Source: Anas platyrhynchos (lineage: Eukaryota > Chordata > Aves > Anseriformes > Anatidae). Taken from it: a stretch of 64,000 bases of DNA. The notes under the pieces were generated by a model. That model saw only the letters and a list, made by a program, of their open reading frames with translations. It was not told the DNA's origin and did no database searches. The position numbers and the translations under genes are program-made. The stretch covers positions 2,947,001 to 3,011,000 of the forward strand of contig NC_092607.1 of assembly GCF_047663525.1 (NCBI RefSeq). The letters run 5' to 3'. Numbering within the stretch: the stretch's first letter is position 1; every line of letters begins with the position of its first letter. This document shows positions 1-64,000 of this stretch, one piece after another.

Positions 1-3000
1 GACTTGCTGTCTGCACGGGGACTTCCTGTCCCTGCGCCGCGCCGAGGAACCAAAGGCGGCTTGTTTGGCTGCTGGGGCCGCTCTGCACTGACTGCCCTGC
101 ACTGTTCCCGCGAGGAATAATATAGCGAGGGCTCTGAGCACAAATTGAGCTTCCCAGAGCCAGGCCGGTGGGGAGACTTTCATGGGAAGGAAAATAAACT
201 GTGTACTCGGCAGCGTTTGGGCAGAGGCGTGGTGCCGGCGGAGGGGTGTGGGGAAAAAGCTCCTCTTGATGCCTTTTTTTTTTTGGAACTTGTTTGCTGA
301 GGGAGCACACGTATGCATGCCATCATGTATAATTTGTTTGCTTCCCAGGATGCCAAGGAAAAGAGAGGCATTTTGAAGTAGCTGTTGGAGAGCTCTGGGG
401 CCTCTCACCTGCCAAAGCATACCCAACCCCAGCCCCGACCCGTTCCTGGGTTCACCCCAGCACAAACCCAGCCGCCTTTCACCCCGCTGCTGTGGGGGCT
501 CGGGGAGGACAGCACGGTGCTGGCCCCACTCACTGACACACGGAGGGGATGTTGCTGTGCCCAGGATGGCCACTACACGTTGATAACTTCTCAGCACAAT
601 GCTCCGATTCAGGAACTCCAGCACGGCTCCATGAGTCACGCTGCGAATTTCCCCCAACGAGTCAGAACTGTAAAACACACTTGCATGTGCTAAGCCATGC
701 TAAAAATTCCTCCTGCTCGGGAACAATCCCCGCCGCCTCTCTCCGGGCTCTCGCAGGGGCTCCAGCTCTGCCCTGGGGCTGTGACCACCTCCAGCCGTGC
801 GGGATCAGGTTGCCCCTGGGACACGGTGCAGCCAGGGGCTCCCTACAAAATTTGGGGTGAACTGGAATGGGGTCTGGATGACAAAAAGCCCCTGTACCTT
901 ACCACTTACCCACTGTGGGCATGTGCAGTGGGGACCAGTACCACCGCGGGTCTGCAGCCCCAAAACATCCTCTGGACCACCTGACTGGGGCCGGTGCCCA
1001 CCCAGCAGCCCCCCACCCACACGTGGCCCTGAGTTCCCCACGGCACGGGCAGCTCCAATGCTTCATCTGACTCAGCCCAATGCTTCATCTATTTCTGTTT
1101 GTGGAGCTTTGAAGTCCTCAGGGAGAGGAGCAGGGCCTGAGGATGTGCCTGTGACTCAGGAAAATCCCCCCGGGAGCAGCTCTTGTTCCCCCCAGGAGGC
1201 AGCGGGCAGCAGCAGCCCTGTGTGGTCGGGGGCAGTGGGCTTCCCCACTGCCCGACCTGTGAAAAGCCTGCGGGTTTGGGAAATACTGCCTGTCCTGGAC
1301 AATTTTCACCATGTCAGCCTTTTTAAGACATCGGGGGTAAAAATGGGAAGTGAAATCACACATTTATAAAAACACTCGCCCTGACCTGTAAGGAGGCTTT
1401 GTAAGGGACCCACTGTTACTGCAGGCTCTGCAGCGCTGCCCCGCTCCCCACTCCTCCCCGCTCCCCTCCCCACGCCCCCCAGCTTCTCCAAACCCCGACT
1501 CCCAAAATCCCCGCCACGTCCGCTTGGCTCGGTGCGGAATCCCTTATCTTTGGTGCGCGGGGGGTAGGTGGGGGGGCGCTGCCTGCCCAGGGCTGTTCCC
1601 ACCCGGCTTCCTCTGAGCAGAGAGGTCCCGGAGCGCAGCCGCGGCGCCGGTTCCTCGTCTGTGCCATATCCTGCTGAGTAACGCCGCACATCCATACATG
1701 GGGAAGAGCTGGGCGAGAGGCTTGCTCCCCTGTCAGACCTCTCCCTCGCTCAGTAAATAACATTCCTGCTAGCGCTGGTATGTAGGAAACTTACCAGGGC
1801 TCTGACTAACACCCGAGTCAGGGCAGTGGGACTGTGGGCTGCCTCTGGGGTGAGGGTTGGGGTGCACGGGCTGCACCCCACAGGGGACGGGGAGCTGGGG
1901 GGATGAGCCCAAGGACAGGGGGCTGTGCCGTGCTTACATGCTGCTCCCATCCCAGCCTGAATGTGCCGTGTTTTATTTGGGGTGAAATGCAAATCTGGTG
2001 GCTTTGTGAGGTTCCCTGGGTACCTGTGGGGTGTGATGAGGGCATGCCCATGAAGCGCTTACATTCTCTAAGTAATTAATGCCAGAAAACCTTGGCTTGC
2101 TCCAAGCCCAATCTGTGAAGCCCCTGACCTGGCTCCTAGGGCACGATCAGCCCCAGCAGGGAGGATGGCAGTGCCCTGCTGCTGCTTGCCCTGGAACGAC
2201 CTTGCAGAGGGGCTTGCAGAGGAGCTGGCCCCTTGGGCAGCCCGGACATCACCAAGGGCTTCCCACACCCCAATGGGGTCACTCGGGAGGGTGCCAGCCC
2301 CTTTACCAGCACGTACCCAAACCTGCAGGCTGAGCCCTGCTCCCACAGCTCCAGGGGTGCGTTACAGTGATGTTACAGCAGGACAGAAGACGCTGGCTGG
2401 GGCTGGGCACCCAGCACCTCCCTGCCCAGCACCACCTTGGCGCAGCCCTCAGCTGACTCACTAGCAGTTCCCTCCTGCTGCCAAGCCTGAGCTTGGGCTC
2501 ATTCACAAATCTCTCCCTTTGTGCCAGCATGAGCAGCAGCTGCATGGTGGCTGGGGGAGGTGGCCGGGACACTGCCGTGACACCCATGGAGCCTGCTGCC
2601 CCCAGGGACGTGGTGCTGGAGGAGTGCTGCTGCCCTGTCTGGGCGCACAGCACCAGGAGGGCTCTGCAGGAGCACCCCAACATCACCAGCACTGCGGTGA
2701 CACTTCGCCTTCACTGCTTTGTGCCTGCATGGCTGCGGCAAGCAGTGTCCATCAAGCACAGGGAGATAGACGGGGCTTGGCAGGGCTGCAGCTCTCACCT
2801 GTGCCTGAGCCCGGTGATGCAGGTAGAGACGCCCAGGCTGGTGGCAGTGGCCAAGGTGCCCTTTGCAGGCGGGGCTGGGCTGCAAAGCCCGCATGGAGAC
2901 TCCTCCCTGGGCATCCTCCAAGTTCTGGTTTCCAGTCCTGGGCTTACCCCTGCCTGTGATGCAGACAGGCGTGAAAGCAGAGCTTTGGGCCGTCTCCAGC

Positions 3001-3509
3001 CAGACTGGCACTGAGCAGCTGGGGGGACCGGAGGGGATTTTCTGGACTTGTTCCTCCCCAGCTGTGCCTTCCCCTCCAAGGCACAGAGTGCTGCACACCT
3101 GGGGCCATGTGCTGCCCCATGCAGCCAGAGCCGCTCCCCACCTGCGCTGGGCGATGCCTGTTGCTTTGCCCCTCTTGTCCCCAACATTTTCTTTGCTTTT
3201 TCCCACTGAAGCACCCAGCCAGCCTCACGGACCTGTGGGCAGACTGCAGCCTGCCCCACGGCCCTCGGTGCTGAGCAGGAAGGAGCAAAATGTGGGACAA
3301 GGGCTTGCAGCTCCCAGCTGAGCACGCAGGCACCCCCAGCAGAGTGCCGCCACCTTGTGCTGATGCAATCAGGCTCCCAGCTCACTTTATGGCTGCAAAG
3401 AAAACGTCAGGCTTCAAAGGGCTGCGGGGATGAGCCCACAGGAGGTTGCATCATAGCCCTGTGTCCTTGGCAGAGGGGGCCAGGCTGGGTGCTCTCTCTT
3501 TGCAGGCCC

Positions 3510-3534
3510 GGGGGGGGGGGGGGGGAGGGGGGGG
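3510..3534. repeat. poly-G tract (G16-A-G8)
   Basis: A run of 16 G, one A and 8 G. It can form a G-quadruplex on the plus strand. It may be an assembly-sensitive homopolymer, so its length should be treated as approximate. Confidence 0.9.
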
Positions 3535-3725
3535 CTGAAAAGGGTGCTGGCAGCACCGGGAGTGGGCGTGCTTTGCTCCACACCACCTGCAAGGCAAACG
3601 TGTCTCCAAGCAGGGGCAGAGGGACGGAGCAAGGAGAGCAACCCCGCCGTACACTCTGGCCCAGCAGAGGAAATCTGTGCTGAGGGCTGCTGAGGGTGGG
3701 TTATTTCCTCCGCTGGCCTCTTCCT

Positions 3726-3727
<2 letters not shown>

Positions 3728-3761
<34 letters not shown>
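3728..3761. repeat. poly-T tract (T34)
   Basis: An uninterrupted run of about 34 T. No retroposed gene is recognisable on the side where a minus-strand poly(A) tail would attach. It is best described as a simple homopolymer. Confidence 0.9.
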
Positions 3762-3763
<2 letters not shown>

Positions 3764-6700
3764 CTTGTTTTGTCCTCTCAGAACTGCTGGTGGAAATGCT
3801 TGGCTGCGTGATGCCGGCGGGCAGCACAGGGTGACTGGGGGTCCAACCCATCCATCCCCAGCCACCAGCACTGATGCAGGGGCCACACAGAGCCTGTGAT
3901 CCACCGGGACACCCTGTCCCTTTCCCTCTCCTTTGGGTGCAAGATGCCACAGCACCTCCTTGCAGCATCCCCACAGCGAGCCCCCGGGCTCCGTGCTTTG
4001 CCCTGGTGCTGCACTCCCCGCCGGGAAGGGGCCAGATCCTGGCACAGCAGCAAGGCTGAGCTCCCCCCCCACGCCTGTGCGCAGCCAGCAGGGTTTCACC
4101 AGTGGGGAGCCTGGCCCTCTCCGCTCGCCTCTCTGCCAGGTTCTCCATGAATAACGACACAAACGTGCCTCCTGGCCTGTCCCCGCACCACGCTGCGAAC
4201 TGTGCTGCTCTCAGGCTCTCCTCCCTCTCCCCCGTCTCTGCTTTACATCACAGTGGTCCCATCCGTCTGTCTGTCTCCTTTGCTCCCCCTGATGCTTTTT
4301 CCAGACGTTGCGAGTGCCCAGAAGGAGAAGCGGGCGGTGCTGGAGCAGATGTAGGGGCAGGCAGCCCAGTGTCCCACATCCCCGTGTCCCCGCTGAGGGG
4401 ACAAGCAGGGCATGTGGCGGTCAGAGGGTGCTGAGAGCTGTTTCTGTCCCCCCCAGTGCCAGGACCCCCCATCAGTCCCTGCTTTAACATCTGCAGCCAT
4501 CACTGAGCAGGGATCTAGCAGCCGGGATGGGAGGTGATGCTGTCACAAGCCGGGACAGGGGTGGCTGTCCCCATGCCCACAGGTTTGGGCAGGATCCTGC
4601 CCATCGCTGGGCTGTGTGAGCAGCTCCTTCAGCAGCGGTGCCACAGCCGGGCCCCGGGCAGGCAGCAGGCAGGGACACTCCAGCAGGGCTCTGTGAGGAA
4701 GGGATGCCCTTTGGTGAGCAGTGGGGGCTTCTCCAGAGCCTGAAACAAAATGAAAGTGGTGCGGCTGAGCGGCAAAACTGTGTGGGGCTGGAGCCAGGGT
4801 GATGGGAAATGGGGATGTGCGCCCTGTAAAACGTGTGTGACTGGGGGAAGCTGCAGCATGGGAAAAGTGTAGTCCCTGGGGCTGGGCACTGCCCTGCCTG
4901 GGCACACCAGGTGCAGCTGGGAAGTGGCTTTGTGTTGGTCTGAAGTTACAAATATGGAAAATGAAAATAAAAGTGTGTATTTCCAACCATCTCCTAATGT
5001 GGCTGAGAATCTGGTGGGATGGCTGCTGCGGCCAGCATGCCCATGGAGCCTGCCTGCACTGAGCTCAGCCCGGACAGGGAGAGGGGTGGGAATGACACGG
5101 GGATGGAGTGGGGCAGAGAGAGAGGCACAAGGAGAGGCACTGAGCCCTGCGAGGAATCGGGCTGCCGAATGACTGACACACACTGGGGCTCCTGCTGGAC
5201 CAAATTGGGGCTGTGATGAGCATCCGACCTGGGATGCTCTGCCCCAGCCAGCAGAGCAGGGGGTGCCGGTTGGAGCAACGCTTTGCTGGAAAATGGACTG
5301 ATGTGGAAGAGGAGCTGCCAGTATTTGGCTTGCTGAGCAGTGTTGGAGTGCCAGCAGACACATGTGCAAGATGCACATTAATAAAGTGACTTTTGTAGCG
5401 GGATGGCAATGCTCAGCACTTCTGCAACAGCACTGCAAGATCCAGGGCGCTGTGCACTTTGAACAACAACCTGGATGGGAACGTTGTTTGGGACCATGCT
5501 GTTTCCACTGGCAGCCTGCAGGAGCCTGGGGAAATTAGATGTAAAGCGGAGAGCAGAGCCCCTGCGTGCACCTCGGGGTGCAAGGGAGCTGGGGCGGCTA
5601 CATGCATGCTTTCCTCAGACCTGCACTTTGCCCGCGTGTCCTCGTCCCCATCCCTATCCCTCACAGCCTTCATGAAACACCCAAATCTTTCTGGCAGAAG
5701 GGGAGATGCTGGGCAGGAGCGTGCGGGAGGGGATGGCTGATGGCACCGGCTGGGGCAGGGACACGGGACACGAGGACCCTTCCTTCCCACAGCCCCTCAA
5801 GGATGGGGGGGATGGCCAACGAAGCTCACTGGCATCACCCCTCACCTGGCAGCCCAGGAAAGCGTTTGGGCTGGCATTTGGTTTTGGCAGCTCTGCGAGC
5901 AGATGGGGTGCCCACGCTGAGCCCCGCGGCAGGAGCAGCCCCAGCCCCACTCGTCTGCAGGGCAGCAGAGCTGAGCTCAGCGCTTGGCCGCATGTCCCAG
6001 GACCTGGATCAGGCTACATTTCAAAAATGCTCTCAAGTGCTGCTGCAGCCCGGCTAGCAGGCTGAGGAATGAAAGGGAAGATGTGGCTGAGGCCTGGCCC
6101 CGATCCCTCCAGGAGCCCAGGGATGCCAGCAAGATAATGAGAGGGGATGTTAAACATTACTGCCTTCACAGGGATATTTATCTGACACAAACAGAGGCAG
6201 CCAGGAATCCTCCAGGGTGTAGAGCTCAACTTAGACCCCATTAAAGTTCCTTTTATTCCCTGTGTTTTGGCTGACGTTAAAACACTGACTGAATTGCTCC
6301 TGCGGGAGCTGGCTTCCCCGCCTGGCGTCAGGTCCGCTGCTCGCTGCGGGGCCAGGGCTGGGGCTAGTCTGCCCTCACTTTGCCCACCCCCTGCACCCCC
6401 AGGTCCTCCCCCAGACTGTCCCCGTCCTGCTTTGGAGGTGCAGGGATGGGGACCCAGGGTCCCATGGGGGTGAGCATCCCCTCACGAAGCTGCAGGGGAT
6501 GGAGACGCAGAAGTACACAGAGGATGAGCTGTGCCCCGTGTCCCAAACAAGAGGCTGCATTAGCAGGGACAGGCACCTGCCTGGTTTCCAGATTTTCCTT
6601 CTTTCTTTATTTTTTCTCTTCTAAAATAGGAGAAAAATTGAAAAAAACTGCATGGATTGTGCACTGTGCTACCTGATCTGCACAACTCCAGGCAGGAATA

Positions 6701-7259
6701 TTGCAGGCTGAGCAAAACCTTCCAATTTCATCACTCCGAAACATTTCCTTTCAATGTTGCTTAGCTTTCCAGGCTCTGCAGAGCCTACATTTCTAAGGAA
6801 AGACCGCTGTGAATCGGCAACATGTTTAGTTTGGGGGCGAACATGCCAGAATGAGACAATTGTGAGACATTCCAAGCTTTTTTTTCCCCAACCCGTGCGG
6901 CGGTGGAGCCTTGTGGGCTGGGAATGGTGGCTTTCCTAGCAGTGCTGGAGCAAAACTACGAGCACAGCTCCCTGCCATAGCCCCACAGCTACAAAATGCA
7001 GCGACAGGGGGTGGCAGGTCCGGGGGACACTTGGGTGGCCACGACAGTGACCCACAGCAATGCCATGGAGTTGCCCAGCAAGGTGTCACCCGATGCTGTC
7101 ACCCAGTTCAGATTTGGAAAAGCTTTGCTAAAAACAATGAAAAGCATGGGGGATCAGGTCCCCGAGGTGGGATGAGGCAGGGGACGAGGCAGGGGACAGT
7201 GGGGCGGGCAGTGCAGAGGGGGAATTTACAAGCCACCGGTGCGTGGCGATGAGCCGGAG

Positions 7260-7480
7260 CTGCTTCAAAAGGAATCAGCTTTAAATGGATCAAGCCCTGA
7301 GCCAAAAGCATAAACACTAGGAGGAAGTTTGGCTAAAGTTAAATCATGTTTTATTTAAAAATCTCCCTCTCCCTTTTGTAAGATGGAAACTCTCTATCCA
7401 AAAAGTGAAACTAAGATTGGAAACAGTCCGCAGTCATTAAGTTTATGCTGCTATGCTGCCTTTTTTTTTTTTCCTCCGGC
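7260..7480. promoter_or_regulatory. Candidate conserved non-coding element
   Basis: An AT-rich island in otherwise GC-rich DNA, with TTTAAAT, CTTTAAATGG and TTATTTAAAAAT stretches and TAAA/TTTA cores suited to homeodomain or MEF2-like factors. There is no open frame. The call rests only on composition and motif density; conservation was not tested. SNAI1 is the nearest gene by position. Confidence 0.25.
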
Positions 7481-7877
7481 TTCTCAAGTGAAATATCAAC
7501 TGGCTCCACTGTCAGGGACAGGAAACATTAGTAATAAGTTCATAGATTTACATTTTCCCCAGGGAAATACAGGAATATCAGAGATCAAAAGTTGGAGAAA
7601 GGAGTTATTTTTATACAGAGTGATTTGCAACCAGCATTCATTGGGGGGAGTAAATAAATTACAGGCCCTTCACTTTGGGGTTGTTTAAGTTCTTTTTCCT
7701 TAATGCCATTCCTTTCAACTACTGTACAGAGTCTGTCAGGACTTACGCAGACCAGGAGAGCCTTTCCCGCCCACGAAAAGGGACTTTTTCCAGCAAAAAA
7801 ATGCTGTCATCTGTGAATGTCAGAGGCTGCTGAAGGTTGCTGAGCCTGTGGGTCGATGGGGTCCTGGGTGCCAGCGG

Positions 7878-8010
7878 TGGGACGGGGACACAGGGCACAC
7901 ACAAGACACAGGATTTGGGACACGGGACATGGGACACCCACATGAGATGGGACACAGGACACGAGGCGTGGGACGCACACAGGACATGGGACCTAGGATA
8001 TGGGATGTGA
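7878..8010 (+). repeat. Degenerate minisatellite built on GGGACACRGGACA-like units
   Basis: Repeated GGACAC / GGGACAT / GGGACAC words occur about every 8 to 20 bases across some 130 bases, with many substitutions. It forms a tandem array with no coding potential. Confidence 0.75.
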
Positions 8011-8639
8011 CCCTGCAGAGCCATCTCAGCACATGGAGCAATGCAGGAAAATGGCCCTAAACACGCTAGGTTTGGGGCTGTTCTCTCCAGCAAGACACCC
8101 CCAGACGCTCCCCTGCTTTGTCTGGGGGGTGGCGTGCTGCGGGTACAGGATGCGGCGTGACACTGCAATAGGTGGGAGACCCTCAGATACAACCAGAGTG
8201 TGACAACTGCCACCAGCATCCCCGTCCCAGCCAGACGGGGATGTCCCTGATGTCCTCAGGCCTTGCTGCCACCAGACAGCCCTGCTGGCCTGTGCCTGGG
8301 CACTGTTACCCCGAGCGGCGGCCTTGTGCCAGGCCCCGGCAGGGCAGGGACACTGGAAACTCTGAGCAGGCCTCGCCTGGTGTGGTCAATCAGAGGTGAG
8401 GCGCTTGCTGCAGGCAGGATAACAGATGGTAGTTGAAGTACAAGTGGAAAAACAATAAAACAGCCTGTTAGGGTGACACGGCTGCGAATGGCAGACATTA
8501 AACAAGCTCGTGGTGAGTGGAGCTGCCATGGCAGCACTGGACCCGGCCTATGATTGATTCCCGGCTGGAGTGCACCTCACAGAGCGCCCCTCCAGCCAGC
8601 CCTGCCACCGAGGGCTGGGAACTTCGCTCTCCCTCTCCA

Positions 8640-9075
8640 GCTGAAAAGTACATCCACATAAACTGTGCTTTAAGAATCCCTTAAGGTTCATTAATGTCAC
8701 AAGCAGGGGAGGAGAGAAGAGCTGGAAGGCCTTGAAGTGCGTGTCGGAAACACTCCAGAGAAAACTGTAAATGCTGCTGGGATGAACTGCAGGCTCTGGA
8801 GGATCAGTCGTGCTGGAAGACTATTTATTTTCCAGTCTATTTTAAACATTGGACTGTTTCAGATAAGAGCTGCCTGTGGTGGCAGACAGGATCGTGGGAC
8901 TGGTGTGCAGGAACTCATGCCAGATTCATTTCTGGGGAGTATTTCCTCTCTGCCTTGATAAATCTGACTTGTCTGCTGTACCAGGTTACTTCCTTTGGAG
9001 TTTTCTCTCCTTATTATTACTTATTAAAATTGCCTGCAAATAGCACTCGGGCTTCATGAAACATCCTGTACTAAC
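8640..9075. promoter_or_regulatory. Candidate conserved non-coding element
   Basis: An AT-rich block containing TTCATTAATGTCAC, TATTTATTTTCC and TTATTATTACTTATTAAAATTGCC. The TAAT and TTATTA cores are homeodomain-like. No reading frame or repeat family was recognised. Inferred from composition only. Confidence 0.25.
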
Positions 9076-11576
9076 AATTCATCCTTCTTGTTATCTCAAA
9101 GCTGACAATTCCCACCAGGGCCAGAGAGGGTGAGTGGAAAAACGTCTTGAGAAGAAACAGAAATGGCCATCCCTTACTGTGAAGCTGAAGAAACCGCATT
9201 TGTGGGACTGGAGGGGGCAGGAGATAAGTGGGGACTTCCCCCCTTCAAAGGCAAAACCATGAAAGGGAAGAAAAGGAGAAGAGGCAAAGGCAGAGAGCAT
9301 CCTCCCTCACCCAGCTGGCGATGGGTTCCTGTGCCGGGTCTCAGGAAACAGCAGCTCGGCCCCACACACTCACCCTGTGTCTAGCTGGGATGATCACAAT
9401 TTGGGTTTTGCTGCTGCTCCATGGGGGCTTTGAGCTCCCCAGTCCCCAGGGTTTGGGATGTGGCTGCACCCATATCAGCAGGGAGGTGTTGGAGGGGTGC
9501 GTGGTGTCCCCGTGGGCAAGTGGAGGGGGAGGTTTGGGAGTGGGAGATGCTGCGGGGGCTGCGTGCTTCTCCCTCTTGGTGGGCTGGGAAGGGTGTTTGT
9601 GCTGAGAGCTCTGTGCATGGTCTGTAAGGGGAAACGGTCCCTGCACCCTGCTGTACGCCAGGGCTTGGTCCCATCAGGATGTGGCTCCCAGCCCCTGTCT
9701 CACCTGGACCTGTCCGTGCCCCTTCTTCTTGGTCTGGCAGAGCCTGAAAGCTCAGCTTGGCTCCCTGAGCACAGGGCATCGCCGTGTACTTGTAGATAAG
9801 ACCATTTGTACCTGGACACCACTCACTGACACACAGCGGGATGGAGGCAGCTTCATCCTCCCCAGCCCTGCCCAGGGCCACATCCAGCACCTTTGCCCAC
9901 CCCAAAACCTTGCTGCCGCTGCTGAGCCAAACATCCCTGGCTGGGCACCACAGCAGGGACAGTGCTGCTTTCACATGTGGGCTCAATCAGAGAGCTGGGG
10001 GCTTCTCACTGCAGCCCCCAGGGCAGGGCTCCTCCTGCTGCCCCCGCCAGGCTGCTAATTTTATATATATCAAGGCACCCAGTTCGCCAAAGGGCTGTGG
10101 GGCTGGAGGCTCTCTGGGCAGGCACAGCGGGGTGAGGGTGGTGAAGGCAACAAAGAGGAGGGATGAGGAAGGGAGCGAGGTTCCTCTCTCCCCAAGGCGC
10201 AGTGTGAGCAGCTGGAAGCACATCCCGAAGCTGTCTGGCGTGGGCAGGCAGTGTGGATGGGTGCCAGGGGCTATTTTCAGACTTGTGGTAATGTCCCAAG
10301 GCTGGAGAAGCGCAGCCCCCTCGCTGGTGACACAGGCACACAGCTCCTCGGTGCTCAGCCATCAGCGCTCACTTGGCAGCCCCGGCACATGTCTTAAATA
10401 GCAGTTCCTGTCCCTGGTCTGATGGCAAATTTGACAGCAAATATTTCTGGTGCTGAACTGTAGACTCCTCCTTGGGATGGGGCTGTGGGGGACACAGACA
10501 GGATTTTTGGAGAAACCTCTGGCAAGCAGCTTCTTTGAGGGACCTCAGTTTTGGCTTTCTAAACGGGGCCTCCCCACATAACTTCTGGGAGCATGAGCCA
10601 TGATCATTTCCCTTCTCTTTCTAATCACAGCGTTTCCCTTGGCACTCACTAACAGCAGCACCGAGCACCTTGTGCTGCCCCCCCCAGCTCTCCCCAACAC
10701 CCCAGAGCAGAAAGTTTTGTTTTGTGCCCAGACAGGAGGACAGCACTGCAGGTTTCTCCCTGTGGGGCTGGTGGCTGATAAGCAGGGAAGCAGCTCCCAT
10801 GGCTCACCGTTTCTTATCCAGGTCCAACCTGCCCAGGAGCTGCTGTGTGAAGCAGCCCCATCCTGCTGCCCCTGGTTGGGGGAACACAGAGGCACTGGGG
10901 CAGCCACCATGAGGGCTAAGCAAGGAGCTCCGGGGACACCGTGGTGTGCCTGAGCCCCATGCCCATCCCCTGGGTTTTATATCCCATCCTGCAGGCTCCA
11001 GAGAGGGGTGAGCAGGAGCCTGCTGCCTGTACTGCTCCTTCAGGGCTCAGGACCTGTCCGAATGTCTCCCTGCATCCCGCAGGAGATAAGGAGGTGGCTG
11101 TGATATGGCAGGGATAACCCCGTGCACAGTACAAGGGGGCCGCTGACAGCAGCACGTTGCTGGCCAGGAGCTCTTGGGGCCATGGGGAAACCTCTGAGCG
11201 CTTTGATCTTGATGGAAAGCAGGTACCAGGCAGAAAGGGGAGGGATGAGGTCTTCGGCTGCCCCCCTGCTGGCTGGGGTGAGGCAAAGTCCCCAGCGGTG
11301 CCCAGCACCAGAGAGGACCGAGGGGGGGACCAGAAACGCACGTGCCTTTCCCACACTGCTCATATGAGTGGGGCCGGGTGCTAGAGGGAGAGCAAAAGCT
11401 ACCAAGCCTGCCAAAGCTAAGAAAGCTCGAGTTCCTGCCTTGGCTTAATGACCCTGTTTTGGCAGAACCCCGTGCGATGTAACAGCAGATGGGAACCCTG
11501 CAAAAAGTCCTTACTGTGCTGGGAATTCTCCCCGCAGCCCTGCACCTGGCTGAGATAGCTGGCGTGGCAGGCCATA

Positions 11577-11725
11577 AAGTCACAGGGTTGAAAAGTCACA
11601 CTAAGGTTGAAAAAGCCCTCCAAGATCGTCTGGTCCAACCATCCCCTCCCACCACTATCACCCACTGAACCATGTCCCTGAGCACCACGTCCAACCCTTA
11701 GGTCCATGGTTTTGCTTCCCTGCAC
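11577..11725 (-). mobile_element. CR1 LINE 3'-end fragment, antisense
   Basis: The segment reads, on the plus strand, like the reverse complement of the CR1 3' end: CTAAGGTTGAAAAAGCC, then CCAAGATCGTCTGGTCCAACC, CACCCACTGAACCATGTCCC and GAGCACCACGTCCAACC. These words are diagnostic of avian CR1. It is 5'-truncated and lacks coding sequence. The element lies on the minus strand. Confidence 0.9.
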
Positions 11726-13305
11726 CAAATCCCAGCTAAACCCTCCGTGACAAGGCACCCAGCGGGTGGGCATGCGGAACAGAGGCTGTGAAGGTGGTGG
11801 GGTCCTGGCAATGCCAACTGCACACAGCAATGGTTTTCCCACCATAAAACCCTCCTGGGGATAGTTCAGGGTGGGCTCTGTCGCCGTAGCTCAGCTCACT
11901 TGGGCTGAGAGCATCTTTGTGCGGCGCTCATGGTGCATATAGTCCCTATTTACTGGGCTTCTCTGCCGCTGGATCCCTTTCAGAATAGTTTTCTGCAATT
12001 ACTTTGAGTTTCTTCGGAGCAGATCGGGAGTGAGGCTTGTGCTCTGGGAGATGAACTGCAGAGCATTTGGCATAAAGGGAAGCTGTTAATTTGCCAGCAG
12101 CAGAGACAGAGGGAAAATGAAAACGAAGAGAGGTAATTCATCTCCATCTCAGTGGGGTTTTGAGAGAAAACCGGGGCTGCGGGCTGGACAGAGACAAGTA
12201 GAGATGGTTACTGCAGGCTCTGCACTGAGGGCAGCAGAGAAACATGCGGCTGGTGCAGCCCTGACCTGTGGGAACGTGGGCACAACCCGGGCAGCGGGGG
12301 CCCCATGGGTAACCCATCCCCGGCCTGTCCTCTGGGCATCTTCTCCCCTGCCATCAGGCTGTGTTAGCTCCACATGCAGTATTTTATCCCCAGTGTCACC
12401 TCAAAGGGTAAAGGTGGCAGTGATGTGAGTGCCCGGGGATACAGACGGAGGCAGAAATGGGATGCAATACCCACACCCGTGCCTGAGCTGTACCCACAGG
12501 GCTGAGCTGCCCTCGCTCATGCTCCAGGTGGGTTTGCCTCTGTGTGTGGCCATGCAGAGCACATCCCTGCTGCACATGCACGCTGTGGCCCCTTGCCGCT
12601 TTTTCCTGCAGGAGCATGTCGGGAGAATGCCCTACATCTGCATTCCCACCTCTCTGCCACTCCCGCCCCACCTACCTGTATTTATGGACAGCTATTTCCT
12701 TCCAGAGAGCAGCAGCCAGTGCTGTGAAGTGACTGAAGGGGGTGGAGGAACACTCGGCCTTTCCTTAGCCCAGGGAGATCTGCACTTTACCAGGGTGAGC
12801 AGCAGGGAGAGGATGCACCGTGGGCTCTGGGATGGGGATGGGGCACTTTCAGGATGCCATTGTGTGCCCTGGTACCACTTGAAACCTTGCCTGTGCTGTC
12901 ACACAGGCCAATAACCAGTATTTTCCCAGCAAATGGAAGCCCTGTGCTGCTGCCCTGCAGCCCGGTGGATGAGGAGGAGGAAAGCTATTGCTGTAAAGTG
13001 AGTTCCTTTTGGAAAGTTTGAATGTTACCGACCACAGACAGCAGAGACCTTAACCAGGGCAGTCACGTTTTCTCTCCAGGTGCTTTTCTTGACCTAAACC
13101 AACTATGTCCATGGGACTCTGGACCCCTCTGGCTTGAAGGGCGAGGCAGGCAGACTGTGGGGTGCTCCCCCTGCCCTGGGGCCGCTGCAGCAGCCAGGAG
13201 CTCTGTGCCCCCGCTCTGGCTCCGTGACCAGTGCAAATCAAAGCAGGCGCCTCTCTTTATAGGCGGTGGAGGCTCTGCTTCGCTTCCTGCCTCTAATCTG
13301 AGGAT

Positions 13306-13352
13306 CGGTGCGAGGCGAGGCGAGGGGAGGCGAGGGGAGGTGAGGGGAGGGG
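13306..13352 (+). repeat. Purine-rich GGCGAGG/GGGAGG simple repeat
   Basis: Tandem GAGGC and GGGGAGGT/C units of 5 to 10 bases. The plus strand is almost all purine, so the tract could adopt non-B DNA. Confidence 0.85.
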
Positions 13353-13959
13353 AGGGAGCTCCTACGGGGTGCTCGCCCCTTGGCCCCACCACCCAGTGCT
13401 GATACCCTTTCCTGACACACATTGGTTTCCTGTGCCTCTTACGCTGCCTCCTACCCCTGTGTTAATTTCTATGGTGTGGTTTGTTTGGGGAGTAAAAAGT
13501 AAAAATAAAGAGAAAGAAAGCAGGTTTTCCTTTAAGGCCACTCTGGCTCCCAGGGATGCCCAGGCACCACGTTGAGGGGCACTGCCTGGCTGCTGGCGGG
13601 GACCCTTGGGACCATCGTGGGATGATGCAGCCCTCTGCACATGTCCCTGGGAGCTGATAACATCCCTGGCTCTGTTTTACTTCTCGCTTCGATTCAGCTG
13701 AGGTGGTGTCACCTCCCCAGCTGCGGTTGCTGATGGTTTGACGCCAAAGTGCTGCGGCCTGCAGGGTGACAGCCTGATTTGGGACAGCAGCAGGTGCTCT
13801 GCTCCCCTGCAGGCTGAGCTGCTGGGAGGGCTCAGAGGGTCCCGGGGCTGCCCCTCCCCCGCCCCATGTCGGCATTGCCATGGCACAGGGCGCTTCCTCC
13901 TGCGTGCCACGGGGCTGCTTCCAAAAACCCCTTTCTGCCCCTCCAGGAGAGCGGGAAAA

Positions 13960-14480
13960 GCACTCAAAGGCCGCAGCCCGTCTTTAGAAAGTGGATTAGG
14001 GCCGGTGAATAGGGCCCGGCTCTCTAATGAAGTGCTATTACTGCCAGGCTAATTGAGTAATGACATAATGCAGGCCCGCAGAGCTCTTTGTAGGGCCATG
14101 ACTCCGGCCGCCGCACACCGCCACTTCCTCGCTGTGCCCCGTTGGGCCTCTGGCGCATTGTCAGCGGGCGAGCCTAATGTGCAACACCGTGGGCTTTATG
14201 GGGGCAACAGACAACGTGTCGCCAGCATAACCCTGCGTGGAAAATGCGGAGGTGGAGGGGAACCCGTATTAATTAGCTCGGGAGACGCCAATCTCTTTGC
14301 ATATGAAACATGAGCCTTTTTATTGGGGAAAGTAAAACAGGCCTCACATTGCTCTCAGTGAGCCCAGTAAAACAGAAGGTGATCCATAAATATGTATGTT
14401 ATGCCGGGTTTAAAATACTTTCTGATGATTTTCTAGGCAGATCTCCAGTAAGTTACAGCACAGCATCGCTATTGTAAAGC
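13960..14480. promoter_or_regulatory. Candidate enhancer: homeodomain/POU-rich island
   Basis: The island holds TAAT-core words at 14050-14070 (TAATTGAG, GTAATGAC, ATAATG) and a TTAATTAG palindrome-like site near 14269. It also has a POU octamer-like TTTGCATATGAAA at 14296-14308, CTTTTTATTGGGG and CCATAAATATGTATG. Such a density of AT-rich factor sites beside GC-rich DNA is typical of vertebrate developmental enhancers. That class is inferred, not proven. SNAI1, about 5 kb away, is the obvious candidate target. Confidence 0.4.
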
Positions 14481-14899
14481 CACGGTCCCAGGCTGGGAGA
14501 GCCTGCGCTTGCCCTCGCAGGAGGACGGGGGGTTTGTTGTGCGCACTTCTCTCCCTCATGCCAAGCTGTTAATCCTCGAGTGGAGAAATTGAATGTAACC
14601 TAGTGGGGCTTGTCTTTAACCGGCCACTGCAGCAGGGAGGATTTGCAGCCAGATCTCCCCAAGCCTGTGAGCACAGGGCATGGAGCTGGTGCCCACGAAG
14701 AGGCAAGCACAGCCCGTGGCCAAGCCACAGTGATGCCACAGTGCAGACTGCCTGTACTCAGGGTGATAAATCAATTTTATTCCAGTCCCTCAGCCTCGCT
14801 GCCCTTTTCCAGGTCTCTCTCACTCCCTTCCTTCACATTCACCCTGCTCTTTGTTTCCACAGGAAGACCCGCAGCTCCCCAGCCCCACAGCTCCCCAGC

Positions 14900-15075
14900 C
14901 CTGCATTATCAGTTTATCATCTGATTAAAGATTAATTTGAGATTATTGCCCATGTCAATAGCCTGAAGCCAGAAAAACAATAGCTACACCTGCAGCTTGT
15001 TTGTGAACCCAACTCCTTATGGTGAGCTGTTAATGGATGTAGGCTTTTACTGGGCCAATGTGTTGACACGGGCTC
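14900..15075. promoter_or_regulatory. Candidate enhancer with SOX, TAAT and E-box motifs
   Basis: Contains ATTATCAGTTTATC, GATTAAAGATTAATTTGAG, a SOX-type AACAATAG near 14977 and a Snail-type E-box CACCTG at 14987-14992, followed by TTAATGG. The combination of E-box and SOX sites near a neural-crest gene is suggestive only. Confidence 0.35.
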
Positions 15076-16207
15076 GCTGAGCCCCAGCCTGGCCCTGCAC
15101 CTGCTGCCCTTCCTGCTACCTGGGGATGAACACACAAATCTCCCAACAATCTCCAGGTATCTCGGCTGGGAAACCTGTGGGCCATGTTCGCTGTTGCTTG
15201 CCCCTTGTCCTGCCTCGGCTTCTTCTGCAAAACTCCTGTTGTTCCCTTCCCAGCTCACAGCCAGTCTCCCAGTGATTGATTTTAATAGTGGGTCTTTCCC
15301 TGGCTCCTGCTACGTCTCTGTTTGTTTATTCAGCCTCGTGCACATCCCTGAGCTGGGAACAGAAGGGCTGAAAGGTGGTTTTGGTAACAGCATTCCCCAA
15401 ACCGATGTAGCCTGGCCCTTGCAGAGGAGGTCACCGCAACCTCCTGCCCTTCTTGTCCTGCCTGTCCCCTGCACGAGAGTGCCCCAGGTCACTCCAAGAG
15501 CCGGGAATATTTCAAACAGTGACACAGTAGCAAGGAAAGGACGAAGCTCTGGTCAGTCCAGTATCTCCCCTGGGTCTGCCCCAGCCTTCTGGACCTTGCT
15601 GCCCTCCCTTCCCCAACCCCTCAACTCAGCATCAGGTCAGAGTGGTAGTGGTGGTGGAGGGAATAAAAATTCCATCCTCTCTGGGAAGAGAACGAATGTT
15701 GTGGTTTCCCCTTGAACCTTTGAATGGGCTCCAGCAGCCGGGGGGCCGTACGTGCTCGCTTAAAGGTCCTGCGGAGGCCCATGGAAATGAAAAGGAGGAG
15801 TTCAAAGCTCGATGGCGGCAGCGTGCCGCCCCGCCGGGCGCGCGGAGCCAGCACAGCCTGTGCCCAGCACCGCGCCCCGTCAGCGGGGCCCCCCCGGTAC
15901 CTGGGGGAGACTGATTGAATCCCGGCTTTTATGAGCACTGACACCGTAATCTGTTACAGATGGTCACACAAGGTGGCCACCAAATGGTTCCTCCCACTAC
16001 GAGCAGGCTTCTCTCTCCCTCCCTCCCCCCCCCCAGCTCCCTGCCACCGAAACTGCAGCAGCTCTACCTGTATGAAACGCCTGGGCTCCGGGCAGCAGCT
16101 TTATGGGGTGTTTATTTCCTGTGGCATTAAAATAGAAGGGGAAAAAGCAGGGAAAAACTGCTGGGGCTTCACTGTGAACCTTCACCGTGCGGCACCAGGC
16201 AGAGGCT

Positions 16208-16251
16208 GGGGACAAGGGGACAAGGGGACAAGGGGACAAGGGGACAAGGGA
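16208..16251 (+). repeat. (GGGGACAA)n microsatellite, about five copies
   Basis: Five nearly perfect head-to-tail copies of an 8-base unit. No gene context. Confidence 0.95.
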
Positions 16252-17419
16252 CCGTGCCGCAGCTGCTTCTGTGCCCCCTTGCAGCCAGGGCTGCTGCTCT
16301 GGGGGTTTTCTCATGAAAATGAAATGGGAAAATGACTGCAACTCATCATAACACCAGCTCCTGGGTGCAATTCTTCACCAGCCCAATGGCGTACAGGTAG
16401 CAGAGTACAGTTAGCCTGGTTTTATGGCAAGGGCAGAAGGGACTTGTCCACATCGGCAGGGGTTTGGGATGGAGCTAAGTGCATCCTTATCGTAGTCCCG
16501 GCCCCGTGCTCCCCACACACCCCAACAGACCTCAGTGCAGAGCTCAGAAGCATCTCTGCAGTAGGAAAAGGAGCAGCTGGTCAGAAGAGGAGGGGATCAG
16601 AGCCATGACCATCACCCTGTTGGTGCAGCAGCCCAGACCCGGGCACACCCCGGGAGCCACTGCGGGTACCCAGGGTGCAGGGGCCAGGCTGCCCACCCGG
16701 GCAGGGCAAATTGAGCAGATGCAGTGGCAGCACAAGTGCCAGTGGGCTGCTCCTTTGTGATTCAGAGCAGGCAGCATTTCTTTTTTTCCCCATGTTTTAA
16801 GGCTGCATTTGTGTTTGAAAGCCAGTGGGATTTGCCAGTGGGAGCCTAGGCTGTCCTCCACCCGTTTTGTATCTTCTCTCAGAAAGCCTTGTGGCCTAGC
16901 CAGCCTCCAGACAAAGCCAGGGGCACAACTGGGAGCAGCAAAGCTTGCTAAAAAGAAAAAGTTTTTTTTCACAACGCCCATTGCCTGCCCAACCAATATT
17001 AATCGAACCCTATTGAAACAGAGCTGGCAGGATTCCCCGGGTTGGCGCCAGTGTGGGGAAGAGGCAGCAGCCTGAACAGAGTGCATCCGAGCAGGGCCAC
17101 AGCATCCCACAAGGTGCTGCCTGCCCACATCCCTCCTCTGAGTCCGTGACAGCAGTGAAAGAGGGGAGAGGAGGGTGGCACAGCCTGTGCATGTGGCTGG
17201 GTGCATGCTGTGGGTCCTCAATGCCCCAAATCAGCAACCAGGGCTACTGCAGGATGAGAGAGGTGCAAAGCCAACAGTGCTGTGAACCCAGCCCGGTGCC
17301 CATGCCGCTTCCCCGGCAGGAAGGGCTCTGCAGGCTTTGCTTCCTCGTTATCAGCCCCCTGACCCTCCTTCCCAGCTCCTGCAGATGGTTCTTCCTTAAA
17401 ATTGGGCTTTTTTTTTTTT

Positions 17420-17645
17420 TTTTTTAACTGTTTAGCTGCTTTTGCGAAGCCAGGATTTTATGGATGGAAAGCTGAAAGTAATTAGTGCCCTTCCCCCGCT
17501 TCCTGTTGGGAAAAAGAAGAAAAAAGCACACACGACAACAAAACCCAAAACTTCCTGTCCTGCTTAATAATAAAGTAATGAGTTGAATGCGGCTGGGAAA
17601 GTCGGTTAATACCGAGAGAGCTCTTAATTAAAGAAGGGCCGAGCA
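17420..17645. promoter_or_regulatory. Candidate conserved non-coding element
   Basis: An AT-rich block about 0.9 kb beyond the SNAI1 poly(A) signal. It holds GAAAGTAATTAGTGCCC, CTTAATAATAAAGTAATGAG, CGGTTAATACCG and CTCTTAATTAAAG. TAAT homeodomain cores are repeated. No reading frame or repeat family was recognised. Confidence 0.3.
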
Positions 17646-18585
17646 GCAGCTCTGCTCTGTTTTACAGCCACACACATCTTCCTGCTCCCTAACAGCCCCT
17701 GGGAGAAGCAGGGAGCCGGACGTGAGCACCGGGGCCAGGCCTCCAGCACGCGGAGCTGGGGGGACGAGAGCTAGGGGTGGCTCCTTTATCCTGCTGGAAC
17801 ACAACGCCCTGGGGATGGCACCGAGGAAGCACAGGGCGAAAGGACAGACTTGCAGCCCCACGGGAAGGCAGGAGGAAAGAGCGGCCGTGCTGTGCCATGT
17901 GCCCCAAATCCAGCACGGGTGCAAGGTTTGGAGCGGTGGCACGGCTTTGTTGGTGAAAATCCCTCGGACAGGCTCCCAGGGTGGCCTTGGAGCACCTGTC
18001 CCCATGGCTGCGGGCAGTGCAGGGGGACAGCCCCACGGTGCATGCCGACAGGCTCTGCGGTGACAACAGGATGCGCCACCTCCGCCGCCACACCGCCCAC
18101 ACCGGCTCACCGCGGCGCCTCGTGCCCTGCTCGTCCCCACGGCAATGGCGTTGGGGAGCATCAAGCGACAGCAGGTGCCCACCCGGCCACCCTTGTGCCA
18201 CCCCACAAGGTGCCTCCGAGATGCATCGCGGCCCCCCCATTTGCCTCCCCCTCCGTCAGCCCCTGGCTCAGCACAGCTGCCGCCTTCCCCCAGCCCCGGC
18301 ACATTTGGCAGGAACTGACTCAGCCTACCTTTTCCTTCCCCAGGAGGCAACCGCTCTGCAGACCCCGCCGCGCAAACAGCGTTGTGGTTCACCTGCAGCC
18401 GGCGGCAGGAGTGCGCTGTGGGAGCAGGAGGCTGCCAGCACACCGCTGGAGCCCAGCACCCTGCTCCCCAAAATGCAACCCCAGCCCGGGATGGGGCTGA
18501 AGCAATCCCCCCCCCCGCACCCCACTCGGCTCCAGCTGCGTGTCTACCCGAAACACCCACGAAAAACAGTTTATAAATTAACCGT

Positions 18586-18591
18586 TTTATT
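18586..18591 (-). terminator. SNAI1: SNAI1 polyadenylation signal AATAAA
   Basis: TTTATT on the plus strand gives AATAAA on the gene strand, about 990 bases after the stop codon. It sits at the end of the AT-rich 3' UTR. Cleavage would fall near 18565-18575. Confidence 0.6.
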
Positions 18592-18675
18592 GAATATCAA
18601 TAAACTGTATATAATTATATAAAAAGTTTCATCAGTACAAAATCGTGGCACAAAAATATAAATACCAGTGTACCT

Positions 18676-18694
18676 TTGAAATGTAAACATCCTC
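18676..18694 (-). promoter_or_regulatory. SNAI1: Overlapping miR-203 and miR-30 sites in SNAI1 3' UTR (pair 1)
   Basis: In the mRNA the complement of 18682-18694 pairs perfectly with nucleotides 1-13 of miR-30a (seed site TGTTTACA). The complement of 18676-18683 is CATTTCAA, an 8-mer match for miR-203. The two sites share two nucleotides. Repression of SNAI1 by miR-30 and miR-203 is reported in mammals. Confidence 0.75.
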
Positions 18695-18899
18695 TTTGTT
18701 ATGGTTCGGTGAAAACAAGGTCCAAAGAAAGATGCATTCAGGAGGCACCTGTCAATAACCATAAATAGCACTTTTGGCACACACCTGTCGATGGGCAGCC
18801 TTTGGACAGGCCACCATTGTATCAGCTGACAAGTGCCTGCTATTAGTCACAGTTCTCTTGAAAAGCAGTTGTTAAGAGTCATATTAACAGGTGCTTGAG

Positions 18900-18906
18900 T
18901 GCATAG
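18900..18906 (-). promoter_or_regulatory. SNAI1: miR-153 7-mer site in SNAI1 3' UTR
   Basis: TGCATAG on the plus strand equals miR-153 nucleotides 2-8, so the mRNA carries the complementary CTATGCA. A 7-mer can arise by chance, but a stronger 8-mer for the same miRNA lies at 19042-19049. Confidence 0.45.
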
Positions 18907-18912
18907 CTGCTC

Positions 18913-18938
18913 TGTAAACAGGATTCTTGTTTGAAATG
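18913..18938 (-). promoter_or_regulatory. SNAI1: miR-30 and miR-203 sites in SNAI1 3' UTR (pair 2)
   Basis: The complement of 18913-18920 is TGTTTACA, a second miR-30 8-mer. The complement of 18931-18938 is CATTTCAA, a second miR-203 8-mer. Ten bases separate them, a spacing at which two miRNAs can act together (general knowledge). Confidence 0.65.
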
Positions 18939-19041
18939 GCTACCAATGCCTTTTATGGACACCGTTAATCTTGTAGGCATTGCAAATTGTCATTGTGCTG
19001 GGGAGAAGCAGCTGCTTCACAACTAATGTGATACTGTATTA

Positions 19042-19049
19042 TTGCATAG
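19042..19049 (-). promoter_or_regulatory. SNAI1: miR-153 8-mer site in SNAI1 3' UTR
   Basis: TTGCATAG on the plus strand is the first eight nucleotides of miR-153, so the mRNA has a full 8-mer site. Targeting of SNAI1 by miR-153 has been reported in human cells. Confidence 0.6.
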
Positions 19050-19086
19050 TTACACCTTCTACAGGCGACATATATACAATCGGGGC

Positions 19087-19104
19087 GGGGGGGGGGGGGG
19101 GGGG
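19087..19104 (-). repeat. C18 tract in SNAI1 3' UTR (poly-G on plus strand)
   Basis: Eighteen G in a row on the plus strand, preceded by CGGGGC. In the transcript this is a long poly(C), a potential poly(C)-binding-protein site. The plus strand could form a G-quadruplex. The length may be misassembled. Confidence 0.85.
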
Positions 19105-19580
19105 CTGTCTTAACGCTCCTTGTCCTTCATTACAAAAATATTGGGTCTTAACAGTTACCAAGTGGTTATGGTAAAAAAAATAACAAACAAAAAAACACAA
19201 AACAAAACCAACCCAACCCCCAAGGCTTCCCAGTTGCAATGCTCCACACCGGTGGCACAGCCGGGGCTCAGGGCTGAGCGCCTGCAGCACTGGGCACCCA
19301 GCGCAGGCTCCGGCATCGCCCGCACCGGGGCTGCGGCTTCGCACGGCTTCGGGCTCTAGTTTGCCACCCAAGCACGAGTCCGGTCCCGTGCCCTCGGATG
19401 TCCAGGGTGGGAGAAGGATCAGGGATTGCACAGGAGGCACCAATGGAGGCGTGCTAGTCCCTTAGGGCCCGGCAGGGCTGCGCGCGGCCCGAGGCGGTGG
19501 GCAATGGTGACAGGAGGCTGCTAAGTCCTACAGACACTAGTTACAATATACGAGTTGAGTGTTAGCAGGGCACCGCGTCC

Positions 19581-22043
19581 TCAGCGCGTCCCAGAGCAGC
19601 CCGTTTCCTCGTGCTTGTGGAGCAGTGACATACGGGAGAAAGTCCGGGAGCAGGTTTTGCACTGGTACTTCTTTACATCTGAATGGGTCTGCAGGTGGGC
19701 GCGCAGATTAGAGCGGTCAGCGAAGGCCCGGTTGCAGTGTGTACAGGAAAAGGGCTTTTCACCTGTGAGACAAAGAGAAACGTTCCCAATTAACCAGTGC
19801 ATCAACACACAGAGAATATCAAAGACCAGGGCATTCATTAGCCAAAGTTTGTGGGGAGCAGCGTGAAAAGGAATGCAGGCTGTTAGTATTCGGCCCAGGA
19901 GCCAGCGCTGCACAGCCTGCATTCACTCAGAGGAAAAGCCTCAGAGTCGGGAATTTCCTACTCAGAGAAAAAACTCTGGTCGGAACCCCACAAAAACGGT
20001 GCCAGTAACATCTGCGAGTGGCAAGGCAGCTCGGCTTACAAATGCAGCCACGACATTGAGCTGCGGCCCAAGCTAAGGGAGCCGTCTGCGGAGCGGCAGG
20101 GAGGCGAAGCTCTGTTAATTATATCATAGCGGCTGAAAGCTGCCGGCTCCAGGGTGAGTGCAGCTATTTCCTCTGCGCCCGCGCTCCCCCTTCTCCTTCC
20201 CGGCTCGCATTGAAAAGCCCGGCCGGGGTGAATTCCCCTCAAAGGCTCTTTCGGAAGAAACAAACGCGTATGCTCAATTTGGAAAGCACAATCGAGCCTT
20301 CCCGGCTTCCTTCAGCCGTCATCTTTAGTACGCTGAGAGGGTGTGAAATCAGTGCCAAGCGACAATTAAACTGTCCCGGTAGCACCACAAAGGATGCTCG
20401 GGAGATGCATTGTAGGCGCGGGGCGGGCTGCAGCTGCGGCCCCGCACAACAGGTGCAGGGGGCAGCCACCAGCACCTGCCCCACGCACATCCCAAACCTC
20501 CCGGTGCCCCGGGGAGCACATGGAGCCCACGGAGGTGGGCTGGGTGCTCAGGCAGAGATGCTTCTAGCACAGCGTGAGGCACCCCAGTGGCACGTCACAG
20601 CCCTGGTTCGTGAAATTCATGGCGAGCACGTGCCGGCAGCTCAGGGCTGGCTGGTGCGGCATGGATTTATGGGCTGAGCCTTGACCCCACACTCGGTTCC
20701 AGACAGGAGGATATTTAAAGGACGTTTTAGAGATGTGCTGAGGGGGTTTGGGAAGCCCTTATCTTCCAAGATAATACCCCAACTGCTGATTTGCTTCGGG
20801 CTGCAGAGCGGGGAAGCCACGGGCAATAGGGGAAGGAGGGAGAGGGGCGAGAGCCAACATTACCGGTGTGCGTCCGGATGTGGCCCTGCAGCAGCCAGGG
20901 CCGGGAGAAGGCCTTGCCGCACATCTTGCAGACGCAGGGCAGCGTGTGGCTCCGGATGTGCATCTTGAGAGCCCCCAGGCTCACATACTCCTTCTCGCAG
21001 TACTTGCAGCTGAAGGATTTCCTGGTCTGGGCATCGCAGTGCAATTGTTTGTGCTTGGAGAGCCCGGCGAAGGTGGAGTAGGCCTTGGCGCACTGGGCGC
21101 AGCGGAATCGCTCAGCGGTGGCGGGGGCTGAGGTCGGGCTGGGAGGCCCCGAGCTCTTGCCCTCGTCCTCCTCGCTGGAGAGCACTGTCAGGTCCAGGGC
21201 CGGCGCCGCGCCGCCCGCTGCCTCCGCCTCGGTGCCCGGGCCAGCCGGGAAGAGGCTGGAGAGCAGCCCCGCGTCCCACACCAGCGGCGGGTAGTAGGCA
21301 CCGGGGCCGAGCACCTCGGGTGGGGGGATGACGGACAGCGGGCACGTCTCGTACAGCAGCGGGGCGGCCAGCACTGTGGGGACAGGCAGCACTCAGCGGG
21401 GTGCCCAGCCCCTGAACGGGGCAAGGGGACCCCAACCCACCCCATGGGGGGCTGCGCACCCAGAGGAACTTGGTGCCTGAGCCACACCACGGGGCTGTGC
21501 AACCCTTCCGGGGCAGAGGAACCCAACCACATCCCAAGGGAACCTCCATGCCCCAACCGCCCCAAAGCCAGAGGAACCCCAGGGACCCCAACCCACGCAG
21601 TGAGGCACACCAGCCTACCCTGGGGAACACAGCCCCACCCCACAGGAGCTCAGCACCCAAAGGCAAGGGAGGTGTCAGAAGGGGCCCCTGCCCACCCCGC
21701 ATTACGGGGTCCGCACCGAACCCACCCCATGGGGAAAGCCCCCGGGGTCGCGTCCCCGCTCCCCCACCCACCCCACAGGGGGAGTCCCCTGGGGCAAGAA
21801 GCACGGGAGACCCCAGACACCAACCCACCCGTGGCAATTAACAAAACTAACCGCCCAGAGGCAGGCAAAAAACCTCCCGGCCGCTCCCCCCCGGGGGACA
21901 GAGGCGCCCCCGCGCCGTGCAACAGCCCCAAGCCGTCGGGGGGGGGGCCCGGCACAGCACGCACCGGTCTGGCTCTCCAGCTCGCTGTAGTTCGGCTTCT
22001 TGCTGGCTGAGAAGTGCTTCTTCACCAGGAAGGAGCGCGGCAT
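19581..22043 (-). CDS. SNAI1: Snail family zinc-finger repressor SNAI1 (three exons, 256 aa)
   Basis: Coding exons on the minus strand are 21965-22043, 20864-21373 and 19581-19762 (79, 510 and 182 nt). All junctions are GT-AG and the joined frame is 256 codons plus stop. The protein is a nuclear repressor that binds CAGGTG E-boxes (CDH1 and others) and drives EMT and neural-crest delamination. Residues 1-9 form the SNAG motif (MPRSFLVKK), which recruits KDM1A/LSD1 and other corepressors in the family. Residues 27-114 are a proline/serine-rich linker with an acidic DEGKSS stretch at 96-101, where mammals have the beta-TrCP DSG degron. Five zinc fingers follow: about 116-138, 147-169, 173-195, 201-223 and 229-252 (the last C2HC type). 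Human SNAI1 has only the last four; this bird copy keeps the first, as SNAI2 does. The start is the ATG that begins the SNAG motif. The neighbour RNF114 gives the conserved vertebrate order. Identification is secure. Confidence 0.97.
20029..20420 (-). promoter_or_regulatory. SNAI1: Candidate intronic element in SNAI1 intron 2
   Basis: This part of intron 2 is less GC-biased than its surroundings. It has a kappa-B-like GGGGAATTCA (complement of 20229-20238), a CCTTTGAGG word resembling a TCF/LEF site just beside it, and AT-rich AATTATATCATAG near 20117. Rel and Wnt inputs to snail genes are known in animals. Function here is inferred only. Confidence 0.25.
21420..21845 (-). repeat. Degenerate minisatellite in SNAI1 intron 1
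   Basis: Most of the 591-bp intron 1 consists of imperfect repeats of words such as ACCCCAACCCACCCCA, CCAGAGGAACCCC and ATGGGG at irregular intervals. It keeps long chance open frames on both strands, which are not genes. Confidence 0.6.
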
Positions 22044-22200
22044 CTTGCAGCCCCCGGTGCCGCCGCCCGCCGCGGGGCCGCCGCGTCCGTTAATATGGGA
22101 TCGGGGCCGGGGGGCGGTGCGGGACGGGGCCGCCCCCGGCTCCCGGAGCCAATGGGGCGGGCGGGGAGGGAGCCCGGCAGGTGCCGGCCCCAGCCCCGGG
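22044..22200 (-). promoter_or_regulatory. SNAI1: SNAI1 5' UTR and core promoter
   Basis: A CpG-rich block just upstream of the ATG. A weak TATA-like CATATTAA (complement of 22091-22098) lies about 50 bases from the start codon. A CCAAT box is at 22149-22153 with a GC box next to it. A Snail-type E-box CAGGTG is at 22178-22183, about 135 bases upstream of the ATG. Mammalian SNAI1 represses itself through a promoter E-box, so the same may hold here (inference). Confidence 0.6.
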
Positions 22201-22382
22201 GCCGGGCCGGGGGGAGCGGAGGTGCCGCGGGCGCCGGGAGGGGGGACCGGGGGTTGGGGACCGGGACTGGGCATTCGCCGCTGGTGGGGGGCGGTTTGGG
22301 GTCCTCCGTGCAAAGCCCAGCCCGGGATCCCCTGGAGATGCTCCCCGGGGAAGCCGGACACCAAACCTCTGCGTCCTGTCCC

Positions 22383-22497
22383 GTCCCTGCTCTTCCCTTC
22401 CCATTCTTTCCCTTATGCCCTTCCCATCTCTTTTTTTTTTTTTTTTTCCTCCTTCCCTTCTTCCCTGCCCTTTCCATCCCATCCCTTTTTCCCTCCC
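22383..22497 (+). repeat. Pyrimidine tract (CTTCCC and T17)
   Basis: A C/T-rich run of about 115 bases with few purines, including T17 at 22431-22447. Possible triplex-forming sequence; no coding content. Confidence 0.8.
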
Positions 22498-22851
22498 CAC
22501 TGCCCAACCCCAGCTCTGCCCCCCCGGAGCCCGGCACCTGCTGGGCGCTGTTTGGCCACAACCCGCCCCAAATGCAGAAGTAGAAGCGAGGCTCTTGGGG
22601 GCGACACAGCTGCAGCCCCCCCTTCCCCGCCCCATTGCTTGGAGCCGCATCCCTCCCTCCTCTGCTGCCGGACTACCCTTGGCTTCCCGCGGGTGTTTCC
22701 CCCTGGGATTTGCCCCCGGGGGACCGGGGCCGCAGCTCCCCCGTGGGTGCGCTGATGGGGCTGGGACCCCCCCGAGGTGTGGGGTTTTCTCTGCGGGACC
22801 AGCAAAGCCAGCTCCTGCCTTGGTCCTGCAGGTTGGTGGGTGGAGGGAGGG

Positions 22852-22900
22852 GAAAAAAAAAGACCAAAAAAAAAAAAAAAAAGGAAAAACACAAAACAAG
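22852..22900 (+). repeat. A-rich tract
   Basis: Nearly pure A with scattered G/C, including A17 at 22866-22882. Low-complexity DNA upstream of SNAI1. Confidence 0.8.
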
Positions 22901-23319
22901 CTAACAAACACTTTTGCCGGAGGGAAAATCCGGATGCCGGAGAACGAGCAGCAGCCGCCCCTTGTGCCCCCCGGCCGGTGGGGAGGAGGCCCGGTACCGG
23001 GGTCCCGGCGGCGCGCACGGGGCTCCCTCTGCTGGCAGCACGGGACCGCCAGAGCCCAAAAAAAGGGGCACAAAATTTTCGTCAGACCGTCAGCACTGCT
23101 GGGGCAGGGGGAGATGGCAAAGCAACGCCTAAGATTGAAAAGCCCTGAGCGAGGGAGGCTGATCCTTCCCGTGCCAGGCTCACCAGTGACCACCTTTGTC
23201 ATGCAGGCAGCAGAACCCAGGACACGCTGTTAGTGCCTGACTACAGGCAGGAGCCTTTACAAGATGCTATTCCCCCAGCACAACGAGCCCCAAGGGATTT
23301 AGTGCTGGTATTCCAGATG

Positions 23320-23600
23320 AAGTGATGCTGATTGTTTCAGGCAATTAATACCGACATCAATTTATTGGCATCTTAAGGCCGGTGTTTGACCAGAGACAGA
23401 TTCATTAACAAAAAATAGCTCAAATGCATGGCTGTCTCCTTCGGTCCCTTTCCCTGTGTGCTAATTTCACTGGCTCCCTGTGCCAGACACTGGGCATTTC
23501 ACAGCCCGATTGCATTATCGCCAACAATGGGCCTTTGGGACTCACCACGGCCACAAGATCAGCTGCTGATGAGCTGAAAGCAGTTCCTCTGGCAGAGTAC
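23320..23600. promoter_or_regulatory. Candidate upstream enhancer of SNAI1
   Basis: About 1.3 kb upstream of the SNAI1 start. It contains GGCAATTAATACC, ATCAATTTATTGGC, CATTAACAAAAAATAG, an ATGCAT word and a SOX-type AACAATGGG followed by CCTTTGGGA. Mixed homeodomain and SOX motifs and no reading frame fit an enhancer, but conservation was not tested. Confidence 0.35.
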
Positions 23601-24704
23601 TTGGCTCCTCTGCAGTCACACTTCATGGGATTTAACAGCCCAAACCAGCCTGTTCTGTAAGAAGGCTTTTAAAATTGAGTTCCTGCACACTGATGAGATG
23701 AATCAAGGTGAAAAAGCACACGTGCTTCTCACCGGAATGGCTTCTAAAAATCAATCAGCAAATACCACTGAGAGATATCCCTGCGTGTAAACAAGTTTGG
23801 GTTGGTTAGGCTGATGAAGTCAGCAGCCAAGACACAAAGCTCCTCAGCAGTTAAGTGGAGATCTACAGCTTGCTTTCCCTGAGTGGTTGTGTGATGCTCA
23901 GCACAGCAGAAAAAGCAGCGCTATAAATTCCGCTGCTATCAAGCTAGGAGGTGCCAAAACATTGCTTCTTATTCACACACAAATTTAATCAAAATTAAAG
24001 GAGAACTACTGCACATCTTCCAGCCAATCATTTTGTTTTGTACCATGTGAAATAATTCCTGAGTATCAAGTTGAAGCAAATCAAACCCAAGCTGTGCAGC
24101 CAGTAACAGCTCTGTCACAGGGCACGATCACTCCGCCTGAGCAACTAGACTGACCTCACCCAGTGGCGCTGCAAGCCAATTCTCACCTCCTTGTCTCCAG
24201 CTAAACAGAAGACAACACAAGAATACAAACACCACAACCTGACAGGCAGAGGAGTTAAAGCCATAGGAGTTGGAAAGATTTCCGCTGAAAGTAAAGCCCT
24301 CCTGGACAGCCAACCCTTCCCAACTCACCAGGACAATCCAGGGGTTTGTTCCTCTGGTTTACACGAACATTACCCCACCAGACTCCACCTGCAGCGTTCT
24401 GCTCAGCTCAGCTTTGAGCTTGCTCATAGCCACATTAGAACCACGTGAGCTCATTTTCAGATGGGTTACTGGTTTTCATAACCCATCTGGTCCATTGTTT
24501 GGAAGATTATAGAAGCTGCTACTAACAATAAACCCATACAAAACAGCCTGTTGAGATAGAGGTGAAGTCTCTGCAGTGTTTCCCAGTTCCTAGCGTGCTC
24601 CGTGCAGCTTTACACAGCCAGCAGGAGCCGCTTTTAGGGAGGTGCTAAAATGAAGTGTATGGACCAGGAGGAAGAAATGGCAAAAGCTGACATGAAGGTA
24701 GGGT

Positions 24705-26576
24705 TTTATAAATTAAATGAACTTTATTTATAACTTGTCTTCAAAAGTCAAAAACATGACAAAAGTTAATTGCTCAGAAGCTTCAAAGTGCTCCTTAAAC
24801 GTTTTGTCAGAATTGCATGGAAGTGCACTTAGAACAGTTGCAGAAATCTAGACTCAGGCCAATCTTTATCACAAAACTTTGTCATAGCCAGAACCTAGAA
24901 ATCCCTACCCAACCACTAGCACATTGTAATCTCTTCACAGACCAAGCATTAGGAATCACCAACCCCACAACACAGTACTTTTCCCACACTGATGTATTTT
25001 TTCCCTAAGACTAAGATTGCAGTCACCAAGCAGATACCTCAGTGAGAATCTATACCAGCCTTACCACATTAGGGAAAGCACACCAAAACCAAGTTAAATA
25101 TATTAGAAGCCACAAACTTGCTGGACACAAAGTTTAATCAAGATGTTTTAGCTAGGGTGCGTTTCATTTCTTAAGGGTAAGGCTATGCTGCAGTCTGCAG
25201 AGTGTGAAGTTTATTGGTCAAATAAATTGATTAGTACTCAGTTCTGTGGTGATGCAGGTCCACTGCTCCAATCAGGCATGCCAAGTTCAATGAGACCAGA
25301 CATCTCAGCACTACTACTCCGATTTCCAAGTTCTGTTCGGGTCTCTGAGACTGCTTGATCTCAGCATATAGATCGTGCAATTAGTGTTAAACTAAAAATG
25401 AAACTCTACAATGAAAGTGTATAACTGAGTATCAAGTATCCATTTTCTATGAATTCAAACTTGTTTATATTTTACATTTTCTTTGAAAGCTATACCTCCA
25501 TACTGTATGTATATGGAAAACAATCTAAGTACAGCTTCAGCTACCTTAGCGACATTTAAGTAAAAACAGGAATTCAAAATTCTTGTTAGAATCTGCAATG
25601 CAGAAGGCAGTGCTGTGCAAGTGCTACGGGTTATAAGTTTTGCTACCAGCTTGCCTTGAGGGATGGAACAACTAGGAATATATATATGAAATTTTTAGTT
25701 TACATAAGATACGGATATTGAAAAAGCTTCTGAATTCCCCTACAAGCATAAGGCTTAAGATTCCTAGAAAACCGATTTTTTAAACACCAATTTAGTAAGG
25801 CCAACAAATGATTAATATTTGCTATAACAATTGAAAGTTATGCATTTTAGCTAACACCAAAGTTCTGTTTTCCAGGCAGGCTAGAAATTATGGTCAAAGT
25901 ACGGAACAAAATCGTAATCAGGTGTAGAACTAAAGTGTTTTGAACTAGTTTCTTACTCAGCTTCAAACATTTTTGCTAAGGAATGTTGCAGTTTGAAGAC
26001 ATACTGAAGACATGTTTTCCATATAATTGAGAGGCTGTCTGTGAGAATTCGAACACTGGTAAACATGACATCACAGGCATCATAGGCCAGTTGAAACAGG
26101 AACTAATCTGGTGAGTTAGCACCTAGGGGTCTCACTAAAGGAAAAGAGCCACAAAGACACCTCTCATACTATCATTTAAGAAATGTAAACAAGATCAGGG
26201 GAAGAAGAGATTTACCAGCTAGTTCATGCCAGTCAATTTGGAGTATTTCTGGCTTTAGTCAAACTAGCACAACTGGCAGAAAGCAATCAGAAAACAGGCA
26301 GATGTGAAGGAAAACAGAACTGTCTCCTCCACGCTGACCTATAAATAAGCTTTGTGTGAAACAAATAAGAAAATTAGCCTTACGTGGCTGAACAACATAG
26401 TCATATTAATAAAAACCAAGAATGATACCAAAAGATCAAACGGGGATCGAAAACTAAGATTAAAGTCTTCCATATTTCTGAATGCCTGAGTTCATCTTGG
26501 CATGGACAGGGAGAAGTGCAAGAATGCTGGCCATTTCCCTCTCATGGAAGCTTGGTTTGACAGTTAGTCTTCTTTT
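24705..26576 (-). other. RNF114: RNF114 3' UTR
   Basis: AT-rich, ORF-poor sequence between the RNF114 stop codon and an AATAAA (complement of 24723-24728), about 1.9 kb. Another potential signal lies at about 25210. The extent is inferred from signals only. Confidence 0.6.
24723..24728 (-). terminator. RNF114: RNF114 distal polyadenylation signal
   Basis: TTTATT on the plus strand, which is AATAAA on the gene strand, within an AT-rich context at the boundary of the UTR-like sequence. Confidence 0.5.
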
Positions 26577-29500
26577 TTATTTATCCCGCAAAGAACGCAT
26601 CAAAACCTGTGCCATCATATCATCTTCATCGGCATCATAATCCTATGAACAAAGGGTACAGAAATTCTTTTACTGCCAGGGCCATATTGGTTAACACAAC
26701 ACAAAAACAGCTGTCTCCTCCTCTGACTTACCAATAATTCAACGTCTCTCATTATACCATCTGCAAGGACTACATTTTACAGTAGTGGCTACATAAAAAA
26801 AGCTGGGTTTTAAGAGTCATCAGGCTCACGTATTCCAAGGGTGAAGAAACACGTACCACAAAAGTATCGTATGAAAACCGGTGTCGTCTCTGAAGGTGTT
26901 CCATGAAGTTAGCACTCCTGTAATTTGGATCTCCCCATGGCATCGAGGCACAAATTGGGCAAACCTTTGAGAAATAAATAAAAAAAGCCCCAACAATTAA
27001 GTGCTTCAACATTTATACTAGAAGAGGTAGGACAGAGACTGTGGAAAACTGAAGATTGAGATTCATAACTATCATTATTCTGTACGCAAAGTGACATCAG
27101 TTACTTTGCTGGGTCATTCACAGAAGCCTCTGATAACCCTGAATTATTTAAATTCAGGTCTTAGACCTTTGAATAGGAACAGTGTAGTCTTCTCTACATA
27201 TTGTAAATTAGAATTGATCACAGCTGCTTGCTTTAGAAGATTTCAGGCTTCATTTCTCAGTGACAGAGAAGTTTCCCTGGTCACTTTGAAAGATCACCTC
27301 TCTCCAATAATTTTTTTTTCCTAAATAAATTTGGGATTTCAAAGAATTTTAAAGACAAATGAAAGCTTCAAACTCAATTCCAAGTTTTGCAACTACTTTT
27401 ATAGAAGATACAGTATCAGCAGATAAAGACTACTAGAAATATATATTTTTCAATCATTTTTTCCACAGTAGTTTATAATCCCTTATTACTGAAGACAGAT
27501 TTTTTTCAAATTACTGTATTAATTGTATGACTGTTGCTGTGCCTAGTTCACTTTGAAAGCCTACCACTTTGCAAGTATGAGACAAATACGTGAAGTAGAT
27601 GCAGTATGAATTGAGATTAGTCACCTTCAGAGAATGGATCGAAAAGCAAAATTAAAATTATGTAGAACTTAAAGTAAACAAACAGCATACCCACATTTGA
27701 CTTTAACAGAAGCAATTATAAATATGTACTTAACTTCAAGCAGTAAGTCTCTAATTCATTGTTTCAAAGGGATTTAAGACTAGACTTCATTGCAATTCCT
27801 GCACCAAGACTTTTTATTACCACTTGTTTTGCATCCATGCTGTGCAATGTTTTGCAGTGCTCAACTAGTCCTTCTTGATCAAAGTTTTTCTCGCTGCAAT
27901 ATGGACAAGGAAAGGTGAAGCGATTGGGGAAGTTCCTAATTGAGGGAGAAAAAAATAAGCAATTTATTATTTCCATAGAGTTAGAAGTACAAAACATTCT
28001 ATCATTTTCAAAAAGTTGAAAGATTTGGGATTCACTACTCTGAAGTTATCTTACTAGCTACTAAAAATTAATCTATGCAATTAAGACAAGCAGATTTTAA
28101 GAATCAGCCTTTTAATTCCTGACGATATCTCAAGGAACTCTTAATGTCATACATTTTTACATAAAAATATTTCTATAAAGCCTACAAGTGACATGTATTA
28201 TTATTTTTTATTTATTTTTTACTTTTTAAATGCATGGGGTACCACCCAGAATGCTAAAATGGAGATAAGCAAGCTGCAGTCAGCTCCAAATTCCCTCCAT
28301 TACTAGCATTAAAAGACAGAGAGACAGTTATTATTAAAGAAATGTTTCTGCCAGGTACCCTGATCTTGTCTTGTGCATAGACGACATAAAAAAGGCAAAG
28401 AGTTTGTTTATGCACAGTCAGTTACAGGATAATGTTTTTTTTGTTGCAAAAGGATTAACAATTAACGAACAAACTGAGTGAAAAGGTAATGTCTGCTTTT
28501 ACTGCAGAACTCTACAGTTTGCACGAACGACCATAATGCAGTTTAAAACAACAAAAAAAGCTAGAAGACCTCTTCTAGGAATCAAGTCCGAGACTTTATA
28601 ACAATTTTTCAGCCCTCTTTTTGTGATCTTAAAGGCAAGTGTTTCCAGAGAACACCAGGTTACCTGGTGTTGTGGAGTGGTTCTTTAGTCACAGCTTTCA
28701 CACCTTCCATGATATAGTTCTGGTACTTTGAACAAGAAGCTGCGTGGCTGCGCATCTTTGAGAGAAACATCTGTGAAGACAATTACATAGGAATGTTAAT
28801 TTAAATTACTTGCACTCACTTCCACAATTCCAAGCAGAAGTAGAACACAAGTAAAGCAGCTTACTGCAGACAGTGCTAAGGCAGGAAAGAAACAGACAGT
28901 TCAGCTGGTAAGGTGGAAAGCTTTAAGATTACAGATTAGTTAACCTATAACTTTGCTGCCTGTAACATTCTACAAATACAGTACTGTTTAGGACAGCTTA
29001 CTTGACTTAACCCATGTTATAACATGAGAAAATGTACTTTATAAAAAGCCTGTTTACCTCACTGCTGAGAAGGGGCCATAAATGAAAAATGAAATTTGGC
29101 TTTTAGCACAGACTGCAGCATAGATTTAATTACAGGTTGAACAACTAGTAATCAGCACACCGCAATTTTCTATTGGCTACAACGATGAAAAGGCTAACCT
29201 GAAATTAAAAGTGAAATCAACTGAACAGTGCTGCTCTCACCTTAGCGTCTAGTTATCCTTTTCTTTTGTTGTTTTGCCATCAGTTAAGATGCTCTGTTCT
29301 AGACTCAGTGCTAAGTAGTCTAACTTTAAAAAGAGAAAGGAACCAACAGGAAGACGTGGTGCATGTATTCAACATGCAGGACACCAACAGCACCTCCACA
29401 GAATGTAACTGCTCGAATAAGTAAAGTGGGTCTTTTAACTGTTTCAAATGAAACAAATAAACTTCTGTTTAAGAGCTTAGGTGATCACTATCTAAAATCA

Positions 29501-30504
29501 TATCCACTCTTTCACTATGATGGTCCTCCCACAAGCTCACAGAATCTGCTTCAGAAGCAGCATTTTACTGTTATTTTTATAACAACATCTCTCACTTGAA
29601 ATCCACTTCCTGGGGAGGTAACAATAAACCAAAAAAACTGTTGAAAGAATATCAACACTTGGGTGCTGCCTATATAGAATATCAGCAGCACTTAGGAAAA
29701 CAATTTGACCCAATTCCATAGAAAGCAGAAAGCAATTTGCCTCCCTGGAAGCAGTAGTGCTGTACAGGCACACCACGCACCCCTCATTCTGAAGCCCCCC
29801 TGTACCTTTTTGTTGCAGCCGTTACAAGTGGTTTCTGTCACTTCGATCTGCTTTTCCAAGTCCAGAGCCCTGCTGCCAGGCGCCAGGGCGCTGCGGCAGA
29901 CACCACAGACTGGCTTTTTGAGCTTCAGGCACTCCTGCAGGCATGGCGTACAAAACCTGGAGGGGGAAAAGGAAAGAGAAACCAGGATGAGAGGCGGTGG
30001 GAGGAGCGCTCCTGGCAGCCCAGGCCCTGCTGGCATGCAGCCCCGGGGAGAGGCAGCACCACAAGCAGGTACGCTCAGCCTCCGTGCCCTCCAGGAGAGA
30101 AAGCCACGGAAAATATTAAATAACGGCAGATTTTAGTGTCGGTCAGAGAGGCCTTGGGGCAGCCACAGGGGGGGTGAGCAGGGGGCGAGCGAACCACGCC
30201 TGCCTCAACCCCCACGGTCCCCCAGGCCGAGGCAAGGCCCTGAGGGCCCGACCGGGAGGGCCCCAACCGACACCGGGCCTAGGAGCGAGGCGCAGCCCCC
30301 AGCCCCCAGGCCTCAGCCCGACCACAGCCCCCCGGCGCCGCCCCCAGGCGCTCACACGTGTCCGCAGGGGACGCGCACGGGGCTGTCGAACACCTCGAGG
30401 CACACGGGGCAGGTGAGGCGCGCCAGCGGGTCGGGCCGCTCCAGGCCGCGGGCGGAGGGCGCGCAGGACGCCGAGGAACCGCCACCGCCCCCCGCCACCG
30501 CCAT
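26577..30504 (-). CDS. RNF114: E3 ubiquitin ligase RNF114 / ZNF313 (six exons, 231 aa)
   Basis: Coding exons on the minus strand are 30356-30504, 29806-29956, 28664-28770, 27821-27935, 26857-26964 and 26577-26642 (149, 151, 107, 115, 108 and 66 nt). All have GT-AG borders and join to 232 codons including stop; human RNF114 is 228 aa. A C3HC4 RING spans about residues 32-70 (C32, C35, C47, H49, C52, C55, C67, C70). A C2HC finger follows with C94, C97, H109 and C113. Two Di19-type fingers lie at 146-167 and 176-202. A short acidic ubiquitin-interacting segment covers 211-231. The family ubiquitinates substrates such as p21 and A20 and is linked to T-cell activation and psoriasis. The ATG at 30504 was chosen because it aligns with the family start; an upstream in-frame ATG in the CpG island would add a non-homologous tail. 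The gene is head to head with SPATA2. Confidence 0.96.
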
Positions 30505-30649
30505 CTCGCCGGCGGCCGCCGCACGGCCACGCCCCTTCCGCCCCGAGGCCACGCCCCCTGGTGGGCGGGGCACAGACGGAGGGGGCGCTGCGGATGGGCG
30601 GGCGCTGCCTGGGGGCGTGGCCTAACGGAACGCAGCGGGCAGCCGCTGG

Positions 30650-30709
30650 GGGCGGGGCCTGTTGCTAGGGGCGGGGCCTGTTGCTAGGGGCGGGGCCTGT
30701 TGCTAGGGG
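30650..30709 (+). repeat. Three 19-bp repeats, each a GC box plus RFX-like half site
   Basis: The unit GGGGCGGGGCCTGTTGCTA occurs three times head to tail with exact 19-bp spacing; GTTGCTAG begins at 30661, 30680 and 30699. Each unit joins an Sp/KLF GC box to GTTGCTAGG, an X-box (RFX) half site. The array lies between the two divergent transcription units. Confidence 0.9.
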
Positions 30710-30849
30710 CCCGCCCCGCCGCATGGCGTCACCCGCCGGAAGTGCCCTCGCAGCGGGAGGCGGGGCTTCCCTCCCCCGCCATCCACTTCCGGGGCGCTCC
30801 CCCGCCGAGGGCCGTGCCTGGGCTGCCCCAGCCACCGCCGGGGGCGGCC

Positions 30850-30932
30850 CCGCGTCTGCTTCCGGGTCACGGGGCGTTTCCGGCAGAGCGGCGGCGGAGA
30901 GGAGCGGAGCGGGGAGGGCCGGGCCCGGCGCG
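30850..30932 (+). other. SPATA2: Probable non-coding first exon of SPATA2
   Basis: GC-rich sequence downstream of the ETS sites ends at a good donor (GGCGCG then GTGCGTGAGG, GT at 30933-30934). The exon start is unknown; the position given is a guess from promoter motifs. The coding exon of SPATA2 begins 2.3 kb further on. Confidence 0.4.
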
Positions 30933-32146
30933 GTGCGTGAGGGGGCGGTGGAGGCGGCGCCTGGAGGGGCTCGGGGCCGCGCTGACGGGCGGGGGCGGTG
31001 TCCTGGGGCCGCGTCCTGGGAGGGCGGGAGCGGCCGCGGCTGGGGGCCGGGGGCGCTTGGGCCCCGCTGGGCGCTGCTCCGGGCCGCTCGGCTGCGTGAG
31101 GTGCTGCCCGGTGGCGCTTTGGGTCGAAGTGGTCGGTTCTTGGGTCCCGGTGAGCTCGGTTCTTCATTAGCCGTTTGGGAAAGGCGCGGTGGCTGTGGGT
31201 TTATCGGTGCCGGCAGCACGAGGGCCTGTCCTGTGCCCGTCCTGCACGCAGGGGCTGGGGTGTGCGAGGCTGCGCAGCCCGGGCCCCGCCGCTGGCCCTC
31301 TCGGTGGGGCTGTGACCCCGCAGGGCTGCAGCCCCGCTGTGTCCCTCCCAGACCCTGCTCAGATCTCACTGTTCACGCCTTTCCCTGGGATTTTGGGGCT
31401 TTCCTTGAAAAATCCTCAGCAAAACATCTCCGTTGCTTTACCCGCTCCTCCAGCTGCTGTTTGCAGCACTATATTTATCCCTGCCTTCTCGCACGCAGAT
31501 TTCTGCCGGCCCCGTAACCATGGTTGTTCGCCGCGTGCGGGCTGCCTCGGCTGAGCGTGTTCTGCTCCCACACGGGCAGAGGAGCAGTGCTGCAGAGGCT
31601 GGCTGTCATGCCTCACTCCTCGGCTGCTTGAGCTCTGGCATGTGCAGCAAGCACGGCAGGGGTGGGGCTGGCAGCACCGCTGAATGTCACAGTTCACGGC
31701 GTCTCAAGTCTCTCAAAGGAAGTCCCTTCCTTCCCTGCAGGGACTTTCCTAGCCCTGAGGTCTCGTACACACAAGCAAGCTCTGTCACCGAGCAGTTATT
31801 AACATTGGAGATGGAAGAATTGTGATATTTAATCCTTACTAGCACGAGATCCCTGCTTACCCTCAGGGTGTGTTAGCAGTGTGCCGAACAAGGATTTTTC
31901 TCTGAAGCCCTGTCATAGAGCTCTTCTTGCTAAGTAGCAGAAATTTGGTATGATTTCTCATCTTGTACAATCTCAGGAGAAAAGAGCTAGGAGAGAGAAC
32001 TCCTCATGGAGAGGGCTGAACTAACTTCAACTTCTGTCCCTTGTGCTCTTCCTCTTGGTTCACAGTTGCAAAGTGCTAGATCATGCTAATTTAACAAAGA
32101 AAGCTTTTTAACCACAGTTGAGAGAGTCTGCTGGCCTGCTCCTTAC

Positions 32147-32495
32147 CTGGCTTTGGGAAGGTAGCGTGGAGAGGCTTGTTTGGGCACTAGCTTCTTCTGT
32201 GTTGTATGGGACCTCAGTAAGGTGAAGAAGTAACTGTACCTGCCTATGTGGTGTTGAAGCAGGAATGGCTTTGCTCTGCTGTAATAAAGTAGCTAGAAAT
32301 GGCAGTTGTGGCTCTTTGTTGAAAAGATTGTGATCTTTGCACCTGCTAGCGTTCAGCCAAGGCTCTGGCTGCACTTCAGTGTTGGGGGCAGTGCCTTCTG
32401 TAGGCTGAGCACCTTCTGTAGGGTGGCTTGAAAACACTCGGCACGGGGATGGCCCAGGTGTGCCATCAGGTGGAGTAGGGGCAGCAGTCAAAAGC
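32147..32495 (-). other. Candidate antisense exon with open frame, gene unknown
   Basis: On the minus strand, 349 bases are bounded by a good acceptor (CCATTTTCCAG) and a near-perfect donor (GCCAG then GTAAGG). One frame is open across the whole segment, about 116 codons. It encodes a hydrophilic, Pro/Thr/Ser/Gln-rich peptide with no domain I recognise. It lies inside SPATA2 intron 1 and could be an alternative upstream exon of RNF114, part of an antisense lncRNA, or an undescribed gene. By chance, an open frame of this length would be expected in about 1 percent of such segments. Confidence 0.35.
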
Positions 32496-32571
32496 CTGGA
32501 AAATGGTAGAATTAAAAAAGTGAAGGGTATGAATCTGTTTGGTCTGTGAGCTGTCCTGTGCTACTGGGGGA

Positions 32572-32610
32572 AAGAAAAAAAAAAAACAAAACAAACAAAC
32601 AAACAAAACT
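32572..32610 (+). repeat. A-rich (AAAC)n simple repeat
   Basis: Runs of A followed by AAAC units. Low-complexity intronic sequence. Confidence 0.85.
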
Positions 32611-33161
32611 AGATGCCTTCCCAATTTGAGCAAAATGAAACTCTGTGGGATTTTTTAATCTGTGTATTGCTGTGCAGGGCAAAAAAAAACACCGATTAAA
32701 ATCATGTTTGCGTAAGTTGTTTGAACCAAAAGGGTGAGATCAAAACTTGAGAGAAGTCCTGAAACAAACAAATCAACAAAATGCCCTCATTTTTTCCTCT
32801 CAGTCCTTTGCTGTGAGTTACTTTTGTCTTGGCTCCCTGACCCAAGGGATCTTCAAGCTGGACACGCGCCTACACAGACTTTCTTTCATTGATTTGAGTT
32901 TATTGCACTCTGTTTTAGGCAGATGACTCAAAAAAGCAGTAGTGAATGCAGGGAGAAGCAGGACATCAGCCTTCCTGGAGGTGCTTGCGCTTTTTCAGAG
33001 ACCTGGAGAGGCTGTTCCAGGAGCTCCTGCTCTGCAAACCATTTTATAGAGTCCTGTGAAGCAAGTAGAGGCTGGGGACAGCTGAGATTTGTGCAGCGGT
33101 GCTGACTTGTCTTTGTTTGCAATTTCTGTTCCAGAGGAGTTGCCGTTGCTGAAGATTTGTA

Positions 33162-33211
33162 ATGTCAGATACTCAACCCACTGCCGAAAAACCATGAGAG
33201 AGATGAGGTAG
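33162..33211 (+). promoter_or_regulatory. SPATA2: Two overlapping uORFs in SPATA2 5' UTR
   Basis: An ATG at 33162 opens an 11-codon frame ending in TGA at 33195-33197. A second ATG at 33194 overlaps that stop (ATGA) and opens a 5-codon frame ending at 33209-33211. Both precede the main ATG by under 85 bases and follow a likely acceptor ending at 33134. They may limit initiation at the main ORF (inference). Confidence 0.6.
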
Positions 33212-33242
33212 CTTCCCTGGTGTGATACAAAAGCTGAGTTCA

Positions 33243-36200
33243 ATGGATACAAAATACAAAGACGATTTATTTAGGAAGTATGTACAGTTCCATGAGTGCA
33301 AACTGAGTGTCTCTGACAACAAGCAGCGTCCTATTAATGATGAGTATTTGCGAGTGGCAGCGTCCGCCTTATTTTGCCTTCCCAAAATTGATCCCTTTTA
33401 TAGATTCCGGTTGATAAAATTTTATGAGATGGCTGAAAACTCACTGAGAGCTCTGAAATCCTCCAGTTTACATTCTCTCCATAATGCATTCAGCATGCTT
33501 GAGACGGTTGGAATCAATCTCTTCCTTTATCCCTGGAAAAAGGAGTTCAAAAACATTAAGGTAAGACATCTTCTATGTGGCAGTAGTGAGAATGTGATTT
33601 ATTTTGCTTTTTTAAAACATTTCACGCGTTTCCCTTAAGACAACTCTTTTTTCCTGCACATTAGGGTAATGTCTGTATGTAGAGCTGGTAAGCAGGAGCT
33701 GTAAGAAAGGTAAAATGCAAAGTTTGTGCTGGTGAGGCTGTCCTGACAGCAGAAGTATAAGCTCTGTCTGCATTTCTGAAGTAATTCCTCAAACAGAGGA
33801 AGAGCTTATTTTAAGGTTTTTGGTCACCTGTCCTATTACTGTCCTAATATCTTCTGAGAGATGCTTTTACTAGGGTGAGTGATTAAGTCGTGTTTAAGCT
33901 CACCTGTAGCTTTGGTTTAATGTTCCAACAGCTATTAACGTAGTCTAAGTACTAACAATCAGTGCAGGCTTTCAAGTGGACACTTTGCCGGGGTTCCCAT
34001 GCGTTATGTGATAATGGTAAAGGAACTTCTCTGAAATATTTCCAGAATATTTTTGCTTGTCAGTTCTCAATTAATGAGATTTTGATTTTAATGCGCCTTC
34101 AAATTATCTGTGCCAGGACCTCACAGTGAAGTGTAGGAACTCATGCATTGCTCGGCCTGAGTGCTGGAAGACAGCTACAAGTTCTCTGCTGACAATTTTT
34201 TGTTTTGTCTTTTGCCTGTCCTTACATTCTTACTCAAAGCTCCTGCAGCGTTTCCATAAGGGTTACTGCAGGTGACCTCAACATTTGAGGCTTGAAAGTT
34301 GGATAAAAACATTTTTGGTTTATTTTCGTCTTTTGCAGGTTGCGTGTGCCAGTGAGATGGGTGTTTTTGCTTTTTTCCTAAGATGCTTTTGCAATTTAGC
34401 AGAGAATTTGAGTGGTTCACTTTATAGATCCATAGAATGGTTTGGGTTGGAAGGGACCTTAAAGATTCTCTAGTTCCACCCCCCCTGCAGTGGGCCGGGG
34501 CGTTTGAGAGTCGTCTTTCTCCAAAGAGAAAACTGGTCCTTTCTTCACTGTACCTTTATCACTGTGCTTAAGTTCTGCCCTTGGAGTGCTGGCTGATCTA
34601 TCCAGGGTATGTCTTGATGTGCTGGTGTTACTGGCTTTGGTTGTGCATTTTGGATCCAGTATTGTTCTTTACAAAGACACGGTGGCCAGGCTATTCCTCC
34701 CTGTGATCCAGAACAACTCCAGCTGTTAACAGCATGCCTCAGGTATGGCAGGTGCTAAGGGAACTTCAGCTTGTGCAAACTCCCCTCCATATTTGGGCTT
34801 TTTTAGTGGAAACTCTTGACCTGATACTAGATTAAAGAAAATAGGCACTGAAGTTGCATAGTAATTATACACCCGCAGACACCTCCACACAGAAAAGTGC
34901 ATCTGAGTATATTTAAGCCTGAATCGAGGAGGGCTGCGGTGCTCTTGCAGGAATACCGAGCTCTTGTTATCTTCAGCTGTCGCCTGTCCAAGGGGAATGC
35001 ATTAAATCTCTGCCTTTTGGCTTTTATGCTAGACTTCTAAACAGAGACATTTCTGGTACGTGTAAGAGTTAGTGTACAGGGTAGTGAATTAAATCAGCAA
35101 GGAGGACATTATGCTAATCAGGCTTTCAGTTTGAACCAAAGTTCTCCTACTCTGAATTTGCCTCATGCAGAATTTCCATGTGCTGAACAGGAGGGAGGCA
35201 GAAATGGAGTTTGTCTTGCCATGGGAGACGTGTGTGTTCTCTGTCATCGTTCTGTTTAATTCTGTAGTATCTGTCACTGAACTATCTGAACATCTAGTCC
35301 ACTGAATTTGTAACCTAGTTTTCCTTTTATTCTCCACCCCACCTCCTTAGACCTACACTGGACCCTTTGTTTATTACGTGAAGTCTGCTCTAACTGAAGA
35401 TGATGTAAGGCAGATTCTGAACTACATGGGCTATGTCCAAGAACTGGGAACAACATACAAGCTCAAAGAGCAGGTTGATGCCATCCAAGTGAAAATGGTT
35501 TCATTTGAACTCTTTTTGGCCAAAGTGGAATGTGAGCAGCTCCTTGAGATTCATTTGCAAGTGAAGGATAAAGGTTATTCAGAGATTGATGTCATAAATG
35601 AACGGAAAACCAGCAATGAAGATGTTCGAGGCTGCTCGGAAGCCATGAAGCAGCGTGCAGAGTGCAAGGAAAACCTAAACACCTCCATGGCACGAATGGT
35701 GCTTCAGAAGTCGGCAAGCGAACGGGCCTCTAAAGATTACTTCAAGCCAAAGGTGAGCAAGCCTTCTAAATCAGTGGACACATACGATAATTACTGGGAA
35801 AATAAGAAACCACCTTTGATGAGCTCTTTGAGTCTCAGGAAAGAACCAATTCTGGTCGATGCGGAAGATGACATTAAGGATGAGATTATCCGTCCGTCAC
35901 CCTCCCTCCTGACAATGTCAAGCTCCCCACATGCGTGTTCCGATGAATTCTTGCCAACTTCATCTCATCACAACGGCATGTTAAGAACGAATGTCCCTTA
36001 CAGCTCCTATTTTTCTGCTCAAGAGGACTTAGATTTATATACTGACCCCGATTCAAGAAGTATGTTGAATTTTAAAAGACAAGAAGCTATTAAGCCTGAT
36101 GTGTGGCTGCTAAAAAACGATGCCAACCCTGTTTACCACAAGCGCGCCCATCTAGCCAAAGAGACAGCTTCCATCAAGTGCCAAAACTGTGGTGTACCTT

Positions 36201-36604
36201 GTGGCACTTCTGTTTGCCAAAAGTGTGACAATCTGTTCAACTCTAGGCAGGATTATCCAGCAGTGAAACAGAGCACCTACTCCATCAAACCTGTTCCAAA
36301 TGACGGCTTGTCTCCTGTGTCGGCTTTAAGAGAGAAATCTCAGTACACGTCACAGACTCAGAGTCAGGAGAGGGCTTCTCAGTTCAGTTCGAAATCCAAA
36401 TCTTCAGGCACCTCACGCTGTGGCTTTTGTAACCGATCCGGAGCTGCAAACACGTGCACATTTTGCTCAAAAGTCTCATGTGACACTTGCCTCAGCGCTT
36501 ACTATTACGATCCCTGCTGTAGAAAAAGCGAGCTTCACAGATTCATGCCTAACAATCAGTTAAACTATAAGTCGGCCCAGCTGTCCCACGTAGTTTATAG
36601 ATAG
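33243..36604 (+). CDS. SPATA2: SPATA2, adaptor linking CYLD to LUBAC (two coding exons, 523 aa)
   Basis: Coding exons are 33243-33560 (ends AAG then GTAAGA) and 35351-36604 (preceded by CTCCTTAG), joined in phase 0 to 523 codons plus stop TAG; human SPATA2 is 520 aa. The N-terminal half holds the PUB domain (roughly residues 60-220), which binds and activates the deubiquitinase CYLD. The PUB-interacting motif DLDLYTD has its key Tyr at 336; it docks on the PUB domain of HOIP in LUBAC. Zinc-ligand clusters begin at C383 (CQNCGVPCG) and C463 (CGFCNRSG, then [12 protein letters not shown]). The conserved C-terminus ends in SHVVYR. In mammals the protein controls linear ubiquitin signalling, TNF-induced necroptosis and male fertility. 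The ATG at 33243 is the first in frame after an in-frame stop at 33204. Identification is secure. Confidence 0.97.
34424..34490 (-). mobile_element. CR1 3'-end fragment in SPATA2 intron
   Basis: The plus strand reads CCATAGAATGGTTTGGGTTG, then GAAGGGACCTTAAAGATTC and CTAGTTCCACCCCC, the reverse complement of a CR1 3' terminus. It is about 65 bases, antisense to SPATA2, and non-functional. Confidence 0.9.
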
Positions 36605-37770
36605 ACTTGATTGCTCTGATTTGCAGGAGAAGGAAAAGGGGAGGGGAAAGGGCTACCACAACTCATGTTCTGACTCCACTGACGAGAAAAAAACCACTGA
36701 CCTCTTACAGAAATGACATGCCCAAATATTCGGAACCATGGTTCAGTGATCGGGTGCCAGTTCTTGATTTTTGTGGCTTACCAAATGCTGCAGATACATT
36801 AGATTTCATGCTGCTATAATTTAGGTAACTCCTAAATAAATCATCGTTCCTTCTCAATTGAAATGGGGGAGAAGAGCACATTTTTCTTTAAAACTTGGCA
36901 GCTGTTGCATTTTAGAAAAGTGACATCACACGTTCCACACCATTTTAGTCATCTCCTTGCCCAAACGAAACCATGCGAGGCTCTAAGAAATAAGATTCTC
37001 ATTTTCTGGGGGTGATGAAACTACTGCCAGTTTTTGGTAAAGTATGACTGTAAAATGTGCAAGAAATATGTGAATGGCTTGTTTCGCCAACAAGGACTAT
37101 TTTTCAGAGTGTGTCTGCATTTCTTGATCTCCGAAATGCAAACACCGCAGCATCTCTTCTTTTCATCATGTTTCTTCCTTCTCCCCTTCTGTCCCGGTTG
37201 TTTATCTCAAGCTTATATAATCCGAACAGTATGTGCTTTATTTTCTAGTGTTGCCAATATCATCCTGTTTTTTACTGTATGGTATTTTAAAAAAGGTGAA
37301 TCTGTGTTCATGTCACTTAAATTATGCCTAGAGTGTCGTCCGTCCAGATGAGTACCGATTTTCTTCACTTTCTGTTGCACATGTATTAAGTACTGTTCTT
37401 TGTACTGTAAATAGGTAATTTGGAAACAGTTTATTTTTAATAAATATTTAATATGTTGAGTTTTTAAAAGTGGTAAAATCATTATAACTATGAAGTCTCT
37501 CTGGGTTATTTGTTCAGGTGGTGTTTTGTTTTTACTTGTACTGTATTTCATAGCTTGTTATGGTCACTGTGGCAGACTGATGTTATGGCTCTGATCATTA
37601 TTTTTTCTTTCAATCTGACATTTTTTTTTCTTCTGATAAGGTTGCCACTAAATTAGGTGGAGTCTTGTCTAAGAACTGCAAGATTTTGGTTATCAGTGCA
37701 CGCTTTTCCTTTGTGGTTATGGGAATTGTAAGTATCAATGTTATGCTTGTGTCCAAATTCACTGCAAAGT

Positions 37771-37850
37771 CTGTAGTATAGTCCAACAAGTAAAGCACTG
37801 GCCTGGTTAAAAATCAGAGCTCATTTGTGAATCCTGTTAAAGTAAACCTA
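37771..37850 (+). mobile_element. MIR-like SINE head, degraded
   Basis: The stretch TAGTCCAACAAGTAAAGCAC, then TGGCCTGGTTAAAAATCAG and AGCTC, resembles the tRNA-derived head of ancient MIR/CORE SINEs (box A region, AGAGCACTGG-type core). Heavily diverged. The family name is tentative. Confidence 0.45.
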
Positions 37851-37879
37851 ACAATTATGGATGTGAATTGGATAATAGT

Positions 37880-37975
37880 ATTTATTTGTATTATTGTAGC
37901 ACATAGGAACCCTAGCTGAGAACCAGGACTCCATTGTGCTAGACTCCGTGCAGTTTGACCCCCCCCCAAAGAACA
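37880..37975 (+). mobile_element. Ancient amniote SINE-like remnant
   Basis: Contains TTGTAGCACATAGGAACCC, CCAGGACTCCATTGTGCTAG and CCGTGCAG. I recognise this as a widespread old amniote interspersed repeat (form GTAGCRCCTAGGAGCCCC ... CCATTGTGCTAGGCGCTGTA). The exact family is uncertain. Confidence 0.55.
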
Positions 37976-38639
37976 CCCAGTTATGAATAGGCTTTAATTT
38001 TTTTTTTCTTCACAGAAAATCCACAAGAATCCTTCTAACTTCTTTTATTCAGACTAGCTACTTAGAACAAACTATCAGGCAACCTAATATCATGTGCAGA
38101 ATTAATTGTGTTTAAAATATCTGTATAAAAAAAAAAAAAACAAAACACAAACTCTAGCTGAATTGTAAACTATGTAGTCCACTTTGCACTAAAATTATTC
38201 ACTTAGGGTTTTTTTTTCTAAACACTGTTAGAGTCTAGGCTTCTAAACTTTAAATGTTCATTGATCCCTGTGTGACAGAGACATGCATGAATGGTCTTTT
38301 TTCTTGATTTTTTGGGGGTGGGGGGAGGGCTTGAGGTAGGTTTAGGGGGAACTATTATAGGCTAATGTTGTAAAATAGCTAAAATAATTTTAGCCATAAA
38401 TGGGTCTCAGAAGTATTATGGAAAAAAACGTGAAACCTGAGTCTTACAGGGGGCTGAGAACAATAAGTCACTGTACAGTTTGCACTAAGAAACAAAGCGA
38501 ATGGTGTGTGTTTAGCAATCAGGGAAATTTCTGAATCAAGCGACTGCAACTGAACATAATGTTCTAGGCAAGCGTTGCCTTGCTGACCCTGAAGGTTGGG
38601 GGTAAATATTGTTTAGGTGAATTATTTTAAGGTTTTCAA

Positions 38640-38695
38640 ATTCTTGTACTTTTTTTTTAATATAAATATATATATATATAAATATAACACAACTG
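38640..38695 (+). repeat. T9 and (TA)n tract in SPATA2 3' UTR
   Basis: A T-run followed by ATATAAATATATATATATAT. Simple repeat, potentially length-variable. Confidence 0.85.
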
Positions 38696-39151
38696 TAGAT
38701 ACATCGTGTATATAATGAGGAATTTAAGAACAATTTTACTATTAAAATTCAGTCTAAGGGTGGTTTTCTTTTCAGTGGTTACTTTTCGTTCTTCTTCTGA
38801 AGTGTCATGCCTGTGTGGCTGTTCTGCAGTGTATCTTCTAGTTCATTAGTTCAGTTCCCATATGGCTACTCACACTAAAGTGAATAACTAAAACTGTGAT
38901 GCCACGTAATTTTTACAGTGACTATAGCAGGGACTAGACTTGCTTTGGAAAAGAAAAGTCCTGTGTATATATGTCATGGAATACTGTATTACAAAACTGT
39001 GTTGAATTGAAGTGATACCATGCTCTATTTTTGTGTATCTTACTGTATGAGGTTGCTGTGATTGATACAGTAAAATATATATGCTAATTGAAAATGCAGG
39101 TGTTTTGCATCTGATTTGTTAAAACTAATTTATGTTTTGAAGGAATTTAAA

Positions 39152-39157
39152 AATAAA
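39152..39157 (+). terminator. SPATA2: SPATA2 distal polyadenylation signal AATAAA
   Basis: AATAAAGAGGCC follows a long AT-rich UTR-like block. It is the last strong signal before the base composition changes. Cleavage is expected near 39170-39175. Confidence 0.55.
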
Positions 39158-40245
39158 GAGGCCTTTAAGAAAAGGCTTAACTTTTCTTAAAGCTGAGTGC
39201 ATGTAGCTGTCTGTTTCACAACTGTGTTCTGCATGCGGAAGTGAGGTGGTGCACAGAGGTAATCTTGGGGGCTAAACGGGCAAGTGTGTCTGTATCGTGA
39301 GCCTCAGCTGTGTGAAATGAGATGGACTGCCTGCAGAATGCAAAGCTTTCTTAAAAAAAGGTTTATTTTTAAGTCTTAGCAGCATGCCTCTCGTTCCCTA
39401 AGAGCACGTAAGCCAGTATGTCAGCAATTTGTGGCAGTCGGACTAATGTGGGGCAGCGAGCAGGTTTCACATGCCATGTGAAGCTAACCTACATTGATTT
39501 CCAGCCTTGACTCTCGATGTCACATGCAAGTTTTCTAACTAGCTTCCTGACACAAGCTGTACCTCACAGAAGATGTGATACTGTTGATGTGCTTTTTGGC
39601 ACTTGAGCTAGACCTCCTGCTCCTCTTTCATCTTGCTACCCCCAGAGCAGGATCATTTCTCAAGTTCCAAGCTAGATTACTTTGTCTTTTGTTCTTTGTG
39701 TTAAAAGCATGTCAGCTGAATGTCAGGTGAACGCTTAAGACACCTTGAGCTCCATTTACACAAGTCTGCTAATCTTGCAATCTGTTGAGGTTACTGGCAG
39801 TATCAGATGTTCATAAAAATCAGGCTCAAGATAACTGCAGCATTACTGCAGGAAGTCTTACAGCTCTGTGCTTCTTGTGGTAATGCACTGCTGGTGCATA
39901 TAAAACAAGATGATGCTGACATGGTCTGACATTTCCAATGGCAGACCTGGGTGTCTGCTCTGTCTCTTGCTCTGAACAGAAGCTTAAAGGTTCTGTACGT
40001 TGTCAAGTAGCTTAAACTTGACAGTTTGAGCCAGGAGCTCTTTAAACTTTTTTTTTTTTTCTGGACAGTGACTTTGGATTCCAAGCATTTAGTATGTGCT
40101 TCTAATTATGCTGTGGCATCTTTTTAGGGGAATAGATTATCCTTTCTAGCATTTGTTTAGAAAGGGGAGATCATCTGAGTTCTGTGTTAATTGCAATGAC
40201 TGAGAGAAAAGCAGGAGGTGACTACAAATTAAGATGCTGATGTAC

Positions 40246-40330
40246 CTGGTTTGGGCTCTAATTGAGTGAGTTCTTCTTTGAAGTCAGTGGGAGTTAATTA
40301 GGTCTCTTAGCACAGCCATTGCTATCTAAG
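40246..40330 (+). mobile_element. Possible ancient CR1/L3-type 3' remnant
   Basis: TCTTTGAAGTCAGTGGGAGT, followed by TAATTAGGTCTC, resembles the GAAGTCAATGGGAGT words common at the 3' ends of old amniote CR1-like elements. Short and diverged; weak support. Confidence 0.35.
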
Positions 40331-43300
40331 CAGCAAGGGAGTACAGCTACAAATGTTCCTGGTTGTTATTTGTGAAGGATGTTCCATGCTTCCTTCTGAA
40401 AACCGTGGGATGTGGTCATATTAGTCTAAAGAGTCTGTAAGCACGTAAATGTTTTATATCTCTTGTATAAAATGAAGTAAAGTCGGGCATTGTGGTTACT
40501 TTTCATTACTTTTTTCTACAGTTGGTAATATTCCTCTAGAAAATATTTTCTGCAACTTGTCTTGCCAGTCTGAAAGTGAACGGGCTAGGAATCAGTAATT
40601 AACGAAGCTTTCTGTACTCCTGCACCCCTGCTGCAAATACCACAGAGGGCAACCTTCATCGAGCTACCGTGCTGAATGAGCAGATGGAGGGCATCAGACC
40701 CTCTGCAGCGCCTAGGAAGGCAAAAGGTTAAGATGTGCGATGTGGCAGCAGCTCTCCCTGCTCCACAATCCTGCAGACCTGCCGCGCAGTTGAAGTTCTT
40801 CCATCTGAGGAGAGGTGTAGGAGAGCCAGAGAGCAGCTGCTTTGTTTGACGAGCTTGCTGCACAGATTTCAATGTGCTAATGTGTGGAAAGCCAGGCTGT
40901 TCCTCCCAGCACCCAAAGCTCTGTGCGCTGAAAATATCTTCGCTCGTTTTGTGCTGTGTAATGGGCCCCTGGCTCAGAGAGGGATCTAGAGCCCTGCTGC
41001 AGCAGCACCTGCGCAGGTGATGTTGGTGCTGGTGGGCAGCCGCAGGCGGGGCTGGAGTCCCAAAAGGCGATTGCAGCACCCAGCCAGGTGAGCAGCAGCA
41101 GCAGTTGACCTGTGACCAGGAATTTAGAGCACACAGCAGTGCCCAAAGTAGAGCAATCCTTTATTTTCTTTGTTTTTACCCCCCTGGCTCTGCCCTGCTA
41201 CTTTGACAGAGTGGGATAACCTGTGGGAGCTCTGGCTATGTGGTGTTAGTTGGAGAACAGCACCCTTGCTGCCCAGACCTCTGCAAAGGAAGGCGACCTT
41301 ATGTCCCTAGGAGTCCCTGCAAGCAGGGGAGCTGCTGCCTTGCTGAGACAGAACGGGGTGCTGCCACTTGGTTTCTACTTTCCCACTGCAGTAGCAGAGG
41401 GGCTCTGACAGTCCTCCTGCCACTAAGCAGCTCCTGAAAGCCAGGCATGGACTTGTACTGAACTTGGGAAGGCTTGGTGCAGAAAGAGGTGGGCAGGTGG
41501 AAATGTTCCAGAGAAAATGAAGCAACCTGCTCTGATTTCCCCCCGCCCCTCCCCCCCCCCCTCAGTATTGAGAAGAAATTTCTCTTCCAGCATGCAGGAT
41601 CTGGGAAGCATTGAAGTCCTTTTGCAGGGAATTTGAGATGAGATTAAAGGTGATTTTAATTACTTATATTTCTTATTGGAGGGATCCTTTCTTGATGCTG
41701 CAGATCCCAAATGTGGCTGGCGTTGGTCGTGGTGCTTCTCTTCACAGTGGTTCATGCTTTGAGATGAGGATGTGAGCTACTTCCTGACCAGAGTAAATAC
41801 CACCCATGTGTTTTTCTTGTTTTACAGAGGGCTTTTAGTTAATTCCACGCTGAGCAATTCCCTGCCTTGAAGGCAATGTAGGATCAGACCTGCAGCAGTG
41901 TGTGGCTGACAACTTGCATGTGGCAGCTGCTTGTGCTGCTGTGGGTGTGGGGCTGTCATGCTTCCTGCTTTAGAAATCATCCTCATGATAGTCATACTGC
42001 TCTGCAATTTTTCATCACCGATCCGCTTTAAAAAAAGAAAAAGAAAAAACAACCCACAACTGCTCATCAACTCCTTAGCAAAAAATACTCCTTTCTCCCA
42101 AAGTGCGTGGAATCTGCCTTGTAGCTTTATGTGCAACACGCTCTAGTTTAACTGCTTTGCCCAAAATTTTCAGAGACCAGCAATTTATCTCTAAAGCCTG
42201 TGCTGGTGAACTGCTGTCACCTTGGCAGCGATCGTTGCGTGTCTCCCCATTGCCGTACGTGTGGAAATCCTGCCCTGCTGTTTGCCTTCCACTTAGGCAA
42301 GACTGAGCTTCTGTAGTGACCTCGCCGTGGATCCCTGCCAGCAGCCTGTGCAGACCCCAAACCCTAATAATCAGAACAGATGCTACCAACCAGCAAGTCT
42401 AAAAAGGAGCAGCCTGTTTGCGTGCCTTGGTGCTGTTGTACAAAGCAGTGTATTCACGATGAGCCTGCCCACCAGGCGGCTCTGTGGTGGAGGGGGGAGG
42501 CCCCTTCTGCTCCTGTGTTCCGGCCTCCAGCACCCCAAGAGCCGTGGCAGTGTGGTCCCGGAGAGGGGCCACAGGAGCACATAGGAGCTAACTGATGATG
42601 CGAATCTGTGTGGTCCCTTAAAGGGCAGAGGGGAAACCTGCTGTGCACCCACATCAGGTCTGCTCTGCTGGGTGGGAATGCTGAATGCAACCCCTGGAAA
42701 AGGCTGGAGAACTAATCCTTGGTGCTTCCTGATGCCAGCAGCCCCCTGGCAGTGTTTTCACTGCTTAGCTGGGATGTGTAGGCTGGGTTGTCCACCTCCG
42801 AAGGATCGGGTTTTTGTTTTGGCTAGGGTTTCTGGATGCGTATTTGGTTGTGCAGTGCTGTCTGTTGCAATTATATGGGTAGGGTGTGTTGTGACCCCAA
42901 AGGGTGGGGGGGGGATCCTGCAGAGGGCTGCTGGCCACTCCTCAGTGCCTGGCACGCTGCAGCAGGACGGTGGCTGTACAAACCTATTGGCCACGGCTTG
43001 ATTCAGAAGCAGAAGGGGACAAGGATGCCATCTGCCACATCACTTGTCCAAACCCCGTCTCCTCAGGCTGTGTAGCTGGGCTTAGCCATAACCCTTTGTG
43101 TCCTGAGCAGGCAGCTCAGCTCTGCTGCAAAACACCTCCTGGAGAGCTCAGGCTCCCAGGGGAAGAGCTGCTGGAAGTGCCTCGTTCCCCGGCCCTGGGG
43201 CATGCAGTGAGGGGAGATTGCCATTCCAGTGCTTTGCTGTGTGCCTGGCTCCTGGGCCTGAAATACAGACCTGTTCTGGCATATCTGCACAGTGTTAGAT

Positions 43301-45399
43301 GAGAAGACATCCTTGTCTGTTACAAGCCTGGTTTACCAGCTGGCTTTGGGCCACCTCAGCAGAAAGCAGTGGGCTGCCTGCATATGCTCTGCCTCTCCTG
43401 CTCGGGGGAGAGCGGGAAGAGGGGCTTTGTTCCCTGCACTGCGCCTCCTGTCCGGGAGAAACCAAGTCCCTCTTAGGCCAGCTAACGTTACATCTTTCAC
43501 GTGATTGATTCTCTTACTCTCCAGACCTTGACCACAGAAGGCTCTCGAGAGGTATTCCCAGTGCCAGGAGAGAAAGCGAGCGTGCGTGCAGCCGTAGGTG
43601 GCACCCTGCGACTGGGGACAGACGGTGCCTGGCCCTGTGCCCATCGAGGGCATTGCAGCGCTGAGTTTGGCCCAGGGGAGCAGAGCCCATTCCTATATAT
43701 ACAGCTGCTGCACCAAACACACCCTGAGCAGCAGATGAGGGCAGGAACAAAGTTCCATGTCACAGGAATTCTGTTCTCTGCTACAGAGCATTTTACAGCC
43801 AGTGCTTCAACGTGGATGACCCGTGTTGATTAGGTTTTAAGGAAACTGTTCGTACCTCCTTTCAGGGGATGTTTTACTGCTGTCTGCCAAGGCTTTCCAG
43901 GCCCTAAGGACAGGTACTGGGACCACGCTGCCCTCCAGTGCCGATGACACAGCCTGTAGCTGTGGAGATGCAGAATCAGGACTTTGCCACTAGGAACTCT
44001 CTCTGCTAGGAACGATCAGACCAAGCGTTCCTTGTTTTAGTACAGCTGCAGGGTCTGATTACTGCGCTTTGTTCCTTGCCTCTTCCTCAGTTTGTAGTCT
44101 CAGGGCAGGATATGGGCAGTTTTCAGCGCTTGATTTGAAAATCCTCTTTTTCTTTTCATTGTACGTTATGCTGCTTTTCACCGGGCCCAGAGCCTCTCGG
44201 CAAAATGACTTGCTGAGCTCAAGTAGGATGAAGCTGCTTACATCTTGGGAGCAAATGCTGGTTTGATGCTGACTTGATCCTGTTCTTTTCTGCCTGCAGC
44301 TTGTCACTCAAACTCTCCAGTGAAGGACTTATATCTTCAGTCAAATATTTTCCATATGACTAGATAAGAGCTAGAGGCAGTGATTTTTTTCTTTCAGTGC
44401 TTGGCACTGTAGGTTTTCTCTTCAGAAATTGTATGGCCATCTGAAGAGCACTCTTAAAAACAAGCACTGCATTTGTTTGGAGTGACAGGATAAAATGAAG
44501 ATGGGGGTATTTTTATTTCCACAGCACTTAAAATTTGTCTTTTTTTTTTTTTTTTCCTTCTCCCACAACACAGCCCAGAGTCAAAGAGAGGTTCATTCAT
44601 CAACAGATACCTTCCCTGTCACTGAAAGTCATGTCCCAGTTTTTCTGTTTGTACTCTGTGCAACATGGTGCTTCTGCAAAGTACCGGCCTTGCTCCCGGG
44701 GATGGCCAGACCTCATCCACCTCCCCCAGGGGCTGCAGCTGAAAAGCTTTGCCTGCTGCACAAACGTTGTGACACCTGACAGCTCTGCCCAAGAAGAGGC
44801 TTCAGGAAGGGGAGCTGTGCTTCCAGGTCTGGTCAGCCTCCTGTCTCCCATCCTCAGCAGGCAAAGCACTCTGAGTGGTTTTGTGATTAGGGAAAATTGT
44901 TGGCTAGAAACCGAACTGAGACACCAAACTAGCTTATGCACTCATCACCCAGGCACTATATTTACTATATTTTAATCACAGTGGAAAAGGTTTTATATTG
45001 AAAACAAAACCAGCACCAGAATCTTTTTGCTGGTTTTACGCTACTGGAGCACCGTTGACTACAATGTGTTTAAACCTGATTTGTCCAACAGGGGTAAGAA
45101 ACGAGGGTACAGAATTAATACTAGATAAAAACCCAGGTGTGAAAGGCTCATTAAAATCCATCAACCCATAGTGTAAGGAAATGTGGGAAAGAAAGAACAC
45201 CTGAGTCAAAGAGCTGTAGGAATAGTGAGATAAGGGGAGAAAGTTATTGCCCTGGCAGTCTTTTAGAGAGAAGCACAAATAAATGGTTTAAAAACTGAAC
45301 CAGATAACAAAGTGGTATCTAATTGCTCTACACGCAGAAGTGACTCTTCCTTTGAAGTAATACCATTTCAGATTCTAATGCAGAAGGCAAGGTAATAAC

Positions 45400-45560
45400 A
45401 AAGGCAGTTGATATATTTCAAAGGGAATATTAATTAGGAACAATTTGAAAGTCTGGCCAAAGATCTATTTAAATTGAAGCATTTCTGCTGGAAATTCATC
45501 TGTCATGTGTTTTCCTAAAATAAAATGACTTGATAAAGTGCTAAGCTTGGGTGTGTTCAA
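45400..45560. promoter_or_regulatory. Candidate conserved non-coding element
   Basis: An AT-rich block with GGTAATAACAAAGGC (SOX/TCF-like), GAATATTAATTAGGAACAAT and CTATTTAAATTGAAGC. There is no open frame or repeat signature. Composition-based inference. Confidence 0.3.
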
Positions 45561-47734
45561 AGTAGCCTTTGAACGTCATAAAAAAAATAATCAAAGGAAC
45601 TCAACTCCTGAGTGTGAAATGTCCAGGCTGTGCTGCTGCCCGGCCTAGGTGGCCCCAAAAGGAGAGGGTAGAGGGTGTTGGGGGCATAGGGGTGTGATAT
45701 GTGGCTGGGAAGGAGGAAGACAGCAATAACCATTTTTCTGGTTACGTGTGTATCTCTTTCTTGGATTTCGTGTTATGTAGCAGCTTTTGTCAGCTGCTAT
45801 TTATTGTTCCTCCAGTGTCACTTAGAGCTCTGTTTGATTTATGCCAGCTGAGAATATTTGCCACTGCAGAGGTGGTGTTTCTTGTGAGGTCATTTCACAT
45901 ATGCAGAGTCTTTTACAAACCCATGGCATAGATCTCTGTGCATTTTCATTTACAAGTGGTACTGCTTGCTTGATTTGTCATATGGCCATGAGGTACCGAG
46001 TGTCCTTGTGCAACTAAGACCCACATCTCCCTGCTGACCTTTGTAAGAGATAAAATATTGAGAAAAGGAGTCTTTGGAGTTGCTAATGAAATGGGGAGCC
46101 TTAAAGAGTCATTTGTTGAAGTGACAGGCCTAAGAGGATTTTCAAATACTACGCTTTTCCTTTCCTGGACCCGAAGCAAATTCCTAAATTTGCCTTGCAG
46201 TGTGCTGATCTCTCCTGTTCTGTGAGGAAGAGCAGCCAGGTGCATGGTGTAAAGGAGGCACCACAAAGACCACAAGGAATTGCTGGGCCAGCACATCTAT
46301 TCCCTTTGAGATCACTTCATGAAACACAGGCCCTTCACGCCACCCCCACAGCTCAGCCCTTACGGAATATGGTATGAAATACTGTGCCATGAGCTGGAGG
46401 AGTTTCCTTGGTTAGGTTTAAAAGCCTGTCAGATATCCCCACTGTGACCAGGCTAACTGCAGCTTCCTGGGCATGTGTATCTGGGTTCTGAGCTGCTCTG
46501 GGCACTGCCTGCTTAGCTGCAAGTTTGTGCCCTTTGCTTTCCAGGCTGCTCTCTGATCCTAGCAAGGTTGCCCTGAGGCACGTGCTGACCCTTGGCTCCT
46601 TGTCAGAGCGTGTCAGCACGCTCCTCCACACTTGTCTGCACCACTCCCCTCTGCCTCAACCTCCTCACTTGAATCGAACTGCTGAGAAACTCCATGGAAG
46701 GGGCTGAGATGAGCTCTTTGAGGCAGGGGAAGGTGGACAGGGAGTCCCTGGTTACTGCACCGGCTGCTTCCCCTGGTGGGGTTGGCAGCGGGTAGGATCT
46801 AGCCCCCAGTGTAGCGGGGACCCTGCAGCACCTTGCCTGCGCCGGGGGGCTGAGCAGGGCTGGTTTGGGGAGAGGGGCTTGGAAATTGGGGGTTAAACTC
46901 CAGCCAGCTGCACTTTCAGTAGCAGGCAGCATTTGAAGCACAGCGGCCAAGTGGGATGTGAGAAGCCAGAACACGCAGCACCAGGAATAGTGGGTGGCAC
47001 TGAAGAGTCGAATACAAGAACAGAAGCACATTTTAATATATATTTCCGTTACAGGCACAAGCACAATTTGAGATGGGGGGGGGTGGGGGGTGGGGCAAAT
47101 GCATCTCAAGAGCAACATATGTGTTATCGCATGCCTCCAGCTAAGTATACAAGCAGGGATTAATGTCTATTTAACATAAAGCTAAAAGCTTGCTGTGCAG
47201 ATGGTAGGAAGTTGGGCAACAGCGTGTGCAGCTCATAGCACAGATCTATCTTAAATAAATGCCATCACCTAGCATTGTTTCTTACATAATGTTACCCACC
47301 AAATCCGTCCCTAACCCCCTTGCAGAGCTGCCGAGCTGTCTGTTCAGCGCAGGTGGGCTGGGGAGGCGACAGGGTAGCGAGTCTGACCTCAGCACATCTC
47401 AGTGAGGTCGTGGTGACAGTAATGAGATGAGGACACAAAGCAACAGGAGGAATGAGATTGCTCTGACAAGGTTTAGCCGTGCTGGCTGACTTCTAACCAA
47501 TGTCACTCTCCCTCTTCTTGTGACGGTGCAGTGAGCAGGGGCACGCAGGCAGCGGTGACACAGGCAGCTGCAGGACAGGAGGCACAGCACTGATGGGTGG
47601 GATTAGCAGGTACACAGCGTGCCTGGGAGACACCAAGGGAAAAGTGTGACTGGAATGCTGAAAAAACTCATTGTGTGAAGATTTCAGAGCTGTGCACAGA
47701 AAGGTAACAAGTGAACTGCTGTACCACACTGCCT

Positions 47735-47850
47735 GCATAATAAATACTATTAATGCCACTTGCAGATGGGGAAACAGGCCCAGTGAGATGACATGATTTA
47801 ACAAAGGTGAGAGCACTGAAACCAGAAGTACATCCTTCATTTCAATAGTA
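47735..47850 (-). mobile_element. MIR SINE remnant
   Basis: The plus strand reads AATACTATTAATGCCACTTG, CAGATGGGGAAACAGGCCCA and GTGAGATGACATGATTTAAC, the reverse complement of the MIR body (CAGATGRGGAAACTGAGGCNCAGAGAG). Old, diverged and antisense. Confidence 0.65.
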
Positions 47851-48159
47851 TGACGTACTGTGGCTGTTTTGGGGCATCCCTGCTCTAGCCAAATAATAAA
47901 GCTAAAACTTTCTGCCTGCCACTTCCTTGCCACTTCTTTAAAATTACCAGTGGCAGACCTGAGTGAAATGTCCCTGTGCTGGTGGCTTTAGGGTTTCGTG
48001 TTCCTGGAGCAGTCTGCAGGTAAGTCCTGTTGCTGTTATGCATCTTTTTGGGTATTTACAGTAAATGGTTTGAATTGCAGGGTGTGCACAAGGGGCTAAC
48101 GGCCACCTCTGACAATGAAGGTTTTAGCTCTAGTACAAGAAAGCACAGTGAGGACTTGC

Positions 48160-48345
48160 ACTGATATAACTCGTCATCTGAGTAATGGCCAGCAAAGCTT
48201 CCTATCACCATGTGAGCTGGAAAAGGAGCACTATCACTGCTGCAGAGTGGAGGTAACAGGACAGACTTTCAGTCACTTGCCTGGAGTTACAAAACAATTT
48301 AGTACCAGAACTTGGAGTTCACAGACCTCCTGCTGTTCCTGTGCT
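48160..48345 (-). mobile_element. MIR SINE remnant
   Basis: CAGTCACTTGCCTGGAGTTA, CAAAACAATTTAGTACCAGA and ACTTGGAGTTCACAGACCTC match the order of the antisense MIR consensus (GTGACTTGCCCAAGGTCACACAGC ... GGGATTCGAACCCAGGTCT). Diverged. A chance open frame spans it. Confidence 0.55.
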
Positions 48346-49979
48346 TGTATTTGATGAGATCTGTAGCTTGCTGTACAATGGGCAGGACAATACAGAAAGC
48401 AGCTGGGAGAGAGGTCTCTGTCAAGGAAAAAGAGTTCCCAGGCTGAGGAATGCTGGAAAAAGCGTTTGTCCAATAGTTCTGTGAAGGTGATAAATGCTAG
48501 AGGGAATTGGAGTGCACTGTTTAGCTCTGGAATTATGAGGGAGATCAGTGTCAAAGCAATGATTTAATGTTTGTATAGCTTTATAAATGAAAACTCCACC
48601 TTGGCTTCGACTGGTCTAATATCTGTGGGCTTCTGTCCCTCAAAAAGGAAACGACTTTTTACTGCCCTGTTAAACAGGATACTTTAAGGAAGCAATTCAT
48701 CCAGATACTGGAAGAGACACCCAGGAGCTGGGACTTTCGGTGGTCAAAGCCCACCCTCTTCCACTGGCTATGCCATTAGCCCATTGCCAGCTCTTTTCTT
48801 CATGTTTGATCAATATGGGCTTTTACTTTGTTTATTTGCACAACAGGAACAGTATGTGAGTAGGTAAATGATTATTTAGAGTGGTATATTTAGTCTCACA
48901 TGGTCTTTTTGTACATAAGATGTGCTGTCAAAGGAGCAAGTCCTCCCAAGAATCACTATTTTGTCTGCTGCCACCTAAAGCTTCTCCCCGTTAGCTCAAA
49001 CAGATTTGGGTTGCAGTGAGGAGAGTTGTGCTGATGGCTGTGTACAAAGAACATGAAACAAGGGCAAAAGCGAGTCGTTTGCTTTGGTTGTGATGCTGCG
49101 CAGCATTGTGTTGTGTACGTTATTGGCAGCATAGGTAAGCATGCCTATTTGCTCATCAAGGCCCTTCTGCCCCACCCGTGGCTGTTCCTCGTGCTCAAAA
49201 TAGAGCTATCTCTTAGGGAACTCCCCTTCTTCCAGCTGCCAGTGCTGGCCTGCGAGCTGGAGATAGTGTTTGCATCTGGTGCTGAGCCTTTTGCTGCTCG
49301 CAGATATCCTCGGTATCAGACACAGCTGTTTGGACAGTTCTCTGAGTCATTAATCCAGGCGAGCATTGAGATAATTTCCTCCCAATTGTCTCTGTGCCAC
49401 CTTGTCCCATGAATACACCCACTGGCTAATTTTTCACCCGGCTGCAGGACGAGGCTGCTTTCAGCTCCCTGGTGATGCAAGACGTGTAGCATTCGGCTTG
49501 GGCAGCTCAACAGGCTGGCTCGTGCTCCTCGTGACCGCCCATGTCCTGGCCGTGAGACCTTTCCAAGAGGCTGTGCTATTTCTGGTCACCCTCGGATTTG
49601 CAGCTGTCTCCCCTTTCGCACAGAGGTTGAATTTCCACCTCCTGGGAGGTGCTGCAGTGGCCTCCCCGTGCTGCTAGCTCTAGCACATTCACCCTGCACC
49701 ACAGGCGGGCGGCTGCGGGATGCACAACTCCGAGTGCTCCTCTCCCCATCCCGCTGCAAACTATATGTACAAGAGAGGAAAGTATTTCCATCCTCTTTGT
49801 ATGAGATCGAGCAACATGCTTCCAAATCTCTGCATGTGTTGTCATTGATCCGTGTTTCTGAGGACAGCGCTGCCATTTGCATGCAAACAACTGGGGGTCT
49901 TCCAGGCTTCGCTGCCCCCTAGGTTGTAGCTGGGCTCCATGTTCATGCTGTGGAATATGTTCCCAGTCTGTATCTGTCA

Positions 49980-50110
49980 CTGTTAGTTAATGAAAAAGCT
50001 AAACGTCGCTTCTCTTGCAGGCTCCTCTAATGGTGCAATTTTAATTTGCATGTTACTGACTGATTTTCTGTGTATGCTATGATAAATAAAAATTAAATAT
50101 TCAGAACAGC
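49980..50110. promoter_or_regulatory. Candidate conserved non-coding element
   Basis: Contains GTTAGTTAATGAAAAAGC, a TTTTAATTTGCATG octamer-like word and ATAAATAAAAATTAAATATTC. Homeodomain/POU-type composition without coding potential. Not tested for conservation. Confidence 0.3.
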
Positions 50111-51294
50111 TCCCTAGGCAGTGAACCCAACACATTTTGCCAATTTAAACTTTGCCTCAGAACACCCTGTTTCTGCTGGGAGAGAAACTGAACCAACTAG
50201 AGGTGACCAAGGAAGCAGAGTCACAGTGCTGGGAGCAAATCTGCTGCATCTCTCTCTGCTGCCAGCACAGGGACACTGGGCTTCGTCCCCTGTGGTCCAG
50301 TTAACACCTGTGTGTGCCAGGGGCTGGTCTGAGTTACCAAGGGCACCGACCAAAATCTCTAGAAAATCTAGCTGCAGTGCTTGAAGGCAAAACCATCCAC
50401 AGCTGTCTGCTCAGCACCTCTGCCAGGCTTGAACGTTGCTGTAGTGGAGACTGCTGAAAGCGGCATGCTGCTGTGTGTCAGCCCCTCCAGGGCAGAGCCT
50501 CACATTTGATTGTAAACTTGTTAGCTGAAACACCCAACCTTGTGATGGGATGGTTCGAGTGTGGCAGAAGTTCTCTCTTGGCTTTGTGGTGAGTGGCTTC
50601 TCATCTGAGAGTTTTCAGTAAGACTTTGCTCCTAAAAGTCATTGGAATGCAAATGAAATGTTTCACTGGGTACTTAGATGTGTCCCTGTTGCTGGGGTGT
50701 GTGCAAATGGTGCTTATACACTGTTATTGACTCCTGACATCACATCAATGCTCAGTGCATTTAAAAGATATTAATGTGTAACTCAGTTTTATGCTGAAGG
50801 GGAATGATTTTGCTGCTCAACACCTTGTTTGATTTGCTGCTCAGTACCTCAGTTTCTGACATTCCTGGATGCCCGTTGTTGCTCTTTAATAAGAAGAGGT
50901 AAAGCAAGCAGAAGTATCGAGTGTTGGATACCTCCAATGGACAGATGATCCATACAAAGGCAATGCTTCCATTTTTGGGGATAATTGCTGGGTTATTCTT
51001 TCAGAGACCAATGTCACAGAAACAAGTACATGGAGGCATGACTGCAGCCCCCCCAGCAAAGTACAAAGGTGGTCTGCGCCAGGCGGTTGGTGGGGGCTGC
51101 AGTGACCCTGCAGGCTGCCACATCTGCCAGAGCAATAAACCCTCAGCACTCAGCTCCAGGGCCAATGAGATTATTAGGGATTAATTAAATGCCATTACTA
51201 ATCAGTAACAGGACACAAAAATTCTGTAGTCCCTGGGGGTCTGTGGATTTTAAGATGGTTTTGGTCTAATGATTGACTGCAGTGACATACAGCT

Positions 51295-52385
51295 CTTGAC
51301 TTGGACTGGCGCACGCTTCGTTGGGTTAGAAACTGGCTGGATAGCCAGGCCCAAAGAGTTGTGGTAAATGGAGTCAAGTCCAGTTGGAGGCCAGTCACTA
51401 GTGGCGTCCCCCAGGGCTCGGTGCTGGGGCTGGTCCTCTTTAATATCTTCATCAATGATCTGGACGAGGGCATTGAGTGCACCCTCAGTAAGTTTGCAGA
51501 TGACACCAAGTTAGGTGCATGTGTCGATCTGCTCGAGGGTAGGAAAGCTCTGCAGGAGGATCTGGATAGGCTGCACCGATGGGCTGAGGTCAACTGCATG
51601 AAGTTCAACAAGGCCAAGTGCCGGGTCCTGCACCTGGGGCGCAATAACCCCAAGCAGAGCTACAGGCTGGGAGATGAGTGGTTGGAGAGCTGCCAGGCAG
51701 AGAAGGACCTGGGAGTGATGGTGGACAGTCGGCTGAATATGAGCCAGCAGTGTGCTCAGGTGGCCAAGAAGGCCAAGAAGGATACAATCCTGGCTTGTAT
51801 CAGAAACAGTGACCAGCAGGGCTAGGGAGGTGATCGCCCCCCTGTACTCGGCTCTGGTGAGGCCGCACCTCGAGTACTGTGTTCAGTTTTGGGCCCCTCG
51901 CTACAAGAAGGACATCGAGGTGCTTGAGCGGGTCCAGAGAAGGGCGACGAAGCTGGTGAGGGGCCTGGAGAACAAGTCCTACGAGGAGCGGCTGAGGGAG
52001 CTGGGCTTGTTCAGCCTGGAGAAAAGGAGGCTCAGGGGCGACCTTATTGCTCTCTACAGATACCTTAAAGGAGGCTGTAGTGAGGTGGGGGTTGGCCTGT
52101 TCTCCCACGTGCCTGGTGACAGGACGAGGGGGAATGGGCTAAAGTTGCGCCAGGGGAGTTTTAGGTTAGATGTTAGGAAGAACTTCTTTACCGAAATGGT
52201 TGTTAGACACTGGAACAGGCTGCCCAGGGAGGTGGTGGAGTCACCATCCCTGGAAGTCTTTAAAAGATGTTTAGATGTAGAGCTTAGGGATATGGTTTAG
52301 TGGGAACTGTTAGCATTAGGTTAGAGGTTGGACTCGATGATCTTGAGGTCTCTTCCAACCTAGAAATTCTGTGATTCTGTGATTC
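51295..52385 (+). mobile_element. CR1 LINE, 5'-truncated, reverse-transcriptase remnant
   Basis: A sense-strand CR1 of about 1.1 kb keeps the C-terminal part of ORF2 and the 3' UTR. It ends in the diagnostic tandem ATTCTGTG (52366-52385). The first frame (51301-51825) has the reverse-transcriptase words GVPQGSVLG and the catalytic FADDTK. The reading continues in another frame (about 51800-52300), so at least one frameshift breaks it. It has no endonuclease or 5' part, so it is a dead copy. It sits in intergenic DNA. Confidence 0.97.
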
Positions 52386-53729
52386 CTGCCTTAGACAGCC
52401 CATGCCTTAACAATGACTGAAGGACTCACAGAGGAGTACTGGAGAACCTCACCTAATTCTGAAATAAAACATTTGTACTGCCAAAGCACTGAAATCCAAT
52501 AAATTTACAAATTACCTCCCAGCCACAGTGCTGTAAAAATCCTAAATGGAAATCTGAACTCTGTCACCCCTTTGCTTCTTAAAAACGGGATAGATAAATA
52601 CATGGGAAGAACCAATAACAGTTTGGCAGTATAGGAGGTCTGTGCAATAAACCTGGCACTTGGTGCTTCAGAGATGGATCAGTAACACGGAGATGCCTAA
52701 TAGCATTTTTATGTAGCTGAAGCAGCTTGCGGATGTGTGCAGCACATCCACAGAGCTTTCTGTTCAAAAGGCAGAAGCCAAAATCTCAGCCTTGGCCATC
52801 AAAGCAACCATCATGGACTGGATGGGCTGCTTAATTCGTTCTCTGAGCAGCATGGCCCATAAAGGAACCTGCCTGGCTATGGTCAACCCTGCCACCAGCT
52901 GCCAGCCCAACATGTCATGGGTTGCAGGCTGGGTTGTCCGCTGCCAAATGGCTGGTTCTCGCACTCTCCCCTAGCATCTTTCTGAGGGCTGGGGCCTCTT
53001 GAGCCTCTGATGAATTCCCTACTGAGTCTATTTCCAAGTTTTAAAGAATTATTTTGTGTTAGTTACTTAAAATAGCACACAGGTGCAGCTGGCCTAAGGT
53101 GAGGGTTTGGTGCATGCGGTGTCCCTGCAGGCCTGAGGCCTAGCAGCGCCCTTCAAGTGGGCGCCTCCTGCATGGCAACAGGGGATGTGTTCTGACTCTG
53201 TATAGTCACGACAACTCCATTTTACTGCATTTTACCATTTGTCCATGGCTTTTGATGGACAAAGAGCAAGCTGTGAGGAAGGGGATAGAAATCTGAGCTT
53301 TAGGGGCAAGGTACGTGGTTCGCGCTCTTGTCTTAGGGATGCTGGTTTAGTTAGACCTGTCTGTGGTCATGCAGGTGCGCCGGACTTTTGTGTTGTTGAG
53401 GAAATTAATGGCTTATTAAAAATTCTTATCTAATTTAATACCAGATGTTTCACAAAGCACTATTACAAACATCTGTGCAACTGCTTAGCAAAATCCAGTC
53501 TGATAGTGCAGAGTCCTACCATTCTTCAGTTTGAGAATATAAGCTTAATGAAGTCTGTATTTCTGATCAAATTTATATAGCCATTTAGATATTTATCATA
53601 TTAATAACACCTTATAATAACTCCAGAAGCACTCTTCTACTTCCTGTATACAAGCAGTGTCTTTTTACACACAGCAGCAGCCTTGGAAGATGGATGACAG
53701 CTCCCGGTTTGATCCTCAGTTACATGTTT

Positions 53730-53840
53730 TACTCTGTTTGACAGATAGTATTTTCATGGTGATTTACTCTTCATCATAATTAGATATAACAATTAGAATA
53801 TCTTATATATCATGCTGGAATTGTATTTTAATGATTCCAA
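53730..53840. promoter_or_regulatory. Candidate conserved non-coding element
   Basis: Holds CATCATAATTAGATATAAC, AATTAGAATATC and TATTTTAATGATTCC, a cluster of TAAT cores, next to a TGACAGATAG (MEIS/TGIF-like TGACAG). No reading frame. Motif-based inference only. Confidence 0.3.
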
Positions 53841-54419
53841 AGCTGGATGGTTTCTCAGACACCTGTTCCAGGTAGGACAAGACATGCAATTAACTCTCCT
53901 CCACACCAATCTGTTTCTTTATTCTTTTTCTTTTCCTTTTTTCCCTTGAACCATTTGAGTCTCCTGGGACTAGGAAACCTCCACTATTTTCCCAGGATAT
54001 TGCCTATCCCCAGTCAATGTTTGTTATCTTATCTTTCAACTTCCTTACAGATCTGAGCAGCTGCCTTGGTATCTTTTGCTGGGTGGCAGAATCCCAGCTC
54101 CTTTGTCTCAGAAAATAGGTGCTCTGCCATGTCTGTTTGATACCTCAAGGAATGTTTTTTTCAATAAACGTAAACACCATCAATGCAAATAATGGCCAGA
54201 GATGGGAGAAACACACAGAGGACTGAGCACCTGACAGCACTGGCTGTGGCTGTGTATCCTCTTGTCCTTGGCTCCTTAAAAACAGCTTTCCCAGCTCACC
54301 GTGGCAGAGCATGTGCTGTGGTGTGGATAGGAGTTCCCAGCCAGGGACTGCCACTAAGGCAGTGCTGAGAGTCAGGGTTGATATGCGGAAGGGAGGCATG
54401 GCTGCATGTCTATTTTCTG

Positions 54420-54600
54420 CATGTGGTTATTACACAAATAAATGAGCTGTAAACACATATCTCCATAATGAATGTTTGTGTGTCAAAAGTCACGGTTTGC
54501 ACGGAAAAGTTTGCACTATTTGCACATACAAATTAGGTGCAGAATTATATAGTTTAAATGACTAAACACCCTGGTATACTTGCAAATTCTTGCAGTCGGT
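54420..54600. promoter_or_regulatory. Candidate conserved non-coding element
   Basis: An AT-rich island with TTATTACACAAATAAATGAG, a forkhead-like GTAAACAC, CCATAATGAATG and repeated TTTGCAC words. No repeat family or frame recognised. Confidence 0.25.
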
Positions 54601-56184
54601 GTCTTTCAACATAGGGATGAAACCACAGTGAAAGAAGTCCGACCGCAGATAGACTGGTGGTTCCTGAAGTCTCATCTCCTTATCTCCAACACTACCAGTG
54701 TTGTGCAGCCAGCATTTTGATGGGGTGCTCCCAAGGAAGGGTCCTGTATCTGGTGTTGAGCTGGTAGGTATTAAAAGAGGGATATGAGCTGGATATGAGG
54801 GATATGATGGTTGCTTCCCATCTGGACTTCAGAAACGCAAAGCTGAGGTGGGCAAGGATGCAGCACTCTGAAACCTCTGATGGGGAACAACTGGGCTGTA
54901 CCAGAACTTCTTTACCTGGTGCAAAGGTGATACCCACATCCTCACCATGCCAGCTGGGGAGCAGGAGAGCTGGGTACGTGTGGGGAGCAGCAGCCTACCC
55001 AGAGGAGGCTGCCTGAGCAAGCAGCAGTCAGTGTAATATTTCAGTGGTACAGCTACAGAACAAGGCAACTTTCATAATCTTTGTCACTCAGACAGAGCTG
55101 GCTGGAAGCTTTAGGAGGTGAGCTACATTGTATGTGGGCTGTAACACAGCTTATTGGCTTCCTCTGGGCAGGCAAATGTGGTATGTGCACACACCTGGGT
55201 GTTCAAGTGCATAGGTGTCTTCTTCCCCCACCAGTCTTCCTTGGCTAAAGGTGAGTGCAGATTTTGAAGAGCTGTGGTAATTTGATTTCTGTTGTTCGTT
55301 TCCATTTTCAAGTTCTTAACAACAAAAAGGACTCACAAGGTTTATTTGTTTGAAAAGTGAAATCAGCAGTGCTCGCTGCTGGGTCTGGAGGCCAGTCTTG
55401 TTACAGAGGAGGTCCTGCCTGCCCTGCAACCTCTCTCTGGCTCAGCAGTGAGCCCTGTGCTCACTCTCATTGCCCTGAGCTTTCTACAATTATGCTGTAT
55501 TCTGTGTTCATATGCTTAAAAGCATAAATGCTTAATTACTTGAAGAGGCTTGTTTGTTTTGATTAGCACAGGCTTACAAAAGGGCACAGAGAAAGTATCT
55601 TCCAGCAGGAAAGCTGTTTGCTCTTCATGGAAGGGGAGGATTAAACAGGGACTTAGTGAGTTGAACCCTGGTCTCTTTTTGAAGTGTATCTGGAACCAAG
55701 ATCCTAAATCAGTGGGATCAGCTGTGCAAAGCCTCCTCAGCTGGTGCAAATGGGCTCCAATGGATTAGGAGCAAAACTAAGGCTTGAGTACCTAGAGCCT
55801 CAAGATTTACCACAAGGTAGTTCTCTTTTGGATGTAACAGAAGAGTACTAAATAAACCTTCTCTTTAGCCTTAGTCTGTGGCAAATGGGACAGAGAAGGA
55901 GGGACAGAGAAAAATGAAACAGGATTATAGTTCCTCTGACTAATGTGGGTGTTGAGAGGGGAATGGGACTCAGAACTGTGTGCCTAATCGCAGGCTGTGA
56001 CCTGCCTGGCCAGTCCTCTCCACTTTAGACTCTCCTTGTTGGCAGCCAAGGATATTAATTCTGGGACAGGTGACGTTGTATAGGTTTGACATAGCTCGTC
56101 TCCTGTTGGCTTTGTAATGCTTCCAGCATCTCCGGTAACTTTCTGTCAATTGGGCTCTTGTTCCTTTGGAGGACTGATAGCTCA

Positions 56185-56250
56185 AATATTCTTCTTTTCC
56201 CTTTCCCTTTCTCTTTGCTTTTCCTTTTCCCTTTTCTTTTTCCAAGGGGG
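56185..56250 (+). repeat. (TTTTCCC/TTTCTC)n polypyrimidine tract
   Basis: About 65 bases of C/T with one or two purines, in units of 6-7 bases. Simple repeat with triplex potential. Confidence 0.85.
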
Positions 56251-57141
56251 GGGAAGAGGAATAGGGAGCTTAAAAACCAAAAATCAGATGCTCGATATAA
56301 CAATGGCTATACTGAAGTCTCTAGGATTCACAGCAAATAATAGGCTTTCAGTCAATCTTGATTTCTAGGAATCAACCTGTTGGTTAAATCCCAGATCAAA
56401 AGTACTCCTTTCAAGACTTGCTGTGTGCCCTGACTGTTGCTGTACAAAAAGAACATTGAAACAGTGTGCAGGGGCTGTGTACAGCCAGAAACAAAGTCCA
56501 GTTTCCTGGAGGTCTCATTTTGTCTCATCATCCCTGTAACCACCAACTCCTTCATCTCTCTGAGGAATTTCTTCCAGACAAGAAAGGAGGCATGGAGCCA
56601 GGAGGGTCTGTGGGTGCAGCTGGATCAGCTGCTTGCTGCGTGGCATCTTCGCTGAGCCCTCACTCCTCTTCTGAGCAAATTCCTCTGGACCTTTCGCCCC
56701 TGCACAAGACCAGCAGGAACTAAATTTTGTCAAAGATTTCAATCTCTCTTCCAAATATGGGTGAGAATGGCTGATCGAATGAAATGTTTTGGGGAGGGAT
56801 GGGTGTTGCTGAGAAAAGACAGAGCGAGATGCAGGTCTGTTTCCCAAGGAAACTGAGCTAAAAGAGTAACACAACTCTGCAGACTGACCTACAAAGTTTA
56901 GTGTTTGCAGTCCCCGCACACAGTGTGGAGTGGGAAGTGCTTCTGTCTGTGTCTGAGTGTTTGACTGAGCCCTGTGCCTCGGGTCCATCCTGGGTAAAAG
57001 GGGGAAGGTGATGCAGGTCCCCTGGGGGACATCAGGCTCCGTGGGTTAACCGTGGCTATGTGGAACAGTCTGTGTGATGGGGCCTCAAACTTGGCCAAGG
57101 CCTTTGTGCATCTGGAACACAAACAACAAATAAGTTTTAGT

Positions 57142-57456
57142 TTATATTAATCTCAGTACATATCTGTTTACATAGCTGTTCAGTCCATAGATGTTTCCCA
57201 TGAAGGCTCTTTCCAAAGCCAGTAGAGCACATATGGCGACGCTGTGCATTTCTCCAGCTTTGGGGTTCCTTTCTGCAGCGCGTTTAGGCAGCAACTCCAA
57301 GCTGACCAGCAGCCCTGATGACACTTGGAACTCTAACAACGAGCAGTAGGCTTTTTGAAACCGTTCCCATTTCTCACTGGCGGCCAAGGGGAAGCTCTTG
57401 ATGTGGAGAGAATGAACAAAGCACGCGGCTGAGTGACGGCTGTGACTCGTCCTCTG
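57142..57456 (-). other. Unassigned ORF on the minus strand beside a CpG island
   Basis: A minus-strand frame stays open from an acceptor-like TCTCTGCTCAG (AG complement at 57457-57458) to a TAA at 57142, about 104 codons. Its composition is protein-like, with charged and hydrophobic residues mixed (SEKWERFQKAYC, then AICALLALERAFMGN), unlike the Pro/Gly/Arg-rich shadows elsewhere. I recognise no family. Splicing from a donor in the adjacent CpG island (GAG then GTGAGG, complement of 57540 down to 57534) would put this segment in a different, quickly closed frame. Coding status is therefore doubtful. Confidence 0.25.
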
Positions 57457-57561
57457 CTGAGCAGAGACAGGTCAAGTACTTCAGGTGGAAAACAAACCCC
57501 AGCTCAGATCAGCAAGGGGCTCGGCACAGCGCTCCTCACCTCCTTGGCTGTCGCTCCGAGG

Positions 57562-57618
57562 ATGTCCTTGGAGTACCTCGAGGCGCAGCATGGGGCCGGG
57601 ATGGACCCTCAGGGAAAG
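57562..57618 (+). other. First-exon-like ORF ending at a strong donor
   Basis: An ATG in a fair Kozak context opens 19 codons (MSLEYLEAQHGAGMDPQGK), ending exactly at an AAAG/GTGAGG donor inside the CpG island. This fits a first coding exon, but no downstream exon was identified on the plus strand. The same DNA also has a plausible donor on the minus strand. Confidence 0.25.
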
Positions 57619-57699
57619 GTGAGGGCATCGCCGGGCACAGGGGGACTGTCCCTGCTAGGGTTGGGGGGGTAAAAAGGGGAGCTGGGTATGCTGAGCCCA

Positions 57700-57700
<1 letters not shown>

Positions 57701-57730
<30 letters not shown>
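57701..57730. repeat. poly-G tract (G30)
   Basis: Thirty consecutive G within the CpG island. G-quadruplex potential on the plus strand. Length is unreliable in short-read assemblies. Confidence 0.9.
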
Positions 57731-57731
<1 letters not shown>

Positions 57732-58135
57732 GGGAGGGTTGAACTGCGCTCCTCGTGCCTCAGTTTCCCTCTGAAAGCAGCTCCGGGGGCAGCCGGTGGG
57801 GTGCCTAAAATGGGGAGGAGGGGATGGGGCAGGGACCCAGGGATGGGAGCTGGGCAGGGCGGTTCGGGACAGAGCTGTCCGCAGCCTCGCTGCTGAGCCA
57901 CGGGCACGGAACCTGCCCCTCCCCCGCCCCGGGACAGGGGGGACCCGCTGCCCCCAGCACCCCCCGGCGGGACACGGAACCCCCCCCAGCAACCTCTGCC
58001 CTGGGTACGGGGGGGGGAATCGTGGTCCCCATCAGCCCCGTGCAGGGACCCCAGCCTGGTATGGGGACGCCGGGGGGTGCTGGAGCATGGCGCTGGATGG
58101 GGTCCGGCAGCCTCGGGGACTTGGGGGTGTGTAAG

Positions 58136-61100
58136 TGACACAGCTTTCTGAGAGCACCCGGGTGGGCGGGGGGCTACTCCCCCTCAGTGGGCTAGCAGAA
58201 GCCCTGGGTGGCTAGCAGAGGGAGGCAGAAAGCAGCCTGGTTTGTGTGTGAGCCAGGGGAAGGGCAGCCCGGGCACAGGACAACTTTGTGATCTACGAAG
58301 CGGTTTTGAGGAGGTGTCAGGGGGCTGCCTTTCCTGTGAAATCTTTGCAGTCTGTCTTTCAGATATGAACAGTCGCTCAGCTGTGCTTTTTTGCTCTTCT
58401 GTGAGTTTTTATTCGCCGTATTTGCTAGGCAGGGAGCAGTGTCTGAGCTTCCCCTGTGGTAGGAATGGCACTGATTGATCCCTGCCATTCACTATAGAAA
58501 GAGGCTGTAGGTCAGCTGGGGTTTCAGGCTCATCAGGTTTCCTCCTCCTCTCCGAGAAAGGCTGTGACTTGTGGCACCTTGGCTGAAAAAAAGCAACTGC
58601 CAAAGGCTGGAGAGGGAAAGGGCAAAACCAACAATCACAATAAGTAAAGCATAGGGTTTTTCAGGCAGACAGCAGAAATGTGTGCCATCAGGAGAGCCCA
58701 GCCATGTCAGGGTCCTCCCATGTGCCCAGATGCCTGATGTAGACCTGGGATGTAGGTTTAGGCTCGAGTCTTCCCATGAAAGCAAGAATAGGGGATGGAT
58801 GCAGAGTATGAGGGCTTCCTGCTAAAGCACCTGTGGCAGCAGGTGTTTGGAAAACCACCTCATTTTGAAGTCTGATTAAATTGAGGGGAAAGGAGCTTTC
58901 ACAGTCTGTCTCTCCTTATAACAGAGCCTGAGCAACAGAGCTTAAATCAAATTCAGCAACAGCTTTGTATGCTCAGAGACTATGTGGCTGGGCAGTTTGA
59001 TTTTAAAGGGCTATGTCATGCCCGCTGGGGAGCCCACGAAGAGACACTCTTGACTGAAGGCCCTCCCGGAGGAGGTAAAGATGTAGTCTTGATTGAGAAC
59101 AGGCATGTTCTGGAGCATCTTTGAGCTGGAACAAACGTCCAGCAGCTGTTTCTCTCAGAAATGAGCATGAACATATTTAGTCCCCGCGCTGCAGGCTGCG
59201 CAGCTTGTGATTCTCCCCACTTAACTTGACAGCGCAGGCAGCAGCTCTGCAAGCTCCCCTCGGCCACATGCCCACCTGAGGGAGCTTCGCAGAGCAGGGG
59301 ACGGCTTTGTGCAGGCTGCCAGGAGGCAGGCTGAGCCAGCACAGGATTGTAACATCGGCAGGGAGGCAGGCTGCACACTGTCTTGCTTCAGAAGGGTAAA
59401 AAAGACCCAGGTAAGCAGCTCCTAGGGCCAGGTCCCAGCATCCCACACACACAAGCTCAGACAATGCAGCACCACCAACTTCACCCGGGGAGGAAAGGCG
59501 TTACAAGCTCCAGATGAAACAGCGTGGGAAAGCCTGGGATTTGTTCGATAGCTTTCGTGCTGGCCCAAGATCCACTTGTCAGTGCACTGCACATGGCTAA
59601 GGTAAGTGTACAGGAGCTGGCTGGTGATTTACTCTCAGACACAAAATGACAGCTTTCTGTATTTCTGCAAAACTGATTTGTAGTCCCCATGTCAATGACA
59701 TCAGTGTGTCTGTCAGTACAAGAGCTGCTATTTGATCATTTTCTGCATTACAACGAGCAACGTCTACTTTGCAAATAGCTCAAGTACAACCATAAAAATA
59801 AAGCCTGTCCGAAATAATATATCAGAAAGAGAAGTTCATCTCCCCTGGACTTCTTAAATTTTTTACCAGCCTGTTCTCACAGGACACCCGCAGCTCCCTG
59901 CTGCACTGCAGGATGGAGACCTGCCAGGGCTCTGAAGGAAATGAAGTCCTGCAGGTCTGCAGGCTTTGCCAGTTCTCTCCTCCCTTGCTACACGTGTGAG
60001 GAACAGGAACAATTCTTTCCAGACCGTGCTGGGCCTTGCCCTGTCTCGTCCCAGTGCAGCTGTGTGACCACAGGCCCTCCTTTCTCCTGGGCAGCACGTT
60101 CCTGATGTATGCTTTGCTGAAGGGTCGCAGACAGACGGTGTGCATGCACTGTGTTCAGTGTGTCTGCCCTCACAGGCTCCTGGGGAAGCATTAAATATGG
60201 CCTGGAGGAGATTTGTGCATTATGAGAACTTCAGGAGTGACTTGCTCGGCCCTAAATAAAGGTTGTTTGCAATTAGGTTAATAAAGGATATCATTCTCAT
60301 GGCCAGAGCCACTCAGTCTGGAACAGGGAGGCATAAATCACCTGTCCCTGTACCACGGGCACTCTTTATCCTGTGAAGAGCACAGCAGGGCATGGAGTGC
60401 TGTGCTGTGAAGCGCTGAGCATCCAGGGTGTAGATGGGGAGATGAACCCAGACGGCCCCTTTCACCACAGGCATAAAGTCCTCATGTGTCCCCCCAAATT
60501 AAGGGAGTCTTCCAGCACCCATGACCTCCTCTCCCACTGCACTCCCTCCCCCTGCACCAGCTCTGCTCCAGGGGGAGTTGTTCCTGGCCCCGTTCCCAGG
60601 TGCCACTCGACAGCCTGGGACTGGTATGGGGTGCATATGGGGATGGTGGGAACAATCGGCGGTGCTGAAGGCACTGGCATGAGCAAATGCTATAACCCAG
60701 TGCCCCAGAGAGGCACCCACCCCCAGTGCGGTGTGCAGTTATCCCAAAGGCTCCTATCTCAGTGTGCATGTCCAAAATGTGACCGGGAGCTCTGTCCGTT
60801 TTCTGTGTGTATGGGGAAAGTAACAGTCACTTCCTCAAGAAATTCTGAAGAGAAACATAAAAGGTGAGGAATGAGTAGCAAAACCTCATCCTTCCTTCCC
60901 TTTCCACATTCAGAGTGTGGGTCAAATAAACTGGTGGTTTTCTAATAAATTTAACCTTAGGAGCAATTAAAACACTTCGGCATGCAAGGAAGGGAGAGGC
61001 AGGCTCTGTGGGACATTCATCATAGAAAACACTTTGAGACTGGATTCCTGTTAGCTGGGAAATTACATATTCTGAAGCAGATTTTTTCCCTGACAATTAC

Positions 61101-64000
61101 CATTAGGTGTCAGGGGGATGTTCTCTCCCTGCCCCGCTTGCTCCTGCGTGTGCTGGTGAGGAGCAATTCCCATTTCCTCACGAAACTCATAGGAAGTGGC
61201 CTGAAAAAGGGAAAAGATGGGCTCCAATCTTTTCTATTTCCTTGTGATGGAGAAGCCCTGTCAGAGAACTTTTCTGATTGTCCTTCTGGACATAAAAAGC
61301 TTTAATTGTTGAGACCGTCAGGAACTGGCAAACTGGGACTGCAAGAATGAGGAGAAGTGGAAGAGGAGCTGTTGAAGAGGGAGGGCTTGTAAAGGGGGAG
61401 AGGGCTCAGGGCACTCAGATATTTTTGCATTTGTAACAATTTCTGCAACATACTGTCAATTCCACCTGCTCCCTTCAATTTGAGTGTTAGATCCTCTCCT
61501 TGCCTTTCTTGCAGCCAGCTGTCTTCCACTAAAGCCTGGATTTGCCATTGCTGCTTTTTCCTAAGATAAAATGACTCACAAGGTTTTGAACAAAACCTGA
61601 GCACAAGCCCCACTGATTTTGGTATCCTGTATGAGTCACAGCACCATACAGCAAGGAGTTGAGGCCAGCGGCAAGATTTGCACCAAGCAGGTGAAGAAAG
61701 TTTAGGAAATGTTTCCAAATTTCCTGTAAGGGAATCTTATCTCTGGTTATCTCTGTAGGAGACAGCATGCACCTCCCCAGCAAGGTCCCTGTGCCCCTGG
61801 GTGGTTTTGTTGCCTCCCCAAAAGCAAGTGGTGTTTTCTCGATGCCAAGCCTGGCTTGCCCTGCAGTGTGAGCCCAGGGAGAGCTGTGTTCAGGCAGGTT
61901 TTCCTGCGGGCTGCCCGTGCAGAGAGAGCACACTGAAGCTGCAGGGTCCTGGGGCTGAGGACGCAGGAGGGGACGGTTGCCTTCAGCCTAACCCCTTGGG
62001 GTGAATCCTAGGAGTAGGTTAGGAGCTGAGCAAGCTGAAGAACTCAGAGGGTTTTTTTAGTGGGGTGAAAGTGCAAAAAAAGATCAGGTAAGGACCTGCT
62101 TCCCTGGGTATCCAGCTCCGGCTTAGGACTGGGTGCAGCTTTCCCACGTTAACATCAGCTGGGACATTGCCCTGCCTGAACCCTTCGTTGTTGGTGTGGC
62201 TGATGTCTGCCTGGGCAGCCACACCAACGGGTGCTTGGGTGTCCAACCCCGCAGGCCAGCAGCCTTGTCTGAGCTGGCAGGTGAGAGCCAGGGTCTCGTT
62301 CCTCTGTACAGCACACGCTGCTGTTACCTGAACACCTTGCTGCACACGGAGGAAGATGGGAAAGATCCCAGGAGGCTGTAATTTCACTAAAGGGAAAGAT
62401 TGTGGCAGGAAGCAGTTTTGCATTGGGAAACCCAACGAGAAGTAGTCACACCACCTGACTGTGCACATTTGTCTTCACAATGTCCATCCAGCACCCCGGG
62501 GCAGCCTTCCAGGGCCAGGTGGGAGGACTGAAGCAGGGCAGTATCTCCTCCTCATCACCCAAATCCAATAAGTGAGCCGAGGAAGGACACAAGTGTGCCA
62601 CATGGCTTCCTGAGAGCCTCTCGGAGCTTAGCAGGCTGATGTAAGTAGAGCTTAATTTAAAATCACGTTTGCATCAAGCTGTCAATCCAGAAACCTGGGC
62701 AAAGCGCATCTGAAGGATGTGGGAGTGTGCCAGCAGCACGAGGGCTTTGGCCACGTCTACATGTAAGAGACCGAGCCCGAACCCAGCCTGTTGTTGTTCC
62801 TTCCACCCGCAGGGCCCAGAAGCTCTGTGCACAGCACATCCTTGCCAGGACAGTTTTGCACAGACCAGCTCCTGGCTCCTCACTGTCCCTGCTTGCTGGG
62901 GGAGCAGGAACCACCTGGAGAGGCTGGGGGTTCACCAGAGTGGACCAAGAACCACAGAGGACATTTGCAGCTCCTGTTAACTGAATTAACCTGCATCCTG
63001 CGCAGCATGCAGGCACTGGTCAAGTAGGAGTGATCCAGACATAAAAATATTTGATTGCTCAGCATCAGGGGCCTGAGATGGTTCCACCTGCCGCTCCTCA
63101 GTGAGTCCATGTCAGCTGTATACATCCCATGGGCTGTGTGCCCCCCTAAACCCCCAAACCACGAAACAGGCCAGAGAAGCCACGGGCCATTGGCATTTGG
63201 CAGCACAGGGCAGTAATACACAGAGCAAGGAACTATTGGCAGGATCTCCTGGCAGTTTAACACCAATTAGTGCCCTAAAATACATTTACACTCCATGCTA
63301 ATTTACTTGTTACTTCAGGTAATTAGCTCCATCTGTCTGAATGCAGCCAGGGATGCGGGGCGGGCACTTTTACCTGGGTGCAGATAACAACTGTGGTTAC
63401 AGGTGGGCTCCATGGCAGTGGTACTCAGGGAAAGAAATGCTCCATCTCCTGGCAGTATAGCTCCCAAGCAGGATTGTGGCTGGATGGGGCCATGACAAAT
63501 AAGTCAGGGAGGGATCCTGGATGGGGCCATGGCAGGTAAGTTAGGGAGGGGTGGGGTTGCCTATGCCATGGTGCTGCAGCCCAAGTGGGATCTCGGGCTG
63601 CAGAGACTTGTGCTTGAAGCCCCTCTTCCAGTTTGGAGCAGCGCATGTCTGGGTCTTCTGTGCCATTTGTCCCTGCGGGCTGCAGCGTGGCACATCCCTC
63701 TTTTCTTTCTCCTTCACTCTAGTGGGGTGCTTTCAGAGCCTGGACCAACAGTGCTCTCCTCTCCCAGCCCTATTTCCCCAACCCTGCTCTCAGGATGCCA
63801 AGCACCAGGTACCAACCCCGAGTGAAGGGGCAGCACCTTCACGAGCACCACCCATGTGTGGTCCCTGAGCTGTGCTGTCCTGCTGTGCCAGGACATTAAC
63901 CGGGGAGCTGTGCTGGGTACGTGCCCTTCGTTCACCCCCTTCCCACAGGGCCAGACCAGCTCCCTGCTCCGGCACAGCAGGATACGGGGCAGGAACAAGC
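58136..64000. other. Intergenic DNA, no gene recognised
   Basis: Short chance frames only, on both strands. No domain, splice-bounded exon or repeat family was recognised apart from a short tandem duplication at 63481-63554. Confidence 0.5.
63481..63554 (+). repeat. Two-copy 37-bp tandem duplication
   Basis: TGGATGGGGCCATG begins at 63481 and again at 63518. The two copies differ at a few positions, e.g. GACAAATAAG versus GGCAGGTAAG. A recent local duplication. Confidence 0.85.

Follow-up and report, generated by a model that had tools for sequence, protein, structure and literature searches.

The 3' UTR of SNAI1 in the duck Anas platyrhynchos carries, in the mRNA sense, five 8-mers and one 7mer-m8 for miR-30, miR-203 and miR-153, and this site cluster is real and non-random. 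The gene lies on the minus strand of the window, as we call the whole 64,000-nucleotide stretch of DNA that was analysed. We give a probability of about 80% to the reading of this region as an ordinary, if strong, miRNA-responsive 3' UTR of an EMT factor. It corresponds, in a bird, to a regulatory UTR that is already known, and is not a duplicated switch; miRNA regulation of SNAI1 is mostly known biology and the region is a largely expected control region. The cluster is most likely functional. In cells making miR-203, miR-30 or miR-153, loaded Argonaute would bind the sites and both SNAI1 mRNA and protein would decrease; with the fall of the miRNAs at EMT, SNAI1 would be released. The published work on these three miRNAs and SNAI1, in the portions of the papers available, was done in mammalian cells, mostly from human cancer, and a clear sequence counterpart exists in a bird, where the embryo allows testing of neural crest EMT.

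The SNAI1 gene and its microRNA sites

The gene carrying the cluster is, by its coding sequence, SNAI1; its protein, like the SNAI2 protein of the same genome, resembles that of the chicken. The part of the last coding exon with the zinc fingers and the stop occupies 19581..19762 (minus strand; acceptor AG 19763-19764), and exon 2 is at 20864..21373 (minus strand; acceptor AG 21374-21375, donor GTAATG from 20863), with predicted boundaries; C2H2 zinc fingers are present in both. The start codon region (MPRSF...), read from the sequence, is at 22029..22043 (minus strand), and MPRSFLVKK, a Snail-family protein start, is encoded in an upstream frame. When the last-exon frame was compared with proteins of known structure, human SNAI1 (3w5k) was fifth among the 60 matches listed (E 1.1e-37), with four other multi-finger proteins scoring higher among these matches. 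In addition, SPATA2 was identified at 35378-36604 in the same window (Pfam PF21388), which agrees with the known neighbourhood of SNAI1. A search of the window at Rfam gathering scores revealed no structured RNA of a known family.

The stop codon TGA is at 19581-19583 (minus strand) and the 3' UTR extends over 18565..19580 (minus strand). Its only AATAAA or ATTAAA polyadenylation signal is the AATAAA at 18586..18591 (minus strand; UTR 990-995). We inferred the cleavage site from this signal, 21 nt past it, and the length of 1016 nt is therefore to be read as about 1016 nt.

Sites were defined by a Watson-Crick match to miRNA nucleotides 2-8, the 8-mer having also an A opposite nucleotide 1. 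All six lie on the minus strand. In the mRNA, from 5' to 3', the first is the miR-153 8-mer (19042..19049; UTR 532-539; predicted duplex -13.9 kcal/mol), followed by miR-203 8-mer no. 2 (18931..18938; UTR 643-650; -9.4 kcal/mol), miR-30 8-mer no. 2 (18913..18920; UTR 661-668; -9.1 kcal/mol) and the miR-153 7mer-m8 (18900..18906; UTR 675-681; -11.4 kcal/mol), and then, closer to the poly(A) end, by miR-30 8-mer no. 1 (18682..18689; UTR 892-899; -20.9 kcal/mol) and miR-203 8-mer no. 1 (18676..18683; UTR 898-905; -11.6 kcal/mol). The last two sites form pair 1 and overlap by two bases, at 18682-18683. Together with the miR-153 7mer-m8, pair 2 makes a miR-203/miR-30/miR-153 triplet, in which the distance from start to start is 18 nt between miR-203 no. 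2 and miR-30 no. 2 and 14 nt from there to the miR-153 7mer-m8. The initial annotation had placed all six sites exactly to the base and on the correct strand, that of the mRNA, and we also recovered the two-base overlap and the pairing of the pair 1 miR-30 site with 13 consecutive miRNA nucleotides (miR-30a nt 1-13, thus from nt 1). The span it gave as 375 bases is actually 374. It was silent on the opposite order of the sites in the two pairs and on the triplet formed with the miR-153 7-mer.

Strong pairing beyond the seed was seen at miR-30 no. 1 only; the other five sites have little of it (-9.1 to -13.9 kcal/mol). Predicted accessibility is uneven. Ranked in percentiles of the UTR, it is highest for pair 1 (89th) and miR-203 no. 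2 (86th), lower for the miR-153 sites (65th and 67th) and lowest for miR-30 no. 2 (53rd).

The cognate miRNA genes are present in the genome. We looked for exact matches to miR-153, miR-203 and miR-30a/d/e in the 1.26-Gb genome of 42 contigs. The 20-nt miR-153 sequence and the 20-nt miR-203 sequence each had one exact genomic match, with hairpin energies of -48.9 and -38.8 kcal/mol respectively. Sequences of the miR-30d, -30a and -30e type were found in three places, again within hairpins (-32.0, -36.6 and -38.4 kcal/mol respectively). Activity of the SNAI1 sites in this bird seems plausible.

Excess over chance and the origin of the doubled sites

To compare the number of sites with chance, 2000 dinucleotide shuffles of the SNAI1 UTR were scanned with 93 seeds of broadly conserved miRNA families. 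The 1016-nt UTR contains nine 8-mers where 1.79 were expected (P 0.0005), four of the nine belonging to other families, namely miR-96, miR-205, miR-338b and miR-451. The 7mer-m8 sites were not in excess (6 vs 5.84 expected). In the distal 511 nt of the UTR there were seven 8-mers vs 1.35 expected. The miR-96 8-mer, at 18773-18780, separates pair 1 from the triplet; its predicted accessibility is close to mid-range for the UTR (45th percentile, as measured one base off).

It is conceivable that one site each for miR-30, miR-203 and miR-153 is functional and old, and that most of the second copies were gained by chance, the UTR being AT-rich. At least one of the 93 families had two 8-mers in 1.75% of the shuffles, which speaks for such gains. 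Two doubled families, as found in the duck, did not occur in any of the 2000 shuffles, whether the whole UTR or its distal 511 nt was used, and we regard this explanation as unlikely.

A duplication is a different way to obtain two sites of each kind: an ancestral miR-30/miR-203 module would have been copied within the UTR and kept as a dedicated composite switch, in line with the initial annotation, to which the paired architecture looked like a duplicated or constrained composite switch. Every miR-30 site does stand next to a miR-203 site, and when two sites of each kind were placed at random, the members of both pairs came within 18 nt of each other with P 0.0026 in the UTR and 0.010 in the distal 511 nt, the 18-nt limit having been chosen after seeing the data. 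The miR-30 sites also lie in a direct repeat of 19 nt, 74% alike, although 8 of its 14 matching bases belong to the 8-mer itself. The order of the sites, however, is reversed, since in the mRNA sense pair 1 has miR-30 and then miR-203, whereas pair 2 has miR-203 and then miR-30. With the 8-mers masked, the flanks of the pairs gave a score of 13.0 vs a shuffle mean of 16.3 (P 0.99). Twelve flank comparisons (four flank pairs, three scoring schemes), each with two nulls, gave 0.095 as the lowest of 24 P values; it came from the stretch of 30 nt that precedes the miR-30 sites in the mRNA, where CCAT and CAAA-like words align. We therefore found neither the same order nor similar flanks in the two copies, and because of this the duplication of the pair was rejected; as an account of the UTR it is very improbable.

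The two pairs also differ in spacing, pair 1 being overlapped and pair 2 offset by 18 nt, so they would not be expected to act alike. The initial proposal of a single paired architecture is therefore not supported, one arrangement being overlapping and the other spaced within the published cooperative range. In addition, the overlapping 14-mer of pair 1 was considered as a recurrent genomic element. It is not clearly recurrent: its genome-wide matches (at least 71) are somewhat, not far, above those of the reversed control pattern (at least 43), and the candidate was set aside.

Human SNAI1 and duck SNAI2

The proposal that all three miRNAs repress SNAI1 agrees with reports in human cells (PMC3325969, PMC7017348, PMC5430627, PMC6484688, PMC8056031), each consulted as far as its text was available. 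A human SNAI1 reporter was repressed by miR-203 and the repression was lost together with its predicted sites, of which there were two (PMC3325969). It was reported that miR-30a represses human SNAI1 via the 3' UTR, with the site at 706-713 (PMC5430627), and that miR-153 does so via a site at 440-447 (PMC8056031). Both miR-30 and miR-203 repress human SNAI1 in PMC6484688, where one miR-30 and one miR-203 region were counted, and the review PMC7017348 lists the regulation of SNAI1 by these miRNAs, known in mammals.

The human and duck genes are thus alike in that the same gene is addressed by the same three miRNA families, which were reporter-tested in human cells. We compared the two UTRs by published site counts and positions, and on this basis the human order of miR-153 (440) and then miR-30 (706) is also seen in the duck, with miR-153 at 532 and miR-30 at 661 and 892. 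Some of the sites may be descended from a common ancestor with mammals. The number of sites differs: the duck has two 8-mers each of miR-30 and miR-203, and the human gene one region of each, or two predicted miR-203 sites. The single human regions would fit second copies gained by chance in the duck, and the two predicted human miR-203 sites argue against such gains.

In a limited look at the open literature we did not find the sequences of the human SNAI1 sites or the position of the human miR-203 site; the available portions of PMC8431469, PMC13302136 and PMC9500380 gave no SNAI1 site positions. Among the titles and abstract openings of open papers covered by this limited look, which is no proof of absence, no treatment of miRNA sites in a bird SNAI1 UTR was found. 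The doubling of the miR-30 and miR-203 sites is possibly new.

The paralogue SNAI2 of the same genome (L010, minus strand) also has two miR-203 8-mers, 303 and 423 past the stop, and in addition one miR-30 7mer-m8 downstream of the stop. The two paralogues are thus alike in their two miR-203 8-mers and in having a miR-30 seed match. They differ in that SNAI2 has no miR-153 seed match in the 2768 nt past its stop, that no miR-30/miR-203 pair was found downstream of this stop, and that no 12-mer is common to the SNAI1 UTR and the first 1700 nt past it. We also considered whether the surroundings of the miR-203 sites in both genes share an origin, and did not retain this: in the best of four comparisons, between one SNAI2 site and SNAI1 miR-203 no. 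2, 11/24 flank bases were alike (P 0.033 uncorrected), which is not significant once corrected for the four comparisons. In the chick embryo miR-203 was reported to restrain Snail2 before neural crest EMT (PMC11293684 and PMC9440755, in the text available), and the doubled miR-203 sites of both paralogues fit that work.

Scans of viral contigs and genome contigs revealed no other vertebrate SNAI1, nor stray copies of a vertebrate SNAI1 as contamination. Two single matches, L013 (47% alike) and L017 (44%), were confined to residues of zinc fingers. The second of these is in a contig filed as Methanolobus, an archaeon, with stretches 44% like the zinc fingers of SNAI1 exon 2; perhaps this reflects eukaryotic contamination of that Methanolobus assembly.

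Site spacing, Argonaute binding and other features of the UTR

According to the accessible text of PMC4081082 and PMC2374997, joint repression by two sites is strongest at seed distances of 13-35 nt, a rule measured with let-7 site pairs, and repression is weaker when one miRNA has a single site pair that overlaps; PMC2374997 gives an optimum of 16-30 bp. A further study (PMC9650897, consulted in part) reports that about 15-100 nt between seed starts is often synergistic and that, where the sites of two miRNAs overlap, both cannot be occupied at once and the effects are additive, not cooperative. The 18-nt step of the triplet falls within all three ranges. Its 14-nt step falls within 13-35 nt only, and is outside the optimum of PMC2374997 because 16-30 bp excludes 14. 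The seed starts of pair 1 are 6 nt apart and overlapping, and so outside the 13-35 nt range; by the published spacing rules, the overlap makes it an either/or site, which is probably occupied by only a single Argonaute at any moment.

Both arrangements resemble types described in PMC9650897, as far as its text was available. The triplet matches the close spacing of "neighborhood" cotargeting, and pair 1, like "seed overlap" cotargeting, has sites that would not be bindable together, although the overlap dealt with there is extensive (e.g. 5-7 nt) and that of pair 1 is 2 nt. In the main text of that paper, to the same extent, miR-30 was matched once and miR-203 not at all.

Spacing of this kind suggests cooperation at the triplet and exclusion at pair 1. 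Neighbouring Argonautes could cooperate at the triplet, and the response would be strongest with the miRNAs present together; pair 1 as an either/or site would provide robustness, not synergy. Since the same miRNAs have both an overlapping pair and a spaced triplet within 263 nt, the UTR would be a convenient natural test of exclusion vs cooperation.

These considerations may be carried further. Birds, unlike mammals, could have a two-part control of SNAI1: close to the poly(A) end, miR-30 and miR-203 would share an either/or site, and further upstream miR-203, miR-30 and miR-153 would act through a separate cooperative triplet. The second miR-30 and miR-203 sites would be of independent origin and would have been retained, with miR-203 doubled in SNAI2 too. 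If this were true, the UTR would respond to the same miRNAs in two ways, as "any of them" and as "all of them". We consider such a bird-specific arrangement rather doubtful, and keep to the reading of an ordinary miRNA-responsive UTR.

We also noticed that the SNAI1 3' UTR contains three Snail-type E-boxes (CACCTG/CAGGTG), at 18746, 18782 and 18888, in a stretch of about 150 bases; for the window as a whole, the expectation is 0.19 per 170 bases. Such a cluster is not unique, because two other places in the window have three within 160 bases. It could mean binding of SNAI1 to its own gene, or nothing. Finally, the plus strand has a run of 18 G at 19087-19104. In the SNAI1 3' UTR this run reads as C18, with the miR-153 8-mer about 38 nt further downstream, and is possibly a site for a poly(C)-binding protein or a variable tract.
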